Shown here piece after piece: positions 1 to 64,000 of a stretch of 64,000 bases of DNA. The stretch is from the NCBI GenBank assembly GCA_030263375.1, contig SZOV01000002.1:1-64000 (forward strand). The letters run 5' to 3'. This stretch comes from Deltaproteobacteria bacterium PRO3 (GTDB lineage Bacteria > UBA10199 > DSSB01). How positions within the stretch are numbered: position 1 is the stretch's first letter; each line of letters opens with the position of its first letter. Both the position numbers and the translations under genes were made by a program. Under the pieces are notes generated by a model that saw only the letters and a list, made by a program, of their open reading frames with translations, was not told where the DNA came from and made no database searches.

Positions 1-2
1 CG

Positions 3-509
3 CATCGCCGCGAGCGGCGCGTGCAACTCTTCGGCAGCTCCTCGATCCTGCGCGAGGCCCTGCGGGCCCAGGAGATCCTGGACGAGCACTACCGCGTCGC
101 CGCGGACGTGTGGAGCGCGACCAGCTACCAGCAGCTGCGCCGCGAGGCGCTGGCGGTCGAGCGCTGGAACCGCCTGCACCCCGAGGCGCCGCCGCGCAAG
201 TCTTACTTGGAATCCGTCTTGGAGAAGGAACACGGGCCCTTCCTCGCCGTGGGCGACACGATCAAGGCGGTGCCCGACCAGATCGCGCGCTGGGTGCCGG
301 GCGGCCTGATGAGCCTCGGCACGGACGGCTTCGGCCGCAGCGAATCGCGCGAGGCCCTGCGGCGCTTCTTCGAGGTCGACGCCGAGCACATCGCGGTGGC
401 CGCGTTGGCGGCCTTATCCCGCGAGGGGAAGGTCGAGCCGCGGGTGGTGGCGCAGGCGATTCGGGATTTGGGATTAGATCCGGAGAAACCGAATCCGGTC
501 GATGTGTAG
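3..509 (+). CDS. aceE: Pyruvate dehydrogenase E1 component, C-terminal part (5' truncated by window)
   Basis: The frame is open from the left edge and stops at 509. The visible 168 residues match the C-terminal transketolase-like domain of homodimeric AceE-type pyruvate dehydrogenase E1, which decarboxylates pyruvate with thiamine diphosphate and passes the acetyl group to the E2 lipoyl domain. Family-typical runs are ILREALRAQEILDEHY, AADVWSATSY, RREALAVERWNRLHPE, VPDQIARWVPG and GTDGFGRSESREALRRFFEVD. The thiamine site lies outside the window, so activity cannot be judged here. The gene ends 15 bases from the convergent TPR gene. Confidence 0.93.
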   Translation, partial: HRRERRVQLFGSSSILREALRAQEILDEHYRVAADVWSATSYQQLRREALAVERWNRLHPEAPPRKSYLESVLEKEHGPFLAVGDTIKAVPDQIARWVPGGLMSLGTDGFGRSESREALRRFFEVDAEHIAVAALAALSREGKVEPRVVAQAIRDLGLDPEKPNPVDV

Positions 510-523
510 GCGCAGCAAAAAAA

Positions 524-1195
524 CTACATTTGTATCTTGATATCGGTGGCTTCTTCGGTGGGAAAGGCCTCGATCAGGCGGCGGAACAGCTCGACGTGGC
601 GCTCTTCCTGCTTGGACTCGGCGAAGCGCAGGGCCTTTTCGAGGTAGGCGCGGCACTCCGCAAGGCCCGAGCGCTTGCGCAGCAGGGCCTCGACCAGCTT
701 GAGGTCGATGTTGCTCGCGGAGAGCAGCCCCTCGAAATCGTCCTGCATAGCTTCGACCAAACACTGGACGGCCTTGGTGCGCTCGCCCTTCTTTAACAAG
801 GCCAAGCCCATGGTCACGTTGGCCTGGTGCAAAAAAGGCGGATCGCTGCGCGAGATCTCGAGGACCTTCTGGCAGCGGCGGATCGCCGTGTCGAACTGGC
901 CGAAGACGTCGATCAACAGCCGGGCCGAGATCAGCTTGAGGGCCGGGTCTTCGGGCAGGAGCTTCTCGGCCTTTTCGTAGAACTTCCAGGCCTTGGGGAA
1001 TTCTTTCTTGATCTTGTAGAGCACGCCCAGGCTGGAATAGAAGAGCGCCGCGAGGACCTTGTCTTCCTGGGCCTCCGCGTCGCTTAAGCCCGCGTGCAGC
1101 TCGGTCTCGGCCGCATCGAGGTCCTTGGCGGCCATCAGGTCGAAGGCCTTGTAGAGCCGCTCGCTTTTTACTTTTTCGTGAACGCTTAACACCAT
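524..1195 (-). CDS. Tetratricopeptide-repeat protein, 223 aa
   Basis: Soluble, helix-rich protein with no signal peptide or membrane segment. Residues about 15-180 contain repeated helix pairs of TPR type (for example LAALFYSSLGVLYKIKKEF, then AWKFYEKAEKLLPEDPALK, then QANVTMGLALLKKGERTKAV). TPR domains act as protein-binding scaffolds; the partner is unknown. It lies 65 bases downstream of the lipoprotein gene on the same strand and may be co-transcribed with it. The function is not recognised beyond the repeat class. Confidence 0.8.
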   Translation of the reverse strand: MVLSVHEKVKSERLYKAFDLMAAKDLDAAETELHAGLSDAEAQEDKVLAALFYSSLGVLYKIKKEFPKAWKFYEKAEKLLPEDPALKLISARLLIDVFGQFDTAIRRCQKVLEISRSDPPFLHQANVTMGLALLKKGERTKAVQCLVEAMQDDFEGLLSASNIDLKLVEALLRKRSGLAECRAYLEKALRFAESKQEERHVELFRRLIEAFPTEEATDIKIQM

Positions 1196-1260
1196 GTTTT
1201 TCGAACCCGGAGACCTTTTTAACAGATTAACGGGCGAATGGCAGCTAAATGTTGCGCCCC

Positions 1261-1848
1261 CTATTGGGGGTCCTCGGTCGAGACGATCAGCTCCGAGGGG
1301 ATCAGGATCTGCAGGGAAGAAAGATCGATCGCCTTGGCCTGGCCCTGGAAGAAGAAATCGATCTCCGGCAGGTCCTGGTCCAAGGTCAGGATGGCATTGT
1401 TGCTGCTCAAGGCCAGGGTGCTGAAGGTCAGGTTTTGGTCAGGGGTCTCGACGATCAGGCTGAGCGTCATCGTGTTGGTTCCCGACGGCTGATTGTTGCG
1501 GTTGAGCTTGAAGACGGTGGCCGTGGACTCGAAGTTGGGATCCAGCACGAGGTTGATCGGCCCGATGCCGTCGAAATTGGCGGTGACGTCCAGATCCAGC
1601 ACGGTCAGCTCCCAGCGGTCGCTGAGCTCGTTGACGACGTCGGCCACCAGGCCGCCCTCCACCGTCTGCGTGACCGGGTCGACCAAAAAGGAAAAGGGGC
1701 TGGGCCCCGCGTCGCCGATGACGATCGTCGCGGTGGTCACCATCGTGAAGGGCTCTCCGGTGCCGCCGCAACCCGCGAGGGTCCAGGGGACGAGACAGGC
1801 CAACGCCAAACCAAGCCTTCCCGCGACTTTTCGAAACCAAGCGCTCAT
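1261..1848 (-). CDS. Predicted lipoprotein, 195 aa, unknown function
   Basis: I chose the ATG at 1848 because an AGGAG box sits just upstream and it gives a clean lipoprotein signal: positive start (MSAWFRKVAGR), hydrophobic core, then a lipobox LAGCGG with the acylated Cys near residue 26. The mature part is Thr/Asp/Leu-rich and probably beta-strand, ending with ILIPSELIVSTEDPQ. I recognise no family. It is expected at the outer or inner membrane facing the periplasm. A longer in-frame start at 1881 is less likely because it would bury the signal sequence. Confidence 0.75.
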   Translation of the reverse strand: MSAWFRKVAGRLGLALACLVPWTLAGCGGTGEPFTMVTTATIVIGDAGPSPFSFLVDPVTQTVEGGLVADVVNELSDRWELTVLDLDVTANFDGIGPINLVLDPNFESTATVFKLNRNNQPSGTNTMTLSLIVETPDQNLTFSTLALSSNNAILTLDQDLPEIDFFFQGQAKAIDLSSLQILIPSELIVSTEDPQ

Positions 1849-2035
1849 GGGCGAAACTCCTGCGTGGGGTGATTTTAGCAAGTCTCGCCCTTCCGCCCAA
1901 AAAGTTTCTTGGAAAATAGTAAAAATTCTCTTGGGTTAGGCCAAGGTGCCCCGGGTGGGGCGCCGCACTCGGTGGGTTGCAAAGGATCGGGTGGCGGAAT
2001 TTTAACTCGTTGAAATTAAATGCTAATTACGAAAA

Positions 2036-2815
2036 TTACGGCCGCGCCCCCACCAGCACCTCGACCATTGCCTCGTGGAGGTGGCCGTTGCTGGCGAGGA
2101 TTTCCTTCGAGTAGATGTCGAAGGGATTTCCCTTAAAGTCGCTGACCCTGCCGCCGGCCTCTTGGATCATCAAGAATCCCGCGGCGACGTCCCAGGGAAA
2201 AAGATTGAGCTCCCAAAATCCGTCGAAGCGCCCGTCGGCGACGTAGCAGAGGTCGATGGCGGCGACGCCGTCGCGGCGGATCGCGCGGGCCCGCATCAGG
2301 AAATTTTCGAAGTTATCGAGGTTGTTGTTCTTGGCCTCGCGGACGTTGTAGGCGAAGCCCGTCGTCAGCATCGCGTGGTCCAGCTCGGCGGTCTCGCTGA
2401 CGCGGATCCGCTCGCCGTTCAGCGTCGCGCCCGCGCCCTTCTCGGCCAGGAACATCTCGTCGTGGTTGGGCTCGTGGACCGCGGCGACGACGATCTCGCC
2501 CTTGTACTCCAGGGCGATCGAGACGGCCCAAAGCCGGTAGCCGTGGGCGTAGTTGGTCGTGCCGTCCAGGGGATCGATGACCCACTTGTACTCGCTGTCC
2601 TTGCGCCGGCCGCTGCCCTCCTCCGCCAGGATGTCGTGGTCGGGGAAACGCCCCTGCAAGAGCTCGACGATGGCCAGCTCGCAGGCCTTGTCGACGTCGG
2701 TCACCAGATTGATGCTGCCCTTGAACTCGATGCGCTTCGCCCGCTTCAGGCCTTCCAGCTGCAGTTTGCCGGCGATGCGGCAGGCCTCCTCGGCGCTCTG
2801 TAAAAATTCCTTCAC
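2036..2815 (-). CDS. suhB: Inositol-1-monophosphatase family protein (SuhB-like)
   Basis: 259-residue Mg-dependent phosphatase of the IMPase fold, hydrolysing myo-inositol-1-phosphate or related sugar phosphates. The metal-binding motifs are present: EEGSG (about residue 65), WVIDPLDGTTNY (about 80-91) and WDVAAG (about 210). The start is GTG at 2815, placed by an AGGAG box five bases upstream; an in-frame extension into comF lacks family similarity. It overlaps the comF stop by four bases (GTGA), so translation is probably coupled. Confidence 0.9.
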   Translation of the reverse strand: MKEFLQSAEEACRIAGKLQLEGLKRAKRIEFKGSINLVTDVDKACELAIVELLQGRFPDHDILAEEGSGRRKDSEYKWVIDPLDGTTNYAHGYRLWAVSIALEYKGEIVVAAVHEPNHDEMFLAEKGAGATLNGERIRVSETAELDHAMLTTGFAYNVREAKNNNLDNFENFLMRARAIRRDGVAAIDLCYVADGRFDGFWELNLFPWDVAAGFLMIQEAGGRVSDFKGNPFDIYSKEILASNGHLHEAMVEVLVGARP

Positions 2816-3690
2816 GGGGTCTCCTTTCGCCCTCTGCGTGCCAGGGTCCACACCTGCACCGCTTCGGCCCCGGCTTGCAAGAGGCTTTTGCTCAAGGCCT
2901 CGACGGTGGCGCCGGTGGTCATCACGTCGTCCACGACCAGGATCCGGCGGCCGCAAACGTCGTTTTTCCGGACCACAACGAAGGCCCCCCGCATCGCCCG
3001 GAAGCGCTCCGCACGTCCGCGGCGGGCCTGGGGCGGGCGGCCGCGCCGACGGATCCCTTGCGCGTAGGGGATCCGGGTGCCCAGGGCTTGTTGCAGGGTT
3101 TCGGCGAGGACATAACTCTGGTTGAAGCCGCGGCGGAGGCGCCGCCACCAGCCCAAGGGCATGGGCAAGAGCGCCTGCGGCGCGAAGTCCTCCAGGGCCG
3201 CCGCGAAGCTCGCGACGGCGACCGGGAGCAACGGCCGCAAGGCCCGGACTTGACCGCCGAACTTGAAGGCGTGAAAGAGCCGCGGCAAGGTCCCCTCGAA
3301 GTCCCAGGCGCTGCGCGCCCGCTGGAAACTGGACGGCCGCTCCAGGCAGTCGCCGCAGAGCCGTCCCGGCGGCGTCCCGGCGGGAAACGGCAGGGCGCAG
3401 ACCCGGCACTGCGGCTCGACCAGGGGGCGAAGCCCGGCCGCGCAGCCGGAGCAGAGCGCCGGCGGACGCGGGACGAGGGCCTCGCAGGCCTCGCAGCGCG
3501 GCGGCGCCCAACAGGCCGCGAGCCAATCGCGAAGGAGCGGGAAGAAAGGTCGGCGATCCGCCGGCCTTAGGGCGAGACGATCATGCTCTCGCCGCTCATC
3601 TCCGGAGGTTTCGGGATCCCCAGGATCTGCAAGAGCGTCGGGGCGATGTCTTCCAGTTGTCCCTCCGCTCGGAGCTTGGCCTGTTTCCAT
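2812..3690 (-). CDS. comF: ComF-family phosphoribosyltransferase
   Basis: The protein has two N-terminal Cys pairs of a zinc-ribbon type (CEACEAL, CSGC; then CRVC, CGDC), a central region with LLPMPLGWWRRLRRGFNQSYVLAE, and a C-terminal PRPP-binding loop ILVVDDVMTTGATVEAL. This layout is that of ComF/GntX proteins, linked in other bacteria to DNA uptake or purine-type metabolism. The only ATG, GTG or TTG in frame upstream of the Cys motifs is the ATG at 3690, which lies 124 bases inside gpmI. The true start is therefore uncertain; the conserved part begins near 3540. It is coupled to suhB downstream. Confidence 0.82.
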   Translation of the reverse strand: METGQAPSGGTTGRHRPDALADPGDPETSGDERREHDRLALRPADRRPFFPLLRDWLAACWAPPRCEACEALVPRPPALCSGCAAGLRPLVEPQCRVCALPFPAGTPPGRLCGDCLERPSSFQRARSAWDFEGTLPRLFHAFKFGGQVRALRPLLPVAVASFAAALEDFAPQALLPMPLGWWRRLRRGFNQSYVLAETLQQALGTRIPYAQGIRRRGRPPQARRGRAERFRAMRGAFVVVRKNDVCGRRILVVDDVMTTGATVEALSKSLLQAGAEAVQVWTLARRGRKETP

Positions 3691-5123
3691 GCCTCTCCGA
3701 CAAGCAAGAACGGGACCAAGTCGAGGGTGTGGGCGGTGTGCGGGTGGCCGTTCTCGTCGACCATGCGCTCGCAGTTGCCGTGGTCGGCGGTGATCACCAT
3801 CGTGCCCCCGCGGGCAGCCATGGCCTGATGGATGCGGCCCAGCTGCTCGTCCAAGACCTCGACGGCGCGGATCGCGGCCGGCAGCTTTCCGGAGTGCCCG
3901 ACCATGTCGGCGTTGGCGAAGTTGAGGACGATGAGGTCGTAGACGCCCGAGGCGACGCGCTTCAGCACCTCGTCGGTGATCTGCAGGGCGGACATCTCCG
4001 GCTTGAGGTCGTAGGTCGGCACCTCGCGCGGCGAGGGGATCAAGACCCGGTCCTCTCCCGGAAACACGGTCTCGTCGCCGCCGTTGAAGAAAAAGGTGAC
4101 GTGGGCGTACTTCTCGGTCTCGGCGATGCGCAGCTGCTTTAAGCCCCGCTGCGCGAGGATCTCGCCCAGGGTGTTCTTCAGGTGGACCCGCGGAAAGGCG
4201 ACCGGCAGCGCGAGGGCCTGGTCGTACTCGCTCATGCAGACAAAGCGGGAGAGCTTGGGAAAAACCTCGCGGGGGAAGCCGGAAAAATTAGGGTCGGTCA
4301 GGGCGTAGGTCAGTTGCCGGGCGCGGTCGGCGCGGAAGTTGAAGAAGAGGACGGCGTCGCCGTCCCGCAGCTTGGCGACCGGCAGGCCCTGGGCGTCGAC
4401 GTGGATGATGGGCTTGACGAACTCGTCGCCCAAATGCGCCGCGTAGGAGGCCTCGACGGCTTTCTCCAGGTCCGCGCTCGCCAGGCCCTCGCCCTGCACG
4501 ATGGCGCGGTAGGCGAGCTGGGTGCGTTCCCAGCGCTTGTCGCGGTCCATCGCGTAGTAGCGTCCGATGACGGTGGCGATCCGGCCGACGCCCAGCTCGC
4601 GGATCTTGGCCTGCAGTTGCCGCAGATATTCCAAGCCGCTGGTCGGCGGGGTGTCGCGGCCGTCCAGGAAGGCGTGGATCGCGACCTTCGCGACCCCCTC
4701 GCGCTTGGCCATCTCCAGCAGGGCATAGAGGTGGTCCTGGTGCGAGTGCACGCCTCCGTCGGAGAGCAGCCCCATCAAGTGCAAGGTGGAATCGTTTTCG
4801 CGGGCGGCCCGGAAGGCGGAGCGCAGCTCGGCGTTTTGAAAAAAGCTCCCGTCCTCGATGGCCTGGTAGATGCGCGTCAGGCCCACCAGGGCGACCCGCC
4901 CCGCGCCGATGTTGAGATGCCCGACCTCGGAGTTGCCCATCACGCCCGCCGGAAGCCCGACCGCCTTGCCCGAGGCGTCGATCGCCGCGTGGGGATATTC
5001 CTTCAGCCAGGCGTCGTAATGCGGCGTGCGCGCGAGGGCGATGGCGTTGTTTTCGGAGGAAGGATTAATGCCCCAACCATCGAGGACGACGAGCATGACG
5101 GGGCGTTTGGCGGCGTTATTCAT
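3567..5123 (-). CDS. gpmI: 2,3-bisphosphoglycerate-independent phosphoglycerate mutase
   Basis: 518 residues, the usual length for GpmI, which interconverts 3- and 2-phosphoglycerate in glycolysis using two Mn ions and a catalytic Ser. Seen: VLDGWGIN near the N-terminus, GNSEVGHLNIGAGR with the nucleophilic Ser (about residue 64), FLDGRDTPP (about 152-160), and ADHGNCE for metal binding near the C-terminus. The gene overlaps the rlmH stop by eight bases and is followed by comF, consistent with a single operon from proA or rsfS to suhB. Confidence 0.96.
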   Translation of the reverse strand: MNNAAKRPVMLVVLDGWGINPSSENNAIALARTPHYDAWLKEYPHAAIDASGKAVGLPAGVMGNSEVGHLNIGAGRVALVGLTRIYQAIEDGSFFQNAELRSAFRAARENDSTLHLMGLLSDGGVHSHQDHLYALLEMAKREGVAKVAIHAFLDGRDTPPTSGLEYLRQLQAKIRELGVGRIATVIGRYYAMDRDKRWERTQLAYRAIVQGEGLASADLEKAVEASYAAHLGDEFVKPIIHVDAQGLPVAKLRDGDAVLFFNFRADRARQLTYALTDPNFSGFPREVFPKLSRFVCMSEYDQALALPVAFPRVHLKNTLGEILAQRGLKQLRIAETEKYAHVTFFFNGGDETVFPGEDRVLIPSPREVPTYDLKPEMSALQITDEVLKRVASGVYDLIVLNFANADMVGHSGKLPAAIRAVEVLDEQLGRIHQAMAARGGTMVITADHGNCERMVDENGHPHTAHTLDLVPFLLVGEAWKQAKLRAEGQLEDIAPTLLQILGIPKPPEMSGESMIVSP

Positions 5124-5589
5124 GGTGGTACGGGACGTTCTTCAAAATGGTCAGGGCGCGGTACAGCTGCTCCAGCGTCAAGACCCTAGCCAACTGGTGG
5201 GGCAAAGTCAATTTGGAGAGGCTGAGGCGCACCTTCGCCTGCTGCTTGAGCGAGTCCGCGATCCCGAAGGCGCCGCCGATCAGGAAGGCGATCTCGGAGA
5301 CGGGCTCTTGAAACAGCCTGCCCAGCTCCCAGGCCAGGTCGACGCTGGACCACTGCTCGCCCTTCTCGTCCAGGACAATCAAGTAGGAATCGCGTTTGAG
5401 CTGCTTCTCGACGCGCAGCGCCTCCTTGTCGAGGATCTTGGGGATGTCGGCCCGGTCGTTGATCTTCTCGTCGGGGATCTCGATCACCTCGAGGGGGTGA
5501 AAGTGCCGGATGCGGCGCTCATACTCGTCGGCCAGGTTTTGAAAGGCCTCTCGCTTGATCTTCCCGACGGCGAGGAGCTTGAGCTTCAT
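5116..5589 (-). CDS. rlmH: 23S rRNA pseudouridine-1915 N3-methyltransferase
   Basis: 157 residues, matching the family length of about 155. RlmH is a SPOUT methyltransferase that methylates pseudouridine 1915 in helix 69 of 23S rRNA with S-adenosylmethionine. The SAM knot is visible as FLIGGAFG followed by LTLPHQLARVLTLEQLYRA, and the C-terminus PYHHE resembles the conserved YH ending. I chose the ATG at 5589, which overlaps the rsfS stop (ATGA); longer frames upstream are only the shadow of rsfS. Confidence 0.94.
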   Translation of the reverse strand: MKLKLLAVGKIKREAFQNLADEYERRIRHFHPLEVIEIPDEKINDRADIPKILDKEALRVEKQLKRDSYLIVLDEKGEQWSSVDLAWELGRLFQEPVSEIAFLIGGAFGIADSLKQQAKVRLSLSKLTLPHQLARVLTLEQLYRALTILKNVPYHHE

Positions 5590-6071
5590 TTGGATTTCTT
5601 CTTTTTTGCGGGAGATTTTTTGCCCCCCGCCTTTTTGGCGGGCTTCGCCGGACGCTTGGCCGCCGTCTTTTTCTTCGGCTTCGCCGCGGCTTTCTTGGCA
5701 GGCTTGGCCTTGGCGGCGGGCCCCTGCCCGTCCAGCGAGATCACCGGGGCGTCGGCCCACATCGCGTCGAGGCCGTAGTACTTGCGCTGCTCCTCGAGGA
5801 AGACGTGCAGGACCACGTCGCCGTAATCCAAGAGCACCCACTGGCCGCTCTGCAAGCCCTCGTAGCTGATCGGCAGGCGGCCGAGCTTTTTCTTCACCTT
5901 GAGGTGGACGCGGTCCGCGATCGACTTGACGTGGCGGTCGCTCGTCCCGGTGGCGAGGATGAAGTAGTCGGTGTAGCTGACCAAGTCGCGCAGGTCCAAA
6001 AGCTTCAGGTCTTGGGCCTTGGTGTCGAGGGCCTCTTGGGCGATTTCTTTGGCGAGGGCGAGAGTTTCCAT
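5586..6071 (-). CDS. rsfS: Ribosome silencing factor with Lys/Ala/Pro-rich tail
   Basis: Residues 1-115 form the RsfS/Iojap domain, which binds ribosomal protein uL14 and blocks subunit joining under starvation. Signatures are LDLRDLVSYTDYFILATGTSDRH, WVLLDYGDVVLHVF and YYGLDAMWADAP. The last 45 or so residues are an added low-complexity basic tail of repeated AKPAKKA, KPKKK and KRPAKPAKK units, resembling histone H1-like tails. Most RsfS proteins end near residue 115-120, so the tail is an extension. rsfS-rlmH-gpmI overlap one another. It lies 15 bases downstream of proA. Confidence 0.93.
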   Translation of the reverse strand: METLALAKEIAQEALDTKAQDLKLLDLRDLVSYTDYFILATGTSDRHVKSIADRVHLKVKKKLGRLPISYEGLQSGQWVLLDYGDVVLHVFLEEQRKYYGLDAMWADAPVISLDGQGPAAKAKPAKKAAAKPKKKTAAKRPAKPAKKAGGKKSPAKKKKSK

Positions 6072-6086
6072 GATGTTTTTTTAAGC

Positions 6087-7340
6087 TTATTCGCGGACCT
6101 GTCCGTCGCCGCGCACGACGTATTTTTGGGTGGTGAGCTCCTCGAGGCCCATCGGGCCGAAGGCGTGGAGCTTGGTGGTGGAAATGCCGATCTCGGCGCC
6201 CAGACCGAGCTGACCGCCGTCGTTGAAACGGGTCGAGGCGTTGACCATCACGGCCGAGGCGTTGACCTCGCGGAGGAAGCGTTCGGCGTGGGCCTCGTCG
6301 TTGGTGAGGATCGACTCGGTGTGCAGCGAGCCGTGGCGCTCGATGTGGGCCAGCGCCTCGTCGAGGCCCTCAACGACCTTCACCGCGAGGATGAGATCGA
6401 GGTACTCGGCGTCCCAGTCGGCCTCGGTCGCGGCCGCGGCCTGGGGCACGATGGCGCGGGTCGCCGCGTCGCCGCGGAGCTCGACGCCCATGCGCTGCAG
6501 CTCGGCGGCCATCCGCGGCAGGAAGGCGTGCGCGACCTTGCGGTCGACCAAGAGGGTCTCGAGTGCGTTGCAGACGCCCGGCCGCTGCACCTTGGCGTTG
6601 AGGACGATTTTCTCGGCGCGGTCCAAGTCGGCGTTGTAGTCGACGAAGATGTGGCAGACGCCCTTGTCGTGCTTGATGACGGGGATCTTGCTGATCTCGC
6701 GGAGCAGCTTCATCAGCCCTTCGCCGCCGCGCGGGATGACCAGGTCGACCTCGCGGTCCTGCTCGAGCAATACCTTCAAGGCCTCGCGGTCCGTCGTGGG
6801 GACCACCTGCACCAGGTCGGGATTCACGCCGGAGGATTGAAGCGATTCGCGCAGGATCTCGCCCAGGATGCGGTTGCTGTGGATGGCCTCGGAGCCGCCG
6901 CGCAAGACGACGACGTTGCCCGACTTGAGGCAGAGCCCCGCCGCGTCGACGGTGACGTTGGGGCGCGACTCGTAGATGATGGCGATGACGCCCAGCGGGA
7001 TGCGGACCTTCTCGACGCGCAGGCCGTTGGGCCGCGTCCAACCCTTCACCACCTGGCCGACCGGATCGGGCAACTCGACGATTTCGCGCAGGCCCTGGGC
7101 CATCTCGGCGACGCGCTTTTCGTTGAGGGTGAGGCGATCGAGCATCGCCTTGGAGAGGCCCTTGGCCTCGGCGGCGCGGAGGTCCATTTGGTTTTCTTCC
7201 AAAATCCTCGGCTGCGAGGCGATCAGGTGCTCGGCGGCGCGCCTGAGAACGGCGTCTTTCTGCGGCGTGCGCAGGTTGGCCGCCTCGCGGGCGGCGGCCT
7301 TCGCGGCCCGGGTGATTTGCAGAATTTCTTCGAAGGCCAT
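6087..7340 (-). CDS. proA: Gamma-glutamyl phosphate reductase (proline biosynthesis)
   Basis: 417 residues from the ATG at 7340, the same length as the E. coli enzyme. It reduces gamma-glutamyl phosphate to glutamate-5-semialdehyde with NADPH. Typical segments are RIPLGVIAIIYESRPNVTVDAAGLCLKSGN, DLVIPRGG, and the catalytic-Cys region RPGVCNALETLLV. An in-frame GTG at 7400 would add 20 residues not typical of the family. No proB is visible in the window. The gene is divergent from the peroxiredoxin gene with about 80 bases between starts. Confidence 0.95.
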   Translation of the reverse strand: MAFEEILQITRAAKAAAREAANLRTPQKDAVLRRAAEHLIASQPRILEENQMDLRAAEAKGLSKAMLDRLTLNEKRVAEMAQGLREIVELPDPVGQVVKGWTRPNGLRVEKVRIPLGVIAIIYESRPNVTVDAAGLCLKSGNVVVLRGGSEAIHSNRILGEILRESLQSSGVNPDLVQVVPTTDREALKVLLEQDREVDLVIPRGGEGLMKLLREISKIPVIKHDKGVCHIFVDYNADLDRAEKIVLNAKVQRPGVCNALETLLVDRKVAHAFLPRMAAELQRMGVELRGDAATRAIVPQAAAATEADWDAEYLDLILAVKVVEGLDEALAHIERHGSLHTESILTNDEAHAERFLREVNASAVMVNASTRFNDGGQLGLGAEIGISTTKLHAFGPMGLEELTTQKYVVRGDGQVRE

Positions 7341-7420
7341 GAGCGGTAAATCCCTTGCGCTTTCCCGGCGGAAGTCCGAGACTTCGGCCTGTTCAACCAC
7401 TTAAGCAAAAAGGAGGTCCT

Positions 7421-7867
7421 ATGTCGAGTCTCCAAGAGGGCCAAGCCGCCCCCGAATTCAGCGCCACGGACGATCAAGGCCACAGCGTCCGGCTCCAAGA
7501 TTTCAAAGGCAAAAAGAACGTCGTTCTCTACTTCTATCCCAAGGACGACACCCCCGGATGCACCATCGAGGCCTGCAACTTTAGGGACGCCTATGCCCAG
7601 TTTCAGACCAAGGACACCCAGATCCTGGGCGTCAGCTTCGACGACGCCGCCAGCCACCAGGCCTTCAAGCAGAAATTCCACTTAAGCTTTCCGCTCTTGG
7701 TGGACAGCGACCGAAAGATCGCCCAGGCCTATGGGGTGCAGGGCGACAAATACCCCAGCCGCGACACGATCCTCATCGGTAAGGATGGAAAAATATTAAA
7801 GATTTTCCGCAAAGTCGACCCGGCTGGCCACGCCGGCGAGATACTAAACCTCTTAGGAGAAAAATAA
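7421..7867 (+). CDS. bcp: Thiol peroxidase, Bcp/PrxQ-type peroxiredoxin
   Basis: 148 residues with the atypical two-Cys pattern of Bcp: DDTPGCTIEACNFRD, with peroxidatic Cys near residue 47 and resolving Cys five residues on. It reduces hydrogen and alkyl peroxides in the cytoplasm using thioredoxin. The start at 7421 is fixed by a perfect AAGGAGG box at 7409-7415. YFYPKD, FPLLVDSD and DTILIGKDGKI are further family marks. A promoter for the next gene begins just after its stop. Confidence 0.95.
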   Translation: MSSLQEGQAAPEFSATDDQGHSVRLQDFKGKKNVVLYFYPKDDTPGCTIEACNFRDAYAQFQTKDTQILGVSFDDAASHQAFKQKFHLSFPLLVDSDRKIAQAYGVQGDKYPSRDTILIGKDGKILKIFRKVDPAGHAGEILNLLGEK

Positions 7868-7875
7868 ACGCAACC

Positions 7876-7904
7876 TTGACACGGCGCGTTACGATACCTA
7901 TGGT
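7876..7904 (+). promoter_or_regulatory. Sigma70-type promoter of the small cassette
   Basis: TTGACA at 7876-7881 and TATGGT at 7899-7904 with exactly 17 bases between. The expected transcript begins near 7911 and carries a 7-bp hairpin (7943-7949 with 7955-7961, loop CAAAA) before the start codon at 7993, which could influence translation. Confidence 0.65.
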
Positions 7905-7992
7905 GTGTATACGAAGGCCTTCGAGGGAACCCAACCTTCCTCCGTGACCCAAAAGGTCACGAGGCAGGACGGGCTAAGAAAGGAGGTCCTCC

Positions 7993-8214
7993 GTGAAACA
8001 CACTCAAACCAAGGGTATCCTCCGCAGAACCCCGACCCCCATCCGGGCCGGAAAACCCAAACGAAAAACGCCAGGGGCCTACTTGAAGCGCCCCCACCTG
8101 GGCCTGATGGACCGCTTGCTGCGCTCCTTCAACCAAGTAGCCCCGGAGGAATGGATCCCCAGTCAGTACCTACCCCTATTGAGCCACAACCGACAGACTA
8201 GGAAACTGCATTGA
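7993..8214 (+). CDS. Small basic protein, 73 aa, unknown
   Basis: The start is GTG at 7993, chosen because a near-perfect AAAGGAGGTCCTCC ribosome-binding site lies immediately upstream. The product is short and rich in Arg/Lys/Pro (ILRRTPTPIRAGKPKRK), with a C-terminal part LGLMDRLLRSFNQVAPEEW that could form one helix. There is no signal peptide or membrane segment and I recognise no family. It has its own promoter (7876) and terminator (8219-8243), so it is a stand-alone transcription unit. An overlapping frame (7905-8201) has no ribosome-binding site. The RNA itself could also be functional. Confidence 0.6.
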   Translation: MKHTQTKGILRRTPTPIRAGKPKRKTPGAYLKRPHLGLMDRLLRSFNQVAPEEWIPSQYLPLLSHNRQTRKLH

Positions 8215-8218
8215 TCCC

Positions 8219-8243
8219 AGCCCCGCCTCGGCGGGGCTTTTTT
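8219..8243 (+). terminator. Rho-independent terminator
   Basis: AGCCCCGC, loop CTCG, GCGGGGCT, followed by a run of six T. It lies five bases after the stop of the 73-residue gene. Confidence 0.9.
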
Positions 8244-8248
8244 CGACC

Positions 8249-8284
8249 GTCGCGATTTCGAACCCCGGCGTTCGAAATCGCGAC
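8249..8284. repeat. Perfect 15-bp inverted repeat
   Basis: GTCGCGATTTCGAAC (8249-8263) and its exact complement (8270-8284) around a six-base loop. There is no T-run after it, so it is not an ordinary terminator. It sits directly behind the terminator at 8219 and before the DUF4114 gene. Confidence 0.8.
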
Positions 8285-8411
8285 CCTTTCGCCGGGCGGT
8301 CCGGGGCCTTGCCGAAAAAACTCCAAGCATTTCGGCCGCGCGCCTCCGCGGGGCCCGACGGCCTCCGCCTTGCATTCCCTTTCCGCGAACCTGTTGCGAA
8401 AGGAGCCTGCA

Positions 8412-9320
8412 ATGCGAAACTATCTTTTCCTGGCCCTCTGGGCCGCGACCTTGGCCTCCCCTTCCCTCTCCCTTGCCGCCTTGGAATCCCGTTATGTGGA
8501 GCCCGATCCGATTCTCATGGAGGAGATCCGCGAGCTCTTCCCCGAGGGCCGGGAGGTCGCGCCGCGGCTGCTGGACTTCCGGATCGATCCCAACCTCCAC
8601 CTGTATCGCGAGGCGGAGATCGAGGTGACCTTTCTCTGGGAAGGCGCCGGCTTCCAAAATTCCTTCGGATATTTTCTCTACCAGGACCTCGACGCTGACG
8701 GCCGCATCTCGGAATCCGAGATCACCCTTCGGAAAATCTTATGGGAGAACGCCTCGCAGGCCGGCAGCGGCGGCGAGCTGCGCAGCGGGGACACCTCGGT
8801 GTTGGGAAAATTTCCGGCCGGGACGCGGATGGGCTTCTTCCTCGAGGCGAACGGATTTCGCGACTTAAACGCCACGTATTATACCTTGGACGGCCTCAAT
8901 CCCGACGGCCACCGCCACTTGGCGATGCTGGCCACCGAAGACCGCGGGCAAATCATCCTGGGCATCGAGGACCTGCCCTGGGAAAGATCGGACCGGGATT
9001 TCAACGACCTGTTGTTTACCATCCGGGCCGACCCGCGGGAGGCCTTGGAGGAGGCGATCGATTCGGGTCATATCCCGGTCGACGGCAGTCCGGAACCCGC
9101 GCCGCCGTCCCCGGATCTCCCCCAGTCTCCGGAAAAAATCGTGGGGATCCCCGAGCCGTCGCTGGAGACCACCGCCTCCGCCCCCGCCTATCTGGAGGGG
9201 AGCGGCCTGGGTTGTCGGCTTTCTCCCGCCTCTCAGGAGACGGTCGAGCGCTACGCCTGGTGCCTGCAGTGGGCGGGCCTCGCCTATCTGTATTGCAAGC
9301 GCCGAGGCAAGACGCCTTGA
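8412..9320 (+). CDS. Secreted DUF4114-like protein with EF-hand loop, 302 aa
   Basis: The ATG at 8412 follows a GAAAGGAG box and starts a Sec signal peptide (MRNYLFLALWAATLASPSLSLA, cleavage near residue 22). Residues about 92-103 (DLDADGRISESE) fit a calcium-binding EF-hand loop, D-x-D-x-D-G-x-I-x-x-x-E. Residues about 150-215 carry the DUF4114 signature, ending in DRDFNDLLFTI. A Pro-rich linker (about 220-260) precedes a C-terminal segment with two Cys. DUF4114 is found in exported, often cell-surface, proteins. The function is unknown; calcium binding is inferred. Confidence 0.8.
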   Translation: MRNYLFLALWAATLASPSLSLAALESRYVEPDPILMEEIRELFPEGREVAPRLLDFRIDPNLHLYREAEIEVTFLWEGAGFQNSFGYFLYQDLDADGRISESEITLRKILWENASQAGSGGELRSGDTSVLGKFPAGTRMGFFLEANGFRDLNATYYTLDGLNPDGHRHLAMLATEDRGQIILGIEDLPWERSDRDFNDLLFTIRADPREALEEAIDSGHIPVDGSPEPAPPSPDLPQSPEKIVGIPEPSLETTASAPAYLEGSGLGCRLSPASQETVERYAWCLQWAGLAYLYCKRRGKTP

Positions 9321-9406
9321 AGGCCGCGCTAGCGGAAGCGTAAGCGCCAAGACGCGCGAGAACACGGAACGCTATCCGGCGCTAAATAATCGGCTTACGA
9401 AAGCGC

Positions 9407-9940
9407 TTAGGGATTCCCGCCGCCGGGACGACGAAAGGGAGCGGGGATCGAGGGAAGACTGGGAAGCCGCAAGGGTCCCGTAGGATTGGGCGTATCGGGG
9501 CGCGGACCCTCCGGCGGACGGAAGATGGGCGGCAGGCGCAAGGGGCCCTGCAAAATCGGCGGCAGATTGCTGCGCGGCGCCTCGGGGGGCCGGGGGTTGG
9601 GATTTCGCGGGGCCGCCGGGCGGTTGGCCTGACGGGCCACGTCTTCGGAGTCGCGAAGGTATTGGTCGCGTTCCGCGCTTCGGCGCCAGGCATCGTCGTC
9701 CGACCTCATCCTCGAGGATCGAGCGGCGTGGTGGTCTCCCCCCTCATAGTCGCCGGCGCCTCCCCTTCTACGCCCTGCGGAATTGCCGCCGCTGAAGGGC
9801 TCATCGGGCAATCGGGAGTGATAATCGGGCGCGGAACGGGGGTTGAATGAGGCGTAATTGTCCCCGCCAGAGGCCCCGCCTCCGCCCGGGAACAGGATTG
9901 ACCGGGTTAACTCGCTGAATTGATTGTTAAACCAGTACAT
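9407..9940 (-). CDS. Hypothetical Pro/Arg/Gly-rich low-complexity protein, 177 aa
   Basis: The frame is open from an ATG at 9940. The product is dominated by Gly/Ser/Asp then Pro/Arg stretches (LRLPPIFRPPEGPRPDTPN, LRLPSLPSIPAPFRRP) and looks disordered. It has no signal peptide, membrane segment or recognisable domain. GC-rich DNA makes long chance frames common. I keep it because no better gene occupies the region and the N-terminus MYWFNNQFSELTRSILF is not low complexity. Confidence 0.4.
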   Translation of the reverse strand: MYWFNNQFSELTRSILFPGGGGASGGDNYASFNPRSAPDYHSRLPDEPFSGGNSAGRRRGGAGDYEGGDHHAARSSRMRSDDDAWRRSAERDQYLRDSEDVARQANRPAAPRNPNPRPPEAPRSNLPPILQGPLRLPPIFRPPEGPRPDTPNPTGPLRLPSLPSIPAPFRRPGGGNP

Positions 9941-10013
9941 GGCCTAGGCTCCGCGAACTCAAAGATTCGTCCCAGGGATTATCGGCGTAAAACTCATACT
10001 AGATGCCAATTTT

Positions 10014-10751
10014 TTATGTCAAAGCCTTTTGACCCCGCCACCAGCGGACCTGCCGGCAGATCCCCCGGAAGATCCTCACCTCCTTGTCGGTAGGCCGGGC
10101 CCGGTTGAAGAGCTGCCTGAGCAGGCGCATGAGATGCTTGGGGTTTTGCTTGTTTAAAAAGCCGATCTCGCCCAAGAGCGCGCCCAGATCCTCGTACATG
10201 GCCTCGAGGGCCTCCAGTTTGGCGGCCTTTTTCTCGGCGGGGACGGAGCTCTTCCGCGCCAGGATGCCGGAGGTCGCCAAATACAGCTCGTAGGCGATCA
10301 CCATCACGGCCTGCGCCAGGTTGAGGGAGGGAAAGGCCTTGTGGCTGGGGATGTGGATCATCCGCTGGCAGAGCGCGACGTCGTCGTTGAGCAGACCGCT
10401 GTCCTCGGGGCCGAAGACCAGCGCGACCTTGTAGCGCGGCGGAAATTTCTGCGCGGCCTCGGCGAAGCCGCGGGGCTCGGTCCAGTTGCCCCGCTCGCGG
10501 CCCTTGCGCCGCGAGGTGCCGACGACGAGGTCGAAGCCGGCCACCGCCGCTTTCAAATCGGAAAACACCTTGGACTTTTTCAAGACGTCTTGCGCGTGGG
10601 CCGCCATCTTGCGGGCCTCGAGGTCCTCCCTGTCGGCCTTGGGCGCGACCAGGCGCAGGTCTTTCAGCCCCATGTTTTTCATGGCGCGGGCGACGGAGCC
10701 GAGATTGCCGGAGAAGAGCGGTCGGACGAGGATCACGGAAAAGGAGGCCAC
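10014..10751 (-). CDS. trmJ: TrmH/TrmJ-family RNA 2'-O-methyltransferase
   Basis: 245-residue SPOUT methyltransferase. TrmJ methylates the ribose 2'-OH at position 32 of several tRNAs using SAM. Motif 1 (LVRPLFSGNLGSVARAMKNMGL), motif 2 (LVFGPEDSGLLNDDV) and motif 3 (IPSHKAFPSLNLAQAVMVIAYELY) of the SPOUT knot are all present. The C-terminal extension (about 165-245) is the TrmJ-type helical part. It lies six bases downstream of ftsK and is probably co-transcribed with it. Assignment to TrmJ rather than another TrmH-like enzyme is likely, not certain. Confidence 0.85.
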   Translation of the reverse strand: MASFSVILVRPLFSGNLGSVARAMKNMGLKDLRLVAPKADREDLEARKMAAHAQDVLKKSKVFSDLKAAVAGFDLVVGTSRRKGRERGNWTEPRGFAEAAQKFPPRYKVALVFGPEDSGLLNDDVALCQRMIHIPSHKAFPSLNLAQAVMVIAYELYLATSGILARKSSVPAEKKAAKLEALEAMYEDLGALLGEIGFLNKQNPKHLMRLLRQLFNRARPTDKEVRIFRGICRQVRWWRGQKALT

Positions 10752-10757
10752 GGCGGA

Positions 10758-13160
10758 TCAGCCCTCGGTCCCGTAGCCGCGGGCCAGGACCTCGCGGCCC
10801 TTCGCGCCCATCGGGGCGCTGACGATGCCCTCGGCCTCCATGCGTTCGATCATGCGGGCGGCGCGGTTGTAGCCGATGCGCAGGCGGCGCTGGACCATGC
10901 TGATCGAGGCCTGGCCGGTCTCGGTGACCACGGCCACGGCCTGGTCGTAGAGCTCGTCGCTCTCCTCGTCCATGCCGTCGGGACCGGCCTCGGTCGGGTC
11001 CTTCATGTTCATGATCTCTTCGTTGTAGACCGGGCGGCCCTGGCTCTTGAGGTGGTCGACGATGCGCAGCACCTCTTGGTCGCTGACGTAGGCGCCGTGC
11101 ACCCGCATCTGCTTGGAGAGGCCGGGCGGGATGAAGAGCATGTCGCCGTTGCCCAAGAGGTGCTCGGCGCCGATCGAGTCCAAAATGGTGCGCGAGTCGT
11201 GCTTGCTGGTCACCTTGAAGGCGATGCGCGAGGGAAAGTTCGCCTTGATGATGCCGGTGATGACGTCGACGGAGGGGCGTTGCGTCGCGAGGATCATGTG
11301 GATGCCGGCGGCGCGGGCCATCTGGGCCAGGCGGGTGATGTACTCCTCGACCTCGCGCCCGGCGACCATCATGAGATCGGCCAACTCGTCGATGATGATG
11401 ACGATGTAAGGCAGCTTGGCGTCGTGCACGATCGGCATCTCGCCCTCGGCCACCGGCGCGGCCGGATGGTCCTTGAAGCCTCCCTTTTCGAACTTCTTGT
11501 TGTAGCCGGCGATGTTCCGCACCTGCCCGTCCGAGAGCAGGCGGTAGCGCCGCTCCATCTCGGCCACCGCCCAGCGCAGCGACATCGCCGCCTTCTTCGG
11601 CTGGGTCACGACCGGCAGCAGGAGGTGCGGGATGTTGGCGTAGATCGAGAGCTCGAGCATCTTCGGGTCGATGAAGATAAAGCGGACGTCCTCGGGCGTG
11701 TTGCGCAGCAGGAGGCTCAAGATGAAAGAATTCAAGCCCACCGATTTACCCGCGCCGGTCGCGCCCGCGACCAAGAGGTGGGGCATCTTCGCCAGGTCGG
11801 CGACGACCGGGATGCCCTCGATGTTTTTGCCTAAGGCCAGGGTCAGCTTGGACTCGGCCTTTTGGAAGCGGGCATCGGCGACGATCTCTTTATAATAGAC
11901 GGTCTCGCGCTCGTGATTGGGGATCTCGATGCCGATCGCCGGCTTGCCCGGCAGCGGCGCCACGATGCGCACCGGGCGCCCGCCCATGGAAAGCGAGAGG
12001 TCGTCGACCAGGTTGGTGACCTTGTTGACCTTGACGCCGGCTGCGGGCTCGAACTCGTACATCGTGACGACGGGGCCGGGATGGATCTCGGTGACCCGAC
12101 CCTCGACGTTGTAGTCGCGGAGCTTGCTCTCGAGCAGCAGTGAGGAGGCCTTCAGGCTCTCCTCGTCGACGGTCTGATCAGCGGCGCTGGGGGGCACCGG
12201 ATCGAGCAAGGCGATGGGGGGCAGTTCGAAGTCGCCGGAAAGCTTCTGGATGGGGAGCTGGTCGTCCTTCTTGCTGTCGTTCTTGACCGGGGCCCGCTGG
12301 AAGATCTTCGGCTCGGCGCCGCCGGGCGCGGCCGGGGCGGGGGGCGCCACGGGACGCAGGGCCGGGGGTGGCGCCTCGGGGGCGCGAGGCGCGGCAGCCT
12401 CCGCGGGCTTGGGCTCGGAACCGTCGATGCGTTTCGGCAGGTTGATCTTCGGCTTGGGGGCGGGCATGGCGGCGCGGGCCTGGACCTGCGCCTCTTTCTC
12501 TTCCCGCTCCTTCTCCTGCCGGCGCTTTTCCAAAAACTTCTCCCAGCGGGCGCGGTAGATGGTGGCGAGCGAGGCCAGCTTGCGGCCGATGCCGGCGAAA
12601 AAGAGCCGGACCTGCTCGGCCAGATCGACCAGGGAAATCTTGGTGCCCCAGATGAAGGCGAGCAGGCCCACCGAGATCACCAGGAGATAGGATCCGACGT
12701 CGCTTAGGTAGCGCCGCAGCTGCTCGCCGATCACCGCCCCGATCAGTCCTCCGGCCAGCGTGTTGTGGCCGAAGAGGGAGACGGTGTTCCATTTGAGCTG
12801 GAAGAGCACCGAGGCCATGACCAGGGCTAAGACCAGCAGGAGGGCCTCCGGGAGGCGGATACGCTCGCGCTTCTTGGTGAAGCAAAGGTAGGCCGCCAGG
12901 ATGAGGAAGGAGGCGATGAGAAAGCTGCCCAACCCGAAGCCGGAGATCAGCAGGTCGGCCAAGTAGGAGCCGATCAGCCCGCCGTAGTTGCGGACCTCTT
13001 TGCTGCCCGCCGCCGAATTGAGGGAGGGATCGAGCGGCGAATAGGAATAGAGGCAGATCAGGACGAAGATCCCCAGGGTCATCGCGATGATGCCGAGGAT
13101 CTCGTGGAGGTAGCCGCGGGATTCGGGTAGATTTTCCTTTTCGGGGTTTTTTTTCGCCAT
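10758..13160 (-). CDS. ftsK: DNA translocase FtsK/SpoIIIE
   Basis: 800 residues. The N-terminal part (about 20-175) has four hydrophobic segments that anchor it at the septum. A Pro/Ala-rich linker covers about 215-310. The RecA-like motor follows, with Walker A GATGAGKS (about 464-471), Walker B YIVIIIDELADLMM and GIHMILATQRPSVDVITG. The C-terminal gamma winged helix (DQAVAVVTETGQASISMVQRRLRIGYNRAARMIE, about 720-785) is the part that reads KOPS DNA signals. It clears chromosome ends through the closing septum. It lies downstream of ftsZ on the same strand. Confidence 0.96.
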   Translation of the reverse strand: MAKKNPEKENLPESRGYLHEILGIIAMTLGIFVLICLYSYSPLDPSLNSAAGSKEVRNYGGLIGSYLADLLISGFGLGSFLIASFLILAAYLCFTKKRERIRLPEALLLVLALVMASVLFQLKWNTVSLFGHNTLAGGLIGAVIGEQLRRYLSDVGSYLLVISVGLLAFIWGTKISLVDLAEQVRLFFAGIGRKLASLATIYRARWEKFLEKRRQEKEREEKEAQVQARAAMPAPKPKINLPKRIDGSEPKPAEAAAPRAPEAPPPALRPVAPPAPAAPGGAEPKIFQRAPVKNDSKKDDQLPIQKLSGDFELPPIALLDPVPPSAADQTVDEESLKASSLLLESKLRDYNVEGRVTEIHPGPVVTMYEFEPAAGVKVNKVTNLVDDLSLSMGGRPVRIVAPLPGKPAIGIEIPNHERETVYYKEIVADARFQKAESKLTLALGKNIEGIPVVADLAKMPHLLVAGATGAGKSVGLNSFILSLLLRNTPEDVRFIFIDPKMLELSIYANIPHLLLPVVTQPKKAAMSLRWAVAEMERRYRLLSDGQVRNIAGYNKKFEKGGFKDHPAAPVAEGEMPIVHDAKLPYIVIIIDELADLMMVAGREVEEYITRLAQMARAAGIHMILATQRPSVDVITGIIKANFPSRIAFKVTSKHDSRTILDSIGAEHLLGNGDMLFIPPGLSKQMRVHGAYVSDQEVLRIVDHLKSQGRPVYNEEIMNMKDPTEAGPDGMDEESDELYDQAVAVVTETGQASISMVQRRLRIGYNRAARMIERMEAEGIVSAPMGAKGREVLARGYGTEG

Positions 13161-13197
13161 TCGCTTGTCTTATCAGTTCCGCGTCTTTGCGGAATCC

Positions 13198-13225
13198 GTA
13201 GGGGTCGTTCGCGAACGGCCCCTAC
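13198..13225. repeat. Dispersed hairpin repeat, copy 1 (divergent)
   Basis: GTAGGGG-TCGTTC-GCGAACG-GCCCCTAC, an inverted repeat related to the copies at 55,219, 59,435, 60,344 and 62,805. It lies in the 118-base gap between ftsZ and ftsK. Confidence 0.6.
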
Positions 13226-13278
13226 CGAATCGGCAAACAGATACGATTCGCGAAATCATAGCCCCAAATTCGCCAAAA

Positions 13279-14601
13279 CTAGTCAGCCTGCTTCCGCAAA
13301 AAGGTCGGGATGTCGTACTCGTCTTGGCTCATGTCCACGACGCCGATCTCCGCGACCAGCTTCTTGAGCTCGCTCATCTCGCCGCCGGCCCGGCTTTTCA
13401 GCAGGTCGTACTGCTTTTCGCCGTCGTCCTCGTGCATCGCCGCCTCGCGGGAGAAAAACTTGGCCCGGATGTCCGCCTGCGGCATCTCGCGGCGCTCGGC
13501 GACGGGCGCCGACTCGACCGGCGCGGCCGGCTGGGAACGAATGACGACGGGGGTGGGAGGCGGCGGAGCGGCGTGGGTCGCGGCGCTGTGAACGTTCTTG
13601 TATTTCGGCAGGGTGGTCGCGGGCGCGTAGGTGGACTTCTTCACCTCTTTATTGAAGCCGGTCGCGATGACGGTGACGCGCAAGGCGTCCTTCATCCGCT
13701 CGTCGATGACCGCCCCGAAGATGATGTTGGCGTCCTCGTGAGCCTCTTGCTGGACGAGCTTGCTGGCCTCGTTGACCTCGAAGAGGGTCATATCGGAGGG
13801 GCCGGTGATGTTGATGATGATGCCGGTGGCGCCGTTGATGGAGACGTTCTCGAGCAGGGGCGAGCTGATCGCCTTCTGCGCGGCCTCCATGGCGCGGCTC
13901 TCGCCTTGGCCCATGCCCGTGCCCATCAGCGCCATGCCCATCTCGCCCATGATGGTGCGGACGTCGGCGAAGTCGAGGTTGATCAGGCCGGGGATGGTGA
14001 TCAGGTCGCTGATGCCCTTGACCGCCTGCAGGAGGACCTCGTCGGCCATCTTGAAGGTGTCGATCATCGGCGTGTCCTTGCCCGCGACGGTCAGCAGGCG
14101 CTCGTTGGGGATGACGATGAGGGTGTCGACGCTTTCCTTCAGCGACTCGATGCCGAGGTCGGCGTGCTTGGAGCGCTTCTTGCCCTCGAAGGCGAAGGGT
14201 CGCGTGACGACGCCGACGGTCAAGGCCCCCAGCTCTTTGGCGACCTTGGCGATGACCGGCGCCGCGCCGGTGCCGGTGCCGCCGCCCATTCCGCAGGTGA
14301 TGAAGACCATGTCCGAGCCGCCCAAGACCTCGGCGATGGTCGCCTGGTCTTCCATAGCGGCGTTCCGCCCGACTTCGGGGTTGGCGCCCGCGCCTAATCC
14401 TTTGGTCGCCTTGGTGCCGATCTGGATCTTGATCGGGGCCTCGGAGTACTTGAGCGCCTGCACGTCGGTGTTGGCCGCCACGAAATCGACGCCGTCGAGT
14501 TTGGCCCGGATCATGGTGTTGACCGCGTTGCCGCCGCCGCCGCCGACGCCGATGACCTTGATCTTTGCGTTTTGGGCGAGATTTTCTTCGAATTCGAACA
14601 T
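13279..14601 (-). CDS. ftsZ: Cell division protein FtsZ
   Basis: 440 residues from the ATG at 14601, chosen for its GGAGGAG box and the conserved start MFEFEE. FtsZ is the tubulin-like GTPase that forms the division ring. Seen: [17 protein letters not shown], the GTP-binding loop [11 protein letters not shown] (about 108-118), and T7-loop region [14 protein letters not shown] variable Pro/Ala linker follows (about 330-420). The C-terminal peptide [11 protein letters not shown] is the FtsA/ZipA docking tail. It is separated from ftsA by a plus-strand gene, so it probably has its own promoter. Confidence 0.97.
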
Positions 14602-15129
14602 GGGATCTCTCCTCCAGGCGCCGCCGACGTCGCAAAGCGGACGCATGAGCTTGATGTTGTCGATGGATATGGGAAACGCCCGGGGCGTTTTTAGGGACCT
14701 GAAAGAGATGAAGAAAGGGATTGGAAGAGATCCCCGTCTTTCCAAAAAAACCTATACTGAATTTTTATATATTCCCAACTAAAAAATTTCACCAGAGAGG
14801 ATCGAAATTCCAAGCGTTTTTTTTCCAAAGCCCACCAAAAACAGGCATGGAGATTTTCCTACGTCGGCAAAGCTTGTTACGAAATAGTTTAAAAGTGATC
14901 CTTTATGTTTGGGAATGAATGCCCATTTTATTTTTAAAGAGAGCTTTCCATGACAAGTCCTTACCCGCTCCTTGTCATTCGGCCTAAGTCCCTTTAGACT
15001 GGGGATTTCAAGGGGATATTTATAGGGTTTCGATTTTCTATTGGGATTAAAAGACTCAATTAATTTTTAATCTTGGCGACCGGTTTCGGGTTTGTCTGGG
15101 GCAAGCCCTTCGGTTTCAAAGGGGGGTGT
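14602..15129. other. AT-rich divergent intergenic region upstream of ftsZ
   Basis: 528 bases without a credible gene. It should contain the ftsZ promoter (minus strand) and that of the plus-strand gene at 15130. Stretches such as TTTTTATATATTCCC near 14,763 and AATTAATTTTTAATC near 15,055 are AT-rich, but I cannot assign a -35/-10 pair with confidence. No tRNA or clear hairpin was seen. Confidence 0.5.
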
Positions 15130-15957
15130 ATGCTTGAAAAAATAAAAAAACGGAAACTCATGTATCCATGGGTAGTCGGAACCGGGATCCTTTTCATTTT
15201 TTCCGCCCGGGCCCTCGCCCAGGAAAATTTAGAAATTCAAACTGACTTACGCCCGTCCCAGATCGACCTCATTAAGCCTATCCGTGGCGAATTGACGGCA
15301 CCCCCTAAGCCCAGCCCACAGGAATTATCGGGCACTCCGATCCAGCGGACTATCCAGGATAATCTGCTAGAACGGATCAGGATCCCCTTAGATCCTTGCG
15401 TAGAGAACAAAGACCAATTCCTAAAAATGGAATGGTGCAGCAGTTTATATTCCTACCTAGTCAATTTAAAGGCTTCGCAGGACCCGGTATTTAAAGCCGT
15501 CGGCCCATTAAGCACCGGGGGGACCATCACCCACTATTGTTATAAGCTGGGGAGAGATGCCGGTGAAAGGGCCCAAATTTCCATGCTCTTGACGGAATGC
15601 GTGAAAGGCATCCCCCGGACCCAAGACTGGGTCGACCCTGTCACCAAGCAATGCATGAATCCCCTATCAACAAAATACGGAAAGGCCGTGGTCGTCCTGA
15701 TTGATAATCCGACCGCCATGTGCGACTTCGCCAAAGTTGCAGGACAGATAAATGACAATCTCGGAGAGACCTTTCATGACGTCGTGACCGATCCCTCCGG
15801 TAATTGCGTGGAAGGAAAAAGTATATTCGCACACGATTATTGGGATCTGGATCTCTCCAAATACGTGGGTGTTTGCGTCACCGAGGCCTACAAAACTTAC
15901 TCCATTGAGGACGGCGCAAGGGTCTGCGACAACAAATGCTTCGAATGGGCCAAATAA
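15130..15957 (+). CDS. Secreted protein with multiple Cys, 275 aa, unknown
   Basis: The ATG at 15130 follows an AAAGGGGGG box. The start MLEKIKKRKLMYPWVVGTGILFIFSARALAQ is a Sec signal peptide with cleavage after ALA-Q near residue 31. The mature protein has eight or more Cys spread over residues about 100-270 (for example LDPCVENKD, MEWCSS, THYCYKLG, CVKGIP, NCVEGKS, CVTEAY, CDNKCF), suggesting disulphides in the periplasm or outside. No family recognised. It is encoded against the division genes on both sides (ftsA, ftsZ). Confidence 0.7.
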   Translation: MLEKIKKRKLMYPWVVGTGILFIFSARALAQENLEIQTDLRPSQIDLIKPIRGELTAPPKPSPQELSGTPIQRTIQDNLLERIRIPLDPCVENKDQFLKMEWCSSLYSYLVNLKASQDPVFKAVGPLSTGGTITHYCYKLGRDAGERAQISMLLTECVKGIPRTQDWVDPVTKQCMNPLSTKYGKAVVVLIDNPTAMCDFAKVAGQINDNLGETFHDVVTDPSGNCVEGKSIFAHDYWDLDLSKYVGVCVTEAYKTYSIEDGARVCDNKCFEWAK

Positions 15958-15978
15958 CGCCGTTCTAAAATGAAATCC

Positions 15979-17205
15979 TTAAAAAATCTCCCCGAACCAC
16001 TCTTTCATCCGCCCCTTCACCTTGTGGTAGATGTTGGATTCGCGGACCTTGAAGCGGTGGGTGTCGTTGCCCTTGCTGCCGGCGATCACCAAGCCGACGC
16101 CGGTGGCGTACATGGGGCTCTTGACCACGTCGACCAGGCCGCCGATGGCGCGGGGGGTGCCGCGGCGGACGGGCATGTTGAAGACCTGCTCGGCCAGCTC
16201 GGGCATGCCCTCGAGGATGGTGCTACCGCCGGTGATGACCACGCCGCTGGCGATGCGGTCGTCGTAGCCGGACTTGATAATCTCTTGGCGGACCAGAGAG
16301 AAGATCTCCTCGACCCGCGGCTCGATGATCTCGGACAAGATTTGGCGCGAGAGGATGCGCGGCTTGCGCCCGCCTACCGAGGGAACCTCGATGGTCTCGT
16401 CTTTCTGCACCATTGAACTCAAGGCGCAGCCGTATTTCTGCTTGATGCGCTCGGCCTCACCGGCCGGGGTGCGCAGGCCCACCGCCACGTCGTTGGTGAC
16501 GTGGTTGCCGCCGAGGGTCAGGACCGAGGTGTGGACCACCGCGCCCTCGGAGAAGACGACGATGTCGGTGGTGCCGCCGCCGATGTCGACCAAGGCCACG
16601 CCCAGCTCTTTTTCGTCGGGGGTGAGCACGGCCTCGGCCGAGGCCAGGGGCTGCAGGATGATGTCGGCGACGTTGAGGCCGCAACGGTTGGCACACTTGA
16701 CGATGTTTTGCGCGCTGGTCACCGCCGCGGTCACGATGTGGACCTTGGCCTCGAGCCTCACCCCGGACATGCCGAGGGGCTCTTTGATGCCATCTTGGTC
16801 GTCGATGATGTACTCTTGGGGAATGACGTGAATGACCTCGCGGTCCAGCGGGATGGCCACCGCCTGGGCGGCGTCGATCACCCGGACCAAGTCGTTTTCG
16901 CCGACCTCTTTGTCCTTGACCGCCACGATGCCATGGGAATTGAGGCCTTTGATGTGCCCGCCGGCGATGCCCGCGTAAACCGAAGTGATGTCGCAGCCGG
17001 CGACCAGCTCGGCCTCGCTCACGGCCCGCTTGATCGAGTCGACGGTCGACTCGATGTTGATGACCACGCCCTTGCGCAGCCCCTTGCTGGGGTGGGAGCC
17101 GATCCCGATGATGTCGATGCCGTCCTCGGTGACCTCACCGACGATGGCGCACACCTTCGTCGTGCCGATATCGAGGCCGACGATCAGGTCTTCTTTCTTG
17201 GCCAT
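15979..17205 (-). CDS. ftsA: Cell division protein FtsA
   Basis: 408 residues, actin-like ATPase that tethers FtsZ to the membrane. Seen: LIVGLDIGTTKVCAIVGEV (phosphate 1), the SHS2-type inserted 1C domain (about 85-165), DIGGGTTDIVVF (phosphate 2), and GVVITGGSTILEGM (adenosine). The C-terminus HKVKGRMKEWFGEIF is an amphipathic membrane-targeting helix. It follows ftsQ by 67 bases on the minus strand. Its 3' end is 21 bases from the convergent secreted-protein gene. Confidence 0.96.
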   Translation of the reverse strand: MAKKEDLIVGLDIGTTKVCAIVGEVTEDGIDIIGIGSHPSKGLRKGVVINIESTVDSIKRAVSEAELVAGCDITSVYAGIAGGHIKGLNSHGIVAVKDKEVGENDLVRVIDAAQAVAIPLDREVIHVIPQEYIIDDQDGIKEPLGMSGVRLEAKVHIVTAAVTSAQNIVKCANRCGLNVADIILQPLASAEAVLTPDEKELGVALVDIGGGTTDIVVFSEGAVVHTSVLTLGGNHVTNDVAVGLRTPAGEAERIKQKYGCALSSMVQKDETIEVPSVGGRKPRILSRQILSEIIEPRVEEIFSLVRQEIIKSGYDDRIASGVVITGGSTILEGMPELAEQVFNMPVRRGTPRAIGGLVDVVKSPMYATGVGLVIAGSKGNDTHRFKVRESNIYHKVKGRMKEWFGEIF

Positions 17206-17272
17206 GAATTGTCTCTCTCATCCCGAGCGGTTCGCACCTCGCGGGCCCTTCCCGGTCCAGGGGACGGCCCGT

Positions 17273-18061
17273 CTACAGCGTCATCAAGACCTTCCCGGGG
17301 TAGTTCAGGTCGATGGATGAGATGCGCGCGCTGGATTTTTGTACTTTATCCCAGATCTCTTCGAACTTTTTGATCTTATCGGGAAAATCCTTCAGTCCTA
17401 CCTTGATACTATACTTTTTCTTTTCTGGGTAGAGGGTAAATCCAATATTTTTTTCATAATGGATCTCGCTTAAGCCCAAATCCGCCGCGAAGGAGGCCTC
17501 GCGGAAGGCCTTTTGCAGCTGGGCCGCCGCCCGCATCGCCTCGCGGGAGCCCTGCGGGTCGGTCAGGATGCTCTCGTCGCTGAACCCGGAGAGTACGACC
17601 AAGTCGCGGCTCTCGTCGGAGTCGGTGATGTCTTTGAAGATCTCCCCCTCCTTGTCGACGTAGTAGAGCCGGCCGGCGTTGAGGACGAATTCGGGCAGGT
17701 GCTCGCGGATCTCCAGGACCAGGGTATGCGGGATCTGCCGCTGCACCGAGACAAATTTGAAATAAGGGTGCTGTTGGAGACGAAATTGCACGTCCTGCAC
17801 CTTGATCTTGAAGAGGTTGGTGCCGAGCTGCACCCCCGAGCGTCGGACGATCTCGGCCTCGCTCAGGCTTTGGGGATTGCCGGAGACCACGATCTTTTGC
17901 AGGTCGAAGAAGTCGAGGTAGGTCAGGGCCCTTCCGCCGCCCCAAACGAAGCCGCCGACCAGGGCCGCGACGAACAGGGCGCGCGCCAGCCACTTGAAGC
18001 GCCGTTGCCGGGCCTCTTTCTTGACGTTCTTCTTGCGCAATAGCGGGCCGCGCTTCTTCAT
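17273..18061 (-). CDS. ftsQ: Cell division protein FtsQ
   Basis: 262 residues from the ATG at 18061, which overlaps the ddl stop (ATGA). A basic cytoplasmic start (MKKRGPLLRKKNVKKEARQR) is followed by one membrane segment (about 24-42). Next is a POTRA domain (LDFFDLQKIVVSGNPQSLSEAEI to about 120) and the beta domain. FtsQ bridges FtsB/FtsL and other divisome parts in the periplasm. Sequence is weakly conserved, but position between ddl and ftsA makes the call firm. Confidence 0.92.
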   Translation of the reverse strand: MKKRGPLLRKKNVKKEARQRRFKWLARALFVAALVGGFVWGGGRALTYLDFFDLQKIVVSGNPQSLSEAEIVRRSGVQLGTNLFKIKVQDVQFRLQQHPYFKFVSVQRQIPHTLVLEIREHLPEFVLNAGRLYYVDKEGEIFKDITDSDESRDLVVLSGFSDESILTDPQGSREAMRAAAQLQKAFREASFAADLGLSEIHYEKNIGFTLYPEKKKYSIKVGLKDFPDKIKKFEEIWDKVQKSSARISSIDLNYPGKVLMTL

Positions 18062-18990
18062 TGGATCTTCACCCTCGCCGTCGCCAGGATCTTCTCGACC
18101 AAATCCTCGAAGGACATCCCCGTCGCCGCGGCGGACTTGGGCACCAGGGAGGTCGCCGTCATGCCGGGCAGGGTGTTGATCTCGAGGAAATAGGGGACTT
18201 GGTCCTCCCCGATGATGAAATCGGCCCGCGCCACCCCCTCGCAGCCGATGCGGCGATAGATGCGCTTGGCGTAATCCTGCACCAGCTTCGTCGCCGCTTC
18301 TCCGATCTCGGCCGGGCATATATAGGTGGTGGCCCCGGCGGTGTACTTGGAGGCGTAGTCGTAGAAGCCGCTCTTCGGAACGACCTCAAGCACCGGAAGG
18401 GGTTCTTGGTTGAGCACCGGCACGGTCACCTCACGCCCTTGGACGAATTTTTCGACCAAGACCCGGCTGTCGAGCTGGGCCGCCTCGTGGATGGCGGATT
18501 TCAGCTCGCGGGCGTTCTCGACCTTGGCGATGCCGATGGTCGAGCCCTCCCGGCTGGGCTTCACGATCAAGGGAAAGGAGAGGCAAAACTTGGCCAGGAA
18601 GGCGTCGAGGTCCTCGTGGAAGGCGTCGAAGAACAGCGAATCGGGCGTCGGCAGACCCTCCTGCCGGGCGATGTCCTTGGTCAGGTGCTTGTCCATCGCC
18701 AAGGCCGAGGCCAGGACGGAGGAGCCGGTGTAGGGAATGCCCGCGATCTCGAGCAGGCCCTGGATGCAGCCGTCCTCGCCGTAGCGGCCGTGCAGGGCGA
18801 GGAAGGCGACCTCGATCTCTTTTTTCTTCAGCTGCTCGGCGATGTCGGCCCCGACGTCGATGGGCACGGCGTCGTAGCCGCGCAGCAAGAGGGCGTCGAG
18901 CACGGCGCCGCCGCTGCGCAGCGAGACCTCGCGCTCTTTGGAGAGCCCGCCCATCAGGACGCCGACGATCTTGTCTTTAAACGGGTTCAT
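18058..18990 (-). CDS. ddl: D-alanine--D-alanine ligase
   Basis: 310 residues, ATP-grasp enzyme making the D-Ala-D-Ala dipeptide of peptidoglycan. N-terminal VLMGGLSKEREVSLRSG, central FPLIVKPSREGSTIGIAKV (ATP binding), EKFVQGREVTVPVL, and C-terminal FLEINTLPGMTATSLVPKSA (Mg and D-Ala site) are all typical. It overlaps murB by 14 bases upstream and ftsQ by four downstream. Confidence 0.96.
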   Translation of the reverse strand: MNPFKDKIVGVLMGGLSKEREVSLRSGGAVLDALLLRGYDAVPIDVGADIAEQLKKKEIEVAFLALHGRYGEDGCIQGLLEIAGIPYTGSSVLASALAMDKHLTKDIARQEGLPTPDSLFFDAFHEDLDAFLAKFCLSFPLIVKPSREGSTIGIAKVENARELKSAIHEAAQLDSRVLVEKFVQGREVTVPVLNQEPLPVLEVVPKSGFYDYASKYTAGATTYICPAEIGEAATKLVQDYAKRIYRRIGCEGVARADFIIGEDQVPYFLEINTLPGMTATSLVPKSAAATGMSFEDLVEKILATARVKIQ

Positions 18991-19957
18991 CTTCGCCGAT
19001 CACCTTCACCTCGAGCTCGAGCTTGACGTCGAGCTCGTCTTTCACCTTGTCGCGGATGAGGCCGATCAGCACCAGCACGTCGCGGGCGCTGGCCCCGTTT
19101 TCGTTGACGATGAAGTTGGCGTGTTTTTGGCTGATGCGCGCCCCGCCGACGCGCACCCCCTTGAGGCCCAGCTCGTCGATCATCTCGGCGGCGAAGCCCT
19201 TTTCGGGATTCTTGAACACCGAGCCCACGTTGGCGGTGTCCAGCGGCTGCGAATCGTGGCGCTTCTTTTGGTATTTGGCGACCGCCTCCTGCACCGCCGC
19301 GGGCTCGCCCTTCTTAAAGCGGAACTTTCCGGAGACGACGATCTCTCTGCCAGGCAGGTTGGAGCTGCGGTACTCGAAATGAATCTTCTTGCGCGGATAG
19401 GTGTGCAGCGTGCCGTCGGGCCGAAGCACGGTGATGGACTCGACGAAGGCCGAGATATCGCCGGCGCGGGTGCCCGCGTTCATCTTGAGGACGCCGCCCA
19501 CCGAGCCAGGGATGCCGTAGAGGGTCTCGACGCCCAGCCAGCCGTTCTGCTTGCCGGCCTCGACGATCTTGGGGAGCGGCACGCCGGCCTCGGCCTCGAC
19601 GAGGGCCTCCGTCTCGGTCTGATCGAGGACCTCGAAACGCGAGAAGGTCTTTTGTAGGCGGAACACGATGCCGCGGACCCCGCCGTCGCGGACCAGGACG
19701 TTGCTGCCCCAACCCAGGATCATCCAGGGGACGCGCTTGTCGTGGGCGAAGGCGACGAGGGCGCGCAGGTCCTCGAGGTCGGCGGGAAAGACCATGGCGT
19801 CGGCGGGCCCGCCGATTTGCAAGGTGGTGTGTTTCTTGAGCGGCTCGTCGAGGCGGACCTCGCCGCGCGCGAGGCCGGTCAGCTGTTGCTGCCAACCCTC
19901 CTCCGGAAGCTGCGGCGCCCGTTCCTGAAGCAAGGATTCGATCAGTGCGGCATCCAT
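18977..19957 (-). CDS. murB: UDP-N-acetylenolpyruvoylglucosamine reductase
   Basis: 326 residues from the ATG at 19957. An in-frame ATG at 20008 adds an unlikely extension. MurB is a FAD enzyme that reduces the enolpyruvyl group to lactyl using NADPH. FAD-site motifs HTTLQIGGPAD, GWGSNVLVRDGG and GIPGSVGGVLKMNAG are clear; the Ser general acid lies in VGSVFKNP, and the closing ISQKHANFIVNENGA is typical. It is the first gene of the murB-ddl-ftsQ-ftsA run. An AGGAG lies 13 bases before the start, a loose spacing. Confidence 0.96.
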   Translation of the reverse strand: MDAALIESLLQERAPQLPEEGWQQQLTGLARGEVRLDEPLKKHTTLQIGGPADAMVFPADLEDLRALVAFAHDKRVPWMILGWGSNVLVRDGGVRGIVFRLQKTFSRFEVLDQTETEALVEAEAGVPLPKIVEAGKQNGWLGVETLYGIPGSVGGVLKMNAGTRAGDISAFVESITVLRPDGTLHTYPRKKIHFEYRSSNLPGREIVVSGKFRFKKGEPAAVQEAVAKYQKKRHDSQPLDTANVGSVFKNPEKGFAAEMIDELGLKGVRVGGARISQKHANFIVNENGASARDVLVLIGLIRDKVKDELDVKLELEVKVIGEDEPV

Positions 19958-20312
19958 GATGTGATGAGAACTCCTATCATCCCGTTGGCAGAATAGAAGA
20001 CCCTCCAAAACCGGGTTGTCGGTTCGGCGGCCTAGAGATCCTTTAAGGGGTTTCTTAGGTAAAGTAAAGAGAAGAGATTGTTTTTAAACACTTTTTTGAC
20101 ATTGGCTCCCCAGCACCCTTCCCACGGCTGAGGGTTAAGTATTGCCAATCCCACCCTTCCAGCGGAAAATTTTCAATCAAGAATCCTCCGTTCAAGCGGA
20201 TGAAGTCGGCCGTTTGCGGAAGATGCGGAGGGCTGCTTTTGTAGCGTAATGGGGAGGCCTCACGACTTGAGCACAATGCAAAATTTACCTCATCGTCTGG
20301 AGCTTTCTTTGG
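19958..20312. other. Divergent intergenic region between murB and a secreted-protein gene
   Basis: 355 bases. It must hold the promoter of the murB-ddl-ftsQ-ftsA run on one strand and of the 20313-22322 genes on the other. A TTGACA is visible at 20096-20101 on the plus strand but has no convincing -10 partner. I see no RNA gene. Confidence 0.45.
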
Positions 20313-20729
20313 ATGCGCAAAATTCTTCCTTATTGTCTGTTACTTCTCGGATTCAATTGTCTGGCGGCAGATACGTCGATTGGCCCGGCATTGGGAACCT
20401 ACACGTCCTATACCGAGGCCGATTGGGGAGTCGGTTTCGAACTTAAAGCCGGCGGCAAGGCCGTGGTTATTACCGAATACAGCTACGAATACGATAGGAA
20501 TAACAAAAAAATCGAGCATCAAAAAAACATCAACGGCACTTGGGAGTATAAAGTTCCGGATTTGGTCCTTTCCTTCGGGTTCTTTAAGGATAAATTGATT
20601 CAAAGCCAGAATTGCGTCGAGAAAAAACCCTGCTTCAAATATGTCGGCCCGCTCGAGAAGGGTTCCGTCAAGAGTCCGCTCAACATCAAATACGACTTTA
20701 TCAATTGGACCGCAGGCCAGGATTATTAA
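20313..20729 (+). CDS. Small secreted protein, 138 aa, unknown
   Basis: MRKILPYCLLLLGFNCLAADTS is a Sec signal peptide with probable cleavage after CLA-A near residue 19. The mature part is beta-rich with aromatic residues (LGTYTSYTEADWGVGFELKAGGKAVV, NINGTWEYKVPDLVLSFGFF) and two Cys near the C-terminus (NCVEKKPCFKY). It resembles small lipocalin-like or DUF-type periplasmic proteins, but no family is recognised. A GGAG lies about ten bases before the start. It is first of three plus-strand exported-protein genes inserted between murB and murC. Confidence 0.65.
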   Translation: MRKILPYCLLLLGFNCLAADTSIGPALGTYTSYTEADWGVGFELKAGGKAVVITEYSYEYDRNNKKIEHQKNINGTWEYKVPDLVLSFGFFKDKLIQSQNCVEKKPCFKYVGPLEKGSVKSPLNIKYDFINWTAGQDY

Positions 20730-20987
20730 AGTGCCGGGACCCGTCCCTGCCCTAATCCACTGCTTTGATTTCCAGGCCTTGGCTCGATCGTTTCCGGATA
20801 GTCGGAAATCCCAGGCTCTTTGAGGAGGTGCCCGGGCCGGGAAGATCGTCGGCGGCTGAAAGAATGCCTCCAAAACTCATCATCCTTTCATAAAGATACC
20901 TGCTTGCTGCATCCGGAAGGGGCCCCCTCACCGTATGGGGACAGGAATGCGCTCCCGATTCGATTCAATAGAAGATGGTGGATGGTT

Positions 20988-21767
20988 ATGAAAAAAAAAG
21001 TTTTCGGCTTACTTCTTGCCTTCTTTCTCAGCCTTGGCTTCCTGAATAACTTATGGGCCATTGAAGGCGTCACAGTGGACGATACCGGCGCCGATGAAAC
21101 CGTTATCACCTTGAAAGTCGAGCTCTGTCCCGACCCGGTTGATGATCCCGCCACCGAAGAAAAGGAAGGCCTCACCAAGGAAGAGGTGCAGACCTTCATC
21201 GACGAACGCATTAAACGGGTCACCGAGATTTGGAACTCCTGCGGAAGCAAGCTGCGCATCAAGCCCGGTGCACCGGAAAAGAGAATCCGCTTCGTCTTTG
21301 ACGTCGTCGTCCTGGACGATTGCAAGGCCCCGAAGGATCCCATGAAAAAACGGGTCAAGGTGCATCCCGGCGACCCGCCCAAGGAAAAGAACGCGGATGC
21401 CGCCAACTTTTGGGAGACAAACAATGCGCGAACCATCGCCCACGAATTTGGCCACCTCATGGGGCTGGGCGAGGAATACAGCGCCAATCCCAAGGGCCCG
21501 ACTCGCGAAAACCTCATGGGCCGCCCGCCCTTTACCAAGGTTTTGAAATACCACCTGGCGACGATCCTGTTCACGTACCAGGGAGATCCCGATAAAAAGG
21601 AGCTCGAGCGCCGCCGCTTGATGAAAATGTTGCTGCGCAAGGCAGACCAGGATGAAGCCCGCAAGATCGCCGAGCAAAACGACATTACAAAAGAACAGTA
21701 CGACGCTTATGCGGACATGTTTAAAGTCAATGACACGGAAATTCAGCCGGATCGTCCCGGCGAATAA
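20988..21767 (+). CDS. Secreted zinc metalloprotease-like protein, 259 aa
   Basis: I chose the ATG at 20988, which has a GGTGG box at 20977-20981; an ATG two codons earlier is possible. The N-terminus is a Sec signal (FGLLLAFFLSLGFLNNLWA, cleavage near 24). Residues 152-162, HEFGHLMGLGE, fit the zinc motif HExxHxxGxxE, like metzincin or gluzincin-type peptidases. The pro-region has LTKEEVQTFIDERIKRVTEIWNSCG. It ends with a charged helix. Three or more Cys are in the mature part. The substrate is unknown; proteolysis is inferred from the motif. Confidence 0.72.
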   Translation: MKKKVFGLLLAFFLSLGFLNNLWAIEGVTVDDTGADETVITLKVELCPDPVDDPATEEKEGLTKEEVQTFIDERIKRVTEIWNSCGSKLRIKPGAPEKRIRFVFDVVVLDDCKAPKDPMKKRVKVHPGDPPKEKNADAANFWETNNARTIAHEFGHLMGLGEEYSANPKGPTRENLMGRPPFTKVLKYHLATILFTYQGDPDKKELERRRLMKMLLRKADQDEARKIAEQNDITKEQYDAYADMFKVNDTEIQPDRPGE

Positions 21768-21791
21768 TTAGCGGAAATGAGAGGTGGAATT

Positions 21792-22322
21792 ATGAAATGG
21801 AAGTGGATGACTATCGGTCTTTTGCTCAGCGCCATGGGGTGCGGCTCGGAGGGTTTGGTCGGCTCAGACAACCCGGATCCCGATTTTACCGGGCTTTCCT
21901 ACGACGTCACGGCGGAGGCCACCCTGAATCAGGTCGCGGAGGATCTAACCTCGCTTACCGGCGTGAACTTCAGCATTGACCCGGAATTGCAGGCCAGGTT
22001 GGATGAAGAGCCGGTCGACCTGCCGACTTTGTCGGGAATGAAAGTCGGTGAAGTCCTGGTCTACATCCAGGGCACCATGCCTCCGAGCGCGGATTTTCTT
22101 TACGTGAAGTTAGCGGAGGGAAATATTTTGTTAACACCCCGCTTCGAGCCGAGGGAGGATTTCAGGGAAGGCGATGCTCCTGCCATCGTGAATTTCAACT
22201 CCGGTTTTCTCCTCACTGAGCCGAGCATGGAGGATGAGGAATGCGGCGGTGACGGCATCGTGCTCGGCGACGGCCCAGAGAGCCTCCCGCCCTCGGAGGA
22301 AACAGGCCTTGAGGATTTTTAG
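21792..22322 (+). CDS. Lipoprotein with STN/secretin-N-like domain, 176 aa
   Basis: The ATG at 21792 follows AGAGGTGG and gives MKWKWMTIGLLLSAMGCGSEG, a lipoprotein signal with Cys at residue 17. Residues about 38-110 (ATLNQVAEDLTSLTGVNFSIDPELQARL, then VDLPTLSGMKVGEVLVYI) have the pattern of the short N-terminal STN fold of secretins and TonB-dependent receptors. The tail is acidic (EDEECGGDG, EETGLEDF). It starts 24 bases after the metalloprotease gene and is probably in its operon. Domain call by pattern only. Confidence 0.65.
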   Translation: MKWKWMTIGLLLSAMGCGSEGLVGSDNPDPDFTGLSYDVTAEATLNQVAEDLTSLTGVNFSIDPELQARLDEEPVDLPTLSGMKVGEVLVYIQGTMPPSADFLYVKLAEGNILLTPRFEPREDFREGDAPAIVNFNSGFLLTEPSMEDEECGGDGIVLGDGPESLPPSEETGLEDF

Positions 22323-22657
22323 TGTACCCCATGGGAATACCAAAGAACCTAAAAAAAATAGTCTAGCTTTCGATTGACGGAGCAACCTATTCCGGATTAA
22401 TCCGAAAATAGAATTAAGAACGGGGGCTCGGGTCGTTTCCTTCGCTTCATCGCGAAATCCCCCATCCAAGAACGCACTCCACACAAGGCACTCCAACCCG
22501 GCGACAGGTTTAATTTCGACCTGCTTTCGCGACGTAGGAGTTTGTCTTCGGCCGAAAAAAGTCTACCCACCCACACTCATCCCGTTCCCATTCCGCAAGG
22601 AATTGCAATCCGGGGGCGCAAGCTATCGGATTCGGGGACGGGGAGAACCCGGAACAG

Positions 22658-22690
22658 CCCGGACGCCGCAAGGCGTCCGGGTATTTTTTT
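22658..22690 (+). terminator. Rho-independent terminator in the 22,323-22,708 gap
   Basis: A 10-bp stem (CCCGGACGCC with GGCGTCCGGG, loop GCAA) followed by TATTTTTTT on the plus strand. It terminates the secreted-protein genes, although 335 bases lie between the last stop and the stem. That stretch (22,323-22,657) shows no gene. The hairpin is 18 bases beyond the murC stop but lacks a T-run on the minus strand. Confidence 0.85.
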
Positions 22691-22708
22691 GCCCAAGGGT
22701 TGAGTGAA

Positions 22709-24097
22709 TTAGGGAGCGGGAGACTTCGCGCCGCCGGCCTTTTTGATCTGACGGGCCAGCTCGTGCCCGATCTTGGTGATATCCCCCGCGCCCAGGCTGA
22801 GGACCACGTCGCCGGGTTGGACCTGCTCGAGGACCGCGGGGATCAGGGAGAGCTTGTCGGCGCGAAAGACGGTCTTGGCCTGGTCCATCGCGTCGTGTAG
22901 GGCGCGCGAAGAGACCCCGACGATCGGGTCCTCGCCGGCGGGGTAGACCTCGGTCAGAAAGACCTTGTCGGCGTCGCCGAAGGACTGGGCGAAGTCGTGG
23001 AAGAGGTCGCGGGTGCGGGTGTAGCGGTGCGGCTGAAACAAGGCAATCAGGCGGCGCTCGGGGAAGGCCTCGCGCAGGGCCTTTAAAGTGGCGCGGATCT
23101 CGACCGGGTGATGGCCGTAGTCGTCGATCACCGTGACGCCGTTGTCGCAGAGCACCTGGAAGCGGCGCTCGATGCCGCGGAAGCCCTTCAGCGCCGCGGC
23201 GATCTTCCGAAAGGGGATGTCCAGCTCGCGCCCCACCGCGATGGCGGCCAGGGCGTTGGCGACGCTGTGCCGGCCGGGCGACTGCAGGACCACTTCCCCC
23301 AACTTTTCTTTGCGGTAGAGAACGGTGAAGCGCTGCCGCAGGCCTTCCTGGACCATCTTCTCGGCGCCGTAGTCGGCGGGCGACTCGAGCCCATAGGTCA
23401 CCACCTTGCGCTGGAAACGCGGCAACAGCTCCCGGACCACGGGATGGTCCGCGCAGGCGACGATGCTGCCGTAAAAGGGAACCTTGTTGGCGAAGGCGAC
23501 GAAGGTCTCCTTGAGGGCCTCGAAGTCCTTATAGTGGTCGAGGTGCTCGGGGTCGATGTTGGTGATGACGGCGATGGTCGGGTTGAGCTTGAGGAAAGAG
23601 CCGTCGGACTCGTCGGCCTCCGCGACGAGAAACTCCCCCTTGCCCAATTTGGCGTTGCTGCGCAGGCTGTTGAGGCGTCCGCCGATCACCATCGTCGGGT
23701 CCATGCCCGCGCCGGACAGCACCTGACCCACCAGGGAGGTCGTCGTCGTCTTGCCGTGCGAGCCCGCCACCGCGATGCCGTATTTCAGACGCATCAGCTC
23801 GGCCAGCATCTCGGCACGGGGGATGACGGGGATGCCCGCCTTCTTGGCCGCCACGACCTCCGGGTTGCTCGGCCGCACCGCCGAGGAGATCACCACCACC
23901 TGGGCCCCCTCGATGTGCGAGGCCTTGTGGCCGTAATGGATGCGGGCGCCCTTCTTCTTGAGCCGAGCGGTGATCGGGCTGCGCTTCTGGTCGGAGCCGG
24001 AGATGCGGTAGCCGAGGTTCAGCAGGACCTCGGCGATCCCCGACATGCCGATGCCGCCGATCCCGACGAAGTGGAGGTTTTGGTAGCGCTGGAACAC
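22709..24097 (-). CDS. murC: UDP-N-acetylmuramate--L-alanine ligase
   Basis: 462 residues. MurC adds L-Ala to UDP-MurNAc with ATP. The N-terminal Rossmann part HFVGIGGIGMSGIAEVLLNLGY, the ATP loop VAGSHGKTTTTSLVG (about 105-119), ITNIDPEHLDHY, and IDDYGHHPVEI near residue 315 are all present. It lies upstream of murB in transcription direction but is separated from it by three opposite-strand genes, so it is probably transcribed separately. Confidence 0.97.
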   Translation of the reverse strand: MFQRYQNLHFVGIGGIGMSGIAEVLLNLGYRISGSDQKRSPITARLKKKGARIHYGHKASHIEGAQVVVISSAVRPSNPEVVAAKKAGIPVIPRAEMLAELMRLKYGIAVAGSHGKTTTTSLVGQVLSGAGMDPTMVIGGRLNSLRSNAKLGKGEFLVAEADESDGSFLKLNPTIAVITNIDPEHLDHYKDFEALKETFVAFANKVPFYGSIVACADHPVVRELLPRFQRKVVTYGLESPADYGAEKMVQEGLRQRFTVLYRKEKLGEVVLQSPGRHSVANALAAIAVGRELDIPFRKIAAALKGFRGIERRFQVLCDNGVTVIDDYGHHPVEIRATLKALREAFPERRLIALFQPHRYTRTRDLFHDFAQSFGDADKVFLTEVYPAGEDPIVGVSSRALHDAMDQAKTVFRADKLSLIPAVLEQVQPGDVVLSLGAGDITKIGHELARQIKKAGGAKSPAP

Positions 24098-24238
24098 GCC
24101 CTTCCCCTAAAGACCAAGGGGTATTTTTTCAAGGAAAATGCGGAATTTCCGCCGAAACGCCCGGACGCACCCTTTCTGGACTTTTGCCGATAATCCCGTT
24201 AGGCATTCGCCGGGGCACATGAAAGACCGAAGGATTTC

Positions 24239-24880
24239 ATGACGCCCCCCGTCCTCTCCAACCAGCACTGTTCCCCGGAAATCCGCGCCAATCCGCTGCC
24301 CGGCGACCGTTGCGCCGACATGACGCAGCCCTACCATCCGCCCGAGCGCCGCTTTCGCATGCTTTCGGTGAATGTGGATTTTCCACTGAGCTTCAGCGTC
24401 CGTTCCGGCCGCAGTCGCGGCCTGGACGCCGGCTATCCCGAATTCTACCGCCTCGGCGCCGGGGCCCTGTTCCGCCCCATTCCCTGGCTGGGGATCGGGG
24501 CCCAGCTCGACAGCAATTGGGTCTTCAACGAGCTAAATCTGTTGGGCCGCGCGCAGGGCAGCATCCCCTTGCACCGCTACGGCATGTTGCGCCTCGATAT
24601 CGCCGCGCTCGCGGGCCTCAGGCAGCTCTTCAGCCAACCCCACGATTTGGGCGGAGGCGAGGCGAATTTTTCCGGTTCGCTCTTCGCGGTCGGAGGCCAG
24701 GTCTCCCTCAATATCCAACTCACCCAGGAAGCCTCGATCTTTCCGTATTTTAGGTTCCTAATCTCGCCCCCGGCGACAGTCACTCGGGACGCGGACGGCT
24801 CCGCCGCCTCCCTGCCCTTGAGCTGGGAGCTACAGTTCGGCTCGAGCTGGAGCCTCGACTTCCTGCCCTCGGGAATTTGA
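24239..24880 (+). CDS. Hypothetical protein, possible outer-membrane beta-barrel, 213 aa
   Basis: The ATG at 24239 follows AAGGA. From about residue 40 on, alternating hydrophobic/polar strands with aromatic ends (LSVNVDFPLSFSVRSG, YRLGAGALFRPIPWLGIGAQLDSNWVF, SLNIQLTQEASIFPYFRFLI, SLPLSWELQFGSSWSLDFL) suggest a beta-barrel. No signal peptide is visible in the N-terminal 40 residues, which is odd for an exported barrel, so the true start or the call may be wrong. No family recognised. It is 37 bases upstream of the acetyltransferase. Confidence 0.5.
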   Translation: MTPPVLSNQHCSPEIRANPLPGDRCADMTQPYHPPERRFRMLSVNVDFPLSFSVRSGRSRGLDAGYPEFYRLGAGALFRPIPWLGIGAQLDSNWVFNELNLLGRAQGSIPLHRYGMLRLDIAALAGLRQLFSQPHDLGGGEANFSGSLFAVGGQVSLNIQLTQEASIFPYFRFLISPPATVTRDADGSAASLPLSWELQFGSSWSLDFLPSGI

Positions 24881-24916
24881 TTTTTTGAACGCCCGCGCTT
24901 CGGGTAGAATGCCCCC

Positions 24917-25489
24917 ATGCCCAAAGGAAAGAACCCCGTCCTCTACCGCAGCGAGCGCCTCTACCTCTCCCCATTGAGCGTGGAACACGCCGAGTATTTC
25001 ATGAAGTGGTTCAACGACCCCGAGATCTTCGGCCACCTCCGCGACATGACCTACCAGACCAATCTGCAAGAGCAGATCCGCTGGGTGGAAGAGACCAACC
25101 GCGACCCCACGCAGCGGGTCTTCTCGATCTTCTACATCCCCGACGACCAGCTGATCGGCGACGGCGGCTTCATGCACATCAATTGGGAGGACCGTAAGGC
25201 GGAGGTGGGCCTGGCCATCGGCGAGAAGAAGTATCAGGGCATGGGGTTGGGCGCCGAGGCGCTATGGCTGCTCTGCAAGTACGGCTTCGAGGAGCTGAAG
25301 CTGCACAACATCCTGGGCGAAAATTACGCCGACAACCCCATTGCGATCAGCAATGCCCGCAAGATCGGCCTGCGATATTTCGGTACCCGCCGCCAATCGC
25401 GCCGCATCGGCGACAAGGTGATCGACGTGCACTACTCCGACATGCTCCCCCACGAGCTGATCAAGCCGGAGTGGAAGCCGAAAAAATAA
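24917..25489 (+). CDS. GNAT-family N-acetyltransferase
   Basis: 190-residue RimJ/RimL-like GNAT fold. N-terminal LYLSPLSVEHAEYFMKWFNDPEIFGHL, then acetyl-CoA motif A as GLAIGEKKYQGMGLGAEALWLLCKYGF (Q/GxGxG/A pattern), then KLHNILGENYADNPIAISNARKIGL. Members acetylate amino groups of proteins, amino sugars or small molecules; no specific substrate can be read. Its stop is 12 bases from the convergent SulP gene. Confidence 0.85.
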   Translation: MPKGKNPVLYRSERLYLSPLSVEHAEYFMKWFNDPEIFGHLRDMTYQTNLQEQIRWVEETNRDPTQRVFSIFYIPDDQLIGDGGFMHINWEDRKAEVGLAIGEKKYQGMGLGAEALWLLCKYGFEELKLHNILGENYADNPIAISNARKIGLRYFGTRRQSRRIGDKVIDVHYSDMLPHELIKPEWKPKK

Positions 25490-25501
25490 GCCTCCCCCGA
25501 C

Positions 25502-27226
25502 TCACCCCTTTTCCTCCCGAGCCACGCTGGGGACGAACTTCTCCGGCGGGGGCGCCGGCGGCAGGCCCAGGATCTCCCGGGCGCGGTTGAGCGCGAGATC
25601 GACGTTGGTTAGGACATTGGCCTCCCCGAACAGCTCGATCTTTCCCGCCTTGTCGATGGCCAGGTAGGGCTGGGCATGCACCCCCGAGAGGATCAGGGTC
25701 GTCCCCTGCTGGTCGCAGCGCCGCTTGAGGTCGACCAAGGCCATCAGGCCGGTCGCGTCCATCGCGGGGACGTGGCGCATGCGCAGGATCAATACCTTCG
25801 GCGGCTGCTCGACGATGTCGAGGGTATCCTTTAAGCTCTCCGCCACCCCGAAAAAAAACGGCCCGCTGATCTCGAAGACCTCGACGCCCGGCGGCACCTC
25901 GCGGCTGTGGATCGAAAGCGGGTCCTCGAGGTCGACCCCGGCGCTCTGCGGGTCGGCGATCTGGCGCGTGATCATCCCGATATTGGTGACGTCGGCCATG
26001 CGTTTCATGAAGAGGAAGGCCGCCAGGACCATTCCTACCTGCACCGCGAGGGTCAGGTCGAAGAAGACGGTCAGAAAGAAGGTCGCCAGCAACACCGCGA
26101 CGTCGCTTTTGGGCGCCTTCAGCAGGGTCTTGAAGGCGTGCCACTCGCTCATGTGATAAGCCACCACCACCAGAACCGAGGCCAGGACGCAGAGCGGGAT
26201 CAGCTTGGCCCAGCGGCCGAAGAGCAGGAGGATCAGGAACAGCACCAAGGCGTGTACCATCCCCGCCACCGGCGTGCGGCCTCCGTTGCGGACGTTGGTG
26301 GCGGTGCGCGCGATCGCGCCGGTCGCGGGGATGCCGCCGAAGAGCGGGGACGCTATGTTGGCGATCCCCTGGGCAATGAGCTCGGTGTTGGACTTGTGCC
26401 GCATCCCGGTCATGCTGTCGGCCACGACGGCGCTGAGCAACGACTCGATGGCACCCAGCAGCGCCACGGTGAGGGCGGGGCTGAGCAGCATGCGGATCTT
26501 CTCGAAGCTCAGCTCAGGAAAGGCGGGCTTGGGCAGGGTCGCGGGGATGTCGCCGAAGCGGGAGCCGATGGTCTCGACGGGCAAATGAAGGACCTGCACC
26601 AAGACGGTGACTACAAGCATCGCGACGATCGAGCCCGGGATTCGCCGGGTCACGCGCGGCCACAACACGATGATGGCGAGGGAGAGCGCGGAGAGCAGGA
26701 TGGTCGTCAGGTCGGCCGAACCGAAATGCTCGAAATAACTCCGCCACTGCTCGGTGAAATGCGCCGGCAGGCTGGGAATCTTCAAGCCGAACAGGTCCTT
26801 GATCTGCCCGCTGAAGATGATGACGGCGATCCCGCTGGTGAAGCCGGTGGTGACGGGGACGGGGATGAATTTGATGAAGCCGCCCAGCTTCGCGACGCCG
26901 AAGCCGATCAGCATCAGGCCCGCGAGGATGGTGCAGATCACCAGCCCGTCGTAGCCGTATTTTTGAACGATGCCGTAGACGATGACGACGAAGGCCCCGG
27001 TCGGGCCCCCGATCTGCACGCGGGAACCGCCCAAGGCCGAGATCAGAAAGCCCGCGACGATGGCGGTGAAGAGGCCCCGCTCGGGAGGGACGCCGGAGGC
27101 GATCGCGAAGGCCATGGCGAGGGGCAGGGCCACCACGCCGACAATGCCTCCGGCCATGAGGTCCTTGAGGAATTGCGAAAGGCTGTAGTCTTTAAGAGAC
27201 CGGATCGATTCGGGAATCGATGGCAT
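25502..27226 (-). CDS. SulP-family inorganic anion transporter with STAS domain
   Basis: 574 residues. The membrane part (about 15-410) has the SLC26/SulP core with repeated helices: DLMAGGIVGVVALPLAMAFAIASG near the start, GGSRVQIGGPTGAFVVIVYGI, and NTELIAQGIANIASPLFGGIPATGAIARTATN. A cytoplasmic STAS domain follows (about 440-555, with FEISGPFFFGVAESL and VPAMDATGLMALVDL). Relatives carry sulphate, bicarbonate or C4-dicarboxylates; substrate not assignable. No carbonic anhydrase or sulphur gene is adjacent. Confidence 0.92.
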   Translation of the reverse strand: MPSIPESIRSLKDYSLSQFLKDLMAGGIVGVVALPLAMAFAIASGVPPERGLFTAIVAGFLISALGGSRVQIGGPTGAFVVIVYGIVQKYGYDGLVICTILAGLMLIGFGVAKLGGFIKFIPVPVTTGFTSGIAVIIFSGQIKDLFGLKIPSLPAHFTEQWRSYFEHFGSADLTTILLSALSLAIIVLWPRVTRRIPGSIVAMLVVTVLVQVLHLPVETIGSRFGDIPATLPKPAFPELSFEKIRMLLSPALTVALLGAIESLLSAVVADSMTGMRHKSNTELIAQGIANIASPLFGGIPATGAIARTATNVRNGGRTPVAGMVHALVLFLILLLFGRWAKLIPLCVLASVLVVVAYHMSEWHAFKTLLKAPKSDVAVLLATFFLTVFFDLTLAVQVGMVLAAFLFMKRMADVTNIGMITRQIADPQSAGVDLEDPLSIHSREVPPGVEVFEISGPFFFGVAESLKDTLDIVEQPPKVLILRMRHVPAMDATGLMALVDLKRRCDQQGTTLILSGVHAQPYLAIDKAGKIELFGEANVLTNVDLALNRAREILGLPPAPPPEKFVPSVAREEKG

Positions 27227-27411
27227 TGCGAAGGGCCCTATAAGGCCTTTGCGACGATTTTTCGAGTTTTTTTCTTCCCGCCCCGCCCCCTAAGGACACA
27301 ACCTTTCCCGGCCCATCCCGAAAAACCCGGCGCATTTCCTTCATTTAGGCTCGGGACCGGAGGCCGCTCCCCGCGCGGCGGCCGCACCGGAAGATTCGCG
27401 CGCCCAGGGCC

Positions 27412-28782
27412 ATGAACCGACTTTCGACAAAGCCATTCTCGCCGCCGCCCGGACTCGCGGCCTCGCTGAACGCGGCCTCCGCCGCCGAGCTTGCGGCCCT
27501 TGTCTCCGATCCCCGCGAGGACCTCCGCAACGAAGACCTGCTGCGGCTGGGCCGCCGTTGGCGGGCGGAGGGCCATGACGAGCGCGCGGCCCGGCTCTTC
27601 GCTGCCTTGCGGGAGGAGGACGCTTCCGGAAACACCGCGGCGACAGCCGAGCGGGAGTTGGCCGCCGTCGCCGGAACGGGGAGCTTCGGTCCGAGATTCG
27701 AATACCTCGCCTCCCGCTTCGCCCGCGACCTCACGGACTACCGCCAACTGTTGCCCATGCTGGCCGCCGGCTGGGCGGGCGAGATCGCCGGGGCCGCGGC
27801 CCTGTCTCGGCTCGCCGGTGCGGGCCGATCCGCCCTTGCGACGCGCCTGCTGGCGGGCGGGGCCGCCCTACTGGCGGAGACGCCGGTCCTCGTCGGCGTT
27901 CAGCGGCTCCTGGCTCCCGAATCCGCGCCTCCCCTCCACCGCGCCTGGACGAGCGCCCTGTTGGGACTTGGAGTCATGAAGTTGTTCGGCGGATTCGGCC
28001 ACGGCGCGGCGGCCCGCCTGCCCGCGCGGCTGGCCTTCGCCCGGCCCGCCCTCTTCCAGACCTCGCTCTTCTCCGGCCTGCTGGCCGCGCGGCGCGCGGA
28101 AGAGGCCGTCGGCCTGCGCGAGCGCCGGGCAAACGCCACTTGGGTGACGGATGCCCTAGCCTCGTACCTTGGGCTTCGCCTCGGCGCCGGCTTAGGAAAG
28201 CGCCTCTTGGGGCCGTCTCTGGAACCGCGGAGCCCGGCAATTCCAAGACAAGAGGCCTTGCGGCTGGACGCGCTTTTCTCCGCTTTCTCGCCGTCGAGAC
28301 GCTCGGGCTTGGCCTGCCTCGCCTTCGACCTACATGCGTCCGCCGGCAACGGTTCCTCGGTGGATCTGCCTCGTCTGCTGGGGGCGCTCGCGCTCACCGG
28401 CCTGGGGGTTTACGGATTGTGGCGCTGGGCGCGGGTGCCTCCTCCGAGGCCCGGAGAATATTTCTACACCCCCTCGGCCAGCGAGCGTTGGTTGCTGCGG
28501 GAATTTTTCCCCTTGGGGAGGGTTCCCGAGCGCATCAGTTGGACCGCGTGGAAGAGAGTCCAAGGCAAGGTGCTGCGCGCCTCGGACCTATTTGACCGCA
28601 AAGAGTCGCGGCGCCTCCCTCGGGATTGGAAGCGCCAGGAGCTGCGTACGCTGGCGGTCAACGTCTATACGGGCAAGGAATACCATTATCTGCGCTCGAA
28701 CACCCCCGTTCCGCGAAAGGCTCCGGAGCCCTACTCAGTCCAGGCGGATCCCTTCCCGAACACCGAGGCGAAATCGGATTGA
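27412..28782 (+). CDS. Uncharacterised membrane-associated protein, 456 aa, shares a domain with the kinase at 50,815-53,208
   Basis: Ala/Leu/Arg-rich protein with no signal peptide but several Ala/Gly-rich helices (about 120-270 and 320-345) that may enter the membrane. Residues about 30-270 align by eye with the N-terminal region of the sensor kinase at 50,815-53,208: PRFEYLASRFARDLT against PRVEFLLRHFAREVS, and QTSLFSGLLAARRAEEAVGLR against QTAMFGALLLAHRAESALGLR. The C-terminal part (about 350-456) is soluble and charged. Function unknown. GC content and codon use match the backbone. Confidence 0.6.
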   Translation: MNRLSTKPFSPPPGLAASLNAASAAELAALVSDPREDLRNEDLLRLGRRWRAEGHDERAARLFAALREEDASGNTAATAERELAAVAGTGSFGPRFEYLASRFARDLTDYRQLLPMLAAGWAGEIAGAAALSRLAGAGRSALATRLLAGGAALLAETPVLVGVQRLLAPESAPPLHRAWTSALLGLGVMKLFGGFGHGAAARLPARLAFARPALFQTSLFSGLLAARRAEEAVGLRERRANATWVTDALASYLGLRLGAGLGKRLLGPSLEPRSPAIPRQEALRLDALFSAFSPSRRSGLACLAFDLHASAGNGSSVDLPRLLGALALTGLGVYGLWRWARVPPPRPGEYFYTPSASERWLLREFFPLGRVPERISWTAWKRVQGKVLRASDLFDRKESRRLPRDWKRQELRTLAVNVYTGKEYHYLRSNTPVPRKAPEPYSVQADPFPNTEAKSD

Positions 28783-28783
28783 G

Positions 28784-29164
28784 CTAGGCGGGGCTGGTGT
28801 CGATGCCCGCGACGGCCACCTGATTGGGGTCGGCCGAGTCGATGCGCACTAGGAGGCGCGCGCCGGGCTGGAATTGCGGAATCTGGAGCATGGAAATGAC
28901 CATCTTGGTCTGCACCTGGTAAGGACGGCGGCTGCGGTCGGGGGTAACCTCGAGGGTCATCAGGACCTGAGGGTTGTTGTTGATCTGGACCCCCGTATCG
29001 GCCAAAGCCAGCACCTTGGCCTTGCCGGGCTCGCCGGTTTGCAGGATGCGCTTGGCGTTTTGGTTGGGTTTGATGACCTTGACGTAGATGAAATAAAAGA
29101 CGACCGCGAGGATGCCGAAGGTGAACAGCAGGGAAACGGCCGTGAGGATGAGACCCGTCATCAT
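28784..29164 (-). CDS. Small membrane-anchored protein, 126 aa
   Basis: The ATG at 29164 follows AAGGAGC. One N-terminal membrane segment (about 4-29, LILTAVSLLFTFGILAVVFYFIYV) is followed by a soluble domain (KRILQTGEPGKAKVLALADTGVQINNNPQVLMTLEV to VLVRIDSADPNQVAVAG-like end). This pattern, a TM helix and then a small beta domain with a 'gxxvnnnPxvxxxleV' core and a 'vrxDpxdpxxvav' end, recurs in unnamed bacterial membrane proteins. Function unknown. Its stop is one base from the convergent gene. Confidence 0.7.
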   Translation of the reverse strand: MMTGLILTAVSLLFTFGILAVVFYFIYVKVIKPNQNAKRILQTGEPGKAKVLALADTGVQINNNPQVLMTLEVTPDRSRRPYQVQTKMVISMLQIPQFQPGARLLVRIDSADPNQVAVAGIDTSPA

Positions 29165-29228
29165 GGCTAAGCTCCTTTATTGAGCCCTGAAGACGGCTAG
29201 ACTAACCGAATCCCGTCCGACGGCAAAA

Positions 29229-29480
29229 TTATTTTTGCGCGGGGGTCGCGGCGGCGGGCGGCGGCGCCTTTTGCAGGGGCTTGACGACGATGCCCTTGGC
29301 CTTTTGCTCTTGGGTGTACTGGTCGAGCTTGTCCTTTTCGACCTTGATCTCGGCGATCATGGCCCCCTTGGCGTCGTAGAGCTCGACCGGGACCTTCTCG
29401 GGCAGGGCCTGGGCCTCGGCCCCCAGGGCGGGACCTGCGGCCAGGGATAAAAACAGGGCGGATAAGGCAAACCATTTCAT
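29229..29480 (-). CDS. Small periplasmic protein, 83 aa
   Basis: I chose the ATG at 29480 because it begins a Sec signal peptide (MKWFALSALFLSLAAGPALGAEA, cleavage near residue 21); the longer frame reads through the tRNA gene. The mature part contains VPVELYDAKGAMIAEIKVEKDKLDQYTQEQKAKG and a Pro/Ala tail ending near APPPAAATPAQK. No family recognised. It lies 64 bases upstream of the small membrane protein on the same strand. Confidence 0.6.
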   Translation of the reverse strand: MKWFALSALFLSLAAGPALGAEAQALPEKVPVELYDAKGAMIAEIKVEKDKLDQYTQEQKAKGIVVKPLQKAPPPAAATPAQK

Positions 29481-29552
29481 AAATCCCTCGCTTGGATTTT
29501 GGAGTTGATAGATTTTACCGAATTCATTAAGCGAATGCGAAATCTTATTCTT

Positions 29553-29623
29553 TCGGGGATCGTCTAACGGTAGGACTACGGACTCTGACTCCGTCAATCT
29601 TGGTTCGAATCCAAGTCCCCGAG
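29553..29623 (+). tRNA. tRNA-Gln (anticodon CUG)
   Basis: Acceptor stem TCGGGGA pairs with TCCCCGA (29616-29622), discriminator G at 29623, CCA not encoded. Anticodon stem ACGGA/TCCGT encloses loop CTCTGAC with anticodon CTG at 29585-29587, reading CAG. T-arm CTTGG-TTCGAAT-CCAAG is perfect, and the D-loop contains AACGGTAGGAC. The 3' end is the left boundary of an AT-rich accessory region and overlaps the tail of a recombinase remnant on the other strand. Confidence 0.95.
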
Positions 29624-29925
29624 CATTGCTGGACGCGCGATCCACTGGGCCGTCCAGTTGAAGGGCTTTTTTAAGGAATATTCGAGGGTTCCGTTCTTGA
29701 GAAAGTAGTTCGATTTGATCGGATTGAGGAGTTCCCGTTTTCTTGGTCCGTTGTTCTTAAATACAGTTGATGTATGTGTTTGCCGAGTTCGAGTATCTTC
29801 TTCCCGCTCTCATAATATGGGATGTCCGCATAACCGTAGGCGTTGAGTTGGGCCTCAAGGATTAGCTTCTCTTCATGCCAGCGATTGGTATTGGATAACC
29901 AAAAACTCTTCCCGGATCCTTCCAT
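29594..29925 (-). pseudogene. Serine-recombinase C-terminal remnant, frameshifted
   Basis: From 29925 the frame reads a zinc-ribbon/coiled-coil tail typical of large serine recombinases (KLILEAQLNAYGYADIPYY, SGKKILELGKHIHQLYLRTTDQE). At about 29,735 one A is missing from an A-run. Shifting frame restores KRELLNPIKSNYFLKNGTL and EYSLKKPFNWTAQW, the usual 'LLnxxxSNxxxxxGxLxxxxrkPF' ending. The restored frame ends at a TGA at 29594-29596 inside the tRNA-Gln gene. The catalytic N-terminal domain is gone, so this is the dead integrase end of an island. Confidence 0.8.
29615..29661. other. Left attachment-site copy (att) at the tRNA-Gln 3' end
   Basis: The 13 bases GTCCCCGAGCATT (29615-29627) recur exactly at 38,514-38,526. 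Homology continues imperfectly to CCAGTTGA (29654-29661 and 38,552-38,559). Islands commonly integrate at tRNA 3' ends and leave such direct repeats. Confidence 0.75.
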
Positions 29926-30644
29926 CCAATTAATCGATATAGGACTGGTCGATGCGGGCCGGTAAGGTATCGACCTTTTTGCGAAAGCGTCATCAATTAA
30001 AATTCTTGTCTGGGTTGGGACAAGAAATGGGGAGTCTGTCTAACGGCCTTCATTTTTTCGGGTCGTTTTGTACTTATAGCTATCGATCGCAATCGAGGTA
30101 GTCTTAGCCCCTAGTTTCTCTAAAATCGTTCATTTTAGGGGCAATATTTTTTTTAGCCGGGACCTCAGCCCCCTTTTGAAGTTTTGCATTCGTGCTTGAA
30201 TAAAATCACGCGATTAGATTTTTTTACGAAAGGTCGATTCTAAGGGTTTTTAAAGCCCATCTCCATTTTGGGTGGGGACTAGAAAATATTCAGGTCGGCC
30301 CAACAATGCATCGTCCCACTAATTTCGCGAAGGACCAGGACTCGATTTGCTGGGCGGTTTTTCAGTCAGAAGTCTGAATTCGGCAGGTGAGGTCGTCGAT
30401 GAGCCAGGAGCTTGTTTGACAGTCGGGGTTATAAAAAGACTTCCCTCGTCCATAAGGTACCTCTCAAAGTTTTGAGAACAATGTCCTAAACGAGGTTTTC
30501 ATTCAACGGACATAAGCAGACACGTCAGGGACAAATGCGGACAAGTTCCCAATTCAGCCACCGGGATACACCCCGTTTTTAAAGGGTTTTTAGCATAAAT
30601 GTATTTATTTGCATGGCTTAGAGAAGAAGCCTAAAATTCATTAA
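29926..30644. other. AT-rich stretch without a gene
   Basis: 719 bases between the recombinase remnant and the methylase gene. No convincing reading frame, tRNA or terminator is seen. It contains GGACA-AATG-CGGACAA at 30529-30544, whose inverted counterpart TTGTCCG-ACAA-TGTCC is at 36,623-36,638. The promoter of the methylase gene should be near 30,580-30,630 (AT-rich) but is not assignable. Confidence 0.5.
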
Positions 30645-33600
30645 ATGAGCAGGAAGTTTCCCAGCCACATAGAAGGTCTGCTCAAATATGTTTCTCGTCC
30701 TGAAGAAAAAGCAAACGAGGATCTTGCCTTAGCTTATTTTAGGAAACTCTATCCCGATACATTTACTCGCCAATCCGAAGCCAAGAGATCTGATGGATAC
30801 GTCCCTAGTCATTTTGTCTTGGAGTTAAAAGGAAAAACTAATGATTGGTTATGTGGCCTTTTCCAAGGCCTCGCATATAAGCGTGAACTTGATTTCTCAT
30901 TGATCGTTGTAGCAGCGAAACAGTTTCTTGCAGTCTGGCAAGTTAATGATCTTCCAGAAGAAGCTATCCAGGAAGTCCTATCTAGCAAAAAGGCAGCCAG
31001 TACTCTCGGTAAAGATTTAGCGAGAAAATACTCTACTGAAAAAAAGAGTCTTTATAAAAAGGCCATTTGGACAGGGGGAGATGAACTTTTTGGAGATTTA
31101 TTTAGTTCACAATCCGATATTGTCTTCACGAAACTTAAATCATTTGAAGATACTCTCCGTAAAGCCAAGAAGGTTCGGCAGAAGATTACTCCAAGAAATT
31201 TCATTACCATTTTAAAACAGATGCCCCAGTTTTTTGACCCTGCCCAACCAATCAAAGCCGTGCGGGCTTTTTACAGTATGGTGTTCGGTTGGAATGAAAC
31301 GTCCGTATTACAGATAAGCCAACGTGTTGATGACCAAGCAACCCTCGGTGGTGAGAAAATAGAAAACCTCATTTCCAGCAAACGGCTTTTATTCAAAGAA
31401 TTTGTAGAAAATCATGCGGTGCAGTTGGGTGAGGGCGAAAATAATGACGATTTCTTTGCACATTATGACGAGGCTCTTGACGCCGTAGATAAAAACTTCC
31501 GAATCGGTCATGGAATTTTTTTTACAGATTTAGATTTATCAAAGTTTGTGATGTGGCTTGTGAAACAACACTTGCCGGATCTAGGGAAAAATTATCTGGT
31601 TATTGATCCGGCCTGTGGAAGCGGAAATCTTGTTACAAATTGGCGTTCCCCACTTGAACTAAGACACAAGGTAGTAAGTGAAATCGAGCCTGAATTACTT
31701 TTCTCCGTGGAACAGAGAATGAAAGGTGACGCATGGCACAACGGGAAATTCACAGTTGTTCCAAAGGTAAATGAAAATAAAGGGTTAAATTTTTTGGATA
31801 AAAGTGCAGATGATTATCTTGAGATTTTAAAAAGATATTTAATCGAAAAAGGACACAAGCCAAATAAGCCATTAGCCTTCTTATGCAACCCTCCATATAG
31901 AAGTGACGATGACCAGACAGCCGAAGCAATAAAATATAATATTCATCCTTCCATTGTAGAACTTACCGGTAACGACGCCAGTTCTGAACGCTATTGCTGT
32001 TTCTTGGCACAAATGAAGCAGATTTGTAAAATTGCAGAGGAAAGTGGGCTGCCCGGTGATTCACTTTTACTTGTATTTACTAAAGCCGCCTGGATGACCA
32101 AGCGGCCAATATTTCAAAAATTAAGAGGAGAAGTCCTCGCCAGTTTCAAAGACATTGATGGGATTTTGATTAATGGTAAGGAATTTTTTGATGTTAAGGG
32201 AAAATTCCCAGTGGCCTTTACGATTTGGGCATACAACACAAATAGAGAAATGCTCGATCCAGAAAGAAATATTTCTCTTATCGACCTTACTTGGGTAAAA
32301 AAAGATCAACTCGCCAATTTATCTTGGACTGATATTAAGGCCTTAGATGATCAATGCAAAACGATTCTCTCTAATCCAAGGTCCATTAGGGTTGGACTGG
32401 GCATAGAACGACAAACAATTAGGGAGTGGGTTGAACAAAAAATGACTGATTTTAAAAGAGATCGACGCCGAAACGAGGTTGGATTGACCATTGTGGGAGG
32501 TTTACCTTTAGGCGATCCTCGTATGGAAAATAAAAAAGCCTATGGCGATAGTCTGGGCGGAAAAATTGGTTTCATGGATGATTTAACTCCATGCCGAATC
32601 AATAAAGAATCTTTTAATGTGCCTCATTTTCATCTTGACGTTAGATTCATGCGAGTAAGGGCCTATCGTTGTTTTTCGGGACACGCTGATAATAGATCAT
32701 TTGCGGCTAATTCAATGGAAGAAGCGAAAAAGCTGTTTCTCTGGTTCTCGCTTGGGAAAACTTTCGCACATTGTTCATATCCACTGTGGGTGGATGCTCT
32801 TGAAATTTGGACTCCTATTATACCACAAAGATTTTCCAATGAAGTCTTAAAATATTCGTTTGCCATTGGGTTCTCAGAAAATGAATGTGTTGAAACAATA
32901 TTTCCTGCAAATAATCCCGTTAACGGAGCTCCAGAAATAATTGTGTCTAATCCAATGGCCCCAACAAGTCCTGAGTCATTTTGGTCAAAAAACATGGCTC
33001 AAGTATTTTCAGAATCGAAATCGACTCCAGATAAACTTGTTCAATCCGTCGAAAATCTTTATTCAGTTTGGAAAAATAATTTCCACGGCAGACCAGAAAT
33101 AATCGCTCCATTTAAAAGACCTTATTTTATTACTAAAGGGGCTCTTAGGGTAACGGCGGGCATTGTCCAAATTAAAGATTATGCGAACGAAACGGATGAT
33201 AAAGCTTTATTGGGGGTCTACGAGGACGTTCAAAAACTCCTAAAGCAAACAAAGGAAGAATTTTATAACCTTCTCCTCGATAAGAATGGATTGAATTATT
33301 TTGGAATGCAACAGCCCAAAAAAATTGTATCTCTTTTCACTCCTTCTACAAAATTTGAAAAAATCTTAGAAAAACGTTTAGTCGTTGCTGGATTGATAAT
33401 TAATTCTCTTTCAAATGATCCTAATTTTGGTCGAACTAAATTTGCAAAACTCTTTTATCTTGCGGATGCAACGCAAAATATAGATCTTCGAACAGATTAT
33501 TACCGGGAGGCCGCTGGTCCTCTTGATGCAAGAGCCCTTTATAATTCCAAAATGGGTATTGAAGCTTTAGGTATGAGTTATGATTATTTCCAGGTTAAAC

Positions 33601-33977
33601 AAACCTCTGGCCGGCGAGTAAAATATCTTCCGGGAGACCACCTTCCTGATTTGGTAGAAAGAGCCAAAAGCCTTCTAAATGAGAAGGTCCCAGAAATAAA
33701 CCGAATTACAGAGATATGTCGGAAACTCGATACTGATCAATGTGAAATTGTGGCCACTTTATATGCTTGCTGGAATGACCTCTTAATCGAAGAAAAAAGA
33801 GCGGAGGACCAAGATATTATTAGAGAGTTTCTTCAGAATTGGCACCACAAGAAACGTCGATTCCCCAAAGACAGGCTTCTGAAGGCCTTGGGCTGGATGA
33901 GAAGGCATAATCTAATTCCAAATGGCCGTGGCAAGCATACAACCGCTAAACAAGCCGTTGAAGACGATGCTTTTTAA
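30645..33977 (+). CDS. Large N6-adenine DNA methylase with nuclease-like N-terminus and winged-helix C-terminus, 1,110 aa
   Basis: N-terminus: D50, E60 and K62 in FVLELKGKTNDW resemble a PD-(D/E)XK nuclease core. Centre: FFTDLDLSKFVMWLV, then SAM-binding motif I DPACGSGNLV (about 320-329) and catalytic motif IV NPPY (about 415), typical of gamma-class N6-adenine methylases. C-terminal (about 915-1050) FGRTKFAKLFYLAD resembles a helix-turn-helix region seen at the end of some restriction proteins. One chain with cutting, modifying and recognition parts suggests a type IIG-like restriction-modification or phage-defence enzyme. AT-rich composition unlike the backbone indicates transfer. It converges on mrr with 17 bases between stops. 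Confidence 0.8.
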   Translation: MSRKFPSHIEGLLKYVSRPEEKANEDLALAYFRKLYPDTFTRQSEAKRSDGYVPSHFVLELKGKTNDWLCGLFQGLAYKRELDFSLIVVAAKQFLAVWQVNDLPEEAIQEVLSSKKAASTLGKDLARKYSTEKKSLYKKAIWTGGDELFGDLFSSQSDIVFTKLKSFEDTLRKAKKVRQKITPRNFITILKQMPQFFDPAQPIKAVRAFYSMVFGWNETSVLQISQRVDDQATLGGEKIENLISSKRLLFKEFVENHAVQLGEGENNDDFFAHYDEALDAVDKNFRIGHGIFFTDLDLSKFVMWLVKQHLPDLGKNYLVIDPACGSGNLVTNWRSPLELRHKVVSEIEPELLFSVEQRMKGDAWHNGKFTVVPKVNENKGLNFLDKSADDYLEILKRYLIEKGHKPNKPLAFLCNPPYRSDDDQTAEAIKYNIHPSIVELTGNDASSERYCCFLAQMKQICKIAEESGLPGDSLLLVFTKAAWMTKRPIFQKLRGEVLASFKDIDGILINGKEFFDVKGKFPVAFTIWAYNTNREMLDPERNISLIDLTWVKKDQLANLSWTDIKALDDQCKTILSNPRSIRVGLGIERQTIREWVEQKMTDFKRDRRRNEVGLTIVGGLPLGDPRMENKKAYGDSLGGKIGFMDDLTPCRINKESFNVPHFHLDVRFMRVRAYRCFSGHADNRSFAANSMEEAKKLFLWFSLGKTFAHCSYPLWVDALEIWTPIIPQRFSNEVLKYSFAIGFSENECVETIFPANNPVNGAPEIIVSNPMAPTSPESFWSKNMAQVFSESKSTPDKLVQSVENLYSVWKNNFHGRPEIIAPFKRPYFITKGALRVTAGIVQIKDYANETDDKALLGVYEDVQKLLKQTKEEFYNLLLDKNGLNYFGMQQPKKIVSLFTPSTKFEKILEKRLVVAGLIINSLSNDPNFGRTKFAKLFYLADATQNIDLRTDYYREAAGPLDARALYNSKMGIEALGMSYDYFQVKQTSGRRVKYLPGDHLPDLVERAKSLLNEKVPEINRITEICRKLDTDQCEIVATLYACWNDLLIEEKRAEDQDIIREFLQNWHHKKRRFPKDRLLKALGWMRRHNLIPNGRGKHTTAKQAVEDDAF

Positions 33978-33994
33978 TTGCTACCAACGCCCTT

Positions 33995-34903
33995 TTATTC
34001 TTCGTTAAAATAATCAGAATCGATCCTTTTGGTTTCATAAGTGGATATGGGCGTAAGCCCAATGTTGTGGTCGATCATGAAGTGAGCTAGTTGCTCTCCG
34101 TCGATTAGAATAATTTTAGAATCTATTTTGGATACGTAATCCTGAGCATCTTTCGTAAATGAAGAGGTTGTAATAAAAATTCCTTTTTTTGCTCGGTGGC
34201 CTTGAAGGGCCCCAGCAAATTTCTGAATTTCTGGCCTTCCAATCGTTGCCTGCCATCGTTTAGCTTGAATATAAATGACATCCAGACCCAACCGATCTTC
34301 ATTTATTATTCCATCGATTCCTTCGTCACCCATCCGACCAATAGCTTTTCCAGCTTCTTTTCGGGACCCTCCGTATCCCATTTTTACCAATAGATCTATA
34401 ACGAGTCGTTCAAAAAAGGCCGGGGAGCACTCGCTTACGATTTTAAGTAATTCCGAAGCAAGGTTTTCACGTAATTTCTGATAGGCGGTTTCCAAGAGCT
34501 CGGCTGGAGTTTTAAGATTTTCAGCTTCAAGTATATCAGTTGTTTCCTTTTGTTCTTGTTTTTTTGTTCGAAATTCTACGAATTCCGGAAATTGGTCTAA
34601 GAATTTCACATTGATTTTTGACGGATTCTTCGCCAAGGCTTCACGGCCCCGAGGGGTAATTTTAAAGAAGCCTCGCCTAGTGGAATCAAGCAATCCCGCT
34701 TTACTTAAATACGTTCGAGCCCATGCAACCCTATTATCAAAAACTGGCTGCTGACCACTCGGCAGCAAATCTTTTCTCTCCAATTCCGTAAGATTGAATT
34801 TGTCCGCCAAACCCTCAATCACTTCGCGCAAAGAGTGTTCTTGCCCGTCTGCAACGAACTGCAACAAGGGAAGCATAGTAGATTGATAATCTGGAATAGG
34901 CAT
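33995..34903 (-). CDS. mrr: Mrr-type restriction endonuclease
   Basis: 302 residues from the ATG at 34903 (MPIPDYQS aligns with the family start). The N-terminal Mrr_N winged helix (about 1-90) is followed by the Mrr catalytic domain: FFERLVIDLLVKMGYGG (about 163-179), GDEGIDGII with D197, and IQAKRW with Q213-x-K215, the PD-QxK core. Mrr cuts methylated DNA in E. coli. Here it sits tail-to-tail with a methylase and 18 bases downstream of the Shedu gene on the same strand. No clear ribosome-binding site precedes it, consistent with coupling to the upstream gene. Confidence 0.92.
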   Translation of the reverse strand: MPIPDYQSTMLPLLQFVADGQEHSLREVIEGLADKFNLTELERKDLLPSGQQPVFDNRVAWARTYLSKAGLLDSTRRGFFKITPRGREALAKNPSKINVKFLDQFPEFVEFRTKKQEQKETTDILEAENLKTPAELLETAYQKLRENLASELLKIVSECSPAFFERLVIDLLVKMGYGGSRKEAGKAIGRMGDEGIDGIINEDRLGLDVIYIQAKRWQATIGRPEIQKFAGALQGHRAKKGIFITTSSFTKDAQDYVSKIDSKIILIDGEQLAHFMIDHNIGLTPISTYETKRIDSDYFNEE

Positions 34904-34921
34904 AAGAAATATCAATATGGA

Positions 34922-36094
34922 TTACTTGCCGGGTTTTTTCTTTTTGGTGGCCTTTAGTGGGAGCCTAGGTCTCGATAATTTTTTACTAAATTGCTCAAGC
35001 ACTACTATATAATTTTTAAGTCGGGTTAGTAATTCATCATAGGTTAGAATAGTTATATTCTTAATTCCCTGAGAGAGAAGTCGCAAGTCGTCGCGTTGTT
35101 TCTGCGAGGCAAAGCGTCGTGTGTCACCAACTAGGATTATTCCCCGTGGCCGTAAAGCCTTGGTCTCTAAATTAAACTTATCCTTGAGATGCGAGCGTAA
35201 AGCATCACCGTGACGACTAACATTATCAATATAATTCTCAGTCTGGATTATGGCTTTCGATACCTCAGTAGTCCAAAAAAAATTACCCCGCCCGGTATCT
35301 TCCTTTAAAATCTGCGTATCGGGTTTCTTTATTTCAAGTATATCCAAATAATTGTCGTGAGTTATTAAGGAAAAATCTGGAAATTTCGTCTCACCTATCG
35401 CCAAATTCAATTTGTCCAGAGCTTTGATATAGCCCTGTTGCATTAAGAGGATGTTTGCTTTTATATAGTCTTGCCACCAAGATTCTCCATGGTCCTTATC
35501 AATTTCCTTTTCGAAATCTGTTGCTAATTCTTTCAAGGTCTTTATTTCAGCAGAAGCCTTAAGAAGCGTAACGGTTCCAACAGCTTCTGTTGCTACAAAT
35601 TCGGGAATGAACTTTCTGATTACATCCCGGTCCTCAGTGGATAGCCTCGAAACAATTTTCTTATCTAACATCCCGGCAAGTGTCCCTGGGACATAGGTTT
35701 GGGTTATGCCATCACTAAAATATGAGGGAAAAGTTATGGAGAAAAAACGGCGAACAATGTCATTTTTGATATCCCTGCTGCGCGACCATTCCTCCTGATA
35801 CATTTTGCTGAGGAGCTTTTCCGATATTCTTATGCGGGTAACCCCCCATTTAGTTTCAATCGAATTGGTTGCAGGCGTGATGATCCATTTGAAATTTTGG
35901 AATTTGGCACTTAAAGTTTCTAGAATATGTTTTCCAAACTTTATACTGCCATCTGGATTCAACTTCTGTGGTTTCCGCCCCTCGAAATAAATCCTCGTGC
36001 CTTTTAGCTTGTTTCCATAGCTCTTGGTAGAGACGACGACGTAGTTTTTTTTTGAGGATTTCCTCTTTTTTCTTTTGCGTGGCGTTCGAGACAT
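34922..36094 (-). CDS. sduA: Shedu-type immune nuclease (DUF4263), 390 aa
   Basis: A very basic N-terminus (MSRTPRKRKKRKSSKK) is followed by an N-terminal domain (about 17-200). The C-terminal DUF4263/Shedu nuclease covers about 205-345: FPDFSLITHDNYLDILEIKKPD with D240 and E254-x-K256, then WTTEVSKAIIQTENYID and RPRGIILVGDTRR. Shedu proteins are single-gene anti-phage nucleases whose N-terminal domains vary. The gene also ends in a basic tail (KATKKKKPGK). It is AT-rich and probably co-transcribed with mrr. Confidence 0.85.
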   Translation of the reverse strand: MSRTPRKRKKRKSSKKNYVVVSTKSYGNKLKGTRIYFEGRKPQKLNPDGSIKFGKHILETLSAKFQNFKWIITPATNSIETKWGVTRIRISEKLLSKMYQEEWSRSRDIKNDIVRRFFSITFPSYFSDGITQTYVPGTLAGMLDKKIVSRLSTEDRDVIRKFIPEFVATEAVGTVTLLKASAEIKTLKELATDFEKEIDKDHGESWWQDYIKANILLMQQGYIKALDKLNLAIGETKFPDFSLITHDNYLDILEIKKPDTQILKEDTGRGNFFWTTEVSKAIIQTENYIDNVSRHGDALRSHLKDKFNLETKALRPRGIILVGDTRRFASQKQRDDLRLLSQGIKNITILTYDELLTRLKNYIVVLEQFSKKLSRPRLPLKATKKKKPGK

Positions 36095-36517
36095 AATAGC
36101 AACGTTCTATCTATTGGAAATATCAATATTGAGAAAGTTGAGATTTTTAAATCCGTTGAGCGTCCCATGCCGCTTTCTTGAAAGCTCTTACCTCAAAGTG
36201 GTCCGCCTTACCTGTGTTGATTAGGCTTTTTATTTCCGAGTCGATCAAAACCTTTCCCAGATTTTTCCATGACCCAGTGGACTGTGGAACAGATCCCATC
36301 GAATTTTATATCCCACCCGCCTGACACAGTAAGGTGACTCCCTCAAGTCAGGTAACTGACCAACTGTCACCCATATTTTCTATCCTGCACTTTCGTTTTA
36401 GACCGTTCATCTTTCTCAAGGGTGTTTTTTCTAAATGCGCTCGTTTCCTGTCTTTCCTTTTTTCGACAGATTGTTGCGATTTCGAAAATCCTCGCTCCTC
36501 TCGGCGATGGGCTACGC

Positions 36518-36615
36518 CCCCTTTAAAGTGGCACACACCTTACGCAATTCGCGTTCGAAAACTAATTGCTTAAAATAATTCACGAATTTCAATTTCTGCC
36601 CCCACTTTAAAGGGG
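36518..36615. repeat. 14-bp inverted repeat pair in a 614-base gene-free gap
   Basis: CCCCTTTAAAGTGG (36518-36531) and CCACTTTAAAGGGG (36602-36615) are exact complements enclosing 70 AT-rich bases. They could be ends of a miniature or decayed insertion element (some IS21-like ends carry CACTTTAAAGTGGCACAC-like sequence), but no transposase fragment is visible. The gap 36,095-36,708 otherwise holds no gene. Confidence 0.55.
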
Positions 36616-36670
36616 CCTCAATTTGTCCGACAATGTCCGCTCTATTTTAAGTCTTTGTAATTCAAATTTA

Positions 36671-36697
36671 TTTTTGTCCGACAAAAGCGGACAAAAA
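36671..36697. repeat. Inverted repeat downstream of the AbiE operon
   Basis: TTTTTGTCCG (36671-36680) and CGGACAAAAA (36688-36697) with a seven-base loop, 12 bases beyond the abiEii stop. It may act as an AT-flanked terminator for either strand. It shares the GTCCG motif with the sequence at 36,623. Confidence 0.5.
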
Positions 36698-36708
36698 ATT
36701 GCCTCCGG

Positions 36709-37725
36709 TTAAGAGTTAAATTCCGTTTCAAACAATTTAATCCCTTCCATCACCTCATCCCACGAGGCCGGACCTTCAAAAAACATTTCCCGCATGGCTT
36801 GGTAGTCCCTTCCCAATTCATAAGAAATGCGATCGGGAGGGGCGAGCTTCAAGGTGCCCTTTTTTGCAAATTGGTATTTGGCCCATGTCGATGGAAAATA
36901 CACTTCTTTATGTTTTGCGACTTTTTCTAAAAGGGCCTGGTTGGCCAAAGCTTCAGATTTGGCCGAAGAGTTGAGGAGGCAGGAAAAGTCATAATAGTGC
37001 CGGGACAAACGCGGAGGAACCTTCTTGTCGGAAGGAATATTTGCATATTGGTGCAAGATGGTCGCCTTCTCCCAGAAGGTTCTTTCAACATTCAAAACTT
37101 TCACGGTGACAGCGGGTTCTTCAACTTGATCATTTACCAGTTCCTTCACGTAACTTCGAATGGTCTTTTGACTCACAGGCCAATGCTCGGCCCGGGCACC
37201 CAGTTCGATCTTAACTGATGGTTGGATATAACCGGTTTGGGCAGTCGTAATGGCTGGATAATCAAAAAGCAGGGTTTGGTTTGTATCGTCGGCTTTGTCA
37301 ATTCTAAGATTCCACCCATCGGTCGAGTTGAGCTCATTGGAAAAATCTTCAGAAAGGGATTTCAAAAGTTTGTTTTGAACGTACTGCCCACATTCTTGGG
37401 AAAGCTGTTCCAAGGAAATACTTCTTTGCTTGCGGCTCGAGAAATGCTCAGGAGAATTATCCTCAGAAAAACCAAAAAATGATTTCTCGATGGACAGGTC
37501 AACATCCTCTGAAAACCTCCTGATGAGATTATAAACTTTAGAAAGGGAGGTGCCTCCTTTGAAAGTGAGATGATCTTTGATTTCAGTGATATTAAAAAGC
37601 CTCCCCAAAACCCAGACCACCCAATAATCCTTCTCGATCAGAGGGCTGGTGACGCCCATTTGTTCCGCGGCCTTTTCAAAATAAGGGAATCTTTCTTTTG
37701 GAGTGAGGAGGTGAATTTTATCCAT
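36709..37725 (-). CDS. abiEii: AbiEii-type nucleotidyltransferase toxin
   Basis: 338 residues. The nucleotidyltransferase core is visible as FKGGTSLSKVYNLI (GG-T-S, about 56-69) and FSEDVDLSIEK with D74 and D76, the metal-binding pair, followed by VKIELGARAEHWPV. AbiEii toxins are reversible growth-stopping enzymes in type IV toxin-antitoxin pairs that abort phage infection. It overlaps the upstream antitoxin stop by eight bases, so the pair is an operon. It lies inside the AT-rich accessory region. Confidence 0.88.
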   Translation of the reverse strand: MDKIHLLTPKERFPYFEKAAEQMGVTSPLIEKDYWVVWVLGRLFNITEIKDHLTFKGGTSLSKVYNLIRRFSEDVDLSIEKSFFGFSEDNSPEHFSSRKQRSISLEQLSQECGQYVQNKLLKSLSEDFSNELNSTDGWNLRIDKADDTNQTLLFDYPAITTAQTGYIQPSVKIELGARAEHWPVSQKTIRSYVKELVNDQVEEPAVTVKVLNVERTFWEKATILHQYANIPSDKKVPPRLSRHYYDFSCLLNSSAKSEALANQALLEKVAKHKEVYFPSTWAKYQFAKKGTLKLAPPDRISYELGRDYQAMREMFFEGPASWDEVMEGIKLFETEFNS

Positions 37726-38341
37726 TCATGTTTCCACGTAATTCGATAGTGACCTTGCGGATCCAAGCCGGGGCATGTCGGATACCGCGGTTAAGACTTT
37801 TCTCATCAATGGCAAGGAGATGCTTTTTCAATTTCTGGGTTTCGGATTTTGTTAAATGATCTTTGCCCATGTATTTCAGCGCTTGAAGGATCAAACCCAA
37901 CAGAGTTCCGGCATTGGCCATATTTTTGGCTGTGGTTTTTTTGAAGACTATCTCAGTCTTGCCGATCTTGATCTTTTTGGAAGGCCCATCCGTGATAAAA
38001 ACAACCCGAGAAGGAACTTGGTCAGAGAGACCTAAGAGGTTAGCGGCATATGCACCGGAGGGTTGAATCTTGATGTTATCCCTCTCGGAAATGGCTTGAG
38101 CAACCTTATCAACCGAGGGTGGAAGAAAACCCAATTTTTCATGGGTTCGAGGGTATTCATAAAGGCCTTGGGCAAGGCGGCGGATCATGCCGGCTTTGGT
38201 TAAGCGGTATAACGCGAGCCTAACTGATCCTTCCGTACCAAGCCCTCTAAAATTCTTTGGGGTCATGCACCAACCCCTAGTATGGCCATAAATTCTATTT
38301 TTTATAATAGTTTCAATAGCTTTTGAGTTATTTTTAGGCAT
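37718..38341 (-). CDS. abiEi: AbiEi-type antitoxin/regulator (DUF6088-like)
   Basis: 207 residues from the ATG at 38341; an in-frame TTG four codons upstream is inside the operator and less likely. The N-terminal winged helix (about 10-70: RGWCMTPKNFRGLGTEGSVRLALYRLTKAGMIRRL, GLYEYPRTH) is the DNA-binding part of AbiEi-like antitoxins, and the C-terminal half (SGAYAANLLGLSDQVPSRVVFITDGPSKKIKIG) is the typical antitoxin domain. AbiEi proteins neutralise AbiEii indirectly and repress their own promoter. Two matching palindromes lie immediately upstream. Confidence 0.87.
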   Translation of the reverse strand: MPKNNSKAIETIIKNRIYGHTRGWCMTPKNFRGLGTEGSVRLALYRLTKAGMIRRLAQGLYEYPRTHEKLGFLPPSVDKVAQAISERDNIKIQPSGAYAANLLGLSDQVPSRVVFITDGPSKKIKIGKTEIVFKKTTAKNMANAGTLLGLILQALKYMGKDHLTKSETQKLKKHLLAIDEKSLNRGIRHAPAWIRKVTIELRGNMNG

Positions 38342-38379
38342 TTTTTGTAACAAAAAGTAGTATGTTTTTGTTACAAAAA
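38342..38379 (-). promoter_or_regulatory. Paired palindromic operator at the AbiE start
   Basis: TTTTTGTAACAAAAA (38342-38356) and TTTTTGTTACAAAAA (38365-38379) are two copies of the palindrome TTTTTGTnACAAAAA, centre-to-centre 23 bases, about two helical turns. The first begins one base from the start codon, replacing any ribosome-binding site, so the mRNA may be nearly leaderless. Autoregulation by AbiEi is inferred. Confidence 0.75.
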
Positions 38380-38513
38380 CAAGGGGGATTTTTTTGAGGG
38401 TTTTATGCAGGTGAGAAGAGAGGTCGAAAACCTTAAGCCACTCGGCTATTCATCGCAAATTCGAAAAGTTCTTTCCCTTGCGGGCTCATCAAAAAAGTTC
38501 GATAACCATCGAC

Positions 38514-38559
38514 GTCCCCGAGCATTATTGAACGCGCGGCTAATATGCCATCCAGTTGA
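38514..38559. other. Second attachment-site copy (internal or right att)
   Basis: GTCCCCGAGCATT at 38514-38526 is an exact copy of 29,615-29,627, followed by imperfect homology through ACGCGCG and CCAGTTGA (38552-38559). Because the homologous flank lies on the same (right) side in both copies, a second element probably begins here rather than the first simply ending. It is 14 bases from the stop of the RES gene. Confidence 0.7.
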
Positions 38560-38573
38560 TATTCCAAGCCCGT

Positions 38574-39260
38574 CTATTGTTTTTCATAAACTGAAACGAT
38601 TTTGTTTCCGTCCCAGACATAAATGAAATGCCCGCCTACCTGCGGGTTGGATAAGGTTTTAGGTCTAAAAACCGCGGCGCAGTCATTTCGTTTCGGAAAT
38701 GGATCCCGAACGCTTTTAAATAGTAAGCCGTTGCCTCCTTGGGCCCGGAGACTCCCGCCGAGTTTTTGCCCGGCACCATAAGACATCGGATCGTAAATGC
38801 CGGAAGGAGTCCCGGATACGCCCCGAACATCGTAAAACATCCCCTTCAATCGCGCCTGTATAAGCCTCATCTCGAGATGCATGGCCTTCTCCCGAGTGCG
38901 TTTCATGAAAACTTCCCGATGGTATTTGGTTTCCTCAAGGGCGGTTTGGAGGTTTTTCGCGCAATAATAGACTCCGAAGGAACCGTCGCTAAATCGGCTT
39001 CCCTCCGGATTAAGATGCAGGAAAGGAGCCATGAGATAACTCGCGTTGTTGCCAAAAACCCATTCTTCCTTGGGCACCAAGCGAAGCAAATTCTGTTCCG
39101 CTCGCAGCCGATCGTTGGTCATCGCCTCAATTTCATAGAGGACTTCGAATTCATCGGGATCGGAGACCCGATCAAAAACATCGATGGGGGGATCGCGGGA
39201 AGGAATTAGGCGGAAGGTCGCCCAATCGACCTTCCTTATAGGAGGGACTCTTACGACCAT
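38574..39260 (-). CDS. RES-domain toxin
   Basis: 228 residues. RES toxins degrade NAD+ or ADP-ribosylate targets. Seen: an early Arg in TFRLIPSRDPPIDVFD, then GSRFSDGSFGVYYCAKNLQTALEETKYH with the conserved Tyr and Glu, and YGAGQKLGGSLRAQGGNGLLFKSVRDP with the closing Ser. These are the conserved Arg, Tyr/Glu and Ser positions of the fold. It overlaps the upstream antitoxin stop by ten bases. The gene belongs to the accessory region but is GC-richer than the methylase block. Confidence 0.87.
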   Translation of the reverse strand: MVVRVPPIRKVDWATFRLIPSRDPPIDVFDRVSDPDEFEVLYEIEAMTNDRLRAEQNLLRLVPKEEWVFGNNASYLMAPFLHLNPEGSRFSDGSFGVYYCAKNLQTALEETKYHREVFMKRTREKAMHLEMRLIQARLKGMFYDVRGVSGTPSGIYDPMSYGAGQKLGGSLRAQGGNGLLFKSVRDPFPKRNDCAAVFRPKTLSNPQVGGHFIYVWDGNKIVSVYEKQ

Positions 39261-39655
39261 CCGCCCCTCTGTGCGTCGAGGTATTTTCGAACCTCGTAGA
39301 GGTCTCCCACGTTTCCCGACAACATTCGGTCCAAGGCCGAGCCTCCTCCAAATATCGGCGCGGAGTTAGGCTTTTTCACCCATTCGTCGGAGGATTTTTC
39401 GTTCGGCAATAAAATCTGCAAGGCTTTAAAAATGCCGAGAACATAAGAAATTCTCTCGAGGGTGTCCTTCGGCAATTTTTTAACATCGAGATTTTTATAT
39501 TTATAGAAAGTCGACTGGGGCTGGACCCCCAGAAGGGTCTTCTGCTGTTGCGGATTTAAGCCCCATAACTCCGCAACCTTAAAAAAGGCCTTGAGACCGG
39601 AGCGAGCCATCTTCTCATCCGTTAGGGTCGGTTTTTCGACGGGAAAGGCATTCAT
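39251..39655 (-). CDS. Xre/MbcA/ParS-type antitoxin (DUF2384)
   Basis: 134 residues from the ATG at 39655. The N-terminal helical DNA-binding region (GLKAFFKVAELWGLNPQQQKTLLGVQPQSTFYKYK, about 20-55) is followed by the DUF2384 toxin-binding domain (VLGIFKALQILLPNEKSSDEWVKKPNSAPIFGGGSALDRMLSG), ending VGDLYEVRKYLDAQRGG. This is the standard partner of RES toxins. Antitoxin-first order and overlap with the toxin gene support coupled expression. The pair is likely self-repressed through AT-rich palindromes upstream. Confidence 0.9.
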   Translation of the reverse strand: MNAFPVEKPTLTDEKMARSGLKAFFKVAELWGLNPQQQKTLLGVQPQSTFYKYKNLDVKKLPKDTLERISYVLGIFKALQILLPNEKSSDEWVKKPNSAPIFGGGSALDRMLSGNVGDLYEVRKYLDAQRGGWS

Positions 39656-39660
39656 CAATT

Positions 39661-39702
39661 ATCCATAAATAAAATTTAATTTATATATATTCCATATATG
39701 GA
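39661..39702 (-). promoter_or_regulatory. Probable promoter/operator of the RES-Xre operon
   Basis: AT-rich stretch immediately before the antitoxin start, containing ATCCATA (39661-39667) and the palindrome TCCATATATGGA (39691-39702). Such repeats fit an antitoxin-binding operator. Beyond it, 39,703-39,921 shows no credible gene. Confidence 0.5.
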
Positions 39703-39921
39703 TTATCGTCAAGCGACACCCGTGGGTTGCGAAATCATTTCCGAGCATCGCCACTTCACTGCGCAACCCGAGGGGCGGCGCCCCCCCCTTTTCTATGAGG
39801 AAACATGGATCAGGCCAAGTGTTGGAAGGAAATTTAATAAAAATCGACTTTAACAATATATTGGCATCGCAACCCGACAGCCCGCCCCGCAACCACGGCG
39901 GAGACAAGACGCAAACCCCGA

Positions 39922-40398
39922 TCAATTAGAAATATTCGGCGTTTTCATAATCGAAGTCGAAGGAATCTGCGGATCCATCACCTGAGTCTTCGCCTTGACG
40001 GAGCAAATCACCGCATCCGAATTGCCGTCGCTCACGTTGAGAGTGATCGACCCGTCTTGTCCGCCATCTCCCGAAACGACCTCGAATACGTAACGGCCGG
40101 GGTAGTGCAGCGCCAGCATCGCATGCTTCTCGCAAGAATCGAACATTTTTTGCGCCCCCCAGCCCGGGGAATTGACGCTGATGTTGACGTTCATCGGCTT
40201 GCCGGCCGAACGGCCTTCGATGCTCAACGTCAGGGAATTCGCGCCATAGACCGGATTGTGCTGTTGCTGCACCTTGGTAACGGACTCGAGAAATACCGGA
40301 ACGATCACCCAACTTTGCGCCGACAAATTCCCCGTCGCCGCCACGGACAAAAATACGCCCACCCCCAGGGCGGATTGCAAAAATTTTCGAAGCTTCAT
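39922..40398 (-). CDS. Secreted protein, 158 aa, unknown
   Basis: The ATG at 40398 follows GAAGGAGA. MKLRKFLQSALGVGVFLSVAATGNLSAQ is a Sec signal peptide with cleavage after SAQ or LSA near residue 27. The mature part is beta-rich with SLTLSIEGRSAGKPMNVNISVNSPGWGAQKMFDSCEKHAMLALHYPGRYVFEV and a second Cys near the end. No family recognised. GC content is back to backbone level, so the accessory region probably ends before this gene. It begins 12 bases after the lipoprotein gene. Confidence 0.68.
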   Translation of the reverse strand: MKLRKFLQSALGVGVFLSVAATGNLSAQSWVIVPVFLESVTKVQQQHNPVYGANSLTLSIEGRSAGKPMNVNISVNSPGWGAQKMFDSCEKHAMLALHYPGRYVFEVVSGDGGQDGSITLNVSDGNSDAVICSVKAKTQVMDPQIPSTSIMKTPNISN

Positions 40399-40409
40399 CG
40401 CCGTCTCCT

Positions 40410-40718
40410 TCAATTAACAATCACGCGAAATGCCGCATCGTCCTCGTCTGCCTTGCCTTCCCCCTTGTCGCTATCCTTGTTTCCCTCGACTCCCCCCGAC
40501 CCGATTTCGGCTTCGCCTCCGCCCTGGGCAAGGCCCTCATCAGCAACCTCATTGGATAGATGGCTCTTCCGGCCCTCCGCGGCCGGTTGCAAAAGCGCAG
40601 AACCCTCCCCCCTTTCCTCCCCCTTCTTATTCGTGCAGGACGCCATAAAAAGGGAAACAACCAACAGGGAGGAAAGAAGACGCAATAGCTTTGACCAAGC
40701 GCGCGGACGCAACGGCAT
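40410..40718 (-). CDS. Small acidic lipoprotein, 102 aa
   Basis: I chose the ATG at 40718 because it starts MPLRPRAWSKLLRLLSSLLVVSLFMASCTNKK, a lipoprotein signal with lipobox MASC (Cys near residue 28). The mature part is Gly/Glu/Asp/Lys-rich and probably disordered (GEAEIGSGGVEGNKDSDKGEGKADEDD). No clear ribosome-binding site. It may pair with the downstream secreted-protein gene. Function unknown. Confidence 0.55.
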   Translation of the reverse strand: MPLRPRAWSKLLRLLSSLLVVSLFMASCTNKKGEERGEGSALLQPAAEGRKSHLSNEVADEGLAQGGGEAEIGSGGVEGNKDSDKGEGKADEDDAAFRVIVN

Positions 40719-40887
40719 AGATGATAAAATATTCCCAAATCCCCTGTGGGATATCCTAGCAACCCAATAAATATTAATCCAGACAAGAGCTTTCCCCCTG
40801 CGCCGCATTGCGCCTTTTTTCGCTGGCCCCTGGAGAAACCTCGGTTGTACAATGTTTCTCCGTTCGATGGTGGAGAAGGGGGGAGTC

Positions 40888-42672
40888 ATGGCCGCTATTT
40901 TCGAAACCTTCGAAAAGTCCGCGAAAAACAATACCCTGCGTCCGGCTATCGCCTTCCTTAAAAACGGCGAAAAGGTCCACTGGACCTACCGGGAGTTGCT
41001 CGACCGCGCCAATCGCTGCGCCGCCGTGCTCCGGAAGCTGGGGCTCAAACAGGGCGATCACGTCGCCCTGATCTCAGCCAACGACCCCAACTGGTCGGTC
41101 GTCGACCTCGCCGTCAACAAGCTCGGCATCGTCCTCGTCCCCATCCACACCGTCCTGACCGTCGACCAGATCGCCAAGGTCCTCGACCAATCCCGCTCCA
41201 AGATGCTGGTCCTGGGCCCGGGGGTCGAGGACAAGACCGCCGCCCTCCTCGGCAAGCTTCCGCCTTGCACCGACTCCGTGTTGTTTTTTGAAAAATCGCT
41301 CAAAAAAGGCGAGCTGCCGAAGGGAAAGCAGGCCCACTTCCTCGACGAGCTGATGAAACAGGCCCAGCCGCTGCCCGCGTCGGACGCGCCCAAGGTCAAG
41401 GGCGAGGATCTCTCCACCATCATCTTCACCTCGGGGACCACCGGCGAGATGAAGGGCGTGCTCCTCACCCACCGGGGGCTGACCGACTCCACGATCTTCG
41501 GCAACGAGCCGGTCGAGGCCTCGGCGGAAGACATCGTCCTCTCGGTGCTGCCGCTGAGCCACGCCTTCGAGCGCAACGCGGGGCTTTTAGGCCCGCTCTT
41601 CCTCGGGGCTCAGATCAACTACGGCCGCGGCCTCCCGCAGCTGGTCGAGGACATCCAGGTCTTTCGCCCCACCCGCATCAACGCGGTGCCGCGCCTGCTC
41701 GAGAAGATCCGCGCCGGCGTGATGGATAATCTCAAGAAACGCTCCGAGGGCCTCTACAACGTGTTTCTCAAAGTGTTGGAGCAGAGCGCCCAGCTGCACA
41801 AGAAAAAATCCGAAAAAAGCGCCGCCGCCCTCTTCCACCTCCCGGCCGACCGCATCGGCGAGCTGCTCTTCTACAAGAAGATCCGACAGAAATTCGGAGG
41901 CCGCCTGCGCCGCATCATTTGCGGCGGCGCGCCCATCGACCCGGAGGTGGTCGAGTTCTTCGAGTCCATCGGGATCGAGGTCCTGCAGGGCTACGGCCTG
42001 ACCGAGGTCTCGCCCACCGTCAGCGTCAACCCGCGCCGCCGCAACAAGATCGGCTCGGTGGGCCTGCCGCTCCGCTGCGTCGAGGTCAAGCTGGGGGACG
42101 ACGACGAGATTTTGGTGAGGGGCAGCACCCTGATGCGGGGCTACGACAGCGAGCAAGCCACCCGCGAGGCGATCGACAAGGAGGGCTGGTTTCACACCGG
42201 CGACCAGGGCTACATCGACGAGGACGGCTATCTTTACATCAAGGGCCGCATCAAGGAGATGCTCGTCACCTCCTACGGCAAGAACGTCATTCCCTCGGTG
42301 GTCGAGCAGGCGCTGGAGAAGAGCCCGTGGTTCCTACAATCCGCGGTCTTCGGCCACGGCAAGGCCTACCTGGTCGCTCTCTTGGTCCTCAACCAAGAGA
42401 TCGTGCGTCGCGAATTCTCCGCCCCCGAGTACGCCGCCCTCGCCTGGCCCGAGCTCTGCCGTCACCCCAAGGTCCTGCAGCGGGCCAAGGAGGAGTTGGC
42501 GCGGGTCCAGCAGGAATTGGCCTCTTACGAGCAAGTGAAGAAATTCGAGATCGTCCCGGAGGAGTTCTCCCAGGACAACGACATGCTGACGCCAACGCTC
42601 AAGCTGAAGCGGCGCAAGATACTCGAGCGCTACGAGTCCTTGGTCGCAGGGATGTATAAGGGCGGGGATTAG
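40888..42672 (+). CDS. Long-chain acyl-CoA synthetase (AMP-forming)
   Basis: 594 residues from the ATG at 40888, which follows a GGGGGGAG box. Adenylate-forming enzymes activate fatty acids with ATP and CoA. The phosphate loop TIIFTSGTTGEMKGVLLTH (about 180-198), EVLQGYGLTEVSPTVS (motif A5) and GWFHTGDQGYIDEDGYLYIKGRIKEML (A7/A8) are conserved, and a C-terminal catalytic Lys region is present (TPTLKLKRRKIL). It is FadD15/FAA-like in length and style. Its stop overlaps the convergent kdpE stop by four bases. Confidence 0.93.
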   Translation: MAAIFETFEKSAKNNTLRPAIAFLKNGEKVHWTYRELLDRANRCAAVLRKLGLKQGDHVALISANDPNWSVVDLAVNKLGIVLVPIHTVLTVDQIAKVLDQSRSKMLVLGPGVEDKTAALLGKLPPCTDSVLFFEKSLKKGELPKGKQAHFLDELMKQAQPLPASDAPKVKGEDLSTIIFTSGTTGEMKGVLLTHRGLTDSTIFGNEPVEASAEDIVLSVLPLSHAFERNAGLLGPLFLGAQINYGRGLPQLVEDIQVFRPTRINAVPRLLEKIRAGVMDNLKKRSEGLYNVFLKVLEQSAQLHKKKSEKSAAALFHLPADRIGELLFYKKIRQKFGGRLRRIICGGAPIDPEVVEFFESIGIEVLQGYGLTEVSPTVSVNPRRRNKIGSVGLPLRCVEVKLGDDDEILVRGSTLMRGYDSEQATREAIDKEGWFHTGDQGYIDEDGYLYIKGRIKEMLVTSYGKNVIPSVVEQALEKSPWFLQSAVFGHGKAYLVALLVLNQEIVRREFSAPEYAALAWPELCRHPKVLQRAKEELARVQQELASYEQVKKFEIVPEEFSQDNDMLTPTLKLKRRKILERYESLVAGMYKGGD

Positions 42673-43361
42673 GGCTCCAGGATCAGACGGTAGCCTACGC
42701 CAGGCTCCGTGACGATCAGGGAGGGAGTTTCGGGGTTGGGCTCGAGTTTTTTTCTCAGATGCCCCACGTAGACCCTCAGATACTGGGTATGCTCCACCGA
42801 ATTAGGTCCCCAGATCTCTTTGAGGATCTGCCGGTGGCTGACCACCTTGCCTTGATTTTTCCACAGCAGGCGCAAAATGCCGAACTCGGTGGCGGTCAAA
42901 TGGACGGGATCGCCGTTCACCTTGACGGTCCGCGTAGCGAAATCCACCTCCAAGCCGCCCGCACGAAAGACGGGATTTTCGGAAACCTCCGGCTCGCGAT
43001 GGCGTTCGATCACCCGGATCCTCGCCAGCAGCTCGGGAACGCTGAAGGGCTTGGTCAGGTAATCGTCCGCGCCGGCATCCAGCAATTGCACCTTGTCCCG
43101 CTCGGAGTCCCTGACCGTCAGCACCACGACCGGGACCTTCGACCACTCCCGCAGGCTTTTCAGGACCTCTAATCCCTCCATGTCGGGCAGGCCCAGGTCC
43201 AAGACCACCAGCTCCGGGCGGAAACCGATGGCGACGGCCAAGGCGTCCTTCCCGGTCGCGACCTCCTCGATCTTGTAGCCCTGGTTCTCCAAACTCACCC
43301 GCAGGAACTTGCGGATGGCCGCCTCGTCGTCGATGACCAAGATGCGTTGGATGGCCGTCAT
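42669..43361 (-). CDS. kdpE: Response regulator KdpE
   Basis: 230 residues, OmpR/PhoB class. Receiver domain with phospho-acceptor Asp in ELVVLDLGLPDMEG (about residue 53), VVVLTVRD and DYLTKPFSVPEL; winged-helix output with HLTATEFGILRLLWKNQGKVVSHRQIL and EHTQYLRVYVGHLRKKLE. KdpE activates kdp transcription when turgor or potassium is low. The ATG at 43361 overlaps the kdpD stop (ATGA). Confidence 0.95.
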   Translation of the reverse strand: MTAIQRILVIDDEAAIRKFLRVSLENQGYKIEEVATGKDALAVAIGFRPELVVLDLGLPDMEGLEVLKSLREWSKVPVVVLTVRDSERDKVQLLDAGADDYLTKPFSVPELLARIRVIERHREPEVSENPVFRAGGLEVDFATRTVKVNGDPVHLTATEFGILRLLWKNQGKVVSHRQILKEIWGPNSVEHTQYLRVYVGHLRKKLEPNPETPSLIVTEPGVGYRLILEP

Positions 43362-46066
43362 TGCGTCGCCTCTCGAATTTCGGCGGGCGCCTCGGGGAGC
43401 GGCAGCCAAACGCTGAATTCGGCGCCGCCCTGCGGCGTCTCGCCGGCCTCGATCCTCCCGCCGTGCGTCTCGACCAGGCTCTTGGCGATCGCCAGACCCA
43501 AGCCGGTGCCGCCCGCGGGCGTTCCCGGGACGCGATAGAATTTTTCAAAAATATGCTCCCGCATCTCCTTGGGAATCCCCGGCCCCTGGTCGGCCACGGA
43601 CAGGACGGCGAAGCCCAGGCGGGCGCGCAGCTCCACGGTGATGACGGTCCCCGGCGGGGAGTAAGAAGCCGCATTCAAGAGAATATTGGAAACGGCGTGC
43701 TCCAAAAGCTGGAAGTCCCCCTGGAGGTAAAGCCCCTGTTCCGGCTCCCGGAACACCACCCGATGCTCCGCCAAGGGGAGTTGCAGGCTCTTCAAGGTCT
43801 GTCGCGCGAGATCGCGGATATCGAACCACTCCTTGTTGATTTTCAGCATACCCGATTCCAGCCGCGTCATGTCCAGCAGGTTTTCAAAGACGCGATTGAG
43901 CCGGTCCACGGAGCGGATCATCTCCTTGACGAGGGCGCCCCGCGCCGCGGGATCGCCGGCGGTCTTTTCCTCCTGCAAGGCCGTCGCCGCCCCCATGATC
44001 CCGGTCAGCGGCGTCCTCAGCTCGTGGGAGATGCAATTCAGCAGAGTTTGGTGAAGCCGCTCGGACTCCGCGAGGAGGGCCCCCCGGTTGTGCTCCTCCT
44101 CGAATTCGTTCTTGGCGACGGCCACCGCGATCTGGTTGGCGATGACGAAGAGGAAATTTTCCTGCTCCGGAGTCAGCTCCCTGCGGGAACGGGGCCGAAA
44201 CAGGAGCACGCCGTACTTCCTCTCGCCCCACTTCAAGGACACCGCCAGCGAAGAAGCCATCGGAAGCGTCTCGGTCGACCAGCCCGCAATGCGGCCGTGC
44301 TCGAAGGACCAGCGCGCGACGGCCCGCTCCTTCTCGTCCAAGGCCATGGCGCCGAAGGAAGGTCCGTCGTCGTGCTCCAGGTTCGCCCGGGTCAAGACGC
44401 AGCATTCGCCGCCGAAGATCTCTTCCATGCGCTCCAAGGCGGCCTTGACCACCGCGTCGACGCCGCGCGCCAAGGTCATCGCCTTGAGGATTTCGTAGAG
44501 AATGTTCGTCTTTTCTTCCCGCTGGCGCAGGGCGCGCTGCTGCCGTCTCAAGCGGAAGGCGAAGCTGCCCGTCACCACCGCGACCACGAAGAAGGTGAGG
44601 AACATCATGATGTCCTCGGGGCGCCGGATGTAGAAAGTGAAGAGCGGCGGGATGAAGAAAAAATTCCAGATGAGGGAGGCGAGAGTCGCGGCGAAAAGGG
44701 TGGGGCCGAGGGAGGCCACCAGGCCGACGGCCATGACCATAAGCAAAAATATGAATCCCACCGCCTGATAACCGATCAGGTCCCGCAACACCCAGCCCAG
44801 CGCCGCCGTACAGGCGATGAAAGCCGCCGTCTTCCAATAGGCCGAGATCGGCGCTTCCGCTTTCAGGGGCGACAAAAATCGGAACGGTTTTTTTCCGGGG
44901 TCGGGTTGCCGGATCACATGGACGTCGATGCCGCGCGTCTCGCGCGCCAAGCGGTCGATCAGGGACCCGCCTTGAAACAATTCGCGCCAAAACCTACGCG
45001 TGGGGCGTCCAATGACGACCTGGGCGACGTTCTTCGCGGCGGCGACCCTTTGAATGGCGGCGGCCACGTCGGTATCCTGGGTCGTCACCACCTCGGCTCC
45101 CAGCTCCCTCGCCAGCTCGAGGTTCTTCACCAGCAGATTCTGCTCCGGCTCGCCGAGCGCCCGTCCCGTGTCCACGTAAAGCGCGATCCACGTGGTCTCC
45201 ATCTGCACGGCCATTTTGCGGGCCGCCCGGATCAATCGTTCGGAGAAGGGGCTGTGAGTGACGGCCACCATGATCCGCTCGCCGGTTCCCCAGGGTCCTT
45301 GAACGCGGCCCTCCGCGATGATCTCTTGCAGGTCTTGGTCCACGCGCTCCGCGGTCGCCCGGAGCGAGATCTCCCGCAGCGCGGTCAGGTGGCTTTCTTG
45401 AAAAAAATGCTCCATGGCTCGGTTGGCCCGCTCGGCGGGATAGACCTTACCCTCCCGAAAGCGCTTGAGCAGCTCGTGGGGGGAAATGTCGATCAGCTCG
45501 ATCTGGTCGGCCAGGTCGAGGACCGAATCGGGCACCGTCTCGCGAACCGGCACGGCGGTTATCAATTGCACCAGGTCGACTCGGCTCTCGAGATGCTGCA
45601 CGTTCATCGTCGAATAGACGTCGATCCCGGCTTCCAATATCTCGAGGACGTCTTGGTAGCGCTTGGGATGGCGGGATCCCGGGGCGTTGGTGTGGGCGAG
45701 CTCGTCGACCAGCACGATACGGGGCTTGCGGGCCAGAACGGCCTCCAGGTCCATCTCTTCCAAGACCGTCCCTCGGTATTCGATCTGCTTGCGGGGCAGC
45801 AGCGGCAGCCCCTCGAGCAAGGCGGCGGTTTCCTGGCGGCCGTGGGTCTCCACGATCCCCACCGCCACATCGACGCCGGCCATTTTTTGGGCCTGGGCGG
45901 CCTTGAGCATGGCGAAGGTCTTGCCCACGCCCGCCGCCATTCCGAAAAACAGGCGCAGCTTGCCGCGCCGCCGTTCGGCCTCTTCCTTCTTGATGGCGGC
46001 CAGCAATTCGTCGGGATTGGGCCGGTTTTCGCTCGAGGGGGAAGGCATAAAATCAGTCGCGCCCAT
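43358..46066 (-). CDS. kdpD: Osmosensitive K+ channel histidine kinase KdpD
   Basis: 902 residues. The N-terminal KdpD domain has a Walker-like GMAAGVGKTFAML (about 42-54), followed by a UspA-like domain (about 250-370: RIMVAVTHSPFSERLIRAARKMA). Four membrane segments follow (about 405-505), then GAF-like (about 525-650), HisKA with the phospho-acceptor in LLNCISHELRTPLTGIMGAATA, and HATPase with VADQGPGIP and GTGLGLAIAKSLVE. The start is uncertain: an ATG at 46048 is also possible and neither has a good ribosome-binding site. Confidence 0.95.
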   Translation of the reverse strand: MGATDFMPSPSSENRPNPDELLAAIKKEEAERRRGKLRLFFGMAAGVGKTFAMLKAAQAQKMAGVDVAVGIVETHGRQETAALLEGLPLLPRKQIEYRGTVLEEMDLEAVLARKPRIVLVDELAHTNAPGSRHPKRYQDVLEILEAGIDVYSTMNVQHLESRVDLVQLITAVPVRETVPDSVLDLADQIELIDISPHELLKRFREGKVYPAERANRAMEHFFQESHLTALREISLRATAERVDQDLQEIIAEGRVQGPWGTGERIMVAVTHSPFSERLIRAARKMAVQMETTWIALYVDTGRALGEPEQNLLVKNLELARELGAEVVTTQDTDVAAAIQRVAAAKNVAQVVIGRPTRRFWRELFQGGSLIDRLARETRGIDVHVIRQPDPGKKPFRFLSPLKAEAPISAYWKTAAFIACTAALGWVLRDLIGYQAVGFIFLLMVMAVGLVASLGPTLFAATLASLIWNFFFIPPLFTFYIRRPEDIMMFLTFFVVAVVTGSFAFRLRRQQRALRQREEKTNILYEILKAMTLARGVDAVVKAALERMEEIFGGECCVLTRANLEHDDGPSFGAMALDEKERAVARWSFEHGRIAGWSTETLPMASSLAVSLKWGERKYGVLLFRPRSRRELTPEQENFLFVIANQIAVAVAKNEFEEEHNRGALLAESERLHQTLLNCISHELRTPLTGIMGAATALQEEKTAGDPAARGALVKEMIRSVDRLNRVFENLLDMTRLESGMLKINKEWFDIRDLARQTLKSLQLPLAEHRVVFREPEQGLYLQGDFQLLEHAVSNILLNAASYSPPGTVITVELRARLGFAVLSVADQGPGIPKEMREHIFEKFYRVPGTPAGGTGLGLAIAKSLVETHGGRIEAGETPQGGAEFSVWLPLPEAPAEIREATQ

Positions 46067-46115
46067 TTTAAACGCCGCCGGGCGCGGGGAACAGCGAAGA
46101 TCGCCTCCGGAGCTT

Positions 46116-46673
46116 TTATTTTTTCAGGGCGTCGAGGGCCAGGTTCAATTCCAGGACGTTGACCAGGCGGCCCGACGCGAGGATCCCGCCGGAAACAAAG
46201 GATTGCCTCAGGATCAGGGCTTCCACCTCCGCCAAGGCCATGCCGCGCGCTTGAGCGACACGGCCGGCCTGGTACAAGGCGCCCGCCTCGGTAATGTGGG
46301 GATCCATGCCCCCTCCCGAAGCGGCGGCCAATTCGGCGGGCAGGGGTTTCTCGCGGGTGGCCCCGTATGCCGCAACCGTCTTGGCGGCGCGGTCGGTCAA
46401 GTCGCCGCTGGTGGGCGATTTGTTGCTGCCGCCCGTCGCCGACGCGTTGTAGTCCACCGCCGAGGGCCGGGACCAAAAATACTCCGGCCTGGTGAATTTT
46501 TGGGCCAGCAGGGAGCTGCCGACGATAATTCCTTCGGCATTCTTCAACAAGGAACCCTGGGCGGTTTGAGGGGCGATCGCGCCCGCGACCGCCAGCAGGA
46601 CGGCGGTATAGGCCGCCACGACGATGGCGATGGTAACGATAGCGAGTCGAATGCCGATGACAAAGGATTTCAT
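46116..46673 (-). CDS. kdpC: Potassium-transporting ATPase subunit C
   Basis: 185 residues with one N-terminal membrane helix (IGIRLAIVTIAIVVAAYTAVLLAVAG) and the KdpC periplasmic domain: GSSLLAQKFTRPEYFWSRPSAVDYNA, SGGGMDPHITEAGALYQAGRVA and the C-terminal RLVNVLELNLALD. KdpC stabilises the KdpFABC pump and raises its ATP affinity. It follows kdpA by 15 bases. Confidence 0.95.
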   Translation of the reverse strand: MKSFVIGIRLAIVTIAIVVAAYTAVLLAVAGAIAPQTAQGSLLKNAEGIIVGSSLLAQKFTRPEYFWSRPSAVDYNASATGGSNKSPTSGDLTDRAAKTVAAYGATREKPLPAELAAASGGGMDPHITEAGALYQAGRVAQARGMALAEVEALILRQSFVSGGILASGRLVNVLELNLALDALKK

Positions 46674-46688
46674 ATTTGCTTTCCGTTC

Positions 46689-48356
46689 CTACCTCATGAA
46701 TTGCAAATGTTCGGCGACGGGTCCCAGGATCGCGACCGGGAAAAAGGTAAGCGCGCCGATGAAGATGATCGTCGCGAACAGCATGATCCCGAAGGTAAGG
46801 TTATCCACGCCCAGGCTTCCCGCCGACTCCGCGGCGGACTTTTTGACGGCCAGGGAGCCGGCGATGCCAAGGGGCAGGATGATCGGGATGAAGCGGGCCA
46901 GAAGCATCACCAGGCCCGTCGCGACGTTCCAAGGGACGTTGTTGTCGCCCAAGCCTTCGAACCCCGAGCCGTTGTTCGCGGAGGCGGAGCTGAACTCGTA
47001 GAGGATTTCGCTGAAGCCGTGCGAACCGACGTTGTTGAGCGCCTTGACGCCCCAATCCGTCGCGGCGAACAGGGCGGTCGGGGCCAAAATGAAAAGGGAA
47101 TGCGCGAATAGCGCCAACACCGCCAGCTTGACCTCGTGCGATTCCACGCGGCGGCCCAAATACTCGGGCGTACGGCCCACCATCATTCCCGCGACGAAGA
47201 CGCCGAGAACGATGTAGACGAACATGTTGACAAAGCCGACGCCGACGCCTCCGAAGTCCTCGTTCAGCCACATGCCGACCATCGGCATCAACCCGGTCAT
47301 GGGATTCAAGCTGTCGTGCATGGCGTTGACGGACCCGTTGCTGGTCGAAGTGGTCGCGACCGCCCAAAGCGGCCCGGCCGCGGATCCGAAGCGAAGCTCT
47401 TTTCCCTCCAGGTTGCCGGTCGTCTGCTCAACGGCCAGGCCCGCGAAGGCTCGGGTTGGGGCCGATTCGTAATGAACGGCGGTCGCGATGCGGGCCGACA
47501 TCAGGGCCAGCATGACGCCGAAGACCACCGCCGCATGACGTATCCGCTTCACGATGCGGCCGAACATCCAAACGCAGGCCATCGGAATAACGACGATGCT
47601 GACCGTCGAGACCATATTGGTGAAGAAGCTGGGGTTTTCGAAGGGATGGGTGCTGTTCGGGCCGAAGAAGCCCCCGCCGTTGGTCCCGAGCTGCTTGACG
47701 GCGACGAAGGCCGCCACCGGACCGCGGGCGATGACCTGCTCGATGCCCTCCAAAGTCGTCGCCTTGACCACCCCATCCAGGGTCATGGGCATGCCGCCGA
47801 GCACAAAGATAAACCCGACGATCAGGCAGGCCGGCAGCATCACCAAAAAGGTCGCCCTTTGCAGGTCGAGGAAGAAATTCCCCATCTCCCTGCGTCCGGC
47901 GGCGCCTCGGGCGACGGCGGCCAAGGCGGCGAGCCCGACGGCAGGCGTCACGAACTGCAGCCACATCAAGGTCAGCTGGGAGAAATAGCTCAGGTGCACT
48001 TCGCCGGAGTAGTGCTGCAGGTTGGTGTTGGTCACGAAGGAGGCCACGGTGTTGAAGATCAGGCTGCCTTCCAAGGCGGACTTCCCGTCCGGATTGAGCG
48101 GCAGGCGCTGCTGCAAAGCCAACAGGGCGAAACTCACGAGAAACAGGATCACGTTGAAGGCGAGCAGGGACAGGGTATATTGTTTCCAGTCCTGCGGCCG
48201 TCCGACGAAGCTCCCGCCGAAGGCGCGAAACAGGCGATCGAAAAGGCCCGCCTGCCCGGGCTCGGGATCCATGGCCCATTTCAAATATCGACCCAAAGGC
48301 CAGGAGAGCAAGGCACTGCCGCCGACGATGAGAAGGACAAAGAGAAAAACGGTCAT
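46689..48356 (-). CDS. kdpA: Potassium-transporting ATPase potassium-binding subunit A
   Basis: 555 residues, polytopic SKT-type channel subunit. Selectivity-filter regions are visible as TNTNLQHYSGE, GTNGGGFFGPNSTHPFENP, SVNAMHDSLNP and SANNGSGFEGL. KdpA selects and passes K+ driven by KdpB. The ATG overlaps the stop of a 33-codon frame (48353-48454) lying between kdpB and kdpA, so translation is probably coupled through it. Confidence 0.96.
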   Translation of the reverse strand: MTVFLFVLLIVGGSALLSWPLGRYLKWAMDPEPGQAGLFDRLFRAFGGSFVGRPQDWKQYTLSLLAFNVILFLVSFALLALQQRLPLNPDGKSALEGSLIFNTVASFVTNTNLQHYSGEVHLSYFSQLTLMWLQFVTPAVGLAALAAVARGAAGRREMGNFFLDLQRATFLVMLPACLIVGFIFVLGGMPMTLDGVVKATTLEGIEQVIARGPVAAFVAVKQLGTNGGGFFGPNSTHPFENPSFFTNMVSTVSIVVIPMACVWMFGRIVKRIRHAAVVFGVMLALMSARIATAVHYESAPTRAFAGLAVEQTTGNLEGKELRFGSAAGPLWAVATTSTSNGSVNAMHDSLNPMTGLMPMVGMWLNEDFGGVGVGFVNMFVYIVLGVFVAGMMVGRTPEYLGRRVESHEVKLAVLALFAHSLFILAPTALFAATDWGVKALNNVGSHGFSEILYEFSSASANNGSGFEGLGDNNVPWNVATGLVMLLARFIPIILPLGIAGSLAVKKSAAESAGSLGVDNLTFGIMLFATIIFIGALTFFPVAILGPVAEHLQFMR

Positions 48357-48454
48357 AAGAGCGTCCTATCCGATTTTTGCCAACGATCGACTTCGAAGGT
48401 CAGCAAAAACATCCATCCGAAGACCGAGAGTCCCAGCAAAATATAGATCCACAC
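48353..48454 (-). CDS. 33-aa single-span membrane peptide between kdpB and kdpA
   Basis: GTG start at 48454 with a perfect AAAGGAG at 48461-48467 (spacing six). The peptide begins with a hydrophobic span (WIYILLGLSVFGWMFLLTF) and ends charged (EVDRWQKSDRTLL). It is not a KdpF match in sequence but has a similar size and placement. Its stop overlaps the kdpA start (TTATGA). It could be a second small pump subunit or a translation-coupling leader. Confidence 0.7.
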   Translation of the reverse strand: MWIYILLGLSVFGWMFLLTFEVDRWQKSDRTLL

Positions 48455-48471
48455 AAACGACTCCTTTCCGC

Positions 48472-50535
48472 TTAGACCAAGCGCAGGGCGACCAAGATCA
48501 CGTCGATAAGCTTGATGCCGAGAAAGGGCGCCAGGATCCCGCCCAGCCCGTAAACCAACAGGTTGCGCCGGAGGACCGCAGCGGCCCCGGTCGCCCGATA
48601 TTCGACGCCTTTCAAGGCCAGGGGAATCAGCGCCACGATGATAAGCGCGTTGAAGATGACGGCGCTCAGGATCGCGGATTTATCCGAATGCAACCCCATG
48701 ATGTTCAAGGCGGCCAAGGGTCCCGCTCCCTCGCCCGGCTTGGCGTAAAGCATGAGAAACATCGCCGGCAAAATGGCGAAGTACTTGGCGACGTCGTTCG
48801 ACAGGCTGAAGGTCGTCAGCGATCCGCGGGTCATGATGAGCTGCTTGCCGATCTCGACGATCTCCATGAGCTTGGTGGGATTGCTGTCCAGATCCACCAT
48901 GTTGCCGGCCTCGCGGGCGGCCTGGGTTCCGGTATTCATCGCCACGCCGACGTCCGCTTGAGCCAAGGCCGGCGCGTCATTGGTGCCGTCGCCGGTCATG
49001 GCGACGAGATGCCCTTTGGCTTGTTCCTCGCGGATCCGCCTGAGCTTGTCCTCGGGAGTGGCCTGGGCCATGAAATCGTCCACGCCGGCCTCGGCGGCGA
49101 TAGCCGCGGCGGTCAGAGGGTTGTCGCCGGTGATCATCACCGTGCGAATGCCCATCTTTCGAAGTTTGGCGAAACGCTCCTTGATCCCGCCCTTCACCAC
49201 GTCCTTGAGCTGGACCACCCCCAGCACTTCGCGGTTCTCGGCGACCACGAGGGGTGTCCCGCCGCCGCGGGAGATCTCCTCGACAATCCTCTCCACCTCT
49301 CTGGGGAAATTTCCCCCCAGCGATTCAACGTGCCGCTTGACCGCGTCCGCGGCGCCCTTGCGAATGATCCGCTCCGCCTGACCCGCCAAGGCGGGGAAAT
49401 CCACGCCGCTCATGCGGGTTTGAGCCGTGAAGGGCACGAATTTGGCATGAGGCTCCGCCACCTCGCGGCCGCGCAGGTTGAATTGCTGTTTGGCGAGCAC
49501 CGCGATGCTGCGGCCTTCGGGGGTCTCGTCGGCCAGCGAGGCGAGCTGCGCCATATCCGCGAGACGCTCCGGCCTCACGCCGGGCGCGGGCAGGAAGGCC
49601 GTGGCCATGCGGTTGCCCAAGGTGATGGTGCCCGTCTTGTCCAAGAGGAGGACGTCGACGTCGCCGGCGGCCTCCACCGCCTTGCCGCTGGTGGCCATGA
49701 CATTGTGCCGAATGAGCCGGTCGATGCCGCTGATGCCGATGGCGCTGAGCAGGCCGCCGATGGTGGTCGGTATCAGGCACACCAGGAGCGCGACCAATAC
49801 GGGAATCGAAAAATTCAGTTCGAAAAACAAGCCGAAAGGCTTGAGCGTGACGCAGACCAGTAAAAAGATCAAGGTCAGCGCGGCGAGCAGAATGGTCAGG
49901 GCGATCTCGTTGGGCGTCTTTTGCCGCTTCGCGCCTTCGACCATGGAAATCATCCGGTCGAGGAAACCCCTGCCCCGCTCCATCGTGACTCGCACCACAA
50001 TGCGGTCGCTGATGACCTTGGTGCCGCCGGTGACCGCGCTCCTATCTCCCCCGCTCTCGCGGATGACCGGCGCGGACTCGCCGGTGATGGCGCTTTCGTC
50101 GACCGTGGCGATGCCCTCGATCACCTCGCCGTCGGCGGGGATGACGTCGCCCGCCTCGCAGACCACCACATCGCCTTTTTGGAGGGAAGGAGCGGGGATT
50201 CTCTCTTCCTTTCCGTCGCGCAGGACGCGGGCCATGGTTTCTTTCCGCGCCTTGCGCAGGGCGTCCGCCTGAGCCCTGCCCCGCCCCTCCGCCACCGCCT
50301 CGGCGAAGTTGGCGAAGAGCACCGTAAACCAGAGCCAAAGGGCCAATTGCCCGACGAAGACGCGGTCTTGCGAGGCGGTGAAGATGCCGACCGTGGTCAG
50401 GATCGCGCCGATCATGGTAACGAACATGACGGGGTTTTTCACCATCACGGCCGGGTTCAATTTCTTAAAGGCGTTGCCGATCGCGGGCACCATGAGGTGC
50501 CGGCTGAATAAGGATGAGGGGTTGTGCGTGCTCAT
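48472..50535 (-). CDS. kdpB: Potassium-transporting ATPase ATP-binding subunit B
   Basis: 687-residue P-type ATPase. The phosphorylation motif is [10 protein letters not shown] (Asp near 310), with the actuator TGES in [13 protein letters not shown]-binding [11 protein letters not shown], and the hinge [21 protein letters not shown]. KdpB hydrolyses ATP to drive K+ uptake through KdpA. It precedes kdpA, the reverse of the usual kdpFABC order. Confidence 0.97.
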
Positions 50536-50555
50536 AGCGTCTCCGAAAATCGGTA

Positions 50556-50639
50556 TCAGAACTTATCCGGCCGCATCACGGCGACGAACAAGTAAACAAA
50601 GACAAAAAGGGAAATAACCCCGGCGACGATGTTTTCCAT
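50556..50639 (-). CDS. kdpF: KdpF, 27-aa membrane subunit
   Basis: ATG at 50639 and TGA at 50556-50558, preceded by a GGAG nine bases upstream. The peptide is one hydrophobic span ending in the KdpF-like tail AVMRPDKF (start [18 protein letters not shown]). KdpF stabilises the KdpABC complex. It lies 20 bases before kdpB, so the operon starts here. Confidence 0.85.
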
Positions 50640-50814
50640 GGCTTGGGCTCCGGTAAAATTAGGCCTTAAGGTAAGCGAAGCCGCGTAAAAACGGAGTAAA
50701 GAGGGCCGTTCCGGGTATAAAATTTTCGTAAAAATCGGGGCGAAACCGCGCTAATTCAAGGAAGGGAAAAGAATCCGCTGAGGCAAATCCCTCGGCGAAA
50801 ACCGAATCGAGGCG

Positions 50815-53208
50815 TCAATGCCCGGCCACCGAGCTTGAGGGAAGAAACAGCCGAAAGGTCGTGCCCTCGCCGACGCGGCTCTCTACCTCGACGCGGCCGC
50901 CGTGCAGATTCTCGACCGCGGTCCGGACATTGGGCAGGCCCAGGCCGGTGCCGCCGGAGTGCTGCTTGGTGGTGAAACCGAATTCGAAGATGTGCGGGAG
51001 ATGCTCGGGCGGAATGCCGATACCGGTGTCCGAGACCTCGATCACCACGAAGGCGTCGTGAGGATAGGTGCGCACCCGCAGGGTCCCACCCCCGGGCATG
51101 GCGTGACAGGCGTTGACCAAGAGATTCAAGACGGCATTGATCAGCAGGGCCTCCTCGCCGCGCACGGTCAGGGCTTCGGAACCAAAATCCGTCTCCAGGC
51201 GTATCCCCTGCTTCTGCCGGGCGCCCTCGTTGAGGCGCAGGGCCTCGTTGAGCATCGGCTCCATCGAGAGGACCGTCACCTGCCGCGGGCTCCCCGCGGC
51301 GATGCGCCGCCAGCTTCGATAAAAGTCCATCACCTTTCCGACCGAGCTGCCCAGGTCCCGCACGCGGTCCGCGAAGGCTCCCCAGCGCGAGGATTCCCCC
51401 GCGGCGCCCGGCGCCCCGACCAAACGCTCCAAGAGGCCTTCCCGGAAGGAAAGATCCGAAAGCAGATTCCCGCCGTCGTGCAGGAAGCGCTCGGCCAGCT
51501 GCGACTTCGCCTCGAGCCTCACGTTCTGCTCTTGCAGGGCGGAGGCGCGTTCCTTAAGCACTTGCAGCTCGGTCACGTCGCTCAGAAAATGCGCGATAAA
51601 GCCCTCTTCCCCGCCGAGGTTTCTTCGCTCCATCCGCCAGTAAGTCACATCGTTTTCCCCACGCGACCAGACAAAGAGCCCGGGCTCGCTGGGGTGCGGC
51701 TCGAAGACCTCCATGATGCGGATATTGGCGAAATCGAGGAGCGTGGGCTGGAAGATCCGGCGGGCCGGGCCGTTCGCGTAGCGGATCTCGCCCTGCGGAT
51801 CGACGACCAAGACCGGATGCGGCGAGGCCTCGAGGACTTCGCGGAAGCGCACCGGGCTGGGCGCGGTCACGGACTCCAAGCGGGGACCGGCCGGGCGCGG
51901 GACCCCGCCCTCGTCCTTGGGCCGCTCGTTCATCGCCCAAAAATCCTCGAAGGCCCGCCTCGGCTCGCGGGGCCTGCGGCCCGCGACGGCCCAAGCAAAG
52001 TCGCTCCGAGGCTGCCAAGCGCCGAGATCCCCGCCACCCCCGGACCGCGGCGCGGAGACGGAGGCCAAGGCGCGGGATTGAGCCTCGAGCCCTCGGGTCC
52101 AGGCCCCGAAGCCCCTCGGCTGGACGGACTCGAAGATCCGGCCGCCGATGTTGAAGTGCAACAGGGTGGCAAGAGAGTCGAACAGGACGGTTGCGCCGTC
52201 GCCGGCGGGCCTCAGGCCCAGGGCGCTCTCCGCACGGTGGGCGAGCAGCAGGGCCCCGAACATCGCCGTCTGGGGAATCGCCAGCCGCGAAATTGAGGTG
52301 AATCCCGAGAGTCGCGCCACGCGCGAGGCGCCGGGGGCGACGCCGTGCAGACCGCGGAAGGCCGATTCCGAGGCCGCGCCCGCGCCGCGCATCAGGCCGA
52401 GGGTGATGCCGTTGACCAGCAATTCGCGGCGGATCGACTCCGCGTCCCAGGCCTGTCGCTCGCCGAGCGCCTCGCGCAGCGAGCGGTGGCTGAGGGTTAG
52501 GGCGAAGGTCTCGCCGCCCAGCCCGGCCAGGGAGGCCAAGGCGCGCGCCCGCCAGGCGCGGGTCGCGAGGCCCGCCGGCGCCGCGGTCAGCCGGGCCAGG
52601 GTCAGCAGTCGAAGGCTTTGGAAGGCGCCCGCGCCGGCGGCGAAGCTGGCCAGGGTCGCGGGGTGCGAGACCTCGCGGGCGAAGTGACGCAGCAGGAATT
52701 CCACGCGGGGGGCGATGGGGCCGCGCCCTTGCACGACATCACATTCGCGGTTCAAGTCCGCCCAGGCGGCGGGAGAAATCGCGCCACGCCATTCGGGGTG
52801 GTCCTGCAGGCTGCGGCGCAGGCTCAAGGGGAGGGCCGCGGCCAGGGCCGCATCGCCGGCACCGTGCAGACGCCGCGCCAGATTCATTAGGCCTTGAAGG
52901 AATAATTCCGGGTCCGACTCCGTGGCTAGCGCGCTGAGTTCGACCAAGGCGGCCGGCCCGATGCGCTTGGCCAATTCAGAGCGGCGATAGAGGGGCAGGG
53001 CCTCGAGGCTTCGCGCCAGAGACTGCGGACCGGCATCCAGATTTCGGGAGATCGGCCTCGCTTCGTGCCAATCGGCGAGTCCCTCGAGGAGGGCCGCCAC
53101 GAAGGCGGCGTGGCGCTCGGCGGGGGAAAGTCGCGGCGCGTCAAAATCAGGTTGAAGCCGAGGGGGCGCGTCTACCCTGAATCCCGCGGGTTGGAACCGT
53201 CCCAGCAT
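50815..53208 (-). CDS. Orphan sensor histidine kinase with novel N-terminal region and PAS domain, 797 aa
   Basis: The ATG at 53208 has AGGTAG upstream. The N-terminal half (about 1-365) is Ala/Arg/Leu-rich and matches the protein at 27,412-28,782. A PAS domain (about 455-550: FREVLEASPHPVLVVDPQGEIRYANG) is followed by a coiled coil and the H-box FLHDGGNLLSDL (His near 577). The ATP-binding domain (about 690-790) contains NLLVNACHAMPGGG, VSDTGIGIPPEHLPHIFEFGFTTK and GGTGLGLPNVRTAVE. No response regulator lies beside it. It sits 175 bases upstream of kdpF on the same strand, but kdpDE already serve that operon. Confidence 0.85.
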   Translation of the reverse strand: MLGRFQPAGFRVDAPPRLQPDFDAPRLSPAERHAAFVAALLEGLADWHEARPISRNLDAGPQSLARSLEALPLYRRSELAKRIGPAALVELSALATESDPELFLQGLMNLARRLHGAGDAALAAALPLSLRRSLQDHPEWRGAISPAAWADLNRECDVVQGRGPIAPRVEFLLRHFAREVSHPATLASFAAGAGAFQSLRLLTLARLTAAPAGLATRAWRARALASLAGLGGETFALTLSHRSLREALGERQAWDAESIRRELLVNGITLGLMRGAGAASESAFRGLHGVAPGASRVARLSGFTSISRLAIPQTAMFGALLLAHRAESALGLRPAGDGATVLFDSLATLLHFNIGGRIFESVQPRGFGAWTRGLEAQSRALASVSAPRSGGGGDLGAWQPRSDFAWAVAGRRPREPRRAFEDFWAMNERPKDEGGVPRPAGPRLESVTAPSPVRFREVLEASPHPVLVVDPQGEIRYANGPARRIFQPTLLDFANIRIMEVFEPHPSEPGLFVWSRGENDVTYWRMERRNLGGEEGFIAHFLSDVTELQVLKERASALQEQNVRLEAKSQLAERFLHDGGNLLSDLSFREGLLERLVGAPGAAGESSRWGAFADRVRDLGSSVGKVMDFYRSWRRIAAGSPRQVTVLSMEPMLNEALRLNEGARQKQGIRLETDFGSEALTVRGEEALLINAVLNLLVNACHAMPGGGTLRVRTYPHDAFVVIEVSDTGIGIPPEHLPHIFEFGFTTKQHSGGTGLGLPNVRTAVENLHGGRVEVESRVGEGTTFRLFLPSSSVAGH

Positions 53209-53363
53209 GAGGCTACCTGCCCTGTCCTGACCCGTGCCCACCAAAAATCATGAATTTCCGTCGAGATCCGGATTATCACCCGATTTTCGGATAAGTTGTC
53301 TATAGTTTTTTCCCCGCCGGCGCGGCGGCATTTCCGGGTTGAAGTCCTGGTAATCGCGGGGCT

Positions 53364-54758
53364 ATGAAGGAAGAGATGCTGAACGAACGCCTTGCAGCGC
53401 TGCTCAACAAGTACAACGTACCCGGGCCCCGTTACACAAGCTACCCGACGGTCCCGGCCTGGACGGAGTCCGTCGGCCCGGCCGATTATCTCCGGAGCCT
53501 CGAGGGCCTGCGTCCCGGCGACCCCCTGTCGCTCTACTTCCACCTCCCCTTCTGCGAACGGCTCTGTCATTTCTGCGGCTGCATGCGCGTGATCACCACC
53601 GACCACAGCCGCTCGGCGCCCTACGTCGAGGTCCTGTTGCGGGAGCTCGACCGGGTGGTCGCGGCGCTGCCCGAGGGCGTCCGCGAGGTCAGCCAGGTGC
53701 ATTTCGGCGGCGGCACGCCCAATTTCCTGCAACCTGAGGAGATGCGCGCCATCGTCGCGCGGATCCGCAACCGCTTCCGCCTGATGCCCGACGCCGAGCT
53801 GGCCATCGAGATGCATCCCCGCACCAGCACGCCGGCCTTCTGCAAGGTCTTGGCCGAACTGGGCTTCAACCGGATCTCGCTGGGCGTGCAGGACTTCGAC
53901 CCCAAGGTTCAAGCCCTCATCAACCGGCACCAGACTTATGAAAGGACCGCGGAGATGGTCGCGCTGCTGCGCAGCCTAGGCTTTCGCTCCTTCAACTTCG
54001 ACCTGATCTACGGCCTGCCCGGCCAGAGCTTCGAAGGGTGGGAGAAGACCTTGGCGCAAGTTCTGGAGCTTAGGCCCGACCGTCTCGCCGTCTACAGCTA
54101 CGCCCACGTCCCCTGGAAGAGCGCCGTGCAGCGCTCCTTCAAGGACTCCGACCTGCCGCCCCCGGGCATGAAGATTGAGCTCTTCCAGCGGGCCTACGAG
54201 ACCTTTACCGCCAAGGGCTACCGCTCGATCGGGATGGACCACTTCGCCCGGGCCGACGACGAGCTCGCGCGGGCCGCGGAGAGCGGCGGCCTGCACCGCA
54301 ACTTCATGGGCTACTCGACCAAGGCCGACGCCCACCAGCTGGGCTTCGGGGTCAGCGCCATCTCCTACGTCGGCGGGAATTACTTCCAAAACTTGAAGGA
54401 ATTGGCCGACTACGAGGCGGCGATCCGCGGCGGCGGTCTGGCCGCCTTCCGGGGCTTCCTGCTGGCGCGCGACGACGCGATCCGCCGCGACCTGATCACC
54501 CGCATCATGTGCAACGGCCTGGTGGATTGGGCCGACTTCGAGGCGCAATGGGGGTTGAAGCACGGCGAGTATTTCGAGGCGGAACTGCCCGAGCTTCAGA
54601 CCTTCGTCGCCGACGGCCTCCTCGAAAACGACGCAAGGGCCCTGCGCGTGCGGGGCGAAGGCTTCCTCTTCCTGCGCAATATCGCCATGGTCTTCGACCG
54701 CTACCTCGAGGACATCCGCAGCCAATCCGCCACCCCAACTTTCTCCAAGACGGTTTGA
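53364..54758 (+). CDS. hemN: Oxygen-independent coproporphyrinogen III oxidase
   Basis: 464 residues, radical-SAM enzyme. The cluster motif is FCERLCHFCGCM (C-x3-C-x2-C) near residue 60, and GPRYTSYPTVPAW, QVHFGGGTPNFL and FNFDLIYGLPGQ follow. It decarboxylates two propionates of coproporphyrinogen III to vinyls in haem synthesis without O2. A second ATG at 53376 has a better AAGGAAGAG site and may be the true start. It opens the plus-strand run hemN-hemJ-hemH. Confidence 0.95.
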   Translation: MKEEMLNERLAALLNKYNVPGPRYTSYPTVPAWTESVGPADYLRSLEGLRPGDPLSLYFHLPFCERLCHFCGCMRVITTDHSRSAPYVEVLLRELDRVVAALPEGVREVSQVHFGGGTPNFLQPEEMRAIVARIRNRFRLMPDAELAIEMHPRTSTPAFCKVLAELGFNRISLGVQDFDPKVQALINRHQTYERTAEMVALLRSLGFRSFNFDLIYGLPGQSFEGWEKTLAQVLELRPDRLAVYSYAHVPWKSAVQRSFKDSDLPPPGMKIELFQRAYETFTAKGYRSIGMDHFARADDELARAAESGGLHRNFMGYSTKADAHQLGFGVSAISYVGGNYFQNLKELADYEAAIRGGGLAAFRGFLLARDDAIRRDLITRIMCNGLVDWADFEAQWGLKHGEYFEAELPELQTFVADGLLENDARALRVRGEGFLFLRNIAMVFDRYLEDIRSQSATPTFSKTV

Positions 54759-54782
54759 GGGAAATTTGCTAGGCAGGCGCCC

Positions 54783-55214
54783 ATGCTTTACCTCTGGCTG
54801 AAGGCCTTCCACATCATCTTCATGGTCGCCTGGTTCGCGGGGCTCTTCTATATATTCCGCCTCTTCGTCTACCACGTGAAGTATCAAGACCAGGCGAACA
54901 TGCGCCAGGCCTACGCCCTGATGGAGCGTAAGCTGCTCTATGTCATCATGCACCCGGCGATGCTGCTGACCTTGCTGCTCGGCATTCTGTTGATCGCCCT
55001 CAACCCCGCCGTGCTGCGGGCGCCCTGGTTCCACGCGAAGCTCCTGGGCGTGGCGGGCTTGATCGGCTACCAGATCTTCGCGGGGATCACGGCGAAGCGC
55101 TTCGCGCGGGGGGATTTCTTTTTATCGGAGCGGGCCTGCCGGTTTATCAACGAGGTGCCGACCTTGCTGTTGTTCGCGATCGTCATCCTAGTGGTGATCA
55201 AGCCTTGGGCGTAG
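54783..55214 (+). CDS. hemJ: Protoporphyrinogen IX oxidase HemJ-like membrane protein
   Basis: 143 residues with four membrane segments. MLYLWLKAFHIIFMVAWFAGLFYIFRLFVYH carries the conserved His and Trp of the UPF0093/HemJ family, and MHPAMLLTLLLGILL and WFHAKL add the later His residues. HemJ oxidises protoporphyrinogen to protoporphyrin in bacteria lacking HemG/HemY. It lies between hemN and hemH, as expected. Confidence 0.92.
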   Translation: MLYLWLKAFHIIFMVAWFAGLFYIFRLFVYHVKYQDQANMRQAYALMERKLLYVIMHPAMLLTLLLGILLIALNPAVLRAPWFHAKLLGVAGLIGYQIFAGITAKRFARGDFFLSERACRFINEVPTLLLFAIVILVVIKPWA

Positions 55215-55218
55215 GGGA

Positions 55219-55247
55219 GTAGGGGCGAACACAAGGTTCGCCCCTAC
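55219..55247. repeat. Dispersed hairpin repeat, copy 2
   Basis: GTAGGGGCGAAC, loop ACAAG, GTTCGCCCCTAC: a perfect 12-bp inverted repeat in the 40-base gap between hemJ and hemH. A partial GTAGGGGA precedes it at 55211. Confidence 0.85.
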
Positions 55248-55254
55248 AATACAA

Positions 55255-56286
55255 ATGCAAGACTCGAAAAATAAAATCGGCGTCCTCTTGATCAACCTCG
55301 GCACCCCGAAGGCTCCGACGACCGCTGACGTCCGCCGCTACCTGCGGCAATTCCTCTCCGACCCCCGCGTCATCGACATCAACCCGGTGGGCCGCTGGCT
55401 CTTGGTGAACCTCATCATCGCGCCCTTCCGCTCGCCCAAGTCCGCCGCCGCCTACCGCAAGATCTGGACGGAGCGGGGCTCCCCGCTGCTCTTCCACACC
55501 CAAGACCTGGGCCGCGCCGTGGCCGAGCGCCTGGGCGAGGACTACGCGGTCGAGATCGGCATGCGCTACGGCGAGCCCTCCATCGAGTCCGCCCTGCGGC
55601 GCCTCTTCGACCGGGGCGTCCGCGAGGTCCGCATCCTGCCGCTCTACCCGCAGTACTCCTCCTCGGCGACGGGCTCGACGCAGGAAGAGGTCTTCCGCGT
55701 GGCGAAGCGGATGTGGAACATCACCCCGCTGCAGTTCCTCCTGCCCTTCTTCGACCATCCCGGCTTCATCCGGGCCTTCGCGGAGGTCGGGCGCGGCCGG
55801 CTGCGCGACTTCCGGGCCGACCATGTCTTGTTCAGCTTCCACGGACTGCCCGAACGGCAGATCCTTAAAGGAGACATCGGTGGAAATCACTGCCTGCAGA
55901 AGCCCGACTGCTGCGACAAGATCATCCCCGCCAACGGGCTTTGCTACCGCGCCCACAGCTACGCGACGGCGCGGGCCCTGGCCGCCGCGCTGGAGTTGCC
56001 GGCGGAGCAATACACGATCTGCTTCCAATCGCGGCTCGGCCGCACGCCGTGGATCAAGCCCTACACCGACCTGGTGATCCCCGAGCTGGCCAAGGCCGGA
56101 AAGAAGCGCCTCGCCGTCTTCTGCCCCGCCTTCGTCGCCGACTGCCTGGAGACGCTGGAAGAGATCGGCATGCGGGCCCGCGAGCAGTTTCGCTCCTTGG
56201 GCGGCGAAGACTTGCTCCTGATTCCCTCGCTGAACACCGAGCCGGCCTGGGTCGAGACGGTCTGCGCGATGGTGAAGGGAGATTGA
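55255..56286 (+). CDS. hemH: Ferrochelatase
   Basis: 343 residues. GVLLINLGTPKAP at the start, FSFHGLPERQI with the active-site His, YTICFQSRLGRTPWIKPYTD, and VFCPAFVADCLETLEEI are conserved. Cys residues in PDCCDKI and elsewhere fit a protein of the 2Fe-2S-bearing type, but this is not certain. It inserts Fe2+ into protoporphyrin IX. No ribosome-binding site is seen before the ATG; the hairpin repeat lies seven bases upstream. The stop is directly followed by the ATG of the next gene. Confidence 0.95.
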   Translation: MQDSKNKIGVLLINLGTPKAPTTADVRRYLRQFLSDPRVIDINPVGRWLLVNLIIAPFRSPKSAAAYRKIWTERGSPLLFHTQDLGRAVAERLGEDYAVEIGMRYGEPSIESALRRLFDRGVREVRILPLYPQYSSSATGSTQEEVFRVAKRMWNITPLQFLLPFFDHPGFIRAFAEVGRGRLRDFRADHVLFSFHGLPERQILKGDIGGNHCLQKPDCCDKIIPANGLCYRAHSYATARALAAALELPAEQYTICFQSRLGRTPWIKPYTDLVIPELAKAGKKRLAVFCPAFVADCLETLEEIGMRAREQFRSLGGEDLLLIPSLNTEPAWVETVCAMVKGD

Positions 56287-56931
56287 ATGACGGAACGCGA
56301 TTCCCTGGTGCTGAACATCGAACTCACGCTCATCAGCATCATCCAGGGCGTCGCGCTCTACTTCCTGGTCGAGTCCTCGCGGATCCCGATCGTCGATCGG
56401 CACTACGCGGCCTGGCCCTACATCGCTAGTGGGCTGGTGATCATCCTCTTGTTCTGGTCGCGCTCGATTATCCACGGACTCACCGTCATCCGTTGGCCCC
56501 TCGAGTTCGGCCACAATTTCCTCTACGTCGCCCTCACCCTGGTCGAGTGCGTCGCCTTCACGCAGGTCGGCAATCCGCGGAATTGGTTCGCGCTGAACGC
56601 CGTTTACGCCGCCTTGATCTGGCTGCTCTTCATTTGGGACCTGCGTCTGATCCGCAAGCGCGCCGGGGAGGACCGCAGTCCGGCGAGGCAGCAGCTCTAT
56701 GCGGTCGTGCAGAAGGACCAGCTGCGGAACATCCGGTTCCTGATGCCCGCGGCCCTTGGCTTCACGCTTGGCGCGACGTTGCTCATCCATTATTTTCCGG
56801 GATTCTTCTTGGAGCGCGGAGGGCATTGGTTTCCGGCCCTATTCCAACTGTCGGCCGCCCTCGCCTATCTGGCCCACAGCCTCCGCTTCTATGAACGGCT
56901 CAAGCCCCTGCAAGACAAAGTCATCGCCTAA
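56287..56931 (+). CDS. Polytopic membrane protein, 214 aa, unknown
   Basis: Six hydrophobic segments (for example LISIIQGVALYFLV, ASGLVIILLFW, ALTLVECVAFTQV, AVYAALIWLLFIW, FLMPAALGFTLGATLLI, SAALAYLAHSL). A charged loop (about 120-145) separates segments four and five. It begins immediately after the hemH stop, so it is probably co-translated. I know no function; a role linked to haem or membrane proteins is only suggested by position. Confidence 0.7.
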   Translation: MTERDSLVLNIELTLISIIQGVALYFLVESSRIPIVDRHYAAWPYIASGLVIILLFWSRSIIHGLTVIRWPLEFGHNFLYVALTLVECVAFTQVGNPRNWFALNAVYAALIWLLFIWDLRLIRKRAGEDRSPARQQLYAVVQKDQLRNIRFLMPAALGFTLGATLLIHYFPGFFLERGGHWFPALFQLSAALAYLAHSLRFYERLKPLQDKVIA

Positions 56932-56932
56932 G

Positions 56933-56962
56933 AAAAAAATGCCGGGGCGTCTCCGCCCCGGC
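56933..56962 (-). terminator. Rho-independent terminator for the minus-strand hydrolase gene
   Basis: GCCGGGGCG, loop GAGA, CGCCCCGGC on the minus strand, then CATTTTTTT. It lies between the convergent genes ending at 56931 and 56989. Confidence 0.85.
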
Positions 56963-56988
56963 CGGAACTTTCCGCGACTCGCGCTGCG

Positions 56989-58125
56989 TCAATGCGTGGC
57001 CAAGAAACTCAATAACGGCTCCCAAAAGGCGCTGTCGGGGCCGTCGCTGATCGGCGCGTCGAACCGCATCAGGTGCGAGGCTCCGGGCAAGGTCACGCTC
57101 TCCGCCTGGCCTCCGCCGCTAGCGCCGTAGGCGGCCACCAACTCGGCCGTGCCGGCCTCGCTGCCGATCGGATCGGGGGAACCCTGAATGAAGAGGGCGT
57201 CCGCCCGCGCGGGAGCGGCATCCTGGATCGGAGCCTCCAGGACAAACTCGCCAGCGACCGGATCGAAGCCGAAGGGCACCGCGGCCACTTCGTTGAAGGG
57301 CCCGGACGGCACGGTTTGCGGCGGCGGCCCCAGTGTCGCGGCGACGGCCGCGGCCAGGACATCGGGATAGGCCGCCCCGAAAAAGAGATTAAGCAACGCG
57401 GGATCCCCCGGTAGATAAGGAGTTGCCGCAACGAAGGCGCGGAACGCCGGATCGAACAGTTGGCCTGAAACGGGACCGAAGCGAAGGTAGAACGCCGCGG
57501 AGACGACCACCGAGCGGACGTCGGAGCGGCGGGCCAGCAGCAGGGCGCCGTTGGTACCCACGCCGGTCTCCCCGTAGACGTCCCAGCGCGGAATTCCCAA
57601 GATGGTCGCCACCGGCCTCGCCACTGCGGCGACGGCGAGAGCGCTTTCCTCGCTGTCCAGCTCCTGTCCGACCTCGGGGCGGAAGGACCCGCCCGTCCCC
57701 AAGAGATCCACCGACAAGGCGCAGTAGCCCGATTTAGCGAGGACGCGCACGGTATGGAAGCCCTCGCGGCCGGGAACCGCGACTTCATAGTAGCCGCCGC
57801 CGTTCGCCAAAGTTCCGGGAATCAAGGCCACCAGACGGCGGTCTCGCTTCAGCAGGCACTCGCGGCTCAGGTAGAGGCGCGCGGCGACGTTGCCCGCCGC
57901 CGTGGGGACGTTTAAGGCGACTCTCACCATGCCGTCGGCGATCGCGACGCCGTCGGTCAGGCCGAGGCTTTTGGCCTCGCCCTCCGGGCTCCCCAAGGCA
58001 AGCGCTTCGCCTTGCCGGACCAAGTCCTCGAGCGAGCCCTCAGAAAAGTCCCCCACGGCGTCCAAGGCATTGCCTCCGCAAGCCGTCAATGCGACGAGGA
58101 AACAGGCGATAAGAATTTTTTTCAT
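56989..58125 (-). CDS. Lipoprotein, alpha/beta-hydrolase-like, 378 aa
   Basis: The ATG at 58125 follows GGAGGG. MKKILIACFLVALTACGGN has a lipobox LTAC with Cys at residue 16. The rest has the alpha/beta-hydrolase pattern: LVALIPGTLANGGGYYEVAVPG, LSVDLLGTGGS, WDVYGETGVGTNGALLLARR at the nucleophile elbow position, and a late LPGASHLMRFD with a candidate His. The elbow reads GETGVGTNG rather than GxSxG, so the catalytic nucleophile is unclear and it may not be an active esterase. Confidence 0.65.
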   Translation of the reverse strand: MKKILIACFLVALTACGGNALDAVGDFSEGSLEDLVRQGEALALGSPEGEAKSLGLTDGVAIADGMVRVALNVPTAAGNVAARLYLSRECLLKRDRRLVALIPGTLANGGGYYEVAVPGREGFHTVRVLAKSGYCALSVDLLGTGGSFRPEVGQELDSEESALAVAAVARPVATILGIPRWDVYGETGVGTNGALLLARRSDVRSVVVSAAFYLRFGPVSGQLFDPAFRAFVAATPYLPGDPALLNLFFGAAYPDVLAAAVAATLGPPPQTVPSGPFNEVAAVPFGFDPVAGEFVLEAPIQDAAPARADALFIQGSPDPIGSEAGTAELVAAYGASGGGQAESVTLPGASHLMRFDAPISDGPDSAFWEPLLSFLATH

Positions 58126-58412
58126 AAAACCCTCCGTAAAAATAAAAAAAGAGTTGTGCAATCCGCGACACGACCCTGCCTACCGCAGACGGCGGCGCCG
58201 AGCCCGGGGGTTGCTTAAAGGAAATGGATGGAATGAATACGACAAAAAACGACCGCGCGACCGCGCGGAGAATCAAGAACTGTCCGGTCCCACGACACGC
58301 CCCTTTCACCGCCCCAAACTTCGGCGGATGAAGCCCCTTGATCGATGTTGATGTAGAGGGGATTATCCGTAGCTCCCGTGACGATGACAAGACAAAATCG
58401 AAAAATGAAATT

Positions 58413-60335
58413 CTATTTCATTTTCCATCCGTGCACGAAATCGACCAAGGCCATGACGTGGTCGACGGGAGTCTCGGGGAGGATGCCGTGGCCCAGGTTG
58501 AAGATGAAGCCGGGCTTCGAACCCACCGCCTCGAGGATCTTGCGCGCCTCGGCGCGGATGACATCGGGTTCCGAAAAGAGGAGAACCGGATCGAAATTTC
58601 CCTGCACCGCGACGTCACCGAGCTGCCGCCAGGCCTGGGCGATGTCCACCCGCCAATCGAGGCCGATCACGTCGCCGCCCGCCCCTTTGATTTGATCGAG
58701 AAGGGAGGTCGTGTCGGTGCCGAAATGGATGGAGGGGATATCTTTGGGCAGCTCGGAGAAGAGCCGCTGCATGTGGGGAAAAACGTATTCGCGGTAATCC
58801 GCCGGCGAGAGACAGCCCACCCAGGAATCGAAAATCTGTAAGATCTGGCAGCCCGCCGCGACCTGGGCCTTCAGGTAGGACAGCGAGGCGGTCGTGATCT
58901 TCTCCATCAGCTCGTGCCAGGCGCCGGGCTCTTGGTGCATCAGCGTCTTGGTCGGGATGTAGTTGCGCGAACCCTTGCCCTCGATCATGTAGGCGGCAAC
59001 GGTGAAGGGCGCGCCGGCGAATCCGATGAGGGGGATGTCGGGCCGCATCGCGGCGCGGACTTGGCGGATCGCCTCGAGGACGAAGCCCAGGCCCGATTCG
59101 GGATCGACGGGCTTGAGTTTACGTATGTCATCGACGCTTCGCACGGGGCGCCCGATCACGGGACCCAGGCTCTCTTTGAATTCCAGCGGCACGCCCATCG
59201 GCTCGACGATCAGGAGGATGTCGGCGAAGATGATCGCCGCGTCGACGTTGAGACGCTCGACGGCGTCCAGCGTCACCTGCGCGGCGAGCTCGGGGGTCTT
59301 GCACAATGTCAGAAAGTCCACACCGCCGCGCACCAGCTGGTATTCCGCCATGTAACGGCCGGCCTGGCGCATCAGCCAAACGGGGATGCGGTCGACGGGC
59401 TGCTTGCGGCAGGCCCGTAGCATACGGGATTCCGGTAGGGGCGAACCTTGTGTTCGCCCGTCCCCTACGGTCCTCACCCAAGCCTCATCCGCCCGCTCAT
59501 TCTTCCTCGCGACGATCTCCCCGGCGACGGCCGCCATCTGGGCCACCAGCTCCGGCATCTTGTTCGGCGTGGCCTCGTAGTCCGCGAAGAGCTGCCGCTC
59601 GCGCAGGGCCTCGCTGGTGGTGGGCCCGATCGAGCCGATCGCGACGCGGTGCAGGGCGCGGCGCAGGGCCGACTCGCGCGGGCCGGCGACTTGCAAGAGG
59701 TGGTGCACCTGCGTGGCGGTGGTGAAAAGCAAGACCTGCACCTCGCCGCGCAGGATCGCCTCGATGCCGCGCTCCAGCGGCCCCAGGTCCTCGGGCAGGG
59801 CCCACTGGTAGATCTTCACCGGGCGCACCGTCGCGCCGCCCGCGCGCAGGCCCTCGAGGAAGTCGGCGTTGGAGGCGCCGTACTCCAGGACCGCGATCTT
59901 CTTCCCGGCGAGCAGCGCCTCCTCGCGCAGGATGGCGAGGATCTCCTGCCAGGTGTTCGGCTCCGGCACCGTCACGGCGACGGGGATATTCTGCATCTTG
60001 CAGACCGCGAGCGGCTTCGGCCCGCGAACGACGACCTTGGTTTTTTCGAAGGCGGCGAGGACGCGCTCCTTCGGGTACTTGGTCTCGAGGGCGGCGAGCA
60101 GGGTGCGCAGGCCGACGCCGGTCATCAGGACGAAGAGGTCGTAGGCGCCGGCCTCGAGCTCTGCAAAAAACCGGAAGGCGTCGGAATTGTCCTCCAGCGG
60201 GACCTCGCGCATCGAGGGGGCGCTCAGGGCCTTGCCGCCGGCCTTCTCGACCAGCTTCGCCATGGGCAGGGCCATGCGGCTCTCGAGGGATAGGACCGTG
60301 AGGCCAGAGAAATTTTTCGCGGTTTTTGAATCCAT
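58413..60335 (-). CDS. hemDE: Uroporphyrinogen-III synthase / uroporphyrinogen decarboxylase, one reading frame (HemD-HemE)
   Basis: 640 codons from the ATG at 60335. Residues 1-285 are HemD (GLTVLSLESRMALPM, VFLMTGVGLRTLL-like, VLLFTTATQVHHLL, IGSIGPTTSEALRE), which closes and inverts ring D. Residues about 303-640 are HemE (RKQPVDRIPVWLMRQAGRYMAEY, IIFADILL, GFAGAPFTVAAYM, GLDWRVDI), which decarboxylates uroporphyrinogen III. Between them, residues about 290-301 are encoded by the dispersed hairpin repeat (59435-59468). An internal ATG at 59423 could start HemE alone, with only a weak ribosome-binding site. Whether one or two proteins are made is not settled. Confidence 0.85.
   Translation of the reverse strand: MDSKTAKNFSGLTVLSLESRMALPMAKLVEKAGGKALSAPSMREVPLEDNSDAFRFFAELEAGAYDLFVLMTGVGLRTLLAALETKYPKERVLAAFEKTKVVVRGPKPLAVCKMQNIPVAVTVPEPNTWQEILAILREEALLAGKKIAVLEYGASNADFLEGLRAGGATVRPVKIYQWALPEDLGPLERGIEAILRGEVQVLLFTTATQVHHLLQVAGPRESALRRALHRVAIGSIGPTTSEALRERQLFADYEATPNKMPELVAQMAAVAGEIVARKNERADEAWVRTVGDGRTQGSPLPESRMLRACRKQPVDRIPVWLMRQAGRYMAEYQLVRGGVDFLTLCKTPELAAQVTLDAVERLNVDAAIIFADILLIVEPMGVPLEFKESLGPVIGRPVRSVDDIRKLKPVDPESGLGFVLEAIRQVRAAMRPDIPLIGFAGAPFTVAAYMIEGKGSRNYIPTKTLMHQEPGAWHELMEKITTASLSYLKAQVAAGCQILQIFDSWVGCLSPADYREYVFPHMQRLFSELPKDIPSIHFGTDTTSLLDQIKGAGGDVIGLDWRVDIAQAWRQLGDVAVQGNFDPVLLFSEPDVIRAEARKILEAVGSKPGFIFNLGHGILPETPVDHVMALVDFVHGWKMK
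59435..59468. repeat. Dispersed hairpin repeat, copy 3, inside hemD-hemE
   Basis: GTAGGGGCGAAC, CTTGT, GTTCGCCC-GTC-CCCTAC. It carries one extra five-base stretch relative to copy 2. It falls exactly in the linker between the two enzyme domains and keeps the frame open, coding GDGRTQGSPLP. Confidence 0.85.
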
Positions 60336-60343
60336 AGTAAAAT

Positions 60344-60372
60344 GTAGGGGCGAAGCCAAAGTTCGCCCCTAC
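60344..60372. repeat. Dispersed hairpin repeat, copy 4
   Basis: GTAGGGGCGAA-GCCAAAG-TTCGCCCCTAC. It lies between hemD-hemE and aroF and supplies the TAG stop codon of aroF (60369-60371). Confidence 0.85.
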
Positions 60373-61388
60373 AGGGAACGCCCCATCAATGCAATCAGCG
60401 GCTTCAGCTTCTCCATCATCTCGGCAAACATCTCGAGGGTGAGCGACTGCGCCCCGTCGCTCAGCGCCTGCTCGGGCGTCGGGTGCACCTCGACCATCAG
60501 GCCGTCGGCGCCCACCGCCGCGGCCGCCATCGCCAGCGGCGGGACGTAATGGCGCACCCCCGTCCCGTGCGAGGGGTCGATGATGACGGGCAGGTGGGTC
60601 TGTTCGCGCAGCACCGGCACGGCGCTTAGGTCGAGCGTGTTGCGGGTCGCCGTCTCGAAGGTGCGGATCCCGCGCTCGCAGAGGATGACCTCGCGGTTGC
60701 CCTCGGCGAGGATGTACTCCGCGCTCATCAGCCACTCCTTGATCGTCGTCGACATCCCGCGCTTGAGCAACACCGGCTTTTTCACCTGGCCCAATTCCTT
60801 CAGCAGGGCGAAGTTTTGCACGTTCCGCGCCCCGACCTGCAGGATGTCGGCCGAGCGCTCCACGGTCTCGACGTCGCGCTGGCTCAAAACCTCGGTGACC
60901 AGCGGCAGGCCGGTCTCGCGCTTCGCGATTTCCAAAAGGCGCAGCCCCTCCTCCGCCAGACCTTGAAAATCATAGGGCGAGGTGCGCGGCTTGTAGGCCC
61001 CGCCGCGCAGCACCTGGGCCCCGGCCTTTTTCACCGCCTTGGCGGTCTTGACGATCTGCGCCTCGCTCTCGACGCTGCAGGGGCCGGCCATCACGATGAA
61101 GGACTCGGGGCCGACCGCGACGCCGGGGGCGACCTTCACGACGGTGGGTTTGGGCCGCAGTTCGCGGCTGGCCAGCTTGTAGGGCTTGGAGATGGGAATC
61201 ACCGCCTCGACGCCGACCAAGGTCGTCAAGACCATCAAATCTTGTTTCTTTTTCTCGTGCCCGACGGCCCCGACCACGTCCCGGTCCTGGCCGTGGATGA
61301 CGTGGGCCTTGAAGCCCATCTTCTCGATGTGCCGAACCACCTCTTTTAGCTGGTCCTTGGTGGCGTCGGTCCGCATCACGATGATCAT
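60369..61388 (-). CDS. aroF: 3-deoxy-7-phosphoheptulonate (DAHP) synthase
   Basis: 339 residues from the ATG at 61388, with GGGAG eight bases upstream. An N-terminal ferredoxin-like domain (about 1-70, [25 protein letters not shown]) precedes the type Ibeta barrel: [42 protein letters not shown] and DPSHGTG. It joins PEP and erythrose-4-phosphate, the first step to aromatic amino acids. The last codons and stop are formed by the hairpin repeat. Confidence 0.95.
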
Positions 61389-61431
61389 GGTTGTCACTCC
61401 CTGGCTTCTGGTTTAAAGCTATCTTCTATTC

Positions 61432-61713
61432 ATGCGGCTGAAAAAAGAACAAATCCAAAAAATCGCCGAACGGGTCCTCGACCAACTGGAGAAGTCCAAG
61501 CAGATCGTCGCCAAAGCCGACCGCCCCACCCTGCTACAGAAAATCGAGCAGGTGATCACGGCCAATTTCCAGGCCGAGGACCGCCTGGACGAGGAGGCCA
61601 AGGGCCTGCTGGATAAATTCCGCCGCCAAGTCCCGGCCGGCTCGATCAACGAGCATGAGATGTTTCAAAAGATTAAGAAGCAATTGGCCAAGGACAAGAA
61701 GTTCGTGATTTGA
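61432..61713 (+). CDS. DUF507 family protein, 93 aa
   Basis: Small helical protein: MRLKKEQIQKIAERVLDQLEKSKQIV, DRLDEEAKGLLDKFRR and a Lys-rich end. DUF507 proteins occur in pairs in several deltaproteobacterial-type genomes; function unknown. Divergent from aroF. A paralogue follows at 62,059 beyond the structured element. Confidence 0.8.
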   Translation: MRLKKEQIQKIAERVLDQLEKSKQIVAKADRPTLLQKIEQVITANFQAEDRLDEEAKGLLDKFRRQVPAGSINEHEMFQKIKKQLAKDKKFVI

Positions 61714-61843
61714 AAACTAAGAATCATTACCGAGCACCCCTAACGAGAAGGGCTAACGATTAATGATTTCCACGGAGCAACCCTAACGAGAGTGGGGGCT
61801 TATCTGTAGCAATCTTTAATTAGGTAATGTTTACTACGGAACA

Positions 61844-62002
61844 GCCCCGCTTTCAGAGGGGTTTTCTCCCTTGGAGCAGCCTTTGAAAAATCCGTCCTTA
61901 AAGCCTTCTAATCTTCCTTCGGATTTTTCAACCGCAGGGGTCTCCCCGGCTTAAGGGGAGACCCCGGTGCTCCAAGGGAGAAAACCCCTCTGAAAGCGGG
62001 GC
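61844..62002. repeat. Large inverted repeat with two inner hairpins (possible structured RNA), within the 61,714-62,058 gap
   Basis: A perfect 34-bp inverted repeat (61844-61877 with 61969-62002) encloses two more perfect stems: 12 bp (61883-61894 with 61920-61931) and 11 bp (61937-61947 with 61955-61965). Folded as RNA or single-strand DNA this is a three-way junction. In front of it, GAGCACCCCTAACGAGA (near 61,733) and GAGCAACCCTAACGAGA (near 61,777) form a short direct repeat. No gene is seen in the gap. Confidence 0.85.
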
Positions 62003-62058
62003 GGTCGCAAAGACACCGAACCAAGGCAAAACACCAAAGGCATCCCCAAGAGGCCCCC

Positions 62059-62331
62059 ATGAAACTGAGCGAAGAAAGAGTCTCCCACCTAGCCCACCTG
62101 GTCTGGGACGCCCTCTACGACGAGGACCTGGTCGACTATCCCAACGACGAGGAGGCCCTCAAGGCCATCAAGCGGGCGATGCTCGACTACCTGAAGACCG
62201 ACGACCAGATCGACGACCTGGCCCGCCAAAAGATCCTCTCCCAAAAGCGCGGCATCCAGGAGGGCAGCCGCGAATGGGACATCCTGTACCGAAAATATTA
62301 TGAGGAAGAGGCCGCCAAGAAGCGCTTTTAA
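62059..62331 (+). CDS. DUF507 family protein, second copy, 90 aa
   Basis: Paralogue of the gene at 61,432: MKLSEERVSHLAHLVWDALYDEDLVDY, KTDDQIDDLARQKI and WDILYRKYYEEEAAKKRF. All helical with an acidic middle, no signal peptide. Function unknown. It is followed by the groES promoter region. Confidence 0.85.
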   Translation: MKLSEERVSHLAHLVWDALYDEDLVDYPNDEEALKAIKRAMLDYLKTDDQIDDLARQKILSQKRGIQEGSREWDILYRKYYEEEAAKKRF

Positions 62332-62363
62332 GAAATTTCCCCTCCTTTTTTACCTCCCCTCCC

Positions 62364-62391
62364 TTGACACCTTATCCACAAGTCCTATATG
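62364..62391 (+). promoter_or_regulatory. Promoter of groESL
   Basis: TTGACA (62364-62369) and TATATG (62386-62391) with 16 bases between. The CIRCE operator begins 12 bases downstream, where HrcA would block the start of transcription. Confidence 0.75.
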
Positions 62392-62402
62392 TCTCCCCGT
62401 CC

Positions 62403-62429
62403 TTAGCACTCGTCCGTTTGGAGTGCTAA
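62403..62429 (+). promoter_or_regulatory. CIRCE operator (HrcA binding site)
   Basis: TTAGCACTC, nine bases, GAGTGCTAA: an exact match to the CIRCE consensus. It places groESL under heat-shock repressor HrcA; hrcA itself is not in the window. Confidence 0.97.
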
Positions 62430-62494
62430 GCCGACTTCATTTAAATATAAATTTTAAATAATTTCAATTAGATACACATCAGGAGGATGTACAT

Positions 62495-64000
<1,506 letters not shown>

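Follow-up and report, generated by a model that had tools for sequence, protein, structure and literature searches.

A probable tRNA-Gln defence island carrying a Type IIG-like restriction-modification enzyme beside Mrr, Shedu and AbiE

A 64,000-nucleotide stretch of DNA (the window) was analysed in this study, and the best explanation of its nuclease-rich segment, to which we give a probability of about 0.82, is an 8.9-kb mobile defence island at a tRNA-Gln gene that contains independent systems: a Type IIG-like restriction-modification (RM) enzyme, Mrr, Shedu and AbiE. Computation supplied the domain and motif assignments, the evidence of their conservation, the boundaries of the island and the finding that the sampled relatives lack the trio of long protein, Mrr and Shedu. 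The features are as follows.

29553-29624, + strand: tRNA-Gln with CTG anticodon (ARAGORN)
29609-29639: attL-like left insertion boundary at the tRNA-Gln 3' end, direct repeat with 38508-38538
30645-33977, + strand: ORF of the long predicted nuclease-methylase protein (1,110 aa)
33995-34903, - strand: mrr, Type IV modification-dependent nuclease (Pfam Mrr_cat 1.1e-37 and Mrr_N 4.1e-35; PADLOC mREase_IV 5.4e-96)
34922-36094, - strand: sduA (Shedu, DUF4263) nuclease (Pfam SduA_C 7.2e-27; PADLOC SduA 2.7e-28; motif intact)
36709-37725, - strand: AbiEii toxin (Pfam AbiEii 9.1e-41; PADLOC AbiEii 7.3e-102)
37718-38353, - strand: AbiEi antitoxin (DUF6088 5.1e-48; PADLOC AbiEi 2.2e-65)
38508-38538, + strand: attR-like right insertion boundary, copy of the tRNA-Gln 3' end (repeat match)

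An insertion at tRNA-Gln

From tRNA-Gln on, GC content drops from about 0.63 to 0.39-0.45 over roughly 29.6-39 kb. The left and right boundary repeats share 84% identity over 31 nt. A 25-nt degenerate pattern, written from both copies, occurs at these two places only with 0 expected; a fair chance estimate for the repeat is 0.32 expected (17 nt with 3 mismatches). In a genome of the same family (G004), a RES/Xre pair comes immediately after tRNA-Gln and the 8.9-kb insert is absent, and in a genome of the same genus (G002) the entire 29.63-39.9 kb stretch is missing. Together with the repeated tRNA 3' end, these absences make an 8.9-kb insertion into the tRNA gene most likely. A far-end tRNA repeat, an empty site in relatives and a deviant GC content, all hallmarks of an island, are found at this locus.

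The window also encodes a RES/Xre toxin-antitoxin pair (38574-39658, - strand), located just beyond the second repeat and outside the insert, which is 77% and 83% identical to the pair at the same tRNA-Gln site of G004. This pair seems to be an older resident of the hotspot, next to which the tRNA gene most likely received the insert with the long protein, Mrr, Shedu and AbiE. No integrase was recognised by Pfam among the insert ORFs scanned. The left end of the insert holds a 122-aa open stretch (29640-30006, - strand), perhaps a decayed gene; an integrase remnant suspected there by eye found no match with Pfam or tblastn.

Within the insert, the long gene is separated from the mrr end by 17 nt (33978-33994), and mrr from Shedu by 18 nt (34904-34921). 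These positions, the tail-to-tail order and both gaps agree with the preliminary description of this DNA. The long gene is convergent to mrr and Shedu and does not belong to the same operon. Although the program-made mrr ORF opens at TTG (34915), the true start is likely the ATG at 34903.

The long protein and its family

Four regions can be distinguished in the 1,110-aa protein.

residues ~1-140: PD-(D/E)XK nuclease domain (alignment, model and fold search)
residues ~290-545: gamma-type N6-adenine methylase (alignment, models and fold searches)
residues ~546-890: putative specificity region (regional divergence)
residues ~900-1100 (window 33345-33974, + strand): HsdS/DarG-like tail (PADLOC)

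D50, E60, K62, Q74 and Y78 are invariant in an alignment of 13 family members including the window protein, and together they make up a PD-(D/E)XK site followed by a QxxxY motif. Residues 1-180 were modelled with a pLDDT of 87.8 and a pTM of 0.87, and their order of helices and strands is PD-(D/E)XK-like. The top Foldseek matches of this model are PD-(D/E)XK nucleases, none with E<0.001; Holliday junction resolvase, BpuSI, NucC, LHK-Exo and DrdV are among the matches and individually not significant. The possible PD-(D/E)XK N-terminus (D50, E60, K62) proposed earlier thus gains from both conservation and predicted fold, even if the fold matches are weak one by one. NPPY is likewise invariant in the 13 members, and DPAxGSGNL is so at all but one position; the two motifs are the signature of gamma-class adenine methylases, and the preliminary description had likewise read a methylase core from DPACGSGNL and NPPY. 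Very probably, the long protein is a predicted PD-(D/E)XK nuclease fused to an N6-adenine methylase.

The model of the whole protein (mean pLDDT 77.5) resembles Type I M subunits, MmeI and BsaXI, and a fold search with it matched the methylase to M subunits, MmeI and M.BseCI. BpuSI, a Type IIG enzyme, is the best PDB sequence match to the family profile, albeit a weak one (E=0.0044). The structural search with the whole model also returned BREX PglX (8c45, E=0.011); this match, along with the individually weak N-terminal fold matches, could speak for a protein that only methylates, either an orphan or a PglX-like enzyme whose N-terminal domain is inactive as a nuclease. We consider this improbable, because an inactive domain needs none of the five residues that are invariant in 13 diverse members, and because a scan of seven island ORFs gave no match to a BREX model; PglZ or BrxC partners near the methylase were not found among these ORFs either.

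Within the group of the five closest members, identity reaches 77% in the methylase core but only 34% in residues 546-620 and 32% in residues 781-890. Such fast divergence relative to the core fits a specificity module, and no recognised specificity-domain match to the long protein was found in this fast-varying region (546-890). In two Cytophagales genomes (L019, 9992-14133; L020, 1348-5522), a second frame directly 3' of the RM gene repeats the specificity region only, with 83-86% DNA identity to the first gene over the 3' ~890 bases and with its first ~250 bases mostly unlike that gene. Judged from sequence, the second frame is likely a spare specificity cassette that would serve as a specificity switch.

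The strong PADLOC matches of the long protein lie in the tail only: residues ~917-1103 match the ends of the HsdS (6e-31) and HsdM (8e-25) models and, more weakly, the DarG model (4e-6), and the last ~200 residues form a mostly helical module common to the HsdS and DarG models. The tail is confined to a close subgroup (the window protein, L009, L010 and L012) and absent in nine of the 13 aligned members. HsdS-like ORFs ending in the same tail occur in L002 (1609-2322, - strand) and L003 (1495-3447, - strand), and tblastn gave a tail-only match on one plasmid. When the whole model was compared with known structures, the match to DarG itself was not significant (7yk3_B, E=1.1). The extreme end was modelled as two helices and two strands and could be winged-helix-like; the winged-helix C-terminus put forward previously is compatible with these elements, short of specific confirmation. 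A regulatory or protein-binding role of the tail is our guess. Its sharing by Type I specificity subunits and DarG, and its position on a Type IIG-like enzyme in the window, pose a small, testable puzzle about restriction-enzyme control.

Two full-length relatives were found in a search of 388 genomes, and an alignment of them with the window protein recovered 12 loci from GTDB genomes plus one on a viral contig. The hosts include Bdellovibrionales, an Acidobacterium, Coatesbacteria, Zixiibacteriota, Bacteroidota and one unclassified bacterium, and the 12 aligned relatives are 32-56% identical to the window protein. A scan of viral contigs with the single protein returned nothing, and the alignment-based scan returned one relative (L021), whose contig IMG/VR classes as viral, suggesting that phages or prophages can carry the family. 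When phages and plasmids were searched with the core by tblastn, the matches were all weak and fell on portal proteins or on the methylase core. Neither Pfam nor NCBIfam recognises the long protein above a curated cut-off, and its matches to Pfam MmeI_Mtase and PADLOC IIG fall below useful cut-offs; membership in the MmeI family (Type IIL) was rejected, with 13.4 bits to PF20473 against a cut-off of 27.

In Type IIG enzymes, a single polypeptide combines the cleavage domain with a gamma-class methylation domain and is linked to one specificity module (PMC4081073). RM.BpuSI, the Type IIL enzymes MmeI and DrdV, and the Type IIB enzyme BsaXI share with the long protein a single polypeptide that runs from nuclease through gamma-class methylase to specificity region, the last being putative in the long protein (PMC4081073). 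The long protein differs from Type IIG enzymes in that its sequence resembles theirs only weakly beyond the methylase motifs, and in the C-terminal tail added in its subgroup. The best reading of sequence and models is that it represents a divergent Type IIG RM enzyme, predicted to be self-sufficient in modifying and cutting. Its family appears sparse and modestly new, and adds to the known single-protein RM systems one that curated models miss at their cut-offs; the other systems of the island are of known kinds. We regard as speculative, and on balance doubtful, the wider proposal that the family is a rare and deeply diverged branch of Type IIG, changes specificity by exchange with spare cassettes and, in the subgroup, uses the tail to restrain or tune the nuclease.

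Mrr, Shedu and the recurrence of the trio

Mrr is matched over its full length in both domains with the motif GDEGIDG...IQAKR intact, and appears to be an ordinary Type IV member with no difference noted. Shedu has the catalytic C-terminal SduA_C domain with an intact FPDF...LEIKK motif, and its N-terminal ~185 residues fall outside the Pfam model, as is typical of the diverse Shedu N-termini (PMC12904381). Each protein thus has its own intact nuclease motif in a defence setting, consistent with the preliminary description.

That description had further suggested that the long protein, Mrr and Shedu form a fixed trio, perhaps a composite phage-defence unit. Neither Mrr nor Shedu adjoins a relative of the long protein in any of 14 other genomes or records, and Shedu is absent altogether from 13 of these, the exception (G410) having it on a different contig; the nearest same-contig Mrr known for a family member lies ~44 kb off (G155). 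From the other side, none of 12 other Shedu loci (11 genome loci, read with about 1.5 kb per side where the contig allowed, and one plasmid locus) has an adjacent Mrr. These counts refer to sampled public genomes, and distant neighbours could be missed at four relatives with short flanks (L011, L013, L017 and L021). Neighbours of the relatives vary, with a Fic protein in L009, PLD-like and DUF2779 proteins in L010 and an integrase in L012. Given this lack of recurrence and the varying neighbours, we interpret the trio, from the gene neighbourhoods compared, as a local association; the fixed unit finds no second instance, which keeps a neighbourhood effect from passing as a new system. This is largely the outcome that the preliminary description itself had named as speaking against its proposal.

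Shedu and Mrr may nevertheless share an operon. A 16-nt element, TC(A/C)ATATTGATATTTC, is present just upstream of both the mrr and Shedu starts (34906-34921 and 36117-36132, - strand), with no other copy in the window even when 3 mismatches are allowed; it is possibly a shared operator, and its chance expectation of 0.34 is optimistic because the match was spotted by inspection. The same strand, the 18-nt gap and this element are what would be expected if Shedu and Mrr were a cooperating two-gene operon independent of the long protein. Such cooperation is nonetheless unlikely, as adjacent Mrr is lacking at the 12 other Shedu loci, so that no second case of the pair as a conserved unit was found, and as the closest Mrr seen (L046, 54% identity) has no Shedu alongside.

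Least probable of all, and very much so, is a composite unit whose other nucleases, Mrr and/or Shedu, are controlled through methylation by the long protein: the tight packing (17 and 18 nt), the position of a methylase next to a methylation-dependent nuclease and the precedent of Pectobacterium, in which a conflict between such enzymes is settled by promoter methylation that silences the nuclease (PMC8989522), would favour it, but the combination recurs at no other sampled locus from either the long-protein or the Shedu side, and the long gene is convergent to mrr and Shedu and has a predicted nuclease domain of its own, hence no need of these neighbours. The adjacency of a methylase and a methylation-dependent nuclease does raise the question of self-cutting, and no sign of such a conflict at the window locus appeared in this analysis.

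Predicted action of the island

For the island of independent systems, we infer enzymatic activities, a target motif and separate action as follows. Target choice would fall to the specificity region (about residues 546-890), which would recognise a DNA motif; in host DNA the gamma-type methylase would modify an adenine of that motif, and incoming DNA would be cleaved near unmodified sites by the N-terminal PD-(D/E)XK domain. Mrr would attack foreign DNA that bears unfamiliar methylation, cleavage of foreign methylated DNA being established for the Mrr family. Shedu would cleave invading linear DNA close to its ends; end cutting has been shown for Escherichia coli SduA (reviewed in PMC12904381). 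AbiE is expected to work as a toxin-antitoxin pair, and each of these systems would most likely act alone.
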